Positions 1 to 64,000 of a DNA stretch of 64,000 nucleotides are shown piece by piece. Both the position numbers and the translations under genes were made by a program. Position 1 is the stretch's first letter, and each line of letters starts with the position of its first letter. The stretch comes from Utricularia gibba (Eukaryota; Streptophyta; Magnoliopsida; Lamiales; Lentibulariaceae). The stretch spans positions 372,001 through 436,000 of the forward strand of contig NEEC01000024.1 of the NCBI GenBank assembly GCA_002189035.1, read 5' to 3'. The notes beneath the pieces are model-generated. The model saw only the letters and a list, made by a program, of their open reading frames with translations. It was not told where the DNA came from and did no database searches.

Positions 1-517
1 CAATACCACTACTTGCCACCCAGACAAACCACAGATCCAACACTAACAAAATTCAATATAGATGTCAAGCGAGCTACACGAAGGACTGGTTTGGTTGCAT
101 GGAAGTGGCAAATCCAAGCTTTAATTATTATGGTGTACGTAACTTGAGTGTTACAAAAAACATTGCTTGATTGATAGTTATAGAATAGTATTAATTGTGT
201 TCGGTTGAAAGATTTGATTACTATACAAAATAAATAATGTTAAAGACTTGATTACCCCTTTTATGAAAAATAAATAAATGCACTCTTTTGAAGAGTGCGA
301 TGATGTTGTTTATGTTTCTCCTGTTCTCTTCATTTGTTTCTAGGGTTCGAAATTCAGAATTCATCTCTTCTATTTAATAATTGGTGATGGGGAATTAGAA
401 AAAAGTTGCTCAAAAAGACCTTTTTTTAGGAGAAGAGAAGAATCTTATCATTATCTTGAAGAAATGTATCAAAAAGGGTTGGAAACTAGAGAGCAGACTC
501 AAATTTTAAACAATAAT
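1..517. other. Unassigned flank
   Basis: AT-rich sequence without a recognisable coding region, repeat terminus or RNA gene. The first 110 bases have a more gene-like composition but no frame long enough to name. The right limit is where similarity to the Athila-type LTR begins. Confidence 0.4.
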
Positions 518-1414
518 ACCCTCACGGCCGAATTGCGCGCATGCCCGAGTGTTGCCAATGACCCAATGAGTCCAGATACGAGGTCACTACCTGTCCATTG
601 ATCCTGAGGTACGGCCATATACAAAACATTGTCTTCCTCCTGCCAAAAGGGCTCGAGTTGGTGCTTTCCACCTTGCTCCTCTCCAAAATCCGCAGGTAGT
701 GATCAGCTAACCATGAACCTTGAACAAGGGGACTGTTACAGAAAGACTGCAACATAGTCGCGCGAAGACATACGAAACCCATTCGGATTCAGAGAAAATG
801 TGAAGATAAGCTAACGATACATAGATCTGGGGGTGTTCCAACCCAGAAACGAAAGTTTCTAGCCGCAAACGGCCATACAAACTAAAGAAAATGAAACAAG
901 GTTCTAGAGAGAAGCTAGAGAAAAATTCCTCTAGAGAGAGAAACAAAAGGGAAAACTAAATTGAAAGTAAACTAAACTTGTCTGAATAGAACTGAACTTC
1001 ATTGAGAGTCTGAGCTTTCGTGTCCCTATGATTCTGCTGAACTTTAGATGACTTGCAAGCAACGTCTGACACTGGTACGCTAATGATGCCGCCTGTCAGA
1101 AACTCCCGTGTTCCGCACGTCAAGTCTCATGATTAGGCGTTTGCAGTCTTCCGGAAATCAAGGGAATGTCAGCTCGGGAAGATCCAATTTGTCGCCATCT
1201 GATGCCCTCTTTCTCTCACTTCCGGCCACGTGTGCGCCTCTAGAAAAACTCAATTAAAACAAGTAAAATTAATAGATAAAATACAAGATTTAGGATAATT
1301 ACCCTAAGCTAGATAAAAACCCAAATCTCACATTATAGACTCCTAATTAGACACTTCTAATCACATTTAAACATAAAAACAACCTTAGAAATAATAAGAA
1401 AATGACACTTAACA
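518..1414 (-). repeat. Athila-type LTR D, copy 1 (truncated)
   Basis: This stretch matches the reverse-oriented LTR at 15430-16756 almost base for base over long blocks, for example the segment about the 'gacccaatgagtccagata' motif. Its right end reads AATGACACTTAACA, the complement of the TGTTAAGTGTCATT start shared by LTR families A and D. The 3' third of the LTR is missing on the left, where similarity stops near a GTGAGGGTA motif. No internal retrotransposon sequence adjoins it, so it is a truncated LTR remnant. Short open frames inside it are incidental. Confidence 0.75.
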
Positions 1415-1724
1415 ATAGTGTATGCTGAAATTGTATTTCATGATTTGTGATAGGCATATTATATGATTTGCCATTGTTATATGTTTTGATTATGTGTCAT
1501 TATATTGCTGTTGTAAATTTTTAAATTGTTTGTATTATGTGATTGGTTTACGATGGATGATAATTATAATATAGGATGCTGTTATTATGTGGAAACTAAA
1601 TCAGGCAAAACCACGGGTGCTTATCACACCAGATAAAAAAACTGTTCACAAATCACTGAGTTTTGAATCACACGAGCAAAACAGCTCCAAGAAACAGGCT
1701 CAATCCAGCCAAACTTTTCCCTTA
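1415..1724. other. Unassigned AT-rich spacer
   Basis: This lies between the LTR D remnant and the TTA that precedes the outer candidate terminus of the Harbinger-like element. I see no gene, repeat terminus or RNA in it. Confidence 0.4.
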
Positions 1725-2989
1725 GGGCGCGTTTTATTGTTGGGTAAGGCCTAAACCCAGGTTTAGTTTATTTGGGTTTAGGTAATGATAACACATATTT
1801 TTGAGTGATTGAGTGCATGGAAATGACTCATATTGTGCTACAAAACTTAAGTTTTACTGCCTAGTTCTATATTTTTACACATAGTACCATAGTTGTGTTT
1901 TTTTAGTCTTAGTTGGGACTAAATTGATTTAGTTCCAACCTTACTTTTAATAGTTTTCTTTGAGTAATGCAGCACATGTCGGCAACACAAATCCCAAGGA
2001 ACCAAATATGTATAGTGTAGTAGCAGAGGATGAGGCAAAAGTTTGAAAAGAAGAACACAAAATCCAAGGAGAGGAAAAAGGAGGATTTTAGATAAAAAGG
2101 GGACAAGATGAAGAGAGAAAAAAGATCTCTCCATTGTGACATACGACATAGCTTTCTGAAGAAGTATTATGGGGGAAGAAGGAAGGGGACGATGAACCAG
2201 AAGAACAAGTTTCCCTTTTGAAGATTTTCTTTCGTTCTTGATGAGCATTATTCCTAGCTGAAACTAGTTTTAGTTTTCCCTACGTGAACAATTTACTGTT
2301 TATGCTCTGTTATGCATTTTGTGTTATTGTTTAACCTTGAGAACAAAATTTTGCTTAGAATATGTTATGGAAATGCTTTACTTTCCCTTGCTATGAGTGG
2401 CTAAGCACTTGGAGGGGTGCCTTGGGGCAAAAGGGGTGTAAAGTGTTAGTCAATCATTTGACCTTGTTAATCATAGATCACACCACTTCTTTATCAAACC
2501 AAGATAGATCCGGGAGGAGGAAGGAATGATATTCATCTTAAAAATCCTAATTAGAGGAAGACCAAAGATTAGGGGAAAAAAGGGTTTGGTAGACCTAAAC
2601 TCTTGCTTGTTAGACGTATGATTTGTGGTATATGTTAGGTTATTTTAGTGATAAACATGCAAGTCCTAGAAGTCCTAAGGCACACCCATCTCATTTAGGT
2701 ACAACCGAGTTTACAAGTTTGTCACTTTTCTTTGCTGTTTTTTAGCCAACTCTGTCTTAGTCCTAGTTAACACCAAATCTATCAATGTGACACTGATTGT
2801 ATGTATTAACTTTCACATAGCAAGCACCTAGCTCCTTGTGTTCAACCCTAGTCAACTATGCACATATTTTTCATATGATTTGATGTGAATTAGGTGTAAA
2901 AATTTTATTTGATAGGAAGATTTGCATATTAACGACATTGCAAATTTTTTGTTTATTAGGTAAATGGATTTTATGGGTTTTGAAGATTA

Positions 2990-3075
2990 TTCGTGTTTGG
3001 TTAATGGGTTTAAATTATTTGAGTTTAAGACTAATACACATTTGGTACGTGGGTATAAAATTGGGTTTCTGTTGA
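2990..3075 (+). repeat. Inner left terminal inverted repeat candidate
   Basis: This starts directly after TTA (2987-2989) with TTCGTGTTTGGTTAATGGG. It shares CATTTGGTACGTGGGT with the complement of the right end, which has CGTTTGGTTCGTGGGT at the corresponding distance. The long imperfect match makes this a strong rival to position 1725 as the true left end. Confidence 0.5.
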
Positions 3076-3411
3076 ATTTTCATATGAAATTACCAATATA
3101 ACCTTCCCCAACAATAATTACTTCTTTTTATTACAATTTGTTTTCCCTTTCCTCCACCAACTTTCACACCCAGTTCATTGCGGTGCTGTCGCCTGACAAG
3201 ATCTCCATCGACTTCACCAGTAATTGAGGTTAAAAAGCCATGGGTTAACTCTAGATTGCATACCCCGTTCGTTGCGTAGAGTTTCTCACTTGAAATTCAT
3301 TGAATTTCGAGTCAATTTTATGGTTTACTTGTTCTACGTCCTCATTTTAGTTGCTTTGTTCTTGCTGTTTTCTTTCCTCCAGTACAAATTGAAGGCATGC
3401 ATAGCCTAATC

Positions 3412-4343
3412 ATGGTGGAAGACTCTCACAAAACTACAAAGCGCATCTGGAAGCCAGATGAGGAGAAGGACTTGGTGCATGCTCTGAAGCAGATAGTGAA
3501 AGAAGGCTGGAAAATTGAGAATGGTTTCAGGGGTGGGTATCATCGAGCATTAGAGACAGAGTTCTTGAACTTTGTCCAAGAACCGACATCCGCGCACACG
3601 CGCACATATCCAGCAAGATGCATACATGGAAAAAAGACTACTACCTCCTTGTACTCATGATGTTATATCCGGTGCTTGCCATGTTATTATGTCAGGATGC
3701 ACCCAAGCTGCGTGTCGTAAGATACAAAGTGTGGCCGTATTACATGGAGTTTTAGGAAATCGTTGGAAAGGATCAGGCTACAGGAGATAATATGATGAGC
3801 TATGTAGGTGCGACCAGGAAGAGGAAACTGATAGAAGATGTTGAGGTGAATCTGGATGCATCTTTGGATTGCCCTCGGGACCCTGATAGCACTGGACATG
3901 ATATGAACTTCTCGTATGCTAACACACCTTGTGACCCATTTGGTTGTGGTGCGGAGGGTGTGAACATCACACCTAGTAGGGACTCCGAGTCACACAATAG
4001 CACCGACTCCGCATGGAGGTCTAGACGAAGCGGGCGGGGACCAAGGGGAATCGATGATGATGCACAGTACCTCAAAGAAATGAAGGAGCTGAACATGTGC
4101 ACATGTGAGGAGCTATGTCACTTGGGATTAACAGTGGTGCAGCAAGCACGGGAGTTGGTGGACAATCAGTGTTAGGCAAGGGAGATCATTAGAGGTATAC
4201 CGCTGCAACTAACTGCCATCTAACATTTTACCATAGCAGAGATGATCAATTCCAACCATGCGAGGTTGCACTACTTCCTTTCCTTGAGTGACCGTGAAAG
4301 AGAGCTGATTGTGTGTGGTTTTGCATCCGAACATAGATCTTAA
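3412..4343 (+). pseudogene. Myb/SANT-like DNA-binding protein of a PIF/Harbinger element (decayed)
   Basis: In PIF/Harbinger elements a second ORF encodes a Myb/SANT-like protein that binds the element ends and assists the transposase. The start at 3412 opens with the signature RIWKPDEEKDLVHAL, followed by KEGWKIENGFRGGY, which is the Myb_DNA-bind_3 pattern of a helix with W, EGW and GFR-GY. The frame is then lost over about 150 bases. A family-typical GKDQATG element appears near 3770, and an open stretch runs from 3792 to 4175. The same frame continues past two stops with a C-terminal segment (AEMINSNHARLHYFLSLSDRE) to 4343. At least one frameshift and two stops make it a pseudogene. The family call is confident; function is lost. 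Confidence 0.8.
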
Positions 4344-4845
4344 ATCTGTTGTGCGGTTTTTGGCATTATGCTGGACTCATGGGCTAGATGTATTTCCTCT
4401 TCTAATCATTTTTTAAGCAAATACATATTGTATTCCACGTGAAAATATAGGTGAAGGATGACTACATGTAACTGATATAAGCACTATGTAGGGTCGACAG
4501 TGTTCCGACCTCCCATTTGGAAGCACTACGTACGAACAAGCGCGGTGTTATGGTGTGAAGCACTACTCGATTAACGCAATGCTTCAAACAATGCCACATT
4601 CAGTGTGGTGCTACCAAGAAGTGATGCAACAACACAACATTGGTTTTGCCTATTACGAAGCACCACGTTTGGACATAGGGTTTAGTGGTTAGTGATGGCA
4701 CCGGATTTGAAAACATGCGGTGCTGCCACGATAGTTGTTTGATCAAATACTAACAAAGTTAGAATACCATAGTTCACGTCAGATCCATGCAAATTAAAGG
4801 TACATCATGTATCACACAATAACCTTGTAATGCATCCACAATGGG

Positions 4846-5806
4846 TGTTCCTCGTCTGTCGGACATTGACCTACTCGTCGGCGATTGACATGCGTGGGTA
4901 CATCCATTACGTCAATGAGTACTTCTAGGAATGACCTAATATCACCCTCTCGAACTAGGGAGCAATCGTTGACCGTGGTGTACTTGAAGGTGGTTGGGAA
5001 TATGGCATTTTCAGGCGGTCCAATGAAAGTAAGTGATCATTAGGTGCAAGATGGTGGAGAATGAGGGTGATCCAAAAACTCACCGAGTTGTGTAGTGACT
5101 TGTACAGCACATCGTCGACCATTAGCGTATTAAGACAGTGATATTTGCCCTTGAACTCTGTGTTGGCGCTCCAAACATGGTTCAAAAGCTTCAACTTCGT
5201 GGTGTTGTTCCTGTTGTAGTGCAATTGTTCACTGAAACATGTCAAAAAAAACAACCATCAGCATCGTGCGGATCCCATTGTCTGCTAACTGGTCAATCTT
5301 ACCATCCTCTCGAAGACTAGATGGCGACGTCAAAGTGTTCCATGCAAAACTGTATCAACTCACGTGCACCTGGTCGAAGATACACTACAACAAATAGTAC
5401 CGACACATGCTACAAATATTAAATGCATATCAAATACAACACATTACCATTTCGCCCATAATAAACGGCATCCAGCTTCAGCGCTACCCACCTGACATCC
5501 TGAGGATACACAATGTCCGCAAGTACACCATTCACATCGAATATTATCAACATTCTTGGTGGGACTACAACGTTGCTCGACAGTCCACTATATGGCCATC
5601 TACCTTCATACCATGCAAGCCGTCCATAGAGTTCAAGATTCTCAACGTACTGTCTCTCTAGCTCAGCGTACTTTGCAGTGGCTGCACTGCACCCATCATC
5701 GCGTGTCGAGATCGGTGTTGGTCCATCACTTTTTCCCCCGCCTTCTAGCTGCGCATTTTCATCCTCTTCATACCATAGATGTTGTCTATGGTGTCGAGGG
5801 GTTCCA
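4846..5806 (-). pseudogene. FCP1/NLI-interacting-factor-like phosphatase gene fragment (captured)
   Basis: Reading the reverse strand gives an open segment ending in MLIIFDVNGVLADIV, which resembles the HAD-phosphatase motif I of plant NIF-like proteins (usually DLNGLL). A GTAATG...TTGTAG interval near 5363-5448 looks like a retained intron. It is followed by LRPGARELIQFC and EHFDVAI then SSREDGK, matching the RP..DEFLKFC...DV.IWSS block with the Trp codon turned into a stop. Later, in shifted frames, come EFKGKYHCLNTLMVDDVLYK and NAIFPTTFKYTTVNDCSL, matching the family's DD..YKAL and AIFP.TYKY.D..DNSL blocks. A retained intron points to capture from genomic DNA, not from mRNA. Stops and frameshifts exclude a working enzyme. 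Confidence 0.75.
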
Positions 5807-7160
5807 TACTATAGATGTTGTGTTCTAGGGGCATTGACAAAGGGTGGCAAGACTTCCTCTAGTGACTTTGTTCTGCAAGAGAACAAATTCACAAACCTCT
5901 TTGCTGCACGCTTTTGCAATACCTCGATGCCTACAACAAGAACAACAAAAAGCATGACTTCTGTTGTAGACGAATTTATAATATTCGACATATTTGTATG
6001 TGATTACCTGATGGGTGTCCAACATTCCCTAGCACTATCAACGTTGTTGTCCATTCTGGAGCATTGGGTGCACATACACATACAAAACTAGTCCACCAAT
6101 CATCATCTGTGCTTCTCACATCTGTAACCAGAACCATGCCAGGTTTTCCATGAAGAGAATAGTGTGGACTCCCCTTACGTTGCACACACATGGAAACCGC
6201 AAAGAAGACATGCATTTCTGGAGGTATATCCTCCTCTTCACAGATCTGCAGAAACGCGAGTACGAGCACCACAGAATGTGTGAGGTGCGAGAGTGGGATC
6301 CGGAGTACAGCAAGTATCTGCACCAAGAAAGGAGGCGGGGTCAGTTGCAATCCACACCAAAAGTGCTCAGTGCTGACGGTGAATCCTGATGCTCCAACTT
6401 TGGATGGCGGTTCGGAGTCGGATGTTTTGCCTGTTGTTTATCCCACATCACGTAACCGTCGGGTATTCAAAAGCGGGCACGTAGTTTGTCACACGTCAAC
6501 ATCTACAAAAAAAATAGAAATCTAACTAGATGAAAGAAAGGAAGAATCTAAAACGCTAATGCACTTGTTCCTACCGTCACGACATTGTTCCGATGAGGTT
6601 GTGAAGGAATCCCGTGTATGCGGTACCACTGCACATATGTCGAAAGGATGGAGGTGTAAGGGCATGATTAAATAAGTTGTTTTGGAAAGTGGGAAATGCG
6701 GTGCTCCTGTAAACATGCTTCGACAACCGATTTTTTTATGATGACTTAATATTCCTAAAAACATCCAAACTATCTCCAGAACCGTAACATATTTTCCAAC
6801 CTTTAAACTAGAACGATTTTCTAACAGGCTAAATAAAATACAAAAGACATCTCGGCTGATTCTCAAGTTCTCAATAGATGCGCTATTCACATCACTCACT
6901 AACCTACTAATATACTCAACTTGTTTAGGAATCTTGTCTATAAGGGAATTCTCACACTATATCCCCTACGGTAATTTTTACAATATAAGTATATTCACAC
7001 ATTCATCCCAACCAAGTATTCAGTTAATACTGCTGCAGCCACACTTAAGATGACATGACCCTCCATGGAAAAATCCATGTCCCCTCAACAATAGAAAAAA
7101 TCAAGCAAAATAAATCCACACAGCACCACTAATTTTGAAATTGGAAAATCACAGAACACA
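5807..7160. other. Interior of the Harbinger-like element, unrecognised
   Basis: Open frames exist on both strands, up to about 125 codons, but none shows a family motif. I looked in particular for the DDE blocks of a Harbinger transposase and did not find them. A short imperfect direct repeat with an 'atagatgttgt' core lies near 5773-5822. Confidence 0.4.
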
Positions 7161-7439
7161 CATACTATGCGGTGCTGCCGTGGACAAATTCACCAAGAAC
7201 AGAAAAGACACTTACCGGAAGACCCACCCTTTGCGGCCAAAGTGCTCGCGACGCCACTGGCAATTCACGAACCTAGCATTAGGTTTGTAGATCTGCATTC
7301 AAATGTGGATGACGTGGGGGTAAAATTGGAAGCCACGAGCCTTGTTTACCTAAATCGAGCACCCCTCATGGGTTTAGCTAAACACAGCTCGGCGGGTTCC
7401 TGCCAGGTATATAGGCACCTAGAGGGGTTTATTTTTACT

Positions 7440-7520
7440 TGTCTAAAACCCACGAACCAAACGTGGGTTTATGTCAAACCCACGCCACAACCCACCTAAA
7501 CCATTCAATCAAACGCACCC
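7440..7520 (-). repeat. Right terminal inverted repeat of the Harbinger-like element
   Basis: This stretch ends in AAACGCACCC and is followed by TTA at 7521-7523. It contains repeated CCCACG and AACCCAC motifs that are mirrored at the left-end candidates. Confidence 0.6.
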
Positions 7521-7739
7521 TTAAGAATAAGAAAACAGCAATGCACCAAGAATCGCTAGAAGTCAACTTGGATATGTTCTCTTTGCCTTCTCAGATCTAA
7601 ATGTATACCTAGATGAAAGCTTGTCTCTGCATTTGAGATGTTGCTCTCATTTTCTACGAAAAAACTTAATATAATGATCATACTCACTGGTCATATTTTA
7701 ATCTCTATTAGGTCTCTAACAAAGGGAACATAAGCTAGA

Positions 7740-9480
7740 TTTAGGTTGCACTAATTTAGTCTTTAGCCCATGTAAATTGAGGATAACTGCAAGCCCAACA
7801 ATTTCCCGCATTCAGCTTATGTTTATCTCAATTTCTGACTTCCACCAATCCTAACCTGCTCATGTGAGACTGGTGTTTGACAAAGGACAACATTTTTGTA
7901 AGCACATCAGCAATTATTTCCAGATTGATAGCTCCACCTGAGATGATGTTTCGGATCCAATACTACGTAGTCAGAGTACACTATAGGCCTAGCTTTTAGG
8001 AAACTGAACTCATCCATGATTCTTCCAAGTCACAACACTTCCTTTACTATCTCTATTAATGTCATATACTCAACCTTGATAGTTGATAGAGCAAAAATTT
8101 TGTAGATGTGAGGTCTAGGTAACAGGAACTCCAACAACCATGTTGAGCATTCATGTTGTCAATTTTCTTGAGCCAATATGTTGTGCCATATCCGCATCTA
8201 TGTAAACTTGTGAGATGATGCTTCCCATACCGTAACTCAACTTGCATTATTTTGTGCCTTTGATATAATGCAATAGCCATTTCACACCATCCCAATGTTG
8301 CTTTCCAGGATTCTCCATGTACCTACTTATCACACTTATAGCACATGTTATATGCAGTCAAGTGCAAATCATCAAGTACATTAGGGAATCAACAATAGAA
8401 GAGTAAGATACCTTGCTCATCATCTCCCTTTCAATTTCTGTTTTTGGTGACATTTGGGAAGAAAATTTCAGATGTCCAAGGAGTGGTCCCAACACTGGTT
8501 TTGCTCCATCCATCTGAAATTTCTTCAAGACAAATTCAGTGTACTTATTTGGAGACAATGTTAAGGTCCTTTTGGTTCTGTCTCTTATTATGTCTAATCC
8601 AAAAATTTTCTTGGCTTCACCCAAGTCCTTTATCTCAAAAACAATAGCCATTTCTCTTTTTAGGTTTTGTAAGCATCTTATTTGGACTAGCTATTAGCAT
8701 ATCATCAACATATAATAGTAGAAAGATGCATTCAACATTTGATTTTTTCTTTTAGTAGGCGCAATGATCTCCTTCACATCTCTTAAATCCATAAGGGTAT
8801 TGAATTTATAATACCACTCATGAAGTGCTTGTTTAAGTCTATACAATCTTCCTCCAAGTCTAGACACAAGATCTTATTTTCCATGTTCTATAAATCCCTC
8901 AACTTGTTTCATATACAGTTCTTCATCGAGGTCCCCATGCAGATATGTCTCACTATTCAAGTTTTGAATCAAGGTGAGCCGTTAGGGACAACACAAGCCT
9001 TACTATATTCAACTTTATGATAGGTGAGAAGATTTCTTCATAATCTATGCCTTTCTTTCATCAATATCCCATCACTTCCACCATTGCTTTGTATCTAACA
9101 CTTCCATTTGGATTATGTTTCAACTTGAGTATCCATAAGTTTTCTAGAGGCTTCTTTCTAGTAGGTAGTTTCACAAGCTCATAGGTGCTGTTCTTTCTTA
9201 GAGATAAGCTTTCTTTACTGTCTGAGCTTCTCCCTCTTCTTTTATCAAGGCAATATCAAGCATATCTTCTCTAAATCAACAAGATATCTCGATGAAGGAA
9301 CATGTGGTCTTGATGATATTCAGATTTGGCACTCCCCTTTAATCAAGTGCCTTTTAGCTTCCCTAAATTCTCTGTTATTAATATGACTTTCATCACCTTG
9401 TGTTGTGTTAATCTGTTGTATGTCAAAAATTGTTTCATTCTCTAAAAACTAGAATACTCCCAAGGCACACTATCTTACTA
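7740..9480 (-). pseudogene. Ty1/copia pol relic (linker, reverse transcriptase, RNase H)
   Basis: Read on the reverse strand from 9480 downward, the order is an integrase-RT linker, then YELVKLPTRKKPLENLW, KKGIDYEEIFSPIIKLN, THYLHGDLDEELYM-like, EWYYKFNTLM and YVDDMLIASPNK. The longest intact piece (8358-8651) holds FEIKDLGEAKKIFGLDIIRD and a PYSS-type SLMYLM block. RNase H remnants follow to about 7740. This is the canonical copia RT-RNase H order. Frameshifts separate nearly every block. No gag, protease or integrase core adjoins it, so the element is 5' truncated. Confidence 0.85.
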
Positions 9481-9699
9481 AACACATAATTAAATAGGTC
9501 GAGGCGTCACAAATGACTAGTGTGTGCACACTGTCTTACTAAACACTAGAATACTCCGAAGGATTCAAGAAAACAATGTCAAATTGACTCCTAATTTGAC
9601 ATACCTACAGTTACCCAAAAGTAAGTGAAATATCCTAAAAAATTTTATAGTAAGAATGCAAATAAAAATTAAGTGTTTGAAAGAAAACTTGACTAGTTG

Positions 9700-10926
9700 A
9701 ATAAATTAAGGGGTTGGATTTGATTACCTCCTCAAGTCGCTCTTGAACTAAGTGCACAATTTGCTTCTCCAACCTCACCACTACTTCTTTCAGTTTGCTC
9801 ACTACAGCAGTGCATCCACATATCTATCCATCTTCACCCTATGTTGTTGCTGATGGTGCTATTGCCGCTTCTCCAACTATCAGTACATGAAGAAGCTCCT
9901 TGTACTCTTCTTTATTCTCTTGGGGCATTACAAACACGTAATACCCCCTTCCTCTTGGTTACCCTTGCATTTTTAAAAAGTGCAATGTCAATGAGGAGTC
10001 TAGGTTCTCCATGTTGGATGAACATTGGAGATCAAACAACCATGTTGACACACAAATATGAATAATTTTCCAAATTGGATCCGCAAACAAATGAGTACTC
10101 TTAATTTTATATAAAACATCTACTTGACTAGTTAAAATATCATACATCTCCCAAGCATTGAGCTCACTTCCGGAAGAAAAATCAACGTAAGAATTATGAA
10201 ATTCTAACTAATCTACTTCTAGAGGGTCAAAGACATCTAATAGTAGACTCTACTCAATCAATGACAATTGATATTCCACCCCTAGCAATTGAAATGATAT
10301 CATTGGAGGTTCATCTATCCTAGACAATATGCCATAAATAAATGTTCCATGTAATTCATGATAGAGTTTAGCACATGCAGGTTGATTAATTTCAAAAAGG
10401 CATGACATAAGCATATGCTTTAGTCCATCCCTTACCTCAAATTCCATACCTAATGCATGGCAAAGGCCTAAAAATCAATATATCTTGTAGGTTCCAATGC
10501 TGCTCCTTTAAGCAAATTATACCAATCTTTCTCTCTTCTATTAGAGAAGTTTAAGTGCTCGTTGTTCAACTTGGATGGGTGTCCTATGAATATTTCAATG
10601 CCAATTCCACTCATCCATCTCTCAAATCCTTCTAATGCAGCCTCTCATTCCTGTTGACTCAAATGGGGTGAATACTTAGGGGGTTTGCTCTATGACTCAT
10701 AATCTTCCAAAATTTCTTCGTCTACTTGTTTCTGCCATACATTTGGTTGCTCCTTTTCTCCTGATCTCGCTTCATCTTCTAGTGCATTTTTCTCTTGCTC
10801 AACTTCTTGGTCTTGTTTGCTTTCTTCATTCCCTATGTGCTCCTCCACCGATTCAATCTCTTTTGCCTTTAGTTCGTTCTCATTCTTAGTAGGTTCAAAC
10901 TCCTCTTCTTGTTTCTCTTCTTCCAA
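9700..10926 (-). pseudogene. Athila-type element ORF relic (ORF1-like)
   Basis: On the reverse strand this lies just inside an LTR of family A, as expected for the start of an Athila-type internal region. It opens with a highly charged Glu/Lys/Gln-rich segment (10690-10926). The segment at 10250-10447 has RDGLKHMLMSCLFEINQPAC and ISFQLLGVEYQLSL, which resemble the Athila ORF1-type domain seen as 'ISFRL.G.EY.LSL'. A further piece near 9960-10150 includes HICVSTWLFDLQ. The frames are broken. I infer a relic of the Athila ORF; the exact protein class is less sure than the lineage. Confidence 0.6.
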
Positions 10927-10996
10927 CAGTTGCTCTGATGCTAAATCCTACTCCACGTCTATCATTTAAGTTTCTTCCAGCTTTCTTCTCAAGCTC

Positions 10997-11964
10997 TATT
11001 GTGTGTGATTCCTCAACAAATTTTAATTTAGAAAAACATAGACCACAATAAAATGTAGTACAAGTGTTGATCTCAGGGAGATGAGTTTTGCGAAAAGTGT
11101 GTACTAAACTTTTACAAATTGTCATGGGTTTGTAAAAGAGTGTTTTTGAAATACAAAAACGAAAGATACAACATAAGTAATGGACCTTGACTAAGAGAAG
11201 CAGTTCCTGGGAATGAGATTCCATTTCCTCCTTTTTGTCTATCATCCCCTCGGCTTTCATTGATTCCTTCTGCATAATGGTTATAGGAGCAAGGAATAAC
11301 ATACTCTTCCTTACACTCTGATTGACAAGAAGGCACAGAAATAGTCTCATGCGATTCCCTCTTGGACAATTGAGACGAAAAGAGGATTGCTGTTGATTGC
11401 CCACAAAACCGAATCCTACATGTGCCCAGCTATTTCCAATGACTAGTGGCGGATGAGAGGTCAATACCCATCCACTGTCATGGTACCTCGATCACAAACA
11501 ATTCACTATTTCCCTCGAACCGACAGGGTTGGAGATGGTGCTCTTCACCTTGCTCTCAAGAAAATCCATGAGTAGTGGCTTGCTACTCATGAACCATTAC
11601 TAAGAGACATTATAGAAAGACTGCAACATGATACGTGGAAATATGCAAAATGTGGAAGAAATTTAGTAAAAAACCGAAATTGATGCACAAGAAGTGGAAG
11701 GAAATTTCATCTATTCCCAGAAACTAAAAGGGTTTAGCTAGGAATGGCCATGAAAACAGAAAATGAAACAGAAGGCTAAAGTGTTCTTCCTCCCTTGGTG
11801 GAGAGGAAGAACCAAGAATTCTAGTGCAAGAACAAAGTGTGATAAAAAAAGGTTCGAAAACAAGTGTTCCCTATTTTTTTTTTTAATTCACTCTCACGTG
11901 CATTAACTTCCTCTACTCCTCTTTCATTATTCTTTCTGTCTTGCATGCACGATCAACTTTCTCA
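10997..11964 (-). repeat. Athila-type LTR A, copy 1 (5' part lost)
   Basis: The sequence matches the reverse complement of the LTR at 41636-42901, including the AGACAGAAAGAATGATG and GAGAGTAGGCTATTCCTTGC-type blocks. The 3' end reads TTGAGGAATCACACACAATA in place of TTGAGGAAACGACACGCAACA. The copy is cut on the right by the copia LTR composite that begins at 11965. Confidence 0.75.
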
Positions 11965-13638
11965 TGTTAGGTGTCTCATAGAAATCGCATGTCTGAAAAG
12001 CAATAGAATTTAAAATTCTTTTTTGAGAAACCCAAAATGAAATCTTGGAATACGATATATGTCAGTTAAAGAGATACTGACAATATCTTTCAATGGACTC
12101 CGTTGTTCACCAACCGTCAGTAGTAGACAGCCTCTATGGATTCACACGTGAAGTACTCCGTCGATAACCTTCTCAAGGCCACAGAATGATGGTCGATCTC
12201 CTCAGATGCTAGTAGAGAAAGTCGTTCCTTGCAAATAAATCTCAAAGAGAAGGAAGATATGAAAATCTTTGCGGATCATAACTAACATGAGTGATAAATA
12301 CTTTATTGATCAATCCTATATCCAACTCTAAGTAGTCACATCCCTTCTCATTCATACTAGGCAAGCCATGGTTAGACTCGTATTAATAATAAGCGAAAAT
12401 GTGAACTTAAGATCAAGATTACTTTGTTGACCTCAAGTCTAAGTACGGTTGTCATATTCAAGATCTTGCTGCTGACACTTGGTTAGCTTCCCATAGTAGC
12501 ATCTTGAAGATGAGTCATCCAGTGAATCGATTCTTTAATCGACACCCACACAGTGGTTCTAATAATCTCATTATATCAATTGTGAGCATTGCCTAAGCAT
12601 GCATTTTCACTCATTACTAATGGGAGTCTAACCATGGCTTGCCTAGAATAGATAAAAAGGGAATTGACTCTTTAAGATAGGAGATAGTTGATTTATCAAT
12701 AAAGGATTTATCATTCATGTTAGATATGAGATCTTATTTCAAGTAATTGTATCAAAGCCTAACAATAAGTCCTGGACCTAGAGTAATGACACTCAAAGAG
12801 TTTAAGTAGGTCATTGAGTGTTAGTGCTTAAATGCAATTATAAGTTTGATACATCATAAAGACACCCATCCATGTTGTGGTATCGAATGAGATATTAGTA
12901 TAATGAAAGTTGTTCATTGTGTGGTGGATGGTCATATAAAGGCTCAATCAGTTCACCTAATCATTCTTATATCTTACGGATCATGATATGTTGTTAGACA
13001 TCACTTATGATCGATAATGATGGATTTAATTAATTAAGATTGAATTGATATATTCATTATTATGTCCTTGATTAAAGAAGCATATAGGGTCACACACAAT
13101 AGTGGAGTCATTCATCAATATAAAATAGATTCACACAATTACATGAGATGTAATTGGTAAAGTGGATAAATTAAATACAGAGTTATTTTGAGATTAATAT
13201 TGATTAAACTCAAAATAAAAGATCTAATATAGATAAGATTTGGAATATATATATCTCCACGACATACAATCTTTACAGAGATTTTATTAGATATGTTACC
13301 AAATATCTATATAAGATAATGAGAAAGATTTATCCGTAGGGATTTTCATATCTTCATTCTCTTTGAGATTTATTCACAAGGGGTGATTTTCTCTACTAGC
13401 ACCTGAAGAAAACGACCATCATTCTATGACCGTGAGGAGGTTATTGATGAAGTGCTTAACATATGGGTACCATAGAGGCCGTATGCTGTTGGCGAGTGGT
13501 GAATAAAGAAGTGTACTTAAAGGTATTTTCAGAATCGCTTTATCAGATATATACCATATTTCAAGATTTGCAATTTGGGTTTCTCAAAAAAATTCAAATT
13601 CCACTGCATTGAGAACATACAATGTCTATGGGAAACCT
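11965..13638. repeat. Copia LTR B composite in head-to-head (foldback) arrangement
   Basis: The left half (11965 to about 12600) is LTR B in reverse orientation, starting TGTTAGGTGTCTCATAG. The right half (about 12605 to 13638) is LTR B in forward orientation, ending near GTCTATGGGAAACC. Segments present in both halves form inverted arms: 12285-12405 pairs with 12605-12725 (both carry the CCATGG-centred 'aagccatggtta' region), and the outer about 300 bases pair likewise. The left half also lacks an internal block seen in complete copies. Ordinary LTRs of this family (32171-33670, 50565-52014) do not have this structure. Confidence 0.75.
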
Positions 13639-13999
13639 TACGATTCTCGTGCCTCCTTGTCAATCAAAGTGTAAAGAAGAGTAGACTATTTCTTGCTTCT
13701 ATAATCAGTTTTTCGGAAGGAATCTGTAAAAGTCAATTCAAGGATAAACAAAAAGTAAAAATGAAATATCTTTTCCAGGAATTGCTTCCCTTAGACAAGG
13801 TCCATTACTTACGTTATATCATTTATTCTTGTATTTCCAAAACCCCTTTTAAAATCCCGTGACAATTTTTAAAAGTTTAGTTCAAAATGCTTTTCGTAAA
13901 ACTCAGCTCTCTGAGATTAATACTCATACTACGCTTATTTTTGTTCCATGTTTTTCTAAATTAAAATTTGTATTTTTATTGAGAAGACAATACGTAACA
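13639..13999 (+). repeat. Athila-type LTR A, copy 2 (3' end only)
   Basis: This matches the last third of LTR A in forward orientation: CGTGCCTCCTTGTCAATCA, a TATTTCTTGCTTCTATAA block, and a decayed terminus ACAATACGTAACA. It adjoins an Athila gag-pro relic to its right. Confidence 0.75.
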
Positions 14000-14009
14000 A
14001 CCTTGTTGA

Positions 14010-15125
14010 AGTTGCATAATAAAATTAGCAAACTCCAGCCCGTCATCGCTCAAGTTCAGGCAACCTTAGAAAAGATGGAGAATTAGATAGGAGAGGATGA
14101 TATGAATATAAATTTTTTGGATTTTCAAGGAAAATTTGCACAAGAAGCTCTTGCACTTGCGCAAGGAAACAACTTGGGAATTTAGGGCAACATTTTGCAA
14201 AACCAAAATCCAAACCAATAGAAACCCTAGCGTCCATTTTTGCGGGATATGCTTATTCAATTCGTGGAAAAAAAAGAAGAAATCAATAACGAAATGATGG
14301 AGTAACTCGGTATAAAAACACGCATCTTGGATAGTCGGCTGAATAATGTTGCTCAAACTCACCATGCTTCGAAACTACCAAGTCAACCCGAGAAAAATCC
14401 CACTAAATGCAAAGGCGTAGCAACAAGACGTAAGTAGCTCTTGCACAAGTAGATGAGTTGCTAGATGTTCTGGTGTATGTATCTCCTCTTTCTTATAACC
14501 TTCTAACCCCTTATCCATAGAGACAGATCAAATCATTAGTGGATCAACAATATTCCAAATTTCTGGAAATAATAAAAACACTTCATTTCAACATCCCATT
14601 CACTAATGTGATGTTGCAAATGCCACTTATGAGAAATTCCTTAAGCATATTCCAGCCAATCACAGGAAAATTGAAAATGATGATGTTATTGAGCTATCTA
14701 AGCAATGTAGTACAGTTTTGATGCATGGATTGATCCAAAACCATGCTCATCTTGGAATTTTTTTTCAGTCCCTTCTATCATTGGAAAAAGCAATTTTGAG
14801 AAGTGCTTATATGATCTTGTTTCAAGTACCAACTTGATGTCTTATTCTTTATTCAAAGTATTGAATCTTGAAGAGCTTAGAGCCACGAAAATTCAGCTGG
14901 TATTTGCTGAAAAATGCATGAAGAATCCTAAAGTAGTGGTAGAAAACTGAAGTAGTGTTAGAAAACATATTGGTAAAAATTAGAAAATATTTTGTAACTT
15001 ATGATTTTTTTGTTTTAGATACGGTGTTTGATGTGGAGGTGCCAGAGCATTCATGGCAACCATAGGAGCTTTGATTGATGTAAGAGCAAGCAAATTAACA
15101 CTCAAATTAGGAGATTTGACTGCAA
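14010..15125 (+). pseudogene. Athila-type gag C-terminus and protease relic
   Basis: Motifs appear in the order expected for an Athila gag-pro. First comes a gag C-terminal stretch with GIKTRILDSRLNNVAQ and SQPEKNPTKCKGVATR. Then VDQQYSKFLEIIKTLHFNIPF corresponds to the family's 'KQFSKFLEVFKKLHINIPF'. Next is a protease segment in which the usual DLGASINLM active-site motif reads DLVSSTNLM, and last ATIGALIDVRASKLTLKLGD, the downstream protease block. The catalytic Asp is present but the GA following it is replaced. Stops are frequent. The gag N-terminal half is missing, so the LTR is joined almost directly to gag's C-terminus. Confidence 0.8.
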
Positions 15126-15429
15126 CGAGCTTGCGCAAGGAGAAGCAGAAGATGCTGTTACATAGGAGCATGTGCAAACAATTTTTCTGAAGAAATCACC
15201 AAATTGGTCCTCAATATTTGGTAATAGATTTTATTTAGTCCTTTTTTTAATATGGAGCCAATTGAATCCATTTTCTACTATCCTTGCATTACTTCATTAC
15301 TCTCTGATGCAAATCTGTGAACTTTAACATATTGATCTACCCCACTCTAACAAACTTGACTTAGGAAACGATATTTGTTCTATGGTTTCTAATATAGTTT
15401 TAACTACCTCCAAATTGATGAAGCATAGG

Positions 15430-16756
15430 TCATGTGTGTCATTTCTACAATAAATTTTAATATTTTTAAAACTCGAAAAACACAAAAGCGTAGTACAGGT
15501 GTCGAACATAGGGAGTTGCTTTTCAGTGAAAGGTGATGTTGCACCGAATACAACTATCACAATTTGTAGACGGTTTTGTAGAGTAAAAGTGCGAAAAACA
15601 TAAATAATGAAGCTTGAGTAAGGGGGTAAGTGGGTTGTAAACAAACAACAAAAATAAACATAAGCGATGAACCTTAAATAAAGTGAATGTTCCTGTTTTT
15701 GGAATCCTACCCAGCTACGTTCGTCGCAACTCGAGTACTTGGTTATAGGAGTAAGGAATCGCATACCCTCCCTTACACTCTCTTGCAAGAAGGCACGGGA
15801 ATAGCGCGATGTTGCTCTTGGACGAACGTAAAGATAAAAGGTCCTGCCAATGTACCCTCATGGCAGAATTGCGTGCATGTGCCCGAATGTTGTCAATGAC
15901 CCAATGAGTCCAGATATAATGTCACTATTTGTCCATTGATCCTAAGGTACGACCACAGACAAAACGCTGTCTTCCTCCTACTAAAAGGGTATGAGTTGGT
16001 GCTCTCCACCTTGCTCCTCTTCAAAACTTGTAGGTAGTAATCAGCTAAACATGAATCTTGAATAAGGAGACTGCTACAAAAAGACTATAACATAGTCGCA
16101 TGAAAGCATCCGAAACCCGTTCAGATTCAAAAAAGAGATGAACATAAGCTAATGAAACATAAATCTAGGTGTATCCCAACCCAAAAACGAAAGTTTCTAG
16201 TCGTGAACGGCCACACAAACTAAAGAAAACGAAAGCAGATTCAAGAGAGAAGGTAGAGGAAAATCCTCTAGAGAGAGAAACAAGTCTAAACTAAACTTGA
16301 AAACTCTCTGCTCTCGTAAGAACATAACTAAACTTCAATGAGAGTCTGAGTTTTCGTGTCCCCTTGGTTCTGCTGTGAATTGGAGTGACTTGCACAAAAC
16401 TTCTACTCTGACACTGGTATGCTAATGATTTCGCATGTCAGGGACTCCTATATTCCGCACGTCAAGGCTCATGATTAGGCATCTACAGTCTTCTGGAAAT
16501 CAAGGAGACGTCAGTTTGGGAATATGCATTTTGTCGCCATCCACCGCCTTCCTTCTCTCACTTCCTACCACGTGTGCATCTCTAGAAAAATTTAAATAAA
16601 ATTAGCAAAAATATTAGGTGAAATACAAGAATTAGGATAATTACCCTAAACTAGATAAAAACCTAAATCTCATATTATAGACTCCTATTTAGACAACTTT
16701 AAGCACATCCAGACATAAAAACAACTTAAAAGAAAGTGAGAAAATGACACTTAACA
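15430..16756 (-). repeat. Athila-type LTR D, copy 2 (near full length)
   Basis: In reverse orientation it starts TGTTAAGTGTCATT (16756 leftward) and ends in ACACATGA, a decayed form of the ACACGCATCA terminus seen at 60238. It matches the copies at 518-1414 and 57302-60238. It contains a perfect small inverted repeat, TAGAGGA-TTT-TCCTCTA on the reverse strand. No matching 5-bp duplications flank it. Confidence 0.8.
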
Positions 16757-17083
16757 GTAGTAAAAAAAAAATAGCAAATGCTGAGCAATTGATCTCCATG
16801 CAGTGCAGGGTTCAGATCAAAGACAACAACAAATGATCACCTATGTTGCTACAGGAGCTGTCCGTCGCCTTTGCTGGTCTCTATCAGTGCAATCGCAAAA
16901 GGGGTGAAAACCCTGAAACATAATGTAAATGCTTTTCGCTGCACAAATGTATCAAATTATACTTTTACCCTTTCATTTAACAGAGGTAGACATCACTTAA
17001 CATCAAAGGATGTCTATGAAGTCACATTCACTTAATAAGGATTAAATTGATACCACTTCAAAAACGAGGACAAAATCGTTTTG
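16757..17083. other. Unassigned spacer
   Basis: No gene, LTR terminus or RNA gene recognised between LTR D copy 2 and the tandem duplication. Confidence 0.4.
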
Positions 17084-17357
17084 ACATAGGAAGCACAAAA
17101 GACCAAATCGATTCCATGGCCTTATAAGAGATGATGAACCATAGAAACAACAAATCTTATATAATATTTTCAACTCTTTAATAATATTTTTGAATTAATT
17201 CTACATTGATGGAGTGAGAACATAGGAAGCACTAGAGACCAAATCGATTCCATGGGCTCATAAGAGATGATGAACCATAGAAACAAGAAATCTTATATAA
17301 TATTTTTCAACCCTTTAATAATATTTTGAAATTAATTCTACATTGATGGAGTGAGAA
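17084..17357 (+). repeat. Tandem duplication, two units of about 137 bp
   Basis: The segment beginning ACATAGGAAGCAC and ending GATGGAGTGAGAA occurs twice in direct succession (17084-17220 and 17220-17357) with about ten differences. Each unit ends with the first bases of LTR E, so the duplication spans the junction between flanking DNA and LTR. Confidence 0.85.
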
Positions 17358-17794
17358 ATCGATAGATGCCACATGGAAAAAATCATAAGAAGGCTACATA
17401 AATCGGTCAAAGGATTGGATATCAAATCGGTTCTCACTAGACGAGATCGGTATGGGAGCATGAAACAAATTCTGACAACCTATAATAGACGTGTAGGCTA
17501 GTAGGGATCGGAATAGGATAGTGACAACTATTTCAACAGAGATTGAAAAGTAACTAATTTATAACAACCCTAGAGTAGGCGATAGTTACATGTCAACAAG
17601 ACCACAAGTGTGGCCGACATAACTGCCGAGTGCAAACATTAACTAACATTCTTAGAAACTAGTTGGCCAAGCATCTCCTATAAATAGGAGAATGTTTGGA
17701 GATAAATCCTTTTAAAATACCTCCTCCTCATTTTAGTGAAATCCATTTCTCTAATGAGTTCCCCCAGTTTCGTGATTTTTCATCTCAACGGTTT
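17344..17794 (+). repeat. Tat-type LTR E, copy 1 (3' part lost)
   Basis: This begins TGATGGAGTGAGAAATCG. It shares an ordered set of blocks with copies at 17795, 39520 and 52982: a GCCACATGG motif, ACAACCTATAATAG, CTATAAATAGG, and a CCTC...AGTGAAATCCATTTC block. It stops in the TTTTCATCTCAACGGTTT block where the next copy begins, so two LTRs sit head to tail. Confidence 0.75.
17679..17686 (+). promoter_or_regulatory. TATA box of LTR E copy 1
   Basis: TATAAATA in a CTCCTATAAATAGG context. It is conserved at the equivalent position of copies 2 and 5, which marks the likely U3/R side of this LTR family. Confidence 0.6.
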
Positions 17795-18545
17795 TGATGG
17801 AGCATAAAATTGGCAAGTGCCATGTGGAGGCGAAAAGAGAAGATATTGATAAATCAACGAACTGGGAGGATAACGTAATCGGTTCTTCTTGGATGAAATC
17901 AGCTAGGAAAAGGTCTAAGATGTGTTCTTACAGTCTATCGTAGACCCACAGACTAATAAGTGTAAGAATTGGACTATAGTAACTATTTTGACAATCTGAA
18001 AAGTAGCCAAAGTGTAGGTGTGTTAGGGCAGTCGGTGGTTACCTGTTAGTAGGACCATATGTATGGTTACCAAGCGTAGAAAGTAGTTGACACCTGCAAA
18101 ATTCGGTCCGATCGGCCCCTTCTATAAATATGAGGAAGTTTGAGGAAACAAGGGGTTGAACTCTATACATTTGATTTATACCTTTTTCTCCTCTTACATC
18201 AGTGAAATCTACTTTTTTTATGAACTCTGACAATTTCATAGTTTTTTTGTCTCAGTGATTTCCATGTAAAAAACTCTTGTCTCTCCTTTTTCATATTTCG
18301 CATAAATCGGTCAGCTCACAACCAACGTAGACCGTTATCATATCTGCATTCACAACTCGAAATCGTTTCCCTTCATAGTGCTGATTTCTAACCACAATAG
18401 GTTTGCACATAAAAGTCTGCAACCCTTCTTTATTGCATTACACACTATTACTAATCGGATTCCAACATCATTAAATCGAACACCCGTTATCGATCTAACA
18501 CTCAAAAATCAAACTTCTACATTGATTTGATTTTCACCTACAACA
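17795..18545 (+). repeat. Tat-type LTR E, copy 2
   Basis: This starts TGATGGAGCATAAAATTGG immediately after copy 1 and ends ATTTTCACCTACAACA. Compare ATTTTCGCCTTCAACA at the end of the copy at 52982-53646. No primer-binding site follows; host-like sequence begins instead. Copies 1 and 2 are clearly diverged from each other, so the tandem arrangement is not a recent duplication. Confidence 0.75.
18123..18130 (+). promoter_or_regulatory. TATA box of LTR E copy 2
   Basis: TATAAATA at the position equivalent to that in copy 1. Confidence 0.55.
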
Positions 18546-19460
18546 TACATTTTAAAAAATAATAAAATAATTTCAAATCAACTTGCTATTCTAATATTTT
18601 AATACATGTTTGATACATCAAACCTATAATATTTTTGTGATACATGCAATATAAGATATAATTAAATTTATAATTATGATTATAATTAACAAAATCTCTT
18701 GGATGCAATGTGGAGTTTACTCTACAAGGGCCTTGTTTGAGTTTTCCAAATTCCTGAAACTCAGCTATTGCTCACGCTGCCCGAAACCCTTTTCTAAACG
18801 ATCCCTCGTCTACATGGACGCGCTTCATGGAACTGGGGACACCCAGGTGAAGGCACTTCTCGATTCTGTTTTCTCGCATGGGGCATTTTTCTCTGGTACT
18901 GATACGCTTCTTTTTATTTGGCAAGAGTTGTGAATTTGGAGGGGAAGCTCTTCGGTTTTGTGCAAAATCCTTCATTTTGCCCTAATATGATGCCGCCTAT
19001 GCTTAAATGTGTTTGTCTTGATTTTCTGCTTCTACTAAGTCGTTGTTGTACCTCATCCCGTGTTGTTATCGGGTCTGCTTGTCGGGTCAGAACGCAAGGA
19101 TGGACTGGTTTTTGTATGACCTGCAGGATATGCGTATCTGCTTGAGTACATTTTCATTTACTTTACGAGTTCCTAATCTATTGGAATAGACTTTGCTTTA
19201 CTAATACTGATGCATAAAAATTTTAAGTGCCCCTCTTACTAAATTAATTTGAGGCTCTTGGAAAACATTCGGCCGAGGGTGTCCTTATGTTTTGTTTTGG
19301 GTCTAAGGCGCTTGTATCCTTTGATCTCGAAGTAGAAGCAAAGTATATCAAGCCGTTTTCCAGAAGGGTGTGGGATACCTGTCTATCTGTTTGAGTAATG
19401 CTTTTCTCGTTTTGTTTAAGAAAATTGATCGCTTCAAATTCTGTTCTTATCTTCATTTAG
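18546..19460 (+). other. Upstream part of the gene island, exons not resolved
   Basis: Base composition changes from LTR-like to gene-like near 18700. An open stretch at 18676-18933 and small Cys-containing frames near 18955-19145 exist, but I could not match them to a domain. In particular I cannot find the PHD finger expected upstream of a SPOC domain of this type. The interval may hold introns or 5' exons of the next gene, or the gene may be 5' truncated by the LTR E insertions. Confidence 0.35.
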
Positions 19461-20502
19461 GAATGTAACCTGCCAATGCTGGGTAGCGAGGACACTTTGT
19501 AGCTCAAAAAGGGAAATCTTTCTCGTTCGTATCAATGCTACCATGAATAGTCCACGAAGTGATACCGCATGCAATTTTGAAGCATATGCAAGACCAGTTG
19601 TTGCTGCAGCTTGGAGGTAGCACTGAGTCTCCTTGCATATCCTTTTTCACTTTGAACTTTCTCTGTTCTGTATAATGAAAAATGGAGATTTATAACAAGT
19701 GATGCTTGTTCGTAAGGAATATTCCTAACAACTTCTGGTTATCATGAGTAGGGCCAGGTTCAAGATTCCCAGTCAGAACCTAAATGAAGTAAGGGTGACT
19801 GCTCATGTCTTTGACACAGCATCCTTGAAAGTCTTGGATGTAGCAAACATGCAATCTGAGTCACTATACCTTGAAATTTTTCCACGCAGTAATGTGTGGC
19901 CTACTTCTTTTAAGAGTTCTCCACCATCTGATCATGATATTGCCCTAATTTTCTTTTCAAGCGGAAGGTACCCTGCTGACTGTTGTGCTTCCGTTCTTCC
20001 TTCCATTAGCAGTCATACTGTGTTCGCTTTCAGGGATGAAGAAATTCTTGACAGCCTGCTGAAGCATGCTATCAGTGCTGACCTTGCTCTTAAGGGAGAG
20101 GTTGCTGAATCTGAGCTCTTGATATTTACTTCAGTTCATTTGCCTGATAAGGCTCGCCGTAAGTCTGGGTTCTGATGACATGGAGTTATCTGCTTCTTCT
20201 CTATCATTTAGTCGTTTTTTGTTATTTTTTAATCACCAGGATTTCAGGGAAAACTGTATTTCTGGGGTTTTTTCATGGGGCATGGATGCACCTCCAGTCA
20301 TGATACGGATAACCATGTCCAACTCCTGTCTTCCAGAACTAGGCAGATTTTATCTCCAGATCCCGGGAGACTTAGCTTTGTGACAGTGGGAAGTTCATTT
20401 ATTTCCTCCAGAGAACATAATCAGTGTATGCCCTTCAAAAATAGTGCTCGTTATTATACCTCATGCCTTTTTTCTTTAGTCACTTTTCTACGTGTATCGT
20501 AA
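19461..20502 (+). CDS. AIPP2-like protein, SPOC-type domain exons (5' end not found)
   Basis: Four exons can be read: 19461-19616, 19752-19967, 20034-20158 and 20240-20502. The introns have GT-AG borders and the phases agree. The joined product runs from RPVVAAAW through AHVFDTASLKVL, LEIFPRSNVWPTSF, DHDIALIFF, a 66-bp intron, then DLALKGEVAESELLIFTS, LPDKAR and RFQGKLYFWGFF. These are the landmark blocks of the SPOC-like domain of Arabidopsis AIPP2-type PHD proteins (PRSDVWP.SF, D.IALYFF, DLA.K....ELL.F.S..LP, RFQGKHYLWGVF). Those proteins act with BAH-domain readers in H3K27me3-linked transcriptional repression. No PHD finger is seen upstream, so the gene may be truncated or its 5' exons unrecognised. 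It could also be spliced to the zinc-finger exons that start 184 bp further on. Confidence 0.7.
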
Positions 20503-20686
20503 ATTGGACATCCATATACGGGCTGTTACATCAGACTTCCAATGTTATGATACTTCTGTTGTCCATCTATCACTTGTCTAAAATCTAGCATTCAATAGGT
20601 TTACTTTCTTCGCTGGTTTTCTACAGACCATCACTTGGCTTATCCTTTTGATGTTCTTTCCTTTCCCTCTGGGTAACGGATTTCAG

Positions 20687-22137
20687 TAGCAGATCCTGAA
20701 AAATCTGAAAGAAGAGGGAGACGCCTAGATGCTGCATGGGAACATGCCAGACCGTTAGACGCTCTAAGGCAGAAATCAGAGTGCAAGTATTGTGGTTTCT
20801 TCTCATCTCATGGTGGTATTTCACGACTCAAGGCACATTTGGGGGGAGGAGACCCGAGAATTCACTTACCTGGATGCACCAATGTGCCTCCACAAATTAA
20901 GAAAGTCATGGCTGAGTGGTTCATCAATTGGGTGAGGGCAACAAAGGCAGTATGGACTAAGGAAATCAGAGGTACACCTCGTCTGTAATATTTGAATTGC
21001 AACGTCCTATATGACCCATTCTAATTTCACCTTTATATTGCTTGTACATGCATGCTGTTTCATCCTTTCAACTTTTCTTTTTTCTCTTTGTTCTTCAAAA
21101 TGGAACAGAAACACTTTCTTATGGAGGAGGAATTCAGCATGATGCTCCATGGGGACCCTCCAAGCCTTTCGGTGATGCAGGAGTGAAGAGAGATGATGAG
21201 CATCTCGACTTTGGTTTCTTACAAAGCCATGCTTCAAACCATCATGCAAATACAGTTTGTGACTCAAAGGTGGCAGTAAAATCTTGGCCTAAGTCATCTC
21301 CTGAGACTAGTTCCATATCCACGAAAGCAAGAAAGACGAGGACTTGTGCTTCTGATCACCAAAAAGGAGTTGTAGCTGCTGTGAAAATTTCACGGGGTAT
21401 ATATATATATATTGAGTGATCTATCGATTGTAGTTGCAACTTTCCTGATATTCAGTTTGGGATTGCATGCGATGGCAGATGGTTCACAAGAAGAGAGAAG
21501 AGGAAGGCCGCTTGATGATGCTTGGAACCATGCGAAGCCGTTGGATGAGGCTAGGCAAAAGACACAATGCAGGTACTGCGGCTTTATTTCTTCATATGGA
21601 GGAATATCCCGGTTGAAGGCGCATCTTGGTGGAGGGTCTCCTCATATACAGCTTCTAGGTTGCCCCGGGCCCCCGTCGAAGTCAAAAGTGCCATGGGGCA
21701 TTGGTTCAATGACTGGTCAAAACATTCAAATGCATGTTGGGCTAGGAAGCATCCAGGTGCGTGTGTTCCTCCATCAAGTGTATGTTTTCTTCATACCAAG
21801 TAACAGTGCCTCGATTAAGCTGCCACCAGGTGGTTATACTGGTTCTGCACCTTTTGATAAAAGAGCAAGCACAGTGGAGGATGAAGCATGGGAACACGGG
21901 ATTCCTGTGGATGAAACCGGGCAAGCAATCAAATGCAGGCACTGTGGTTTTGTTTCTAAGCGTGGAGGAATTGCAAGACTGCGAGTCCACTTGAGTGGAG
22001 GTGATCGCACGATGCAGTTGGAAGGTTGCCCCGATGTGCCGCCGGAAGTGAGGTTATCCATGGGTGAGCAAGAACCGAAAAAACGGAAGAAGAAATCAAC
22101 ATCTGTTGAGTGCAGTGATGTGCATTTTACGGGGTGA
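20687..22137 (+). CDS. Multi-BED zinc-finger protein (frame interrupted by one base in exon 3)
   Basis: Four exons, 20687-20971, 21109-21396, 21479-21756 and 21830-22137, all begin in the same phase after AG and all but the last end before GT. Exon 1 carries DAAWEHARPLDALRQKSEC, CKYCGF and GGISRLKAHLGGGD...GC; exons 3 and 4 carry the same module (CRYCGF and CRHCGF, each with a Leu/His helix and a final GC). This is the plant BED-finger pattern of CxxC, HL and a distal Cys, a DNA-binding fold common in transposase-derived proteins. Exon 4 ends with a KKRKKK nuclear signal. Exon 2 keeps the module's ends but no zinc ligands. Exon 3 is 278 bases where 279 would hold the frame; the shift lies in the C/G-rich run at 21664-21677. 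No start Met was found upstream, so a further 5' exon is missing or shared with the preceding gene. Confidence 0.75.
21664..21677 (+). other. One-base frame break in BED exon 3
   Basis: Upstream of this C/G run the frame matches exon 1 module residues through the terminal GCPG. Downstream the next frame restores the match (AMGHWFNDW against VMAEWFINW of exon 1) and gives the correct splice phase at 21756. A single missing base within CCCCGGGCCCCCG explains both. Confidence 0.8.
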
Positions 22138-22519
22138 GATCGAAGCACCCGCCCCGACAGACTGACCTTGTATTCTGAGTGAATTGCCGCCTGGGTGTTT
22201 CGTTGACCCGTAAATTGTAAAAATAGTAACATTATTTGGCGAACCCTAAATAAGCAGAAGGCTTCAGGGCACCCATTCTATTAGTTCAAGAATCATCTTT
22301 ATCTACCACGCAACTCCACTCCACTCCACGGATTGATTATAAGTGCCCTAGAAATGAAGGACGCCAAGTCAAGTGCTGGTGGCTCCCCTCTCCCGTCCCC
22401 TCAACAACTGGGCCCCAGTAACATTAATGTGCCAGCCGCTCAACCGTACAGACAAGGAAAATATATATGCATATCGTATACACAAGATAAGAAGCTCCCG
22501 GTCCCCATCCCACTCCCAA

Positions 22520-22545
22520 GAGAAGAAGAAGAAGAAGAAGAAGAA
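22520..22545 (+). repeat. AAG microsatellite
   Basis: About eight AAG repeats, 18 bases beyond the end of the reverse-strand VQ gene. It lies in that gene's 3' untranslated region if transcription runs that far. Confidence 0.9.
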
Positions 22546-22562
22546 ACAACTAAGTAGTCGGC

Positions 22563-23257
22563 TTACAATTCAAAGAGGCTGCGTATGAGATTGAGAGTGG
22601 ATGGAGAGTAGATGCTGAGTTGGGGTGAGAGGAGGAAAGAAGAAGCGCTGGGGCTTTGGAAGGCGTTGACGTTGTAGTTGTTCACATCTTCAGACTGATT
22701 CTGATTCCTTGCGCTTTGCAATAATGGACTAAAGTCGAAGAAGCTTGAGTCTGTTGCAGGTGAGAAAATGCTTCTTGGTATTGGTGGAAGTGAATGGGGA
22801 TTCGGAGAAAGAATTCCTGGGAACTGGCTGCTCCCTATCTGAACATCGGAACCAATCTCTATCCCTTCCAGTTGGAAAACACACTCTGAATCATGATCCA
22901 AAACTTGTTCAGAGGTCCTTGTTTTCTCGATCGATGCATAACGCGTTGCCGGAGAAACACCGCCACCGTCGATCTGGAAATCGAATGAGGAAGACCGACA
23001 CGCCTGCTGGGTGGATTGAGGAATGGCGGTAGAGGAGGAGCCCTGCCCCGTCAAGCGCTGAACTAGAGACATGAACTCATCGGGTTGCGCGTGAATGATT
23101 TTTGGAGAGACTGTGTATATGATGACGGGGGGCGGGGCTGCGCCAACGGAGGCTTTTTGATCTTGTGGGAATCCTTGCTCACTTTCAAGGGAGTCGGGCG
23201 TGGCCCGAGAAGCTCACGTTTTGGCGACCGGGCTGATGGATTTTCCGGGAAGTTCAT
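22563..23257 (-). CDS. VQ-motif protein, MKS1/VQ20-like (one-base frame break)
   Basis: VQ proteins are small plant nuclear regulators that bind WRKY factors and are often MAP-kinase substrates. From an ATG at 23257 the reverse strand encodes a Ser/Pro-rich start, then RELLGPRPTPLKVSKDSHKI and KKPP, which is the signature shared by MKS1 and VQ20. After one base of frame shift comes VIIYTVSPKIIHAQPDEF and the core FMSLVQRLTG, a perfect FxxxVQxLTG. The C-terminus has SP motifs and ends LNLIRSLFEL. The gene has no intron, as is usual for the family. Length is 695 bases, one short of 696 (231 residues). The break maps to the C/G run at 23127-23137. An upstream in-frame ATG at 23416 is less likely, because the family starts near the GPRP block. 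Confidence 0.85.
23127..23137 (-). other. One-base frame break in the VQ gene
   Basis: The reverse strand reads CCCCGCCCCCCG here. The KKPP block lies in one frame and VIIYTVSPK in the next, with no intron signals between them. One base missing from the C run accounts for the shift. Confidence 0.8.
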
Positions 23258-23379
23258 CGGAGAAGAAGATTGATTATCTCCTTGGAATTGGTTGGTTGAA
23301 ATGGAAGACGAGCAGAAAATGATAAATGTATCAGCGAAGGAAGTCAATGAAGTATGAAAGATGAAATGCACACCAATGA

Positions 23380-23387
23380 ATATATAC
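23380..23387 (-). promoter_or_regulatory. Candidate TATA box of the VQ gene
   Basis: TATATA on the reverse strand, about 120 bases upstream of the chosen ATG. Further upstream near 23524 lies GTTGACC, a W-box core, fitting a WRKY-linked gene. Both are motif matches only. Confidence 0.4.
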
Positions 23388-23419
23388 GTGTGCGTACTCG
23401 TCTTTGAATTCGTCAAACA

Positions 23420-24204
23420 AAGGGGGTTGCCTTGCCGGTGCAGTTATAAAGCGAAACCCGGTTCACAGTGATTTCAGAGGAGGACCGAGGGATGCGCTGT
23501 TTGTTCGTCACCGGGGACAGGGGACTGGTCAACAGCGGGAATTGGGGTTCCGACGCTACTCACAATTCATGATAATATATTGTGGAGATGATCCACCCAT
23601 CACCATCATTCTGCTTCTGAAATTGCACTGACTCGGTTCTGAAATGGTTTTCGCCGATGAACCGGTCTCCACCAACACGCGTTGACACGCTTTATGTCGA
23701 TTTGAGCTGGCCCAAATTTTTCCCAACCACCCATCGCAAAATAAGACGGAGGAGGAAGAATGGCGTCAAGTCTGAGCAGATATGAGCGGGAAGCTTGAGT
23801 TCTAAAATCCGCCCCATTGGTCTCCCGGGAAACACAGAAACGCAAACAACAGCATGTTGATTGTGGTTTTGTTTGCGTCTATGCATCCAGACACAAAGCC
23901 CAAGGGTGCTAGTTCTTGTTGCTGCGCACGATGTCATGCATTGGATGCATGGTGGGCTTGTCATACTTGGTGTTGTGATAAGTGGAGAAACTACATACAA
24001 TTCATTCTCTAATTCTTGGGGCTCTAACGTGAGGAGTGTAAATTGCTCAATAGAAGATACTTGTGAAGAAACAGAATCGTGAATAAGATGTTATTTTGGG
24101 TTATTACCCATTGCAATATTTACATAAGATTGTTCCTTTTATAGACAAGGATTTAATGACTGTCCACTATACCTATGCTTGTGTATAGGCTGTCATTGCA
24201 AAAG
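23420..24204. other. Intergenic stretch upstream of the VQ gene
   Basis: This contains no recognisable coding region. Part of it must be the VQ promoter. From about 23970 the composition resembles the AT-rich repeat flank on its right. Confidence 0.4.
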
Positions 24205-24420
24205 TGTTGGGGAGTGTAGTGGGTGAGATGGGGCTTGTATAGAATTTGTCCACCTCATGGGTCTTTTGGAGTCCAACCCACTTTCCTTTTCACCTTCTAG
24301 AGTCCAGCCCACTTCCTCTTTCTCTTTCTCACCATGCTTGAGACTTTTCCGCCATTTTGATTGGTGTGTGTTACAGCGATGACCTGCTTCATTAGACATC
24401 TTATGGAAATTCAATACCCT
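24205..24420. repeat. Interspersed module G, copy 1
   Basis: The segment from TGTTGGGGAGTGTAGTGGG to CTTCATTAGACATCTTATGG recurs at 46228-46415 and partly at 52725-52865. Shared blocks are CACTTTCCTTTTCACCTTC, CTTGAGACTTTTCCGCC and ATGACCTGCTTCATTAGACA. It lies 3' of a copia relic here but 5' of Tat-type LTRs at the other two sites. Its class is not settled. Confidence 0.6.
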
Positions 24421-24479
24421 TTCATGATGAAGTAGGTCGTTAAGATTTGGAAGGACTTGGATATGTAGTTCATAGCTTC

Positions 24480-25070
24480 CTTTGATTGAATTGTCTTCAC
24501 TTCATCCTTGAATTAGGGTTTGATAATTCAGATTTTTGAGAGAAGAAATACATCCTTTTTTCAGATCTTTCATGCAAAAATTTGATTGAGCTTCATTAGT
24601 ATCATTAGGAATCTGCAGTAAAGGTATTAGACCTAACTTATCTCGTAGTTGAAGGAATTGTTTGGGATACAACAATTTCGTCAAAATATTTTCCACTTGT
24701 CATTTAGTTGAAATATGCTCGAGCTTGATTAATTTCTCCTTGATTTAGTTTATCACCACATGGAAGTTTATTTGGATGTGCTTGGTTCTTCCAAAGAAAG
24801 CCAGATTGTTTCCGATAGCAATAGTTGATTTGTTGTCTAGAAATATTGTGCTTCACTTGTCAATGTAGAAATCCAGGTCCTTTAGCAGTTTGTGAATCCA
24901 CATAGTGTGATTAGAGGCGGTAGTAGCAGCTATATATTCAGCTTTGGATGATGATTGTACCACTATGGATTGTTTTTTGCTATTCCATGCAAATGCACAA
25001 CCACTTATTATAAAGAAATATCCACTTGTAGACTTCATGTCTTTATTATTACCTGCATAATTACTCTCAT
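24480..25070 (-). pseudogene. Ty1/copia RNase H relic
   Basis: The reverse strand encodes MKSTSGYFFIISGCAFAWNS and KKQSIVVQSSSKAEYIAATT. After a stop come IFLDNKSTIAIGNN, GRTKHIQINFH and QVENILTKLL. These are the standard copia RNase H landmarks (STSGY, SSKKQ..V..SS.EAEY, CDNKSAI, KHI....H, ADILTK). Only the 3' end of pol is present, with at least two stops. Confidence 0.85.
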
Positions 25071-25790
25071 AATGTCTTTATTATTATTCCCACCTTGGAG
25101 GAGAGTTCACCCCTCGCCTTGGCGTTCATGGGTTGCTATTATGCTCTTCATGTTGTTGAGGTTCAAAAGCCCTATTCTCATGCCACCCTAGCGCAAGCAC
25201 TGATTGCAAATGGTTTTCATTCGCTCCTGTGTGATTGTGCCTTCCTAAACCATGTTCCAACGCCATGCTGGTTAGTCCTAGGTCTAATAATGCACCTGTG
25301 GGTCCTTTTCGGAGAAGTTCCACACCTCGATTCAATCCCAACCATGCTGCTGTTCGTTCCTTGCATGCTCTTGATCAGATCCATCACTACGCCTTTGATA
25401 TGACCCTACACGTTCACGATTAGCAAAAGACATGCCTATACCTAGTTTTTCATTTGTTAGCAAAGCTGATCCAATAACCCTGTTTGGCTAGTGTATATTC
25501 CCGTCCACTATCTAGTTCAGACATTACCAGATAGTCCTCCTCATGCCTAGAATGCCTCCTAGAAATGTTTTCCTTGCGTTGTGCTTGTGCTTAATGATTT
25601 TCCAACCAAATTCTCCAATAGATCCGGTCAATTTCAAGTTCCAGTGGATATAGCTTAGTTGAAGCCTTATGCCTGCGCAAGCAACACTACTTAAAAGCAA
25701 CTACTTGCGCAAGTATGCTAAACAGAATGTCTTCAAAAAAATCTCAAAATAATCAGAAATGAAATCAAAAAAGAAATTTCAAAGGAATAC
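25071..25790. other. Unassigned, probable decayed Athila leader/internal DNA
   Basis: This lies between a copia relic and a reverse-oriented Athila primer-binding site, so its right part should be the leader of that element. It has open frames on both strands near 25095-25423 but no family motif. The palindromic TTGCGCAA core recurs at 25710 and 26426. Confidence 0.4.
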
Positions 25791-25794
25791 AATT

Positions 25795-25811
25795 GCCCGG
25801 CAACGATGCCA
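25795..25811 (-). other. Athila-type primer-binding site
   Basis: The reverse strand reads TGGCATCGTTGCCGGGC directly after the end of an LTR. It is a variant of the TGGCGCCGTTGCCGGGG site used by Athila-group elements (tRNA-Asp type). Confidence 0.75.
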
Positions 25812-25817
25812 AAAACT

Positions 25818-26832
25818 TGATGGTAATTCTACAAGTGTACAGAAATCATCGAAGTAATATATAAAGATCGTATCCACAGGAAATTGTAATTAGAATTTTC
25901 TTTTCAAAACAATGAATCAAAAGACCAAAAACAAAGTGAAAGAATGGTTTTAAAACTATAAAGAAAAGTGGCTTTGGATCTAGAATCCACCTTGCTTAAA
26001 ACTCGTCCTTGTGTGTGTGTAAACCTTGAGGACTAACCTGTTTGTACAAGTTTTGAGGGTGTCATTCTAAAATAGTGCTAATCAGTGACCATTATAGTAC
26101 TGTCCTTTGTTTAGTAGGATTATAGAATCAACCATGCCACCAGAATCATTTTGCCTCTTGTGATAACCCATGTTTTCCCCACACCCAAAGCTGACCTCAA
26201 CACCTCTCACGTCGTAGACAAATTAGACAGAATGTGTCTTACCAACAATGTCCAATTGAGTCCTTCTCCTTAGATGTTTGAGATCGATCTTTGATTCTTC
26301 CACACTCCTTTAAGGTTATATGGTACTAAAGATCACGTTGGTAAAGAAAATGTTGCGAAAAACAGAATCAAACCCCAAATTAAATGATGAAGAACATAGT
26401 AAGTCAGTCACATGTGCAGGACTTGCGCAAGTAAGGCTTCACTATAAATCCTTAACCACAAACGCTCACACGCACATGCTCGAATCTAAACAACAAAATT
26501 TTATGAAAAAAAAGGAAAAGAATCTAAAACATGCTCGACTCAACTCTAAACCCTAAAACTGCCTCAAATTCTCCGGACTTCGGGTTGCAGTCTTTTTATA
26601 TCGGTGAGGATTTGTCGAGCTTATTTGATAGACTCATATCAAATCTTCTATCTGAATCTTGAAAGATGTGATGCAAATCTTCTAGGATAAGATCCAAATC
26701 TTTCAAGATAAGATGCGAATCTTATCTTGTACGAGAATCTTTGATTGAGTCTTCATCCAAATAGATCAAATCTTTGCCTCCACCAAAGTCAATTAAAAAA
26801 TCCTCCAAATTATGTCTTTTGATTACTTTTCA
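25818..26832 (-). repeat. Athila-type LTR H
   Basis: In reverse orientation the end reads GATACGATCTTTATATATTAC...CTTGTAGAATTACCATCA, then the primer-binding site, a typical Athila LTR end. The start of the LTR is not clear; I place it where Tat sequence resumes. The interval from 26620 to 26760 contains several short 'aaatctt' and 'gatgcgaatctt' repeats. Confidence 0.55.
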
Positions 26833-26859
26833 TGGAACCAATTTTCAATCACAACATTT

Positions 26860-26877
26860 TGGCACCCACCGTGGGGC
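26860..26877 (+). other. Primer-binding site of Tat-1
   Basis: TGGCACCCACCGTGGGGC follows CAACA, the LTR end. This form (TGGCGCCCACCGTGGGGC) is typical of Tat-lineage elements. Confidence 0.7.
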
Positions 26878-27387
26878 AAGATCAATTGTCCCACACTCGA
26901 GAATCCACAAAAGCTATCCGCCAACTACTTAACATGGCGAATATGAATATCGTTGTTAACACCAGCATTAAAGGAAGTGCCAATGTACAAGATCTTGGCA
27001 TGATGGTGATAAATTAGGAACAACTCAAGGTATTGATGACCAAAACATTCTCGGACGTCATCTGGACTGAACTCGAATGCATAGGAGGAAACCTCAGAGA
27101 TGGTGGGAAGGGCTAGAAAGGAACCAGTGGAGCAAGAATATCTCTAGGAGTCAGAGATGGAGTCGGAAATTGAAGAACATCTAAGGTAGAGAAAGAGGCG
27201 TGACAAATTATTTATGTACCAGGACTAGACAAGAAGGAGAAGGCTAGGAAATCTTGGATCGAAAGAGGATGAATTGAGGAGAGAGCTAGAGGAAATTCAG
27301 ATGAAAAAGAGAGAAATTGGTTTTCAAACAAATTGAACAACTCAGAAAACTCAGGGGTTTAAAGAAGCCTTCAAAAAAAATGTATGA

Positions 27388-27770
27388 ATGGGATGCGGGG
27401 GTGTATTGACCTACATTGATTTGGCCTTGAAAAGTAGTACTGAGGAGCTAACATTAACAACGGCCTTGCGCTTCGACCCTATTTCGGATGACCTCATTGG
27501 GGAAGAACTTGAAAGAGGATTTAGAGTGCTAGACGGTTTGCTGATATATGATGGAAAGGGGGATCCTATATCTCATGTGATCGATTTTGATATGAGAATG
27601 GCAATAATTCAACATATTGAGGCCATGGAATGCAAAATGTTCACTTGCTCACTGTAGAGGAGAGCGAAGACTTGTTTTAAACAACTGGATCTGTGTATTG
27701 TCTATCTTACAGGGAGTTGGTGTTTCTCTTCACCAGTCAATATGCTTTCAATATTGAAGTCCCACCATCC
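27388..27770 (+). pseudogene. Tat-1 gag relic
   Basis: The frame contains FRVLDGLLIYDGKGDPISHV, equivalent to the Tat gag block 'P.L..YDG..DP..HL..F'. In a second frame it continues with CFKQLD and SYRELVFLFTSQYAF, equivalent to 'W...LP..SI.S..EL...F...F'. It is broken by a stop near 27655 and ends abruptly where RNase H sequence begins, so the rest of gag, protease and RT are deleted. Confidence 0.7.
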
Positions 27771-27809
27771 AAGGTGACCCCGAAGTTGAAAATTGTATTT
27801 CCAACATCA

Positions 27810-28394
27810 ATATATTGTGGTATTTATGAATCAGCCTTTGAAGAACATACTCTCTCACCTCAAAATAGTAGGAAGAATTGCCAAGTGGGCGGTTGAGTTA
27901 AGCACTATGGATATCGAATTTACCTTTAGAACGCAAATAAGGCCCAACTACTAGCTGATTTTGTTGTGAAAATGACAAGACCCACAGATTGGTTCATTAA
28001 GACTAACGATCAATGGTGTATGCATGTAAACAAATCAACATATAATGGAGCTATAGGAGGAATAGACATCAAGATCTTGGAAAGAGATCACATCTATCTT
28101 ATTATGAAGTTCTTATTTCCAACTATCAACAACATAGCCGAATATGAAGCTTTGATTGAAGGGATTAAGATGGCCAAAGAAATTGGGGTCCCAAAGCTTC
28201 ATATCTATATAGACTTCCGATTAGTGCAAGTCCAGTTCTCTGGTGAATTTGAGACTCACGATCCCATGATGGCCTTATATTGTGTTAAGGTGAAAGAGCA
28301 TGCGAAAACTTTCAAAGAATTCACATTATCACATGTAGCTCACAAACAGAACATATTGGCAGACAACATCGCTTGGTTTACTACTAGGTTTTAG
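27810..28394 (+). pseudogene. Tat-1 RNase H relic (archaeal-type RNase H of Tat elements)
   Basis: This begins with LKNILSHLKIVGRIAKWAVE and LSTMDIEF, the tether between the first and second RNase H of Tat elements. NNIAEYEALIEGIKMAKEIG then marks the additional RNase H domain, followed by the LSHVAHKQNILAD block. The expected YVDGS motif reads HVNKS, so the first catalytic Asp is lost. A long open stretch runs from 27966 to 28394. Confidence 0.8.
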
Positions 28395-28570
28395 GATTTG
28401 AGAGAAGAAGCATAGTAATTCAGTTACAAGACCAACCTTCAGTAACATTGCTAGCAGTTAATCACATCTCTTACCAACCCATGAACAATATCTCTCCTCA
28501 GCTAAACTCTTAGGAGGATTGGAGGGAACCATACATTCAGTTCCTAAAAATAGGGGAAACTTCCACTAGC

Positions 28571-29283
28571 ATGTTGGAGGCTCGAAAATTGGAAGTTAGG
28601 GCAAGAAGGTATTTGGTGCTCGAGGGAGTTTTCTATAAGAAAGCTTTTTGTAGACCCTTGTTGACATGCATTGGGAGAGAGCACTCTCAGAAGCTTATTA
28701 CTGATTTGCATGAAGAGGAGTGCGGTACCCATATCGACATATGGTCCTTGTGTAGAAAGGCATTGAGGAGTGGATACCATTGGCCAACCATGAAACGTGA
28801 TATTATGGATTTGTTAAAGAAGTGCAAAGCATGCCAATATCACTCTCGCGCCCATTCGATTGATGGAGAGTAGACATTATGGGACCCTTCCCCCAGACGT
28901 CCGGTCAAAGAAAGTTCATGATTGTGGCAATTGAATACTTCTTCTAATGCGTGGAAGTAGAAGCTCTGGCCAAAATATCAAAAGAAACCGTTATCTACTT
29001 TTTATGGAGAAATGTCTCATCTAGTTTGGAATACCCCATGAGTTGGTAATAAATAATGAAACTCAATTTGCAGAGGGCAAGATGGATGCTTTCTTAGACA
29101 TATATTCCATCAAACACAATTTCACCTCAGTATATCATCCATAGAGCAATGTTCTTAGAGAAGTCACGAATCGGACACTTCGACAAGGCATAAAAACTAA
29201 ACTTGAAGTTTTCAGTGGGTTTATGGTTATATCACACAACTCTTTGGACCACCATGGATAAATCTCAGTTTTGAATGGTGTAT
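28571..29283 (+). pseudogene. Tat-1 integrase relic, cut by an Athila insertion
   Basis: The zinc-binding module is well kept: DLHEEECGTHIDIWSLCRKA, GYHWPTMKRDI and KKCKACQYH give an H-H-C-C set. Core blocks follow in broken frames (DIMGPFPQTSGQ, and a TDNGTQF equivalent decayed to INNETQF). The sequence stops at 29283 where LTR A begins. The matching C-terminal part resumes near 31766. Confidence 0.8.
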
Positions 29284-30820
29284 TGATAAGTGTCATTTTA
29301 TACTTATTTAATATGTATGATTATGTGTTAATTTAAGATTAAGTCACCCAAATGAGGAGCTATATTAATAAGTATTTTATTTTACTAGAAAATACTAATT
29401 ATTATTATTTATCCATATTTTTGTATTGTTTTCATGTAGTTTCACCCAAAGTGGCAGGAGATAGTCTTGGAGTGTTGCATGAGGCTAACTGGAGAGTAGA
29501 CACCAACGTTTCATGACTTATACGCAACTTGCAGCAATTTGAGCGGAAGACTGATACTAGTCAAGGTCCATGATTTACGATATGTCAAAGTCTATATTAA
29601 TGATTGAGTGCTTATTTGCACGAATGGTAAAGCTAGCTGCACATGCAAAATAGAAAGAATGATGGAGAAAGAGCAGAGGAAGTTAATGCACATGAGAGTG
29701 AATCAAAGAAAAATTGGAACACTTTGAATGGGACTTTACTCCCTTTTATTTTTCACACTAGAACTTGTTCTTTCCTCTTCATTTAAGGAAGGAAGAACAC
29801 TTTACCTTTCTGCTTTCGAATTCTGTTTTCATGGCTATTCATGGCTAAACCTTTTTAGTTTCTGTGAGTAGATGAAGTTCCCTTCAATGTCTTGAGCACC
29901 AATCTTGGTTCTTTACTGAATTTCTTCCAGATTTTGCATATTTATGTAACGTCTCCAGGTCACGATCTATGAGTAGCAGGCCATTCCTCACGGATTTTTA
30001 TAAAGAGCAAGGTGAAAAGTATCATCTCCAAACCTATCGGTTTGAGGGAGATAGTGAATTGTCTGTGATCAGGATACCGCTATAATAGATGGGTAATGAC
30101 GCTGATAAGGCTTTAAATCGAGAACGGGTTATAGGACCCAATTTGTAGGGTTCAGTACAAGTTGTTCATTAAATAGAGTAGAAAAAAAAAAGAGAAAATA
30201 TAGGAGAGAGAGTAGCCTCCAGGCAGCACTCCAATAGCCTCCAGGCTATAAGTACTCGTTCAATTTCAGCCTCTCCTTGGCAGTAGGGTATATGCCTTAA
30301 GTTCAGCACTTGGGTTGGGCTTGTTCTTCTTCTTGTAAGTGGTGGGCTCGGTCCATGGAGTAAGGTCCACATCACACATAGAATTTGATTTTAAGGGAAT
30401 TCGATGACAATCCTCTTGTCTTTTCAATCGTCCAAGGGGGAATCACATGAGGCTATTCCCATACTTCTTTGTCAATCAGAGTGTAAGGGAGAGTAGGCTA
30501 TTCCTTGCTTTTATAACCAATTATTTGGAAGAAATTAGTGAAAGCTGAGGCGAGGATGGACAACGGAGAAATTGGAAACTCTTTCCCCTTTACTTATGGT
30601 GTAAGAAACTGCTTCTCTTATTCAAGGTCCATTACTTACGTTGTATTTTGAATTTCAATAGTCTTAAAACCCCCTTTTATAAACCCATGATGATTTGTAA
30701 AAGTTTAGCGTAAAACACTTTTCGCAAAACTCAACTCCGTGAGATCGAAAAGTGTACTACACTTATTTATGTTTTTACGTTTTTCAAATTTAGAATTTGT
30801 TGAGGAAGCAACATGTAACA
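29284..30820 (+). repeat. Athila-type 5' LTR A, copy 3 (full length)
   Basis: This runs from TGATAAGTGTCATTTTATAC to GAAGCAACATGTAACA, 1537 bases, and is followed by an Athila primer-binding site. It sits inside Tat-1 integrase. Several hundred bases match the solo LTR at 41636-42901, block for block. A poly-T and T-rich tract follows in the leader at about 30870-30915. Confidence 0.85.
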
Positions 30821-30826
30821 ATTGTT

Positions 30827-30845
30827 TGGTGCCGTTGCCGGAGAG
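30827..30845 (+). other. Athila primer-binding site
   Basis: TGGTGCCGTTGCCGGAGAG, six bases beyond the LTR end, is a variant of the Athila site TGGCGCCGTTGCCGGGGAG. Confidence 0.8.
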
Positions 30846-31084
30846 TTGTGTATTTTCGTGTTTGGTGTTGAGTATAGTTTTTCTTTTTCTTTCTTCTTGT
30901 TTTTTTTTTTTTTTGTCTCTATTTTGATGTTGTATTTTTTGGTTTTTATGCATTCATCTCCACTGAAGAGCCACCAAAGGTTGAGATTGTAATGAGAATC
31001 CTTGTGTCCGTTAGATGTAGAGATTGAGTGCATATTTTTGGTGAAAAGAGAGAGAAAATTTTTAGTTCATCTGTTGACAAAGAA

Positions 31085-31765
31085 ATGGCCACTCAACCAT
31101 CTACTAGAGTCCCCATAGTTCGTGAAGAATAGTAGCATCAACATCCTCAAATTTTTCCTATTGTATCAATCGCCAATCATGGCCTAGGAATAAGAACAAT
31201 TAAAGAGGAAATCACCGCAAGCCTTGCTGACTGACCACTTTACAACACTTTTTACATGGAAGAGGACTTTGAGCTATACCCATATCTATTCCAGACACTT
31301 ACTAAGTTTTTTGGGAGAGAGAATGACAACCCGAATCACCATTTACGAGAGTTGCCCACGACTTGTGCATCCATGCACCCAAAGGAAGCAACGAAGAACC
31401 AAGTCAAGCTGTGGCTCTTCCCCTTAAATCTCAATGAGCGAGCCTTGGAGTGGCTGTATGGTCTACCAACATGCTCTATTGCAATCTGGGAACAAATGGT
31501 TCAAAAATTTCTTGATAGATATGTGCCCCTAGGGAGAGCCTCATTGGAAGAAGAGCTATAGCCACTATTCAAAAAAGTGAAGGAGATAATTTGCAAGAGT
31601 ATTATGATAGATTCAATTGTATTTGCAACACTTATCTACAACATGGACTTACGAAAAGCCAAATCTTGCAGCATTTTTACAAATGACTGACCCACATGAT
31701 TAGAGGACAAATAGATGCTACTTGTAAAATCAATGCACAAAGTGGTAAAACACTACAGCTAAGTA
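31085..31765 (+). pseudogene. Athila-type gag relic
   Basis: An ATG at 31085 opens the gag about 260 bases after the primer-binding site. Recognisable parts are the N-terminal NHGLGIRTIKEEITASLAD, FGRENDNPNHHLREL, and the retrotrans_gag block NQVKLWLFPLNLNERALEWL followed by IAIWEQMVQKFLDRYVP. A further block in another frame reads NLQEYYDRFNCICNTYLQHG. Several stops and two shifts break it. The element ends here, and Tat-1 sequence resumes directly, so its 3' half and 3' LTR are missing. Confidence 0.8.
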
Positions 31766-32000
31766 AGCAATGCTGAATTGAAAACATTTGAGCTTCAGTC
31801 TTTGGAAGAAAAACATCAAAATATATACTCAACTCGGGCAACAAGTTGGTGTGCTGAAGGAAATTCTCAAAAGGAGACTTGAGTCCTCTGGAGCATCCAA
31901 ACACAAAGTTATGTTGGGAAACTGGAATGCAATTGGGAAGGCCCCTACTCCATCGTGAAGGTACTCAATAAGGGGCCATGTCTATGAGATTTCAGAATTA
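31766..32000 (+). pseudogene. Tat-1 integrase C-terminus
   Basis: The frame includes SYVGKLECNWEGPYSIVKVL, matching RYVGKLERNWEGPYRISRLI in the third Tat copy at about 61880. This is the resumption of the integrase interrupted at 29283 and marks the right limit of the Athila insertion. Confidence 0.8.
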
Positions 32001-32170
32001 GAATTGGAATAAGAGGAAAAGAAAAGGTAGAATAGAGAAAGATCATACATAAACAATGACCAATTGGAAAGCATTATGTATTTTAGTAAGTTTATGATGA
32101 CAAAGATAAAACATGCAGCATGATCAATCAGAGAACACCGCATGTAAATATGGTATTGACATGTGTTTCA

Positions 32171-33670
32171 TGTTGGGTTTCTCGTAGACATCGTATGTCT
32201 CAAAAGCAGCGGAATTTTAAAATTTTGAGAAACCCCCAACGCAGATCTTGGAATACGGTATACATCAGACTAAGGGATGCTGAAATACCTTTCAAATGAC
32301 TCTGTTGTTCACCAACCGCCAATAGGAGACGGCCTCTATGGTATCCAAACGTGGAGCACTCCGTCGATAACCTTCTCAAGGCTCTTGAATGCTGGTCGAA
32401 TTCCTTAGGTATTAGTAGAGAAAAACGCCTCCTTGTGGATTAGTCTCTGAAAGCACGAAGACCCTTGGAGTAGATCTAAAGATCTAAATTTTTTGATAGA
32501 TATATGGTAACATATCAAATCATATCTCCGTAAAGATTTTATCTTGTGGAGATATGTATATGTTCGAAATCTTATCTATATATGATCTTTTATTTTGAGT
32601 TTAATCAATATTAATCTCAAAATAACTCTCAATTTAATTTATCCACTTTACCAATTACATCTCATGTAATTGTGTCATTCTATTTTATATCGTTGAGTGA
32701 CTCCACTATTATGTGTGACCCTATAGGCTTCTTCAATCAAGGCCTTAATAATGGATTTATTAATTAACTCTTAATTAATCAAATCCATCATTATCGATCA
32801 TGAGTGATGTCTAGCAACATATCATGATCCCCAGGATGTAAGAATAATCAGGTGAACTGATTGAGCCTTTCCATGACCAGCCACCATGCAATGAACAGCT
32901 TTCATCATACTTATATCTCATTCGATACTAGAACATGGGTGTGTGTCTTTCTGATGTATCGAACTTATAATTGCATTCAAGCACTAATACTCAATGACCT
33001 ACTCAAACAATTCGAGTGTCATTACCCTGAGCCTAGGACTTACTGTTAGGCTTTGATGCAATTACTTGAGATATGATCTCATTGCTAACATGAGTGATGA
33101 ATCCTTTATTGATCAATCAACTATCTCCAAACTTAAGGAGTCACATCCCTACTCATCCATATTAGGCAAGCCATGGTTAGGCTCCCATTAGTAATGAGCG
33201 AAAATGTGAGCTTAAGATCAAGATAACTTTGTTGACCTCAAATCTAAGCTTAATTGCACGGCTGTCATATTCAAGATCTTGCTACTGACACTTGGTTAGC
33301 TTCCCATAGTAGCATCTCGAAGATGAGTCATCCAGTGATTCGATTCTCTAATCGACACCCACACATAGGTTCTAGTAATCTCATTACATCAATTGTGAGA
33401 ACCATTGCCTAAACTGTTTAGGGAACTCAATGTGTGCCAGCTTATTCGTATTTGTGATATCTTAATTTCACAAATACTCTAGCTAGGGAGTTTTTAACTT
33501 GACCATGAGTGCTTGAAGAATCTCACATTATGATCTCATCATAATTTCTATAGCACATAGATCAAGTAGAGGATTTTATCAATGATATAAATTTGATCAC
33601 AATTCAAAGTAAATATCATAAGATAAGATTGGCCAATGAGTTGATTGTCTCTAGAACACATACACTAACA
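32171..33670 (-). repeat. Solo copia LTR B, copy 2, with TTTCA target duplication
   Basis: This 1500-base LTR begins TGTTGGGTTTCTCGTAG and ends ACATACACTAACA in the direction shown, so it lies in reverse orientation. The five bases TTTCA occur on both sides (32166-32170 and 33671-33675). Intact TG...CA termini with a target duplication and no internal sequence mark a solo LTR formed by recombination. Confidence 0.92.
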
Positions 33671-33675
33671 TTTCA

Positions 33676-35139
33676 TGCAGAATAAGAAAGTGCCATGTTT
33701 TTTTATTGTGGTGACGTGTCTTGTTTACAAATAAGCATGATTAATGCTATAAAGAGAAGATACGTGATGGGGAAAAACATTTTGGATAGAAAAAAAAACA
33801 TAGGGGATTGAAGTTCGATTTGTTGAGAGCTATGTAGCAGTTTCAAGATAATGGAATTTCCCAAGCTTATAGCATAGTTGTATACAAAGGTTTGGCTTTG
33901 GAAGGAGCCAATTCGGACAATATGTGCAGGATGCTAGGTTCTAAATTTTTTGTTGTATGTTCTACGTGCAAATATGTGCTTTCGTGATTGTCTATGTGTT
34001 TCATTGTTTTTTTGGCTATGATTCATTAGGTATGCGGAACGTGACCTTTATATCTTTATATTTTGGTTATGTCTCAAAAGGATTTATCGATTTGGAGATG
34101 GGAGCAGAATGTTATGAGTTTGCTTTTGAAACCTTTAAAATCTACCGAGCCACAAAATCTAGTTTTTGAGTCGAAGTTCTAATTTTTAAACTTTCTATTG
34201 GATGCTCAATCTTCTGTGATTTCTATATGAAACCTGCTCCTTAGCTTTCAAATGGTTCATTTGGTAATTTTAAACAAGGAAAAGTTCATAAAATATGACC
34301 TGGTGCTCATGTATAGGTGATATGTTATGAGATTAAGGTGCAATGCTTTAAAGTAGAAAACTTATGGGGGTGCTGTGGACATATACTTCACTATGTCAAG
34401 CATGCTTGAGACAACTCCTTATGGAGTGTTCATGGCCAGACGATATGAGGTTTAGAAATTGAGAAGGAAAAAGGGCAAAGTGGCTGCAACCGTGTAGAGT
34501 TAGTAAAGGTGGTGGCATCCCTCTATTGATTCCATGGGGTAAAAGCCAAAAAAACCTCTTGATCTGGGTCATAAGGAAAGGGATCTCATTGTTGATCATT
34601 TTGGTATCTCTTGATTGTGGAGCTAGGTTGCTGTTCGGAGTGGAGCTCGCCTCCAAACTAGTCCTTATGTTTCTAGGTTGTTTTTGTGAGTCTTTTAAAT
34701 GTTGAGTTTATGTAGGGAGTTGTTTCTGTTAAATTAAATATGTTGTCCATCATGCTTTATAGTGGTTATGTGAATTACTTTCTTTTTTTTATCTCTTCCT
34801 ATATGATGTTCCCTAAACTATATCCAATCCCTCTATGAGTGTAAGTTAATAGGATAATAGGGCTTTATGTACCTTCTTTGGGAAAAAGACATCAAGGCCT
34901 ATGTTCATAAGGTGTGAATATAGGCCTTGAATTCCAAAGATCGAAGAATGCAATACATTTGAGAAAGTTGGATGTGTGATCAAAATGCTGTTGAAATACC
35001 TTTTGGATTTCAACTATTTCGGCAATCTCTACCTAAGATCTATCCTTCTGCTTGCGCAACTGGACACCTTACAAGCAACGAATAATTCCTCTGCAATATT
35101 AGAGAAGAGAAAACAAGATAGAAAAACCCTAGCAAGGTG
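33676..35139. other. Tat-1 non-coding interval or unassigned sequence
   Basis: By position this lies between the end of Tat-1 pol and the antisense ORF region. I recognise no protein motif. The equivalent interval of the third Tat copy (62036-62200) is much shorter, so part of this stretch may be another insertion. Confidence 0.4.
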
Positions 35140-36904
35140 ATCTAAACCCAGGCATACTAAACAAATTCATACATTTACGTGTTTTGGCTACTCCATTGCG
35201 GGCACCCCCCGAAAACACACAACCCCTTAAAACCCAGGCATCTCTAACATAAGTAAGCCCTCACAAAAATTGGGCACTGGTTCTGATAGACACATGCGTA
35301 AGCATAAAAAAAGCCCTAAGTAAAGATCACACTACCGAATCTTGAGACGATAAGTGCACCCAAAGAAAATCTGACTGTGTTCCAAAAACATAGAAAACTT
35401 GGCTAGAAGAGGGTCTATTCAGATTGGAGAAGTGACTCAACCCATGAGGGGTTTCGACTCACTTCTCAGCAATAGTTCAGCACATGTAAGAAAAAACTTA
35501 GGCAACTAATTAAAGCAAGCAATGGCACAATAGAGAGCAAAACGGTAGAGAGAAAATGGAACTCCCAAATCAAATGAAAACATCCCAAATTGGGTCAGTA
35601 CAAATCAAGCCCTCAAAACGGGGCAAAACAGCTAATTTTGTTTCAAGTTCAAACATAAACATTCAAGGGAGGGGATCGGGGAAAAGGCTGACATGCCTGT
35701 TTAACCTTGAAGATAACCTTCCAACATTCTCTTCATTGATCCTCTCTAGGATAATGGCCTTCAACAGCGTCAAGTCAGCCCCCAATCTGAATTCCGAAAC
35801 CTCGAACAAATCCAGTCAGGCACGCTGAATGTTCTCATCCTTTTCAAGCAGAGAAATCTGCATCCAGCAAGGGTTGGTAATCGAAAGACTGAATATTATG
35901 ACCATCTGGTGCAACTGCAATATTGGAGTAGACCAATCAGACCCACCTTCACAGAGATCAAACAGTTCCAAAAAGCAGGTCGAGCAAACAAAAGCATTCG
36001 ACATTTCGCGGGAAGCTGATTCTTGATTGCAATGTTTTGCCTCCATAAAAAAAATGCGATCTTTTGCATGCATAAGGTCCGAGTTGGCCATCTAAATCCC
36101 TGCAGTCAAGCCCTCCTTCTTGGAGAATCATCGATCGCCTTCCTCATTTTTGCTACAATAGCTTCTCACTCCGATTCATGATGGGAGCATTCACCCATGA
36201 TCTCTTTAAGAGAGCTCTATTTGTCCCGCAAATGCTCTACTTCCATGTCCTTTGCCGCAGTCATGGCCTGGAGCTCCGTGACCCACACTAAGGGATTCAA
36301 GCTCTCTTGCCAACTGGCATCCAAGAGATAGTCCCTTAAAGAGGCAACAACTCAATTACAAAGTTGAACTACCTGAAATCAGAAAAGCTAAAGAAAAGTT
36401 GATTTCTTTCGAGCCTGGAAGTTTGCCAACATTGAGAGAAAGTGGCATTTTTTCTTTCCCGTTCCTAGTGGCAGCTGATGCTACATGAGTAGCGGGAACC
36501 GGATCCCAATTTTTGGAAGTTTCAGAACCCCCGTCTCCTTCTTGGAGATAATCAACACTATTAGACTCAACACCAAGAGTGTGAGCCTAAAGGAAGAATC
36601 AAAGTCAAACTAGGAATTAGAAAACTGGAGCTAGCATAAAGGGAAAACAAACCTCCGAATAGGGGCATACACTAAATTCCTAAACTTCATGCATCTTAGC
36701 ATGAGATTCATAATGAACGTAACTCTTGGTAAGCCTTCGATACATGACTCAGAAAAACTCTTTAGAAGGCTGATTAGGGCCCAAAATCTTTATTTTGAAA
36801 CGAATAAGGTGGTCAACAGGAAAATTCCACCTAGAACCTAATGGAGACGCGACTAAAACATCATATGACCACTAGTCATGGTGGATATCGGGGCCTTTGT
36901 TAAC
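35140..36904 (-). pseudogene. Antisense ORF of Tat-1 (putative gypsy-type transposon protein), C-terminal part
   Basis: Tat-lineage elements often carry an extra ORF between pol and the 3' LTR in the opposite direction. Here the reverse strand shows a remnant (CSTCFLELFDLCEGG) that aligns with NSACFLELSDIYAEDLIG of the copy near 48900 and SACFAELSDIYVGDLIGLL of the copy near 62990. Nucleotide similarity to 62680-63470 continues through a TGGTGGATATCGGGGCCTTTG block. Stops and shifts are many. The upstream part, about 35140-35480, is shared non-coding DNA with the CCGAATCTTGAGACG motif. Confidence 0.65.
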
Positions 36905-38963
36905 TGTTCTAAGTGTTTCTTATGTGTCATTATGTGTTAAATTAGGATTAAGATGCCCAAATTTGGAGTCATATTAACAAGTATTTAGAAAAATCCTATT
37001 TTTCTATTTTGTATATATATTTTTGTTGTCTTTTTCGTGAAATTTGACCAAAATATATCAAAAGGACCGACTTGGAGTGTTGTAGGAGACATGCAGGAGA
37101 TCAGACACTAACATTTTGTATCATGCACATGACATGGATCATATGTGGGTGATAGACTCACACTAGTCAGGACCCCTGACTTAAGACATATCAAAGTATG
37201 TAGCAATAAAAGGGCGCTGACTTGCATGCAAGGGAAAGCTAGTGGCGCATCCAAGACAGAAAGAATGATGGGAAAGGAGCATAAGAAGTTAATGCACATG
37301 GTAGTGACTTAAAAGAAATTAGGAACAATTTGGAGGAAAATTTTTTCGGACCTTTTTCGTATTTGAGTTCTCGAACTAGGACTTGGTTCTTCCTCTCCAT
37401 CAAGGTGTTAGTGTATGTGGTCTAGAGACAATCAACTCATTGGCAAATCTTATATTTTGATATTTACTTTGAATTGTGATCAAATTTATATCATTGATAA
37501 AATCCTCTACTTGATCTATGTGCTATAGAAATTATGATGAGATCATAATGTGAGATTCTTCAAGCACTCATGATCAAGTTAAATCTCCCTGGCTAGACTA
37601 TTTGTGAAATGAGGATATCACAAATATGTATAAGCTGGCACACATTGAGTTCCCTAAACAGTTTAGGCAATGGTTCTCACAATTGATGTAATGAGATTAC
37701 TAGAACCTATGTGTGGGTGTTGATTAGAGAATCGATTCACTGGATGACTCATCTTCGAGATGCTACTATGGGAAGCTAATCAAGTGTCAGTAGCAAGATC
37801 TCGAATATGACAGCCGTGCAAATAAGCTTAGACTTGAGGTCAACAAAGTTATCTTGATCTTAAGCTCACATTTTCGCTCATTACTAATGGGAGCCTAACC
37901 ATGGCTTGCCTAGTATGGATGAGTAGGGATGTGACTCCCTAAGATTGGAGATAGTTGACACAATAGTGGAGTCACTCAACGATATAAAATAGAATGACAC
38001 AATTACATGAGATGTAATTGGTAAAGTGGATAAATTAAATTGAGAGTTATTTTGAGATTAATATTGATTAAACTCAAAATAAAAGATCATATATATATAA
38101 GATTCGATATGTCAAAAAATATCTATCAAAAAGATTCAGATCTGGAGATATGCTCCAAGGTCTTCGTTCTCTCTCAGACTAATCCACATGGAGGCGTTTT
38201 TCTCTACTAGCACCTGAGAAATTCGACCAGCATTCAATAGCCTTGAGAAGGTTGTCGACGGAGTGCTCCACGTGTGGATACCATAGAGGCCATCTACTAT
38301 TAGCGGTTGGTGAACAACGGAGTCATCTGAAAGGTACTTTGAACACCCCTATGTCTGATTATACCGTATTCCAAGATCTGCGTTGGAGGTTTTTCAAAAT
38401 TTTTAAAATTCCGCTGCTTTTGAGACATACGATATCTACGAGAAACCCAACACAAGGGAGGAAGAACACTTTACCTTTCTATTTTGTTTTTTTTTTCATT
38501 TCTATTTTTGGCTAAACGTTTCTAGTTTCTAGGAATAGATGCAGTTTCTTTCTACGTCTTGAGCATCAATCTCGATTCTTTGCTGAATTTCTTTCGGATT
38601 TCAAATATTTCCATGCATCGTGTTGTAGTCTTTATGTAACACCTCCTAGTCATGGTCTATGAGTAGCAAGCCACTCCTCATGGATTTTGATGAAGAGCAA
38701 GGTGAATAGCACCATCTCCAACCCTATCGGTTCGATGGAGATAGCGAATTGTTTGTGACTGAGGTACCGTAATAGTGACCTCGTATCTGCCACTAGTCAT
38801 TGGCAATAGCTGAGCACACGTGCAGCATTTGGTTTTTTGGGCAATCGACGACAATCCTCTCGTCCTCTCAATCAGAGTGTAAAGGAGAGTAGGATATTCC
38901 TTGCTCCTATAACCAATTATTTGGAAGGAATCACTGAAAACCGAGGCGAGGATAGACAAAAAA
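36905..38963 (+). repeat. Athila-type LTR A, copy 4, interrupted by a solo LTR
   Basis: The left part, from TGTTCTAAGTGTTTC to 37405, and the right part, from 38453 to about 38963, together give an LTR A lacking about its last 200 bases. Between them is the solo copia LTR with its own duplication. The LTR itself interrupts the antisense ORF region of Tat-1, which resumes near 38970. Confidence 0.8.
37406..38452 (+). repeat. Solo copia LTR B, copy 3, with CAAGG target duplication
   Basis: TGTTAGTGTATGTGGTC to GAGAAACCCAACA, forward orientation, 1047 bases. CAAGG occurs on both sides (37401-37405 and 38453-38457). Compared with the 1.5-kb copy at 32171-33670 it lacks an internal block at the GTTGA/CACAATAG junction near 37957. 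Confidence 0.92.
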
Positions 38964-38969
38964 ATAGAC

Positions 38970-39420
38970 AAGCAAGCTATTATTGGATGAAGAGGAAATT
39001 GAAGGGCGCATTTGAAATAGGTGATTGGAATTGGTAGACTGAAGGGAGGAAGAGGCTTGTCAATTGTCACCCATCCCTCAAGGGATCTCGGCATTGTTTT
39101 CCTGAGTAAGAATATATTCGTCTAGGATCGAATATTGGGCACGAAGGGAGGAGATTGCTAGACTTATGACCCATCTCATATATATGAATTAGAAGGAGTG
39201 AAATGATCGGGATGAAAAGCAAACCCTAACAACCAAAGGTATGCGGAAGAAACATCAAATCTTGGAAAAGATATAGATATCCGCCAAAGAGTTTCGGAAA
39301 GCGGAAGAATGGGTGAAAAGGATGAAAGAGTACATGAGAATTTTATAGATTTTGGCAAGCTTTTTTTGCAACATTGAACAGTGGAATGACACATGGTGAA
39401 AAGAGAGATTGATCGAAAAG
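38970..39420 (-). pseudogene. Antisense ORF of Tat-1, N-terminal part
   Basis: This matches 63680-63960, where the reverse strand of the third Tat copy encodes the start of the antisense protein. In the reverse direction there is a run equivalent to PLPPFSLPIPITYFKCALQF and PLHPIIACL, corresponding to PLPHFSLPILIAYLESGLRF and PLHPLIIQFL of the better copy. It is broken by stops. Confidence 0.65.
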
Positions 39421-39519
39421 ATTATTGAAGTAAATTAGTAAAATGCAAATCGGACCTATGAAAGTTTTGATCCACTGATCTACCATGAGTGTTAATCTCA
39501 CTAAATCAAAGAGTCTGAA

Positions 39520-40076
39520 TGATGGAGTAAGAAATCAGTATGTGTCACTAGGAAAAGGTTATTAGAAGAATACGTCAATCGGCAGATGGATAGGATATCA
39601 AATCGGTTCCCACTTCAAGAAATCAGTTGAGAAGAGGGGGATGACTTCTGATGACCCATAATGGACACACAGGTTGGCAAGGATCAGAACAGAATAGTGG
39701 CGGCTGTTCAAACAAAATCTGAAATGTGGCCGACCTGTAGGAGGCAATGGACAAGCGGCAGTTGTATATCAACACCCTTAGAAATTGGTCAACTAGATTC
39801 CCCTCTAAATAGGAGGATGAGTGAAGAAGAAAGGATTATGCATTCTACGTATCACTTATAACCCCATCTTTCCCTCACTCAGTGAAAGCATTTCTTTGTT
39901 GATCCCCTCCATTTCCATGGTTTTGTCGTCTTGGTGGTTTTCACATAAAAACTCTTCAATCTCTTTTATTGCTTTACACATAACCATAAATCGAACTCAC
40001 ATACCTAGAAATCGAATACCCAATCTCAGTTCACCTCCATAACTCGGTTAGTTTTTGCGGATCCAATTTTTCAACA
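39520..40076 (+). repeat. Tat-type LTR E, copy 4 (3' LTR of Tat-1)
   Basis: TGATGGAGTAAGAAATCAG to TTTTTCAACA. The TATA-box position reads TCTAAATA. It ends directly against the reverse-strand copia pol at 40080. Confidence 0.75.
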
Positions 40077-40079
40077 ACA

Positions 40080-41630
40080 AGAGTATGTTTATCCTTCAAT
40101 ACATACAATCTAGCATAATTTTTACCGTCGTGATATCCTTGTTTAAGAAAGCAGTCATTTATTCTACTATACCATGCTTGAGCTGTCTACTTTAAACCAT
40201 ATAAAGCCTTGTGTAGCCTATAAATTTTATCTTCCATACCCTTGATAACATTGCAGGTGGTTGTTCTTCATAGATTTCTAATGTGAGACTCCTATTAAGG
40301 AAAGCTAACTTTATATTTAAATGGTAGATATGCCATCTCATATACGCTGCTAGAGCTATTATTAGCTTAATCATATGGAGTCGAGCCACTAGAGCAAAGG
40401 TGTTAGTCGTTTCCTTTCCATTGAACAAAACCTCTAGAAACCAGCCTAGCATTATATTTATTTATACTTACGTCTGATATTAATTTTGTCCTTAGCACCC
40501 ATTTCACTACAATGGGTTTCTTATTTGGTACTATGTCTACAAGCGTTCAAGTATGGTAATCTTCAATAGTCTTAAGTTCATATTCCATGGCTTTTCTCCA
40601 TTTCGGGTTCGTCAAAGCATGGTTCAAGTTGGTGGGTTCAAAATGAGTAAGTGGACACCTATCTTGATAAAAAGAGGTGATGAGGAGTTGGTCTAATTAA
40701 TCTCTTCCACGCCATCTCTTGTTTCTTCTTCAGACAGATAAGTTACGTTTCTAAATTCTTACCATTCATGTCATTTATATTAAGTAAGTCATTAAGATTT
40801 GGGGTTTGTTTAGATGTTCTTGCTTCAATTCTGATTATGTTCACAAGTTCCTCAGCAGGTGTGGATTCTTCTGTTTCCAGATTGTTTCAATACTCTTGGT
40901 CAAATACCCTCTTTAGATTCTGAGTTGTCCTCATTTCCGGAATTATTGAGGATCTCATGTTCAACATTCTCAACCTCTAGTATATGAATAATTTGCTGAG
41001 GTGTAGTAAAGTCGGCTTGACCTTGAGATGCAGGAAAATTGGTTTTGTTTTCATGTGATAGATCCCTTTGTTTTTCGATTTTGTTCTCCACTTGTTCTTG
41101 ATTTGTATTTTCGAATACAATATTGAAATTATCATTTTTGTAATTGTCACTTCCCATAGCTTCAGAAATTGATGTGTTAAACAAGGAAACGGCATTTTAA
41201 ACAGGATTGTTTTGAGATTTAGGAAATTGTGTATGTATCATTCCAGGTACGGTGGAGTCATAGATAGTATAGCTTGGTGTACTTGAATTCTTAGAACTTC
41301 AATTTTCAGTCTTTCAATTCCAAGCACGTAGTTCATAAAAATTCACATGTCTACTTAGTGTCATTTATCCCAAGGGGATCCTGTATTCTATATGCTTTTA
41401 AAATAGTGCTATAGCCAATAAATACACCTATGTAACTTCTCTAATCCAACTTTCTTCTTAGGGGCTTGGGTACAAGGAAAAAACAGATACAACGTAATAT
41501 TCGCAAGTGATCTCTTGTGCGAACCTTATAGTCCAGAGTTCATAAGGCATTTTGAACTCAGTAGTGCTTCCATTTCTAGTAGTAGACATCTAGCTATGTC
41601 CATCACTATTCAATTGCATTTTTCAATAAC
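40080..41630 (-). pseudogene. Ty1/copia element copia-1: integrase end, linker and reverse transcriptase
   Basis: On the reverse strand from 41630 downward come the integrase end (DVIEKCN, then DIARCLLLEMEAL), a Glu/Asn-rich linker (40900-41184), and RT blocks: MEYELKTIEDYHTWTLVD, KWVLRTKLISDVSINKYNAR, ALVARLHMIKLIIALAAY, HLNIKLAFLNRSL and a decayed LYGLK-type end near 40190. These are standard copia RT landmarks. Stops and shifts break the frame throughout. The catalytic YVDD region and RNase H are missing because the element ends at LTR E. Confidence 0.85.
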
Positions 41631-41635
41631 ATCAT

Positions 41636-42901
41636 TGTTAAGTGTCATTTTCTAGTTATTATTTAGGTATTATTATGTATTAATTAAGTGCTTAGTCGCC
41701 CAATTAGGAGTCTTATTATTAAGTATTTGATTTTTACTAAAAAAATCCTATTTTCCCATTTTGTGTATATTTTATGCATTTTTTCTCACACTTTGACCGA
41801 GGCATGTCAGGAGACTGTTAGGAGTGTTGCAGGAGGATTGCAGGTGGTCAGACTCTGAGTTTTCGTGCCTTGTACGCGAGTTGGAATGATTGTGGGCGGA
41901 AGACTGACACTGGTCAAAGCCCATGACTCATGGCATGTCAGAGTCTGCAGCAATTATTGGGCGCAAACTTGCACGCAAAGAAAGTCTGTTGGCGCACGCA
42001 AGACAGAAGGAATGATGGGAAGGGGACCCAAAGGAGTTAATGCACGTGGGAAGTCATATTTTCTCTTGTACTTAGAACTTTTGAGTTCTTCCTACCCTCA
42101 AGGAGGAAGAACACTTAGTTTCCTTTCGTTTATGTTTTCCATGGCCCCTTCGGGCTAAAACCTTTAGTTTCTGGGAAGTAGATGAAGTTTCCTTCCAAGT
42201 CCTGAGCAATACACTCAGTTCTTCACTGAATTCCATTCGGATTCCGCATACTTCCACGCGTCTTGTTACAGTCTTTCTGTAACGACTCTTAGTGAAGGTC
42301 CATGAGTAGCAGGCCACTTCTCGCGGATTTTGGTGAAGATCAAGGTGAAGAGCACCAACTCCAACCCTGCTGGTTCGAGGGAAGTAGCAGATTGTTTGTG
42401 GCCTAGGTACCGCAACAGTGAACAGGTTGTGACCTCGGACTTGCCACTGGCCATTGGCAATAGCTGGGCACACGCACACAATTTGGTTTTGAAGGCAATC
42501 GAAGGCAATCCTCTTGTCTTCCTAATCGTCCAAGGGGAATCACATGAGGCTATTGCCGTGCCTCCTTGTCAATCAGAGTGTAAGGGAGAGTAGGCTATTC
42601 CTTGCTCCTATAACCAGCTATTCGGAAGAAATCAGTGAAAACCAAGGCAAGGACGGACAAAGGAAGGAGATGGAGTCTTATTCCTAGGAACTGCATCCCG
42701 TAGTCAAGGCCCATTACTTAGGTTGTATCTTTCATTTCTGCATCTTAAAAACCTCCTTTTACAAAACCGTGACATTTTGTAGAAGTTGCTTGCAAACACT
42801 TTTCACGAAAAACAACTCCCTGAGATCGATACTCGTACTATGCTTTCTAGTGTTTTACGTTTTAAAATATTTAAAATTTGTTGAGGAAACGACACGCAAC
42901 A
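41636..42901 (+). repeat. Solo Athila-type LTR A, copy 6, with ATCAT target duplication
   Basis: 1266 bases, from TGTTAAGTGTCATTTTC to GAAACGACACGCAACA, with ATCAT on both sides (41631-41635 and 42902-42906). It lies within copia-1 integrase. The copia frame reads on from one side to the other if the LTR and one ATCAT are disregarded, which fixes both borders exactly. Confidence 0.95.
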
Positions 42902-42906
42902 ATCAT

Positions 42907-43990
42907 TTTGTTGTGGAGTGCATGGTGCTATAAATTGATGTGTAATCCCATTTTTTCCACACGACGTCTTTAATTAACGAGTTGTATACTCTCCTCCATT
43001 GTTTGAAGGAATGTATTTAATTTTGCATCCACTTTCATTTTCTACTGCAACCTTGAATCTTTTGAATTTAGAGACTACCTCATTTAAGCTTTTCATGAAA
43101 TAGACCTAGTAGAACTGAGAATAGTCATCAATGAATAATATAAAATATCTTCTTCCTACTTTTGTAACAAAATTTATTGAACCGAAGACGTCCAAATGAA
43201 CGATCTCTACAGGTATGGAGGAAATCCGATGAGTCTTTTCAAAAGGTAAGCTACTCAATTTCCCAGCTTACAAATTTCACAGCATTCTTTCGTTCCTGTT
43301 AGGTTTTTTACTCCATCTACTAGCTTAGACTTTAAAGTTTTATGAGTGATATACGGTTGTGATGTCTGTATCATCGATGCCATAGCAATATGTTTTGCCT
43401 AGAACTTGCACTAAGACATATATGATGTGCTTTAGAGTTGTCTCTTAGGGAATTGATAGGAAATACCCTATTGATCATAGTTATGCTCATAATCTCGTTC
43501 GCTGCATGGTCAAAGATCATACATGAGCTATTAGTGAACATAATAGAAAATTTATTACTTATTAGCTATCCTAGGCTGATCGGATTTTGAGATACCAGAG
43601 GTACATGAAACACATCTTTAATGCAGATGGTCTTTGATTGATGACTCTAGCTTTACTGTGCCTTGACCCAAACCCGATATGTTTGTTCCATTTGTGATTT
43701 GAATATTTTTAAGGGTCAAAGGAGTGTATTTAGTGAATGTAGCGAAGTCATTTGTTATATGATTAATGCATCCACTATCTAATAGCCAAGTCAAATTTCT
43801 CTTATTATCGGTTGTGGTTGTGAGTGGTGTGTTTTCTTTGTGTTAAGATATCGGCCATATCGTAAATTGCGTCAATTTCTTTTCTGCAATAGCTTTAAAG
43901 AATGCATTGTCTAGCGCTTTTAAGATTGCATAAGCAGAGAGATTGATACTAAGGGATGCTTTTATCCCTATCAGCTGGTAGTGAACCTGT
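42907..43990 (-). pseudogene. Ty1/copia element copia-1: protease, GAG-pre-integrase and integrase core
   Basis: The reverse strand gives a protease-like NWLLDSGCINHMTNDFATF near 43790. Next is a pre-integrase zinc motif with CEICKLGKLSSLPF, then HLDVFG, VGRRYFILFIDDYSQF, SGCKIKYIPSNNGGEYT and HQFIAPCTPQQN. This is the copia PR-IN order. One catalytic Asp (SDNGGEY in the family) reads NNGGEY here. It connects to the segment below 41630 across the solo LTR. Several stops are present. Confidence 0.85.
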
Positions 43991-44433
43991 GATATCTCTC
44001 CTTTTGTATACTGCATACCTTCTCCACATGTGGCAGTCGGATTTCATCAGCAGTTTTCAAGAGCATGTGAGTTAGCTATCTAGTAGTAGCAGCATGAACG
44101 TGTCTCTCCCTGAGTTTGAAAAACAAGAACGAGATTTGAAGAGCAGGTGGATTTCCATTTTTGATTTATTTTGTTGTGTTCAGAAAAACCAGCAATGAAT
44201 ACTATGTGCAGCATTAATTAGTCGAGGAGCAAAATAGGAATTACACATTTGCATACGTGAGGAGATAAGACTAAGAGTAGGAAACAAGAGCAGAAGATCA
44301 AGTACAGAGAGAAGAATGAAGATTTTCCAATGAGTTTAAACCAATTTTAAGAAAGAAGACAAAGGAGGGAAAGTTCCAGCATGAAGTCGAACTCACCTCC
44401 AGACATCAAAACGCTGCCTATGCAAAAGATGAA
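43991..44433. other. Unassigned, probable copia-1 gag or leader remnant
   Basis: By position this should hold copia-1 gag, but I see no CCHC knuckle or other motif. The right limit is the end of the next LTR. Confidence 0.35.
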
Positions 44434-45420
44434 TGTTGGAAATTTTTGCTAAATGTCGTGGTCTACCATGTTCAAGACATCCAAAGAAATTTATAAAATC
44501 TATCTATTCTACGACACAAATCATAGAAATTAATGTAATGTGGCAAGCAGGGGTCGAATCCGTAGGGAATAGTTGCAATTTCTCATAGTCTTTTACATTT
44601 ACTAAAAAAGGGGGGTTTCTGAGGGGTTTAACTCTTATGTGCATGAGACAAAATCAAACCAATTGAAATAAACAAGTTATAGGGGTGAATGAGCATGGAA
44701 AATGACAGGAATGTATAAAAATGTAAAGCAGAGGTAATTTGGCTGGGTTTTACACTAGGATGTAGCTCATGTGTCACTCAAGAGAATCTATAGATTCAAA
44801 CCCAACTTTATCACACCCAAAAACAGAGTAAAGGATAGTGTGAACAGTAGACATGTTAAACTCAAGAACTAAAAACTGAGGAACTAAAACTTTAAAAAGT
44901 TCATAAGCTAAAATAAGGTCTACAAGAAATTTCTTATTCATAGCCAAGCACAAGGAACAAGTTCAAAGACAGAAATGGAAGTGCGGAAAGCCAAAATAAA
45001 TCATCAAATGGTTGCTATGGGTTATAGATCTGCTGAAACTGAAGATTTCATATGGGAATATGGTCTAGAAGTGTAGATCTGGAGGCTGCTGAAGCCGTTC
45101 ATCGGAGAACCACTATTCCCCCTACTTCACACTGCTCACTGTTCGCTCTTCTCTCTCTCTTGCATCGTCCTTTTCTTTTCCCGCTTCACGCTCCTCACTA
45201 CCAGTACTAGCTCCAACCCTGTTAAGACTCAGAAACACACTAAAAGAAATATTAGAGTTTTCAGCTCAATTGTTGCCAATGGAACCCAATTTCATAAGAA
45301 ACACCTTACAACAAACTAGATGCTAGAAAAGAAACAATTACACACACTAAATAGCATTTTACCCCATAAAACAACCCTAAAAACATATACAAAAATAAAA
45401 TAAAAACAGTGTTATCAACA
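44434..45420 (-). repeat. Athila-type LTR I
   Basis: In reverse orientation it starts TGTTGATAACACTGTTTTT and ends GACATTTAGCAAAAATTTCCAACA. It includes the CCCTACGGATTCGACCCCTG block found near the 3' end of Athila LTRs. No matching flanking duplication or clean primer-binding site was found. Confidence 0.55.
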
Positions 45421-46227
45421 AGGAAGACGACGAAAGCAATTGTAGAGTGACACTGTAACCACCTCTATCGCCCAAAACGGCAGTAGAGCACTCAGAACTT
45501 TCCCAACTAGCTTTAGAACCAATCACCATGAGAAGAAGAAGATGAACGGTGCACTAAACTGACTTGGAGACCTGAACAAACACCTTACTTTCTGCACTTT
45601 CTTTCCCTGCATAACTTTCACGAACTTGCTCATATTTTACATTTCTAGCTCGAACGTTGACCACATTGTGTTGTTTACTTGCATGAACATGCTTTCCTGT
45701 TGTTTTCTTTACTACATTCACGCATGAATCGGAACAATAACCTGAAATTGTTTTTCTTTTAAGCATGATTAATTTTTGGTTTAAGTGAAATAATAACTTT
45801 TTAACTTTCCAAAAATACTGATTTACTTATTTTCCTGCCTGTTTTAGTGTAGATGCCGTCTCATGAATTTTTAGTAATTTCTTTTGAATAGAAAGCCACT
45901 ACCCGACAAAACCCCTTGTTAAATCTTTCTTGCGTATAGGACTTATAATTAAAAACCACTTGCTCTCTATAGATCAACCTAGACTTACTATTGCTGCATT
46001 ATTTTCTTTTTTAATGTGTTGTAGAATTCTAGTTCAGTTTTATAAATATCCTTAGATGCGGACAACCTTAGGAATTTTCCGTTAATTAGTATGGCACCTA
46101 TTAGTCTTAGTTTCTAGTCTTCAACTTTGATAGTTTTAGTTAAACAATCAAATGATTCACCTAGATTGAGTTTATGAGATCCTAGCACTTTCCATTAATA
46201 TGCTATTTGCATGACATTTGTTTCAAG
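45421..46227. other. Unassigned interval
   Basis: A 70-codon reverse-strand frame (45554-45766) rich in Lys and Val has no recognisable domain. No repeat shared with the rest of the window was noticed. Confidence 0.35.
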
Positions 46228-46415
46228 GTGTTGAGTGTAGTGGGCGATTTGGGCCATGTATAGAATTTGGTTGAAACTTTCCTTTTCAGCTTCTAACCCG
46301 CTTTCTCTTTCTTTTTATCCCGTGGCTTGAAACTTTTTCCCCATTTCGGTTGCTGTGTGTTGCAGCAATGATCTGCTTCATCAGACATCTCATGGAAATT
46401 CAATATAATGTTTGC
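46228..46415. repeat. Interspersed module G, copy 2
   Basis: TGTTGAGTGTAGTGGGCG to ATCAGACATCTCATGG, matching 24205-24420. From 46400 to 46541 the similarity to 52850-52981 continues (GTTGCAACACAAACTTG-type block and a 'agggtagagt(a/g)ctct' block) up to the start of LTR E in both places. Confidence 0.65.
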
Positions 46416-46541
46416 TTCGATGCAACACAAACTTGTAAAAATTAGGGTAGAGTACTCTCCATAAATTAGATTCAAAGTTGTAGAAATATTTTGCACTTTG
46501 CATTCTAATGGAGTACTAGATATGTATGTGCATGTGGAAGC

Positions 46542-46820
46542 TGATGGAGTGGGGGATTTGGCAAATGCCAATTGGAAATGGAAAAAAGATTCCCCTATAC
46601 ACTTCGTAAGGAGAGTGGGGAGTGCCGAAGTGATTTACATGAAAATCGGTAAGGACGGGGAAGACTGCTTCTGACAACCTATCATAGGCTGCAACGACCA
46701 TTGTGGTAGAGTTTGAAAAGTAGCAGAATCATAGGAATGTTAGAGCAGCCGGCAGTTATCTATCAGTAGATCTCGAGTACAGCAATCTGGCACAGTAAGT
46801 AGCCGACACCTGGTGCTATC
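46542..46820 (+). repeat. Tat-type LTR E, copy 3 (5' part)
   Basis: TGATGGAGTGGGGGATTTGG, then blocks shared with 52982-53646 (CACTTCGTAAGGAGAGTGGGG, GCCGAAGTGATTTA). Similarity stops after GTAGCCGACACCTG, before the TATA-box region. Confidence 0.65.
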
Positions 46821-48180
46821 AACAGGACCACGTAAATTTCTTAAAATCGTTGCAAGAAATGAAATCTTCATATCAAATAAATATATAAGCCCTAATGTAC
46901 AAAAAATACAATTTTAGAAAACTTGTATAGTGGGTTTCGAGGTAGATCACGAGTAGCTGGTGCTTGAAAAGTGTTTTAGCAAATGCGAAATTCAGAATAA
47001 ACATTGTGCTTAGTCTAAGCTCAAACTAGTAGCAGTATATAAATTCAATAAACAAAATCAAGTCTCAATGTTGAACTATAAACATGGAATTAACATAAAC
47101 AACACATAAAACATGAAAACCATACAAACCTAACCTCAACCACAGTAAAACATAATAACTTTTGCATTATAAAATGCAAAGAAAATGTGTATCATCACAC
47201 TATGCTACAACGACACGAGACTTGTCCCCAAGTCCTAGCTAAGACTAACAGGAAACTAACTTCGTCAGCGCCAATGGTGAACATAAACAACTTTGATAAA
47301 TTTCGGATGCTTGAGCTATATGAATGCTGGTGTGCATGTCATGTTATCACTCAAATGTGCATTGATAGATTCCTCTCGAGGAGTATTTTTAAAGATTGCT
47401 TCCTCAAGTTGATTCGTGCAAAATCGCTTAGGAGTATGATTGCCAACTCATTTTTCTCTACCTTTTTTTCTTTCTTGTCTTTTTGGAAAGTGAATGGGCA
47501 GCTTGTTTTGGACTAATCCGGGTATAATGTCATGGCACTACTTATTGAGTCTGCACTCAATACCTCATAAGTTGGAGTTATGAAATGGCACTACCTATGA
47601 AATGCTTGGCAAACACTATGAAATGGCACTACCTATGAAATGGCACTCATACCTCATAACTCCAAGGTTCCTCCTACTCATCCAGATTAATCCATCCCTA
47701 CTCACCCTTTCACTACTTATTGAGTCTGCACATGCTCTTTTATTATGTTATGCTCTTTAGAACTTTGATCTCATATATTTTTTTCGAGGGTCTTTTTTTC
47801 TCTATTTTTTTAAGCTGACAACCAGTACCCAAAACGATTATGAAGTCGAATCTAGATGACACTCCCTAGGTTCCTCTAATCATGCACATCTCTCATAAAG
47901 TAAAGGTTGAAAACATGCTCCCATAAATACAAAACGCATAGAAAGCTCATACATCTAAATCATCTCATAGTCATAATGTTCAATCAAATGGCCATTCTAA
48001 GTAGGTTACTTACGTTAAATAATGAACAAGGGGTACTTAATTACTCGTAGCATTGACTAACAGACACTAGATTGCATACACAAACAGGATCCTAAAAAAA
48101 AAAAACTAAAAATAAGAATAAAAACTAAGGTACACGAAATAAGTTCAGCACTAGGTTACTTGTTAAGGTAGGACTCCATC
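46821..48180. other. Unassigned interval
   Basis: AT-rich. A 109-codon forward frame at 47187-47516 shows no known domain. A cluster of short direct and inverted repeats built on 'tatgaaatggcactacc' and 'cctcataact(c)ca' lies at 47549-47672. No RNA gene seen. Confidence 0.35.
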
Positions 48181-48199
48181 ACTCCTGTTTCAGCTCTTG

Positions 48200-49720
48200 C
48201 ATCTCACGAATTAAATCAGACACTTTTTAACTCAATTCCTTAATCATTTCTGGGCAGCAACATTCCATGCTGTTGTGTTCGGACATTGAACGAGCAGGGG
48301 TATTTGAGTAGCCTTCTCCTGAGGTAGAATTTCCGCACAAACCTGCTAAGGATCTAAAAATAAACCCACTCCCTTGAGCTTTGATAAGTCCAACAACTTT
48401 CAAGAAGTATGCATCTAAAGGTACTGTCTTAGTTTCAATAAGGAAAAATTCTAATTCAGACAGTTTCTCAGGACGTAAGATGTGAGCAAGATACGTGACA
48501 ATATGGCAAAAACTCAAGTGTTGAATTTTCTTGCGTCAATAGTCCCTATTCATTTGTTCAGCTAGTAAAAAGTTGAAAGATCCTAAACTGGGAAAAAGCA
48601 CCCTGAATGGGGACATAAGTATAAACAAAACCACATAACAAAGAAAGTACGAGTTCCGTCACCAAAATGGCAAATAAAAGTTTAAGGGAGGGGTCGGTCG
48701 ATGGGTCAACATGCTCTTTGAGCCTCGTAGACAGCTTATCGAAGTTTCAAACATGTTCAGTTGAGCTTCTTGCATACTTTCTTTCTTGCGGAGCAAAGAA
48801 ATCTATTCGAAAGGCAAATTGGTGCACCTGCCAGTATATAAGCAAGCCGATCAGATCTTCAGCATAGATATCAGATAGCTCTAAGAAACAGGCAGAGTTG
48901 ACGAAGTCATTCAAGATTCTTTGCCGAGTTGACTCTTGACTCCATAATTCGGCTTCGAGGGTGGAGACGCGCCCTTTGCGTGCGATAACTCCGAATCGGT
49001 CTCCTCGAACTTGGTCTTGAAGGATTCTTTCTAGGGCATCATTGATTGCCATGCTCATTTTACTAACAACTTTCACCAGCTCCACATCATGACGGGTACG
49101 TTTCCCCAATATTGTTTTCCGGGAACTCTCCTCATCTTGAAGGAGTTCTATCTTCACGTCTTAGGCGGATGGCTTGGAGCTTCAAAACCTTTTTCGTAAG
49201 GGACCCGACCTCCCTTGTCAAACCCCAGCTAAGAGTTCTATCCTAGAAGGTGAATGATAACCGATTTAGGCACTAAGTATATTCGGAATCAGAGGAAAAA
49301 GAAGAAACAAAGCTCCTAGATCCCACAAAGTGCTGATTCTAGAAGAAGCCTGGAAAGGTTTCAAACGTCATCCTCCAAGGTGACCTGCAATTATAACGGG
49401 ATGCAAATTGGAGAGGATGCAGGACCCCTCGCTACATGAATAGGGAGCCTAGAGGTGGAGGGACCTTTTGAGTTAAAGTGCACCTCTGGATCTAGGATTG
49501 CAACAAAATTTGAAGAAGATAGAACTTTCCCCTTTCCTTTCCGAGTCGAGGGGCTGGCTGAGTTGGCTCCCAATTCTTAGAGAACTGCACCTCTCTATGC
49601 CCCTTAGAGAGATAATGGAAGTTATTAGATTGGACTCTCAGCGAATCGGCCTGAAAGAGAAATCAAGGATGAGATCAGAGTCTAAAAATCTAAAGTAGTA
49701 TAATGCAAAAGACTAACATG
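48200..49720 (-). pseudogene. Antisense ORF of a second Tat element (Tat-3), C-terminal part
   Basis: The best frame (48747-49157) encodes RQRILNDFVNSACFLELSDI then YAEDLIGLLIYW, aligned with the other two Tat copies. It begins with a charged helical stretch including ELVKVVSKMSMAINDALERI, probably coiled coil. The nucleotide sequence also matches 36420-36680. The region is interrupted near 49830 by a copia 5' end and continues at 52015. Confidence 0.65.
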
Positions 49721-49829
49721 CGGGGAAGGAACCACATCTAGTTCCTAGACTCTACACATTTCGGTAGAGAAGCATGGTGTAACCAAAGTCTCCAAGATCC
49801 TTCTCCTTACCATCTCCTTAATTCGAACA

Positions 49830-50302
49830 TGTCATGTGTAGTGGAGAGTCTAAAAATGACACTCGTTCTCCTTATGTCAGTGGAAGGAATAAGCTTAATT
49901 ATTTGATAGGGGATTTTTCCATAGGCAACACTTGCACTATGGATATCGATATCCTATCAGATAGGAATCCTGACAACCCTTCCCCTTTCGTTCATAACGC
50001 ATCATTTCCATGGATTTTCATACATAAAGCTCGAAAATCCTAATTGACCCTAGACGCCTTGGTCACAAATAAATTATCAAACATCATATGCATCGATAAT
50101 TCACCAATATGATCATCATAATCAAAATTCGTGCAAAGGCCATCATGCCCCACGACTTTCACATATAAGCCATCATCATGCTGCGCATATACACGTAAGA
50201 TATGATTCTCGAAAGCATCAATCATCAATCAAATTTCGTGCATCCTAGGGCAGCAAAACAATCCAACATAATCAGATTTCGTTCATTACATGCTATTATC
50301 AT
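49830..50302 (-). other. Leader or gag-proximal DNA of a copia element, unrecognised
   Basis: This lies downstream, in reverse orientation, of a copia LTR, primer-binding site and tandem array. A 62-codon reverse frame (50040-50228, with YAQHDDGLYVKVVGHDGL) is the first ORF after the primer-binding site but matches no gag I know. The left border with Tat sequence is uncertain. Confidence 0.4.
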
Positions 50303-50530
50303 GATCGCCGGCAAGGCAACATACGAGAACATCTCGCAAAATCACATGCTATTACGATGATCACCGGCAAGGCAACATACGAGGACATCTCGAAAAATCA
50401 GCAACGATTATAACGTGTCACCGACAAGGCAACATACGAGAACATCTCGTAAAATCAGCAAAGATTCTAATGTGTCACCAGCAAGGCAACATACGAGAAC
50501 ATCTCGTAAAATCAGCAAAGATTCTAACGT
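50303..50530 (-). repeat. Four-copy 56-57 bp tandem repeat with internal hairpins
   Basis: The core GCAAGGCAACATACGAG begins at 50311, 50367, 50424 and 50481, spacings of 56, 57 and 57. Each unit carries TACGAG-AACAT-CTCGTA or a one- to two-base variant; in units 3 and 4 the six-base stem is perfect. The array starts about 20 bases from the primer-binding site. Confidence 0.92.
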
Positions 50531-50550
50531 ATACACATATTCCGTAACTT

Positions 50551-50563
50551 GGCTCTGATACCA
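50551..50563 (-). other. Copia primer-binding site (initiator tRNA-Met)
   Basis: The reverse strand reads TGGTATCAGAGCC, one base beyond the LTR end. This is the standard plant copia site complementary to initiator tRNA-Met. It shows that LTR B belongs to a copia family and that the LTR at 50565 is a 5' LTR. Confidence 0.92.
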
Positions 50564-50564
50564 C

Positions 50565-52014
50565 TGTTGGATTTCTCGTAGACATCGTATGTCTCAATAG
50601 CAACGGAATTTTAAAAATTTTGAGAAACCCCCAACGCAGATCTTGGAATACGGTTTACATCAGACATAGGGATGTTCAAAGTACCTTTCAGATGACTCCG
50701 TTGTTCACCAACCGCCAATAGCAGACGTCCTCTATGGTATCCACACGTGGAGCACTCCGTCGATAACCTTCTCAAGGCTGTTGAATGCTGGTCGAATTTC
50801 TCAGGTGCTAGTAGAGAAAAACGCCTCCTTGTGGATTAGTCTCAGAGAGCACGAAGACCTTGGAGCAGATCTCAAGATCTAAATCTTTTTGATAGATCTT
50901 TTGTGACATATCAAATCATATCTATGTGAGATCTTTTATTTTGAGTTTAATCAATATTAATCTCAAAATAATTCTCTATTTAAATTATCCACTTACCAAT
51001 TACATCTCATGTAATTGTGTCATTCTATTTTATATCGATGACTGACTCCACTATTGTGTGTGACCCTATAGGCTTCCTCAATCAAGGCCATAATAATGGA
51101 TTTATTAATTAACTCTTAATTAATAAAACCCATCATTATCGATCATGAGTGATGTCTAGCAACATATCATGATCCCCAAGATTAAAGAATAATCAGGTGA
51201 ACTGATTGAGTCTTTCCATGTTCAGCCACCATGCAATGAACAGCTTTCATCATACTTATATCTCATTCGGTTCCAGAACATGGGTGTGTGTCTTTCTGAT
51301 GTATTGAACTTATAATTGCATTCAAGCACTAACACTCAATGACCTACTCAAACAATTCGAGTGTCATTACCCTAGGCCCAGGACTTACTGTTAGGTTTTG
51401 ATGCAATTACTTGAGATATGATGTCATCGCTAACATGAGTGATGAATCCTTTATTGATCAATCAACTATCTCCAATCTTAAGGAGTCACATCCCTACTCA
51501 TCCATACTAGGCAAGCCATGGTTAGGCTCCCATTAGTAATGAGCGAAAATGTGAGCTTAAGATCAAGATAACTTTGTTGACCTCAAGTCTAAGCTTATTT
51601 GCACGGCTGTCATATTTGAGATCTTGCTACTGACACTTGATTAGCTTCCCATAGTAGCATCTCGAAGATGAGTCATCCAGTGAATCGATTCTCTAATCGA
51701 CATCCACACATAGGTTCTAGTAATCTCGTTACATCAATTGTGAGAATTATTGCCTAAACTGTTTAGGGAACTCAATGTGTGCCAGCTTATACATATTTGT
51801 GATATCCTCATTTCACAAATAGTCTAGCCAGGGAGAATTAACTTGATCATGAGTGCTTGAAGAATCTCACATTATGATCTCATCATAATTTCTATAGCAC
51901 ATAGATCAAGTAGAGGATTTTATCAATGATATAAATTTGATCACAATTCAAAGTAAATATCAAAAGATAAGATTTGCCAATAAGTTGATTGTCTTTGGAA
52001 CACATACACTAACA
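50565..52014 (-). repeat. Copia 5' LTR B, copy 4
   Basis: 1450 bases, reverse orientation, TGTTGGATTTCTCGTAG to ACATACACTAACA as written on the + strand. It matches 32171-33670 over its full length apart from a few small indels. The Tat antisense region resumes directly after it, with GAATA as the first five bases. The matching 3' LTR is not found nearby. Confidence 0.9.
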
Positions 52015-52640
52015 GAATACCTCTCTTTTTTTGGAGGGTTTTTGAACACACATCTTAACCCACTTTTTCTTGGGAGCTTCGGGTTGGGGAGACGATTGGG
52101 AGTCAGATTGAAGAAGGGGCAAAAACTCTAGATTGGAGCTGGGGGGGAATAATGAAGTTGGGCCATTGCCTATCACGACTGCGATCAAGAACCCAAGAAT
52201 TCGTCAATGAATCTTTTGAAAGCATCATGACCCTAGACTCGTACCAAACGGTATACTCAGTAAGGCTTTGATATACATTCCAACGAGATTCATTCGAGGG
52301 CTTCCAAGGGCCAAAAAGTTTTATCTTCAAAGGGGTTAAGGGGTTTGACCAAAAAGTTCCACCTAGTGCCCACTAGAGAAGCAATCGAGACTAAGGAGGA
52401 TCACCAATTATGATGGGTATTGAGTGCTTTAACTACGAAATCTGGGTGATCCTCAAATCGGTGAAATTGAAAGAGAGTGCATCTGTGCATCAGTGGTTTC
52501 GCCTTAGGGACTGCAACTATGGAAAGTGGGAAAAAATCCACAAGAGACATAGCTAGATCCATACACACCAAAAAGAACAAAAAGGTTATAAAGCAAAAGA
52601 TTGAGTTAGGCACAAGACAGTAGAGCGGAATCGCAAATGT
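52015..52640 (-). pseudogene. Antisense ORF of Tat-3, N-terminal part
   Basis: This matches 63140-63680 of the third Tat copy. Reverse-strand frames include LFGPWKPSNESRWNVYQSL (aligned with PFGRFHPSNESRRDVYRRL) and PNSIFCFITFLFFLVCMDLA (aligned with PNSIFCFTTFLFYSAGMDTG). Hence the reading direction and family are the same. Confidence 0.7.
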
Positions 52641-52724
52641 ATGAAGAAATCAGATTAAAACTTCTGGAAATCTTCGAGTTAGGTGCAAGACAGTATAGCC
52701 AGATCCATACCTAGCCAACTTTCC

Positions 52725-52865
52725 TTTTCACCTTCTAGAGTCCAGCCTTCTTTCTCCTTCTCTTTCTCCAATAGCTTGAAACTTTTCTCTCATTTTGGTT
52801 GCAGCAATGACCTGCTTTATCAGACATCTCATCGGAATTCAACATAATGTGTGCTTCGTTGCAAC
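52725..52865. repeat. Interspersed module G, copy 3 (partial)
   Basis: CTTTCCTTTTCACCTTCTAGAGTCC and the GACCTGCTTTATCAGACATCTC block match copies 1 and 2. As in copy 2, it leads into LTR E through a shared stretch of about 115 bases. Confidence 0.65.
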
Positions 52866-52981
52866 ACAAACTTGAAAAAATTAGGGTAGAGTGCTCTCTA
52901 TAAATCAGATTAAACCTTCAGGAAATCTTTTGCATTTTGCATTCAAATGGAGTACTAAATCGGTAAGTCTTACGTGGAAGT

Positions 52982-53646
52982 TCACGGAGCAGGGGATTCG
53001 GCAAATGCCACGTGAAAATGTAGAAAAGATACCGCCCATACACTTTGTAAGGAGAATGGAGTACCGAAGTGATTTAGACGAAAATCAGTATGAACAAGTG
53101 ATGAGGGATAAATCGGATCAAGTTAATCGGTCTCTGAAAAATAGCCAAAAGGTGTTCTGACACCTTGGCAAAGGCCGACAGGCCGATAAGTGTCAGAGTT
53201 GTCAGCAACGGTCGTTTTGGATAGTCTAAAAAGCAGCCGAATTATGACAATGACAAAGCAGGCGGCGGTTATCCGAAAAGTAGGACCACCACATCTACAG
53301 CAGGCGCAAAAAGCAGCCAACACCTACATAATTCAGAATTCAGTCAGATCAACCTCACCTATAAATATAAGAAACCCCGAAGAAAGTGGGGGTTGGACTC
53401 CAAGCCTTCTAACTTGTATCTTCCCTCACTTCCATCTAGTGAAGTTATTTTCCGGTGAGCTCCGATAGCTCCGTGGTTTTTCTGTTCTCCGATGGTTTCC
53501 ACGTAAAAAATCCTTGTTTTCCTATATTTCATTTAACAGTATCACACCACGCATAACACCTGAACCTTACTCGGATACAACCCACCCAACTATATCCACA
53601 ACCCGAAAATCGATTTCGACTCTAGCCACAATTTTCGCCTTCAACA
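52982..53646 (+). repeat. Tat-type LTR E, copy 5
   Basis: TCACGGAGCAGGGGATTCGG to ATTTTCGCCTTCAACA. It has the conserved TATAAATA at 53360 and is followed by a Tat-like primer-binding site. On its left are module G and the antisense region, that is, the 3' end of a Tat element. Confidence 0.75.
53360..53367 (+). promoter_or_regulatory. TATA box of LTR E copy 5
   Basis: TATAAATA in CACCTATAAATATAAG, equivalent to 17679 and 18123. Confidence 0.6.
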
Positions 53647-53649
53647 TTT

Positions 53650-53662
53650 TGGTGCTCACCAT
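53650..53662 (+). other. Decayed Tat primer-binding site
   Basis: TGGTGCTCACCAT follows CAACATTT, compared with TGGCACCCACCGT at 26860. About 35 bases later the sequence turns into copia pol, so no Tat internal region follows. Confidence 0.55.
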
Positions 53663-53686
53663 CTCGAAATTGTGTCCCAGAAGCTG

Positions 53687-55409
53687 GTTATGTACCAGTG
53701 AGCAATCAACCTGAGCAATCTAACTTGCCAAATGTACCAAGCACGTTTTCTGTCAAAAGATCAATCTGACAACGTAACCCTATTGTGAGATATGGTTTCA
53801 TTGTTGATGCCGAAGGCATGGGAGACCTTATATTAGATGAGGAACCTCGGACTTATGACGAAGCAATCAATAGTGCTGAGTCAAGTAAATGGCTTGTTGC
53901 CATAGGGGCAGAAATGGATTCCATGTATGAGAACAATGTATGGACATTGGTCAATGATCCAGAGGGAGTAAATCCTATTGGATGCAAATGGATATTGAAA
54001 AGGAAAACTGACATGGATGGAAATATATCTACCTATAAGGTGCGACTTGTGGCAAAAGGGTATCGTCAAAAACAAGGTGTTGATTATGGCGAAACCTTCT
54101 GACCTGTTGCTATGCTGAAGTCCATTCGAATTTTACTTGCCATTGCTGCTCATTTTGATTATGAGATATGGTAGATGGATGTGAAAACAGCCTTCCTAAA
54201 TGGAAATTTGGCTGAGAAAGTGTACATGACACAACCTGAAGGTTTCACACAAGATCCTAGTAAAGTGTGTAAACTGAACAAATCCATCTATGGGCTAAAG
54301 CAAGCTTCAAGAAGTTGGAACATCAAATTTGATGAGACAATTAAAGAGTTTGGTTTCTCTCAAAACGAAGATGAACCTTGTGTATACAAGAAGGTAGATG
54401 GCTTGACAATTGTATTTCTCATACTATATGTGGATGACATATTAGTAATGGGAAATGATGTTGCAACAATGCAATCAGTAAAAATCTGGTTCTCCAAGAG
54501 CTTTTCAATGAATGATCTTGGAGATGCGGCTTATATATTGGGCATAAAGATCTATAGAGATAGATTAAAGAGACTGATTGGATTATCACAATCGACCTAC
54601 ATCGATAAAGTGTTAAAGAGGTTTAACATGGCTGATTCCAAGAGAGGTTTAATGCCCATGACACATAAGGCACTTTCAAAAGCGATGTGCCCCAAGACAG
54701 AAGAAAAAAGGGATCAGATGGCTCGAATCCCATATGCTTCTGCTATTGGGTCAATAATGTACGCCATGCATCGTACTAGACCAGATGTGTCATATGCTTT
54801 AAGTGTTACAAGCATATATCAGTCGAACCTTGGAATGGATCATTGGACCGCTGTCAAGAGCATTCTTAAGTACTTGAGAAGGACTAAAGACATGTTCTTG
54901 ATATATGGTGGTAAAGGTCTCCAAGTGGAAGGATATGCTGATGCAAGTTTCCAGTCTGATCATGACGACTTGAAGTCTCAATCAGGATACATATAACCCT
55001 GAATGGAGGAGCAGTCACTTGGAAGAGTTCTAAGCAAGAAACGACTGCTGATTCAACAATGGAAGCAGAGTACATTGCTGTCAGCGATGCTGCAAAAGAA
55101 GCTGTTTGGATTAAGAAGTTTTTCAGCGATCTAGGAGTACTCCCAAATGTTGAGGATGCTATACTCCTATATTGCGATAACACTGGAGCTATTGCAAATG
55201 CTAAGGCACCTTGATCACATCAGAAATCCAAACACATGCTTCGACGCTACAATGTGATCAGAGAGATCATTGGTAGAGGCGATGCCAGAATTGAGAAAGT
55301 GGACACAAAGGAGAATGTAGCAGATCCACTTACAAAGATGCTTCCACATAAGGTCCATGAGATGCACATAGAATCCATTGGTATGAGATACATCAATGAT
55401 TGGCTCTAG
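53687..55409 (+). pseudogene. Ty1/copia reverse transcriptase and RNase H (3' end of pol)
   Basis: The best preserved transposon coding region in the window. Blocks in order are PRTYDEAINSAESSKWLVA, NPIGCKWILKRKTDMDG, KGYRQKQGVDYGETF (stop), MDVKTAFLNGNL, SIYGLKQASRSW, FLILYVDDILVMGND with the intact YVDD catalytic motif, MNDLGDAAYILGIKIYRDR and YASAIGSIMYAMHRTRPDV. After a frameshift near 54990 come the RNase H blocks EAEYIAVSDAAKEAVW, YCDNTGAIA (with a stop nearby) and ENVADPLTK. I count three stops and one shift. Gag, protease and integrase are absent, as the sequence joins Tat LTR DNA at about 53680. A polypurine tract and LTR follow. Confidence 0.93.
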
Positions 55410-55411
55410 TA

Positions 55412-55423
55412 CAAGTGGGAGAT
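55412..55423 (+). other. Polypurine tract of the copia element
   Basis: CAAGTGGGAGAT directly before the LTR start TGTTAGTG, the usual copia polypurine form. Confidence 0.85.
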
Positions 55424-56415
55424 TGTTAGTGTATGTGTTCTAGAGGCAATCAACTCATTGGCAAATCTTATCTTTTGATATTTACTTTGAATTGTGATCA
55501 AATTTATATCATCGATAAAATCCTCTACTTGATCTATGTGCTATAGAAATTATGATAGATCATATCTCAAGTAATTGCATCAAAACCTAACAGTAAGTCC
55601 TGGGCCTAGGGTAATGACACTCGAATTGTTTGAGTAGGTCATTGAGTGTTAGTGCTTGAATGCAATTATAAGTTCGATACATCAGAAAGACACACACCCA
55701 TGTTCTGGAACCGAATGAGATATAAGTATGATGAAAGCTGTTCATTGCATGGTGGCTGAACATGGAAAGACTCAATCAGTTCACCTGATTATTCTTTAAT
55801 CTTGGGGATCATGATATGTTGCTAGACATCACTCATGATCGATAATGATGGGTTTTATTAATTAAGAGTTAATTAATAAATCCATTATTATGGCCTTGAT
55901 TGAGGAAGCCTATAGGGTCACACACAATAGTGGAGTCAGTCATCGATATAAAATAGAATGACACAATTACATGAGATGTAATTGGTAAGTGGATAATTTA
56001 AATAGATAATTATTTTGAGATTAATATTGATTAAACTCAAAATAAAAGATCTCACATAGATATGATTTGATATGTCACAAAAGATCTATCAAAAAGATTT
56101 AGATCTATAGATGTGCTCCAAGGTCTTCGTGCTCTATGAGACTAATCCACAAGGAGGCGTTTTTCTCTACTAGCACCTAAGAAATTCGACCAGCATTCAA
56201 GAGCCTTGAGAAGGTTATCAACGGAGTGCTCCATGTGTGGATACCATAGACGTCGTCTGCTATTGGCGGTTCGTGAACAACGGAGTCATCTGAAAGGTAT
56301 TTCAGAATCCCTTTGTCTAATGTATACCGTATTCCAAGATCTGCGTTGGGGGTTTCTCAAAATTTTTAAAATTCCGCTGCTTTTGAGACATACGATGTCT
56401 ACGAGAAACCCAACA
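55424..56415 (+). repeat. Copia 3' LTR B, copy 5
   Basis: TGTTAGTGTATGTGTTC to GAGAAACCCAACA, 992 bases, directly after the polypurine tract. About 450 bases are missing compared with 50565-52014. The junction near 55555-55567 fits recombination between two GAGATCATA direct repeats present in the longer copies. No target duplication can be tested because the 5' LTR is missing. Confidence 0.9.
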
Positions 56416-57301
56416 AGTAGCAGTGGGGGTGATGAGAGATTATCCTTGAGTTTTTCGAAAGCGACTCGACAATCCTCGTTCCATTCCACAGTATTCGCCT
56501 TTCGGAGGGCCCTTAAGAACAATGCGGATTTGTCTACCAACCGAGATATGAATTGATTGAAGGCGGCTAGCTTACCTGTAAGGCTTTGATATTCCTTAAC
56601 TGTCCTCTAGGGCTGCATTTCACATATTGCCTTGATCTTTGCGGGGTCGGGCTCGATCCCCCTCTCTGATACGTAATAACCAAGGAATTTTTTGCTATGT
56701 TCACCAAAGCAACATTTTAAAAGGTTGAGTTTTAACCCGTATGATCGACATAGAGAGAAACAAAAATCCAAATAAGCCAAACGATCTTCTTCATCCATTG
56801 ATTTCACGATCATATCGACCACATAGATCTCCATGGAGGTACCAATTTCGGAAGCGAAGATTTTGTTCACAAGCCTTTGATAAGTAGCCCTAGCATTTTT
56901 CAAATCGAAAGGCATCGCGATGTAACATGACCGGGTGGCTGGTTGGTCGATATCCAGCATGCAAATGTCCCTTGATATTGGAAACTTAACTTTCAGGTGC
57001 ACGATTGAGGGTATCATGTCGAATTGGTTGATCCCTGGTTGGTCAAGAATGATGTTATATGAAACCTCTGAATCTAATATCAAGAATTCCAGCCTCTCAG
57101 TCCGGTTTCACTCTGCCACACCGAATGTCACGGGTAGGGCTATTTTCCCGACCGTCTGCACAACCTATTGATTGAAAGCATATAATTCCATGCGGATTGG
57201 GCAGATCTCTCCCTCCTTGGATGACGTAAGTAATTCGGGCACCTCTTTCTTCATGATGTTGCAGATGGATCCTTGGTCGATGAGGATCCTTCTTACCTTG
57301 A
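56416..57301 (-). pseudogene. Tat-type protease and reverse transcriptase relic
   Basis: The reverse strand encodes RRILIDQGSICNIM (Tat protease, where D-[T/P]-GSS..I is usual), then LILDSEVSYNIILDQPGIN and PSIVHLKVKFPI. An internal deletion joins this to RT blocks: MPFDLKNARATYQRLVNKIF, MEIYVVDMIVKS (YVDD changed to YVVD, so catalytically dead), YGLKLNLLKCCFG, FLGYYVSERGIEPDPAKI, LTGKLAAFNQFISR. The part of RT before the MPF block is lost. It is bounded by copia LTR B on one side and LTR D on the other. Confidence 0.88.
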
Positions 57302-57735
57302 TGCTTCCGCATACCAGTGTCAGACGTTGCTTGCAAGTCATCCCAAGTTCAACAGAATCACAACGACACAAAATCTCAGACCCTCATTGAAGTGGGAGTT
57401 TTGTTCAAACGAAAAGTAGTAGTTACTTTAGTTTTCTTTTTTTGTTTTTCTCTCTCTAGAGGATTTTTCCTCTAGCTTCTCTTTAGAACCTTGTTTGCGT
57501 TTTCTTTAGTTTGTATGGTCGTTCGCGGCTAGAAAACTTCCGTTTCTAGGTTGGAACACCACCAGATCTATGTATCGTTAGCTTATCTTCACATTTTCTC
57601 TAAATCCGAACAGGTTTCGTATGTCTTCGCGCGACATTGTTGCAGTCTTTCTATAATAGTCCCTTTATTCAAGATTCATAGTTAGCTGATCACTACCCAC
57701 GGATTTTGGAGAGGAGCAAGGTGGAAAGTTGCTCC
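57302..57735 (+). repeat. Athila-type LTR D, copy 3, left part
   Basis: From ATACCAGTGTCAGACGTTGC to GAGCAAGGTGGAAAGTTGC, forward orientation, matching the reverse complements of 518-1414 and 15430-16756. The first several hundred bases of the LTR are missing. It carries a perfect CTAGAGGA-TTTT-TCCTCTAG inverted repeat at about 57456. Confidence 0.75.
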
Positions 57736-58482
57736 ATGTTGAATTTTCAACATTTAAATTGTGTTGAATTTTTTTTTCCTGTTTTCGTGCTCCATGTTTT
57801 TATTTTCTTTTTAGTTTTTGTTTGTGAAAAATCCCCAGTATACTCCTCAAGTACATTTGCTTCCATGAATAAGGCTAGAATTTTTAAGATTGATCATGCT
57901 TAGGTTCATAAATTCCTTGCTGCAAGAAAAATACTTTAATTATTTTTCTTTCTAAATATCAAGCTTTGGTTGCATGTTTTAGGAAAGATTATACCATGGC
58001 TATGATTACATTTTCATTACTTGTATATATTATGCTGTGAATAAATTTTTGTTGCTCCTATAGTGACCAGACCGAGACACACAAAAAAAAAGGAGAAAAA
58101 AATAGGGGTGCCAAAGGTAAGGATGTTTGGCGAAACCGTGGTTAACACCACACATGAGGTTTTGTAATCCAAATATTCTTCCCCAAAGCGGGGACCTCTA
58201 TCAAAAAAAAAAAGCAGAAAGAAAAAGGTCTTGAGTCACTATAATGTATGTTTTTTGCTGTTTTGCCTTGATGATGTAGTGTATAAGTAATCATTGGTTA
58301 AATCTTTACCTGATCCATGCGAACTTGAGTGGCTTACCTTAATTTGATTGAAGGATAGGAAAAGAATTGGAGTAAACACCTACTATAGGAACAATGTACC
58401 TTAGTAATGCGTCATGACTTAGGTTCTGCCCTTTTTCGTGGACTGCTATAATTTTCATACTTGAGGACAAGCATGATTTAAG
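57736..58482 (+). other. Athila 3' internal DNA with polypurine-like end
   Basis: Features typical of the non-coding 3' end of Athila elements: A-rich runs, the CCCCAAAGCGGGGACCTCT inverted motif, then TTGAGGACAAGCATGATTTAAG immediately before an LTR. No coding motif is seen. It interrupts LTR D. Confidence 0.6.
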
Positions 58483-59653
58483 TGTGGGGCGTCATTTAAG
58501 TTAATTATTAGGTATTATTATGTGTTAATTATGTATGAAGTCGCCCAAATTAGGAGTCTTATTATTAAGTATTTGATTTTTATTAGAAAATTCCTATTTT
58601 CCCATTTTGTGTATATTTTATGTCTTTTTTCTCACACTTTGACCGAGACATGTCAGGAGACTGTCATAGAGTGTTGCAGAAGTATTGCAGGTGGTCAGAC
58701 TCTGAGTTTTCGTGCCTTGTACGCGAGTTGGAATGATTGTGGGCGGAAGACTGACATTGGTCAAGACCCATGACTTACGGCATGTCAGAGTCTGCAGCAA
58801 TGATTGAGCGCAAATTTGCAAGCAAAGAAAGGCTGCTGGCGCACGCAAGACAGAAGGAATGATGGGAAGGGAACCCAAAGGAGTTAATCCATGTGGGAAG
58901 TCATATAAAACCCTTTAGTTTCTGGGAAGTAGATGAAGTTTCCTTCCAAGTCCTGAGCAATACACTCGATTCTTCATTGAATTCAATTCGAATTCCGCAT
59001 ACTTCCACGTGTCTTTTTGCAGTCTTTCTGTAACGACTCTTAGTCAAGGTCCATGAGTAGCAGGCCACTTCTCGTGGATTTTGGTGAAGATCAAGGTGAA
59101 GAGCACCAACTCCAACCCTGCTGGTTCGAGGGAAGTAGCAGATTGTTTGTAGCCTAGGTACCGCGACAGTGGACAGGTTGTGACCTCGGACCTACCACAG
59201 GCCATTGGCAATAGCTGGGCACACGCGCACAATTCGGCTTTGAAGGCAATCGAAGGCAATCCTCTTGTCTTCCTAATTGTCCAAGGGGGAATCACATGAG
59301 GCTATTGCCGTGCCTCCTTGTCAATCAGAGTGTAAGGGAGAGTAGACTATTCCTTGCTCCTATAACCACCTATTCAGAAGAAATCAATGAAAACCGAGGC
59401 AAGGACGGACAAAGGAAGGAGATGGAGTCTTATTCCCAGGAACTGCATCCCGTAGTCAAGGCCCATCACTTAGGTTGCATCTTTTATTTCTGCATCTTAA
59501 AAACCCCCTTTTACAAAACCGTGACATTTTATGAAAGTTTCTTGCAAACACTTTTCACGAAAAACAACTCCCTGAGATCGATACTCGTACTACGCTTTCT
59601 AGTGGTTTACGTTTTAAAATATTTAAAATTTGTTGAGGAAACGACACGCAACA
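58483..59653 (+). repeat. Athila-type LTR A, copy 5
   Basis: TGTGGGGCGTCATTT to GAAACGACACGCAACA, 1171 bases, close to the solo LTR at 41636-42901. On its left is 3' internal DNA and on its right a 5' primer-binding site, so it has the flanks of both a 3' and a 5' LTR. Confidence 0.85.
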
Positions 59654-59791
59654 AATTTTTGGCGCCGTTACCGGGGAGTTGTGTATTTTTGTGTTTAGTG
59701 TTATGTATAGTTTTTCTTTTTCTTTTCTTTTTCTTTCTTTCTTCTTTTTTCTTTTATTTACGTTTTTTTGTTGAGGAAACGACACGCAACA
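59654..59791 (+). other. Athila primer-binding site, leader and repeated LTR end
   Basis: TGGCGCCGTTACCGGGG (59660-59676) is a near-perfect Athila primer-binding site. A pyrimidine-rich leader follows to 59766. Then the last about 25 bases of LTR A (TTGAGGAAACGACACGCAACA) occur a second time, ending at 59791, where LTR D resumes. Confidence 0.8.
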
Positions 59792-60238
59792 GGTACGCTG
59801 GCAAGACCTCTTATTCTCACGTTCGTCCAAGAAGGAGCAACATCGGGCTATTCCCGTGCCTTCTTGCAAGAGAGTGTAAGGGAGGGTAGGCAATTCCTTA
59901 CTCCTATAACCGAGTACTCGAGAAGACCAGAGAAGAGTGAAGACGCAACGAACATAGCTAGAGGGGATTCCAAACCCAGGAACATTTACTTTATTTAAGG
60001 TTCATCGCTTACGTTTATTTCAGTTGATTGTACAAAACCCTCTTATTCCCTTAAGCTTCATCACCAACGTTTCTCACACCTTTTACCTTCAAAACCATTT
60101 AAAAATCATGGCAGTTGTATTCGGGGTGCCTCACCTTTCACTCAAAAACAACTCCCTGTGTTCGACACCCATACTACCCTTTTGTATTTTACGAGTTTTC
60201 ATAGTATTAAAAATTTGTTGTGAAAACGACACGCATCA
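59792..60238 (+). repeat. Athila-type LTR D, copy 3, right part
   Basis: GGTACGCTGGCAAGACC to AACGACACGCATCA. It continues the LTR interrupted at 57735, with about 150 bases lost at the junction. It ends directly at Tat RNase H sequence. Confidence 0.75.
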
Positions 60239-62035
60239 GTGGCCAAATGGGCTATCGGATTGAGCACTATGGATATCGAATTTAGATCGGGAACAGCAAT
60301 CAAGGCACAGCCTCTCGCCGATTTTGTGGTTGAGATGACCAGGCCGATTGACCGATTCGTGGAAATCAGTGACCGATGGGCTATGTATGTCGATGGATCA
60401 ATGTAAAATGGGGCTAGAGGAGGAATGGACATCAGAACTTGAGACAGAGAACACATTTATATCATGGTCAAATTCTCATTCACCACCACCAATAATATCG
60501 TCGAGTACGAAGCGTTGATTGAGGGAATGAAGGTGGTGGAGGAACTTGGAGTTGCGGAACTTGATGCTCACACCGATTCACGACTAGTGTAAGGACAGTT
60601 TTCAACTCATGACCCCCTAATGGCTTTATCTTGTGTTAGGGTGAAGGAGTTAGCTAAGGCCTTCAAAGAATTTACCTTATCACATGTGGCACGCGATGAA
60701 AATGGACCCACGGATAGTCTTGCCCGGTTTATGGCAGGATTTTAGGAGTTAAGGGAGGAAAGTGTGACGATTCAATTGGGGGACCAACCCTCGGTAACCT
60801 AATGGGCAGTGAACCATATTACCCAGCAACCGGTGAATGGCATCTCCCCATAGCTGAATCTCCTCGAAGATTGGAAGTCATCTTATATCCAGTATCTATA
60901 AAGCGAAGAGATACCATCGGACAAATCGGAGGCTCAAAAATTGGAGGTTAGAGCAAACAAGTATATGCTAGTAGATGGAATTCTCTATAGAAGATCCTTT
61001 GGTGGACCTCTACTAAGGTGTATCGGGAAAGAGCATTCTCAAGACCTTATAACCAATTTACATGAGGGGGAGTGTGACAGCCATATCGCGATACGATCTT
61101 TGTGTAGAAAAGCGTTGAGAAGAGGATATTATTGGCCAACTATGAAGCAAGATATCGCAGAAGTGGTCAAGAGGTGCAAGGTAAGCCAATATCATGCGAG
61201 TATACCAAGAAAACCGGTAAACAACCTGACTGTTCTACCACTCTACTGTCCTTTTGACCACTGGGAAGTAGACATCATGGGACCTTTTCCCCAAACCTCG
61301 AGTCAAAGATATTAGAGGAAGCCGTTATCCGATTTCTATGGAGAAACATCTTCATCCGATTCGAAGTACCCTAGGAGCTAGTAACCGATAACGGGACCCA
61401 GTTTGCTGGGGGGAAGATGGACACATTCTTGGATAAGTATTCGATGAAGCACAACTTCACTTCGATATATCACACCTAGAGCAACGGTCATACAGAGGTA
61501 ATGAACCGAACGCTAAGGCAAGGTATGAAAACCAAACTTGAGAATTTCAGGGGATCATGGGTATACCAGTTGGTTGAGGTGTTATGGTCATATCGCACCA
61601 CCCCCTCAAACTACCACAGAGGAGTCCCCTTTCTCACTGGTTTACAGATCGGAAGCCATATGCCTAGTTGAGTTAACACTGAAGAGTTACAGGTTGGAAC
61701 ACTATAATGAACAAGAAAATGCCAATCTGCAGAAACTGGAGTTAGAGTTGTTGGAAGAAAAACGACAAAGTATTTATAGCTGATTAGGGGCTTACCAAAG
61801 AAGAAAAAAGAGGAGTTACAATAAATCAATATCCCCAAGGGAATTCTCGGAAGGAGATTTGGTGCTTCGGAGCATCCAACCACAAAGATATGTTGGTAAA
61901 CTAGAACGTAATTGGGAAGGCCCTTATCGGATTTCTAGGTTAATCGGAAAAGGAGCCTATCGTTTGAAAAAATTGGATGATGTTGAATTCTCGAGATCAT
62001 GGAATGCAACCCATCTAAGGAAATTCTGTGTGTAA
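60239..62035 (+). pseudogene. Tat-type pol relic Tat-2: RNase H and integrase
   Basis: This begins AKWAIGLSTMDIEF and PLADFVVEM, then WAMYVDGSM (first RNase H catalytic Asp kept), NNIVEYEALIEGMKVVEELG and LSHVARDENGPTDSLARF, the additional RNase H of Tat elements. The integrase zinc module has LHEGECDSHIAIRSLCRKA and RCKVSQYH, where the last zinc-binding Cys is a Ser. The core shows VDIMGPFPQ, LVTDNGTQF and GHTEVMNRTLRQG, so the DDE residues are present though split by stops. The C-terminus YVGKLERNWEGPY...RKFCV ends at 62035. It joins LTR D at its left, so gag, protease and RT are absent. Confidence 0.88.
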
Positions 62036-62680
62036 GCACCTTTGTTATCGACTCCTATTTCGTACTTTATCAATCTTGGTATTTTCTATCTTGAGGCTTT
62101 CAAGTAATTCCTCCGTAAAGGGAATGTATAACGCAATAGCAAAGCCCTAGCCAAGTCATGTAAGCCCAAGCAAACCATCTAAGTCTACACCCCCCGATGG
62201 GCACAGCAAACCAACTCGGGGCTCACAGTATTTGATCCCCTAAACCCAGGCACCATGGAAAAGGGTAAGCCCTAGCACAATTTGGGCCCCGGTTTCGGTA
62301 ACCACACGCGCGGGCCCTGAAAAAGCCCTTAAAGTACGAACTTTACTACCGAATCTCGAGACGGCAAGAGCACCCAAAGCAAATCTGCCCATGTTTTTAA
62401 ACCATAGGGTTTCGGCCAGAAGAGGGGCCACTCGGATTGCGGAAGTTGTGCAACCCATGAGGGGTTTCGATCTGCTTCCCTAGCAGCAGTTCGGCTCATG
62501 TAAGGAAAGGTTAAGACAAATAAAAGTTGAAAAGCCCAGCCAGACGGTTGGCAAAAAAACACAACTTTCAAATCGGGAAAGTTAATCAAAGTAAATACGA
62601 AGGGGGAAAGTGTTCCCAAAACAAATAAAACCAAGTCCCGAAACTAGGGCAAATCCAAACTGTTCGAACCCTAAATCATG
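62036..62680. other. Spacer between Tat-2 pol and the antisense ORF
   Basis: Non-coding. It shares the CTACCGAATCTCGAGACGGC and GGGTAAGCCCTAGCAC-type blocks with 35140-35400 of Tat-1. A Gly/Pro-rich reverse frame near 62240-62634 has no recognised domain. Confidence 0.5.
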
Positions 62681-62689
62681 GGAAAAAAT

Positions 62690-63900
62690 ACTACTTCTAG
62701 AAGAAAAAAATCTAAGATAGAGGATCGGTGGAGGGACGACATGTCCCTCTAGCCTTGCTCTCAGCTTGGCCTCATTCTACCACTGGATCCTAACCTGAAT
62801 TAGCACTATTAGGCGCTCTCGATCTACTCCAAACCTGAATTCCGGGGCTTCAAACACATCCAGCATATTCTCACTTCTTTGTCAAGGGGTAGTGATTGAT
62901 AGCCAAAATGTCCGGCTAAATTGATGCCTCTACGGTAGAAGAGCAGGCCAATTAGATCCCCCACATAAATGTCAGAGAGCTCGGCAAAGCAAGCCGAGTC
63001 AACAAAGTTGTCGAGGAGCAAAAATGCGATCTTGAGCATGCTTCAACTCCAACTCGGTTTCTTCAAACCTAACTTTAGGAACCGGATCAAAGGGGATGGG
63101 GATTATCGAGTCAGAAGTAAGAGGTGCTGCCGAGTTAGAGGGAATGTTGTGTGGAGATTGCAAGAGATGTTGGTACTCTAACTCAAAACTAGGAGGAATG
63201 ATGAAATCAAGCCACTGTACATCTCGATTGCGACCGAGAATCCCACAGGCCGATAAGGAATCTCGTGAAAGCATCAAGGCCCGAGACTTGAACCTAACAA
63301 AACATTCACCAAGTCTGCGATATACATCCCTACGTGACTCATTCGAGGGATGGAATCGGCCAAATGGTTTAAATTTTAAAGAAGAAGGGGGCTTCACCGG
63401 AAAATTCCATCTGGCACCCAACGAAGGAGCAATCCAAATAAAGGAAGGCCACTAGTCATGGTGGGTATCAGGGGCTTGAGGGCAAAGTCAAGGTGATCTT
63501 CAAATCAGCGGAATTAAAAGTGAGAAAAACCATGCATCGCGCGTTTAGCCTTACGGACCGCAACCTTGAAGAGTTGGAAGGAGTCCACTAGGGTCATACC
63601 CGTGTCCATACCTGCCGAATAAAAAAGGAAGGTAGTGAAGCAGAAAATCGAGTTTGGGGATAGGCAATAAAGTGGAATGGCAAATATGTCCAGAAATTGG
63701 ATGATAAGAGGGTGAAGCGGAAAGCGAAGACCACTTTCCAGATAAGCTATGAGAATTGGGAGACTAAAATGGGGAAGGGGTCGTTCTCCCACACCCCAAG
63801 GTATTTGGCTGTCCTTGGCCTGGCTGACAACATAGTTATCAAGGATCGAGTACTTAGCCCGAATAGCAGGAATGTTCAACTCGCTAGACTTCCTACCCAT
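62690..63900 (-). pseudogene. Antisense ORF of Tat-2 (putative gypsy-type transposon protein)
   Basis: The reverse strand opens at 63900 with MGRKSSELNIPAIR, followed by PLPHFSLPILIAYLESGLRF, PLHPLIIQFLDIF and LSPNSIFCFTTFLF. This pattern (GLR.PLHP....L......LSPN.W......) is that of the plant 'putative gypsy type transposon' family. After a shift, 62999-63421 continues with FGRFHPSNESRRDVYRRL and a stretch ending in ELELKHAQDRIF, and 62824-63039 with SACFAELSDIYVGDLIGLL. At least two shifts break it. The three Tat copies in this window all carry it in the same antisense position. Function of the family is unknown to me. Confidence 0.75.
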
Positions 63901-64000
63901 CTCGACTGAGGAAATCAGAAAACAGAAGAACTCAAAATAGGAGAAGAAAAACCCTAGGGGAAATGGAGGCCCAAAAAAATCATGAAACCCGCTGAAATTG

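Follow-up and report, generated by a model that had tools for sequence, protein, structure and literature searches.

A third gene joining a Transposase_28 domain to a predicted NIF/FCP1-like phosphatase domain in PIF/Harbinger elements of Utricularia gibba

Here, we describe a Harbinger-like sequence in a 64,000-nucleotide stretch of Utricularia gibba DNA (the window) that is a decayed, non-autonomous copy of a three-gene PIF/Harbinger family. Judged by its domain matches, the third gene of this family is a chimera of a Transposase_28 (T28) domain, a linker and a predicted NIF/FCP1-like HAD phosphatase domain. By identity and history, the element very probably belongs to a Harbinger lineage that has long retained T28-NIF as an accessory gene, which is partly derived from a host gene and was under constraint during the activity of the elements.

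Results

The whole element occupies positions 1725-7520 of the window and, as read in the sequence, is flanked by TTA on both sides (target site duplications at 1722-1724, immediately before its first base, and at 7521-7523, immediately after its last). The 5' terminal inverted repeat with its subterminal region (1725-1785, plus strand) aligns to some 20 other copies over 61 bp at 80-90%, the 3' terminal inverted repeat (7485-7520, minus strand) was matched to other copies, and the window termini, GGGCGCGTTT... and ...AAACGCACCC, agree with those of other copies in the same genome. An initial annotation of this DNA had proposed a Harbinger-like element with TTA on both sides, and its coordinates proved exact. 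A search for further copies with the same termini, as suggested there, returned many in the same genome, and the phosphatase part lies inside the element borders, with about 30 related copies.

The family displays the features by which PIF/Harbinger elements are recognized. Terminal inverted repeats start with G or A, and GGGCGCGTTTGGTTGCTGGG and its inverse are seen across copies. The 3-bp duplication follows the TWA pattern, with TTA in the window and in copy L059 and TAA in L047, L057, and L058, while some copies are flanked by other trinucleotides or by no matched pair. The DDE_Tnp_4 transposase, deleted in the window copy, is present in the full-length copy L059 (1.1e-7 and 1.2e-13). The Myb/SANT ORF previously noted on the plus strand of the window is indeed present at about 3390-4175, and its counterpart in L059 passes the Pfam cut-off for Myb_DNA-bind_3 (3.8e-6).

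The region is nevertheless no single clean element, as the window copy contains a nested repeat and three deletions. The nested repeat (1786-2958, plus strand; ~1.17 kb, starting with TGATAACA) is LTR-like and foreign to the Harbinger element, into whose 5' subterminal region it is inserted. It is bordered by a GGTAA duplication (1781-1785 and 2959-2963), has no counterpart in other element copies, and occurs alone elsewhere in the genome. Compared with other copies, the decayed Myb/SANT-like ORF1 (3390-4175, plus strand) misses ~97 bp near 3653-3661, the third gene has lost 92 bp between GTGCA repeats near 5220 (exon D), and ~1.6 kb is gone near 6691-6704. The DDE core falls in this last missing part, which holds DDE_Tnp_4 in full-length copies, and of the Harbinger transposase only an N-terminal remnant persists at 6704-6956 (minus strand). 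The NIF domain is also incomplete in the window copy. The fragment-like look of this copy is explained by its being a decayed deletion derivative. Outside the element, a Ty1/copia-type reverse-transcriptase-like reading frame was noticed by eye at 8358-8690 of the window (minus strand).

The structure of the third gene was derived from 20 fetched copies, the middle region of which was aligned for a majority reading. The aligned copies yield five exons with four GT-AG introns and one continuous frame of 512 aa. On the spliced majority model, Transposase_28 (PF04195, 3.2e-10) and NIF (PF03031, 3.6e-10, positions 1-159 of 160) are both above the Pfam cut-off, and the window exons align to this model in the right order at 68-85% amino acid identity; Pfam searches with single window frames of the phosphatase gave nothing above detection. 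The ordered phosphatase blocks reported earlier on the minus strand are thus NIF/FCP1-like, and the retained GT-AG intron reported with them is real, although the gene has four such introns instead of one.

In the window, all five exons lie on the minus strand. Exon A (6008-6502, followed by GT at 6007-6006) holds the decayed T28 domain, recognized by PF04195 on the spliced model to which the window was aligned. Exon B (5448-5930), with AG and GT at its edges, encodes an acidic linker, a coiled stretch, and the first NIF motif (FDVNGVLADI). The NIF domain continues in exon C (5303-5384) with RPGARELIQFCMEHFDVAI.SSR; this exon has one stop in the window copy, and its intron phases, 1 and 2, are common to the host gene L035 discussed below. 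Exon D (5084-5231), placed by alignment to the family, carries the second acidic NIF motif and the 92-bp deletion, and exon E (4812-5018), at 85% amino acid identity to the family model, encodes the C-terminal end of NIF and the stop. Instead of the DxDx[T/V] catalytic motif of NIF/FCP1-like proteins, the element gene has DVNGV and L035 has DVNGL. Catalysis by the NIF domain is uncertain because the second Asp of this first HAD motif is replaced by Asn, as in the host gene. Fold prediction of the T28 exon, with sequences of six loci, reached a mean pLDDT of 33, too low for a usable model. No intact third gene was found among the copies read, and 19 of 19 scored copies have stops, frameshifts, or lost exons. 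A second Transposase_28-like gene piece, extending over more than one frame, is located at 63002-63999 of the window (minus strand); over a 90-aa stretch, its identity to the third gene of the Harbinger family is 29%. No NIF domain was seen in it, and it probably derives from another transposon.

About 30 close loci in the same genome are 69-87% identical in DNA to the window stretch 4800-6100. Full-length relatives of about 6.2-6.6 kb (e.g., L047, L053, and L059) comprise, in this order, the Myb/SANT ORF1 on the plus strand and then the T28-NIF gene and the DDE transposase, both on the minus strand. Layouts were counted from the genome coordinates of DDE_Tnp_4, Transposase_28, and Myb_DNA-bind_3 around NIF loci. 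Among the matches listed, DDE_Tnp_4 is upstream on the same strand at 21 of the 30 close NIF loci and Myb is downstream on the opposite strand at 11 of 30. The NIF part also matches many distant places, at 35-66% amino acid identity and with identical exon breaks. For 64 such distant loci, again among the matches listed, a same-strand DDE lies upstream at 13, an opposite-strand Myb lies downstream at 12, and both are present at eight; neither is nearby at 47, some of which may be in other contexts. Controls in the wrong orientation gave 0-2, and chance accounts for about 0.003 per locus. A distant NIF-domain match with 42% amino acid identity is also seen outside the window, close to its left edge and ~3.5 kb away from the element (G000:C460:370221-370487, plus strand).

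Genome-wide, the Harbinger DDE-Myb pairs listed (n=62) fall into 25 same-strand and 37 opposite-strand layouts. NIF accompanies 16 of the 37 opposite-orientation pairs versus one of the 25 same-strand pairs, and that one is possibly rearranged; T28-NIF is, in essence, restricted to Harbinger elements with the opposite-strand layout. The assessment of most distant families is based on coordinates, and L061 is the one that was read in sequence. Between L061 and the window family, amino acid identity is 60% for T28, 49% for NIF, and 73% for the transposase, and synonymous sites are saturated. One could argue that T28-NIF is an independent gene family, of the host or of another transposon, which Harbinger elements captured several times, as T28 is upstream at 27 of the 64 distant NIF loci but DDE or Myb is nearby at 17 (matches listed). 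We consider this unlikely. Where DDE or Myb is present, order and strand are nearly always identical, T28, NIF, and transposase have all diverged between the window family and L061, and the same-strand Myb-transposase loci offer only the single, possibly rearranged exception.

Variation among the copies separates the fate of dead copies from the history of the active gene. Singletons in the third gene have an N/S of 2.20 versus a neutral 2.58 expected from their own mutation spectrum and include 24 stops versus 25 expected; dead copies of the third gene thus drift neutrally. Variants found in at least three copies have an N/S of 1.04 versus a neutral value of about 2.6, i.e., ~0.4 of neutral, and the effect is gone when the gene is read out of frame (2.21 and 3.76). 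Shared-variant N/S is 1.12 for ORF1 (neutral 2.81) and 0.58 for the transposase. Given the low shared-variant N/S and the flat out-of-frame controls, the third gene was under constraint while the elements were active, at a strength about that on ORF1 and weaker than that on the transposase. Mutation bias was considered as a cause of the low N/S and rejected, as the effect persists when CpG changes or all transitions are left out and disappears in the out-of-frame readings.

Transposition of Ping/Pong and of zebrafish Harbinger requires both ORF1 and the transposase (PMC2836001), and the third gene is therefore probably accessory. That these are the two proteins Ping/Pong transposition needs would also suit a passive hitch-hiker, i.e., an old capture spread by the transposition of its carrier with no benefit to the element, as would the decay of every copy read and the near-neutral singleton N/S. 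Such a passenger is difficult to reconcile with a shared-variant N/S that is as far below neutral as that of ORF1 and flat out of frame, and with saturated synonymous sites versus 49-60% amino acid identity between families, and we give it a low probability.

A search of the same genome for a parent gene, as the initial annotation had advised, led to the related host HAD/NIF gene L035, which has a DVNG motif like the element gene. Both genes have three introns at matching positions and in matching phases (phase 1 before V-x-x-RP, phase 2 after W-S/T-S-R, and phase 0 after NP), and L035 carries two extra introns that are absent from the element gene. By sequence comparison, the NIF half and this host gene are homologous, with three of the host introns retained in the element, which points to a host gene as its source at the DNA level. 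No T28 half was detected by alignment at the host HAD/NIF loci. The closest host genes found are about 25-48% identical in amino acids per matched stretch (the genome may be incomplete), which indicates that the acquisition is old and rules out a recent capture from the nearest host gene. The earlier proposal of capture at the DNA level thus stands for the host origin but not for a capture by the window element, as the gene is old and family-wide.

This bears on the central claim of the initial annotation, in which the window Harbinger element appeared to have captured a phosphatase gene fragment with its intron, in the manner of a Pack-type element; in such a reading, the host fragment is inert cargo. 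The window copy invites it, as the transposase core is gone and the phosphatase exons, separated by introns that match the host gene, are disabled; moreover, there is precedent in grapevine, where PIF elements have taken up exons together with introns (PMC2528002), and in maize and rice, which harbor Pack-PIF elements (PMC8903248). A Pack-type fragment, however, would be absent from autonomous relatives and closely similar to a host gene, whereas this gene sits beside ORF1 and the transposase, in the same place in about 30 close and many distant copies, and its closest host relatives have the low identities given above. It is also complete in the majority reading, fused to T28, and under purifying selection. 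We deem the Pack-type reading refuted by the family-wide distribution and leave it almost no probability.

Discussion

The favored reading of a long-retained accessory gene suggests the following scenario. The NIF half would have been acquired at the DNA level before the lineage split into its present families and fused to a type of T28 domain also present outside these elements. The resulting T28-NIF gene would have been kept as an accessory gene whose protein helps the element multiply. T28 might serve for targeting or interaction, and the NIF domain might be a phosphatase or phospho-binding module. Based on these predicted domains, it is conceivable, if far from assured, that the T28-NIF protein is a nuclear regulator of the element's silencing, transcription, or transposase. 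More speculatively, and by analogy, this long-lived plant Harbinger branch might encode a T28-phosphatase regulator of its own, acting against host silencing or in the control of transposition, as a counterpart of VANC/KIU in Mutator-like elements.

It is already known that Harbinger elements have two ORFs as a rule (PMC4482050) and that grapevine, maize, and rice PIF elements can contain captured fragments (PMC2528002, PMC8903248). In the open-access literature, we found no precedent for Harbinger with NLI interacting factor, a third open reading frame, or ORF3, and none was evident by title and abstract for Harbinger with haloacid dehalogenase or FCP1. Nor did we find a description there of a conserved T28-NIF gene in Harbinger elements, for which our evidence comes from one genome. 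A third gene composed of a host-derived enzyme part and a transposon-type domain, selected across several families, would add a layer to the persistence of Harbinger elements. After Mutator-like elements, a second superfamily would thereby have turned captured host enzymes into functional genes of its own. It makes testable the use of phosphatases by plant transposons against silencing or for transposition control. It is also a warning that decayed copies of such elements can pass for Pack-type gene capture.

Among known systems, the PHIS superfamily (PIF, Pong, MtPH) shares with the present elements the TTA/TAA duplication, short G-rich terminal inverted repeats, the Myb/SANT ORF1, and the DDE_Tnp_4 transposase. 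In a survey of PHIS elements, two ORFs are listed, with Myb/SANT or YqaJ as the product of the additional ORF (PMC4482050), and ORF order varies in Medicago Harbinger elements (PMC2213677). In contrast to these two-ORF elements, a third, chimeric T28-NIF gene is here located between ORF1 and the transposase, which face each other. The plant HAD/NIF (FCP1-like) genes L035 and L029 of the same genome resemble the third gene in their NIF domain, and L035 also in the DVNG motif and three introns, but differ by their low identity, by the two extra introns of L035, and by the T28 half, which was not detected at these loci. Pack-PIF elements and the transduplicating Pifvine-3 are likewise Harbinger-type elements carrying host exons and introns (PMC8903248, PMC2528002). 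They hold fragments in non-autonomous elements or in some copies only, whereas the T28-NIF gene is complete and constrained in transposase-encoding elements. The closest parallel is provided by the KIU/Kaonashi genes of non-TIR MULEs, in which a host enzyme domain was captured long ago, is conserved, and belongs to one of three element genes (PMC13317346). KIU is a ULP1 fusion in Mutator-like elements, and VANC-type proteins relieve silencing (PMC13317346). Unlike the Harbinger gene described here, KIU/Kaonashi belongs to the Mutator superfamily and encodes a ULP1 protease, and its fusion partner is VANC, a demethylation factor.
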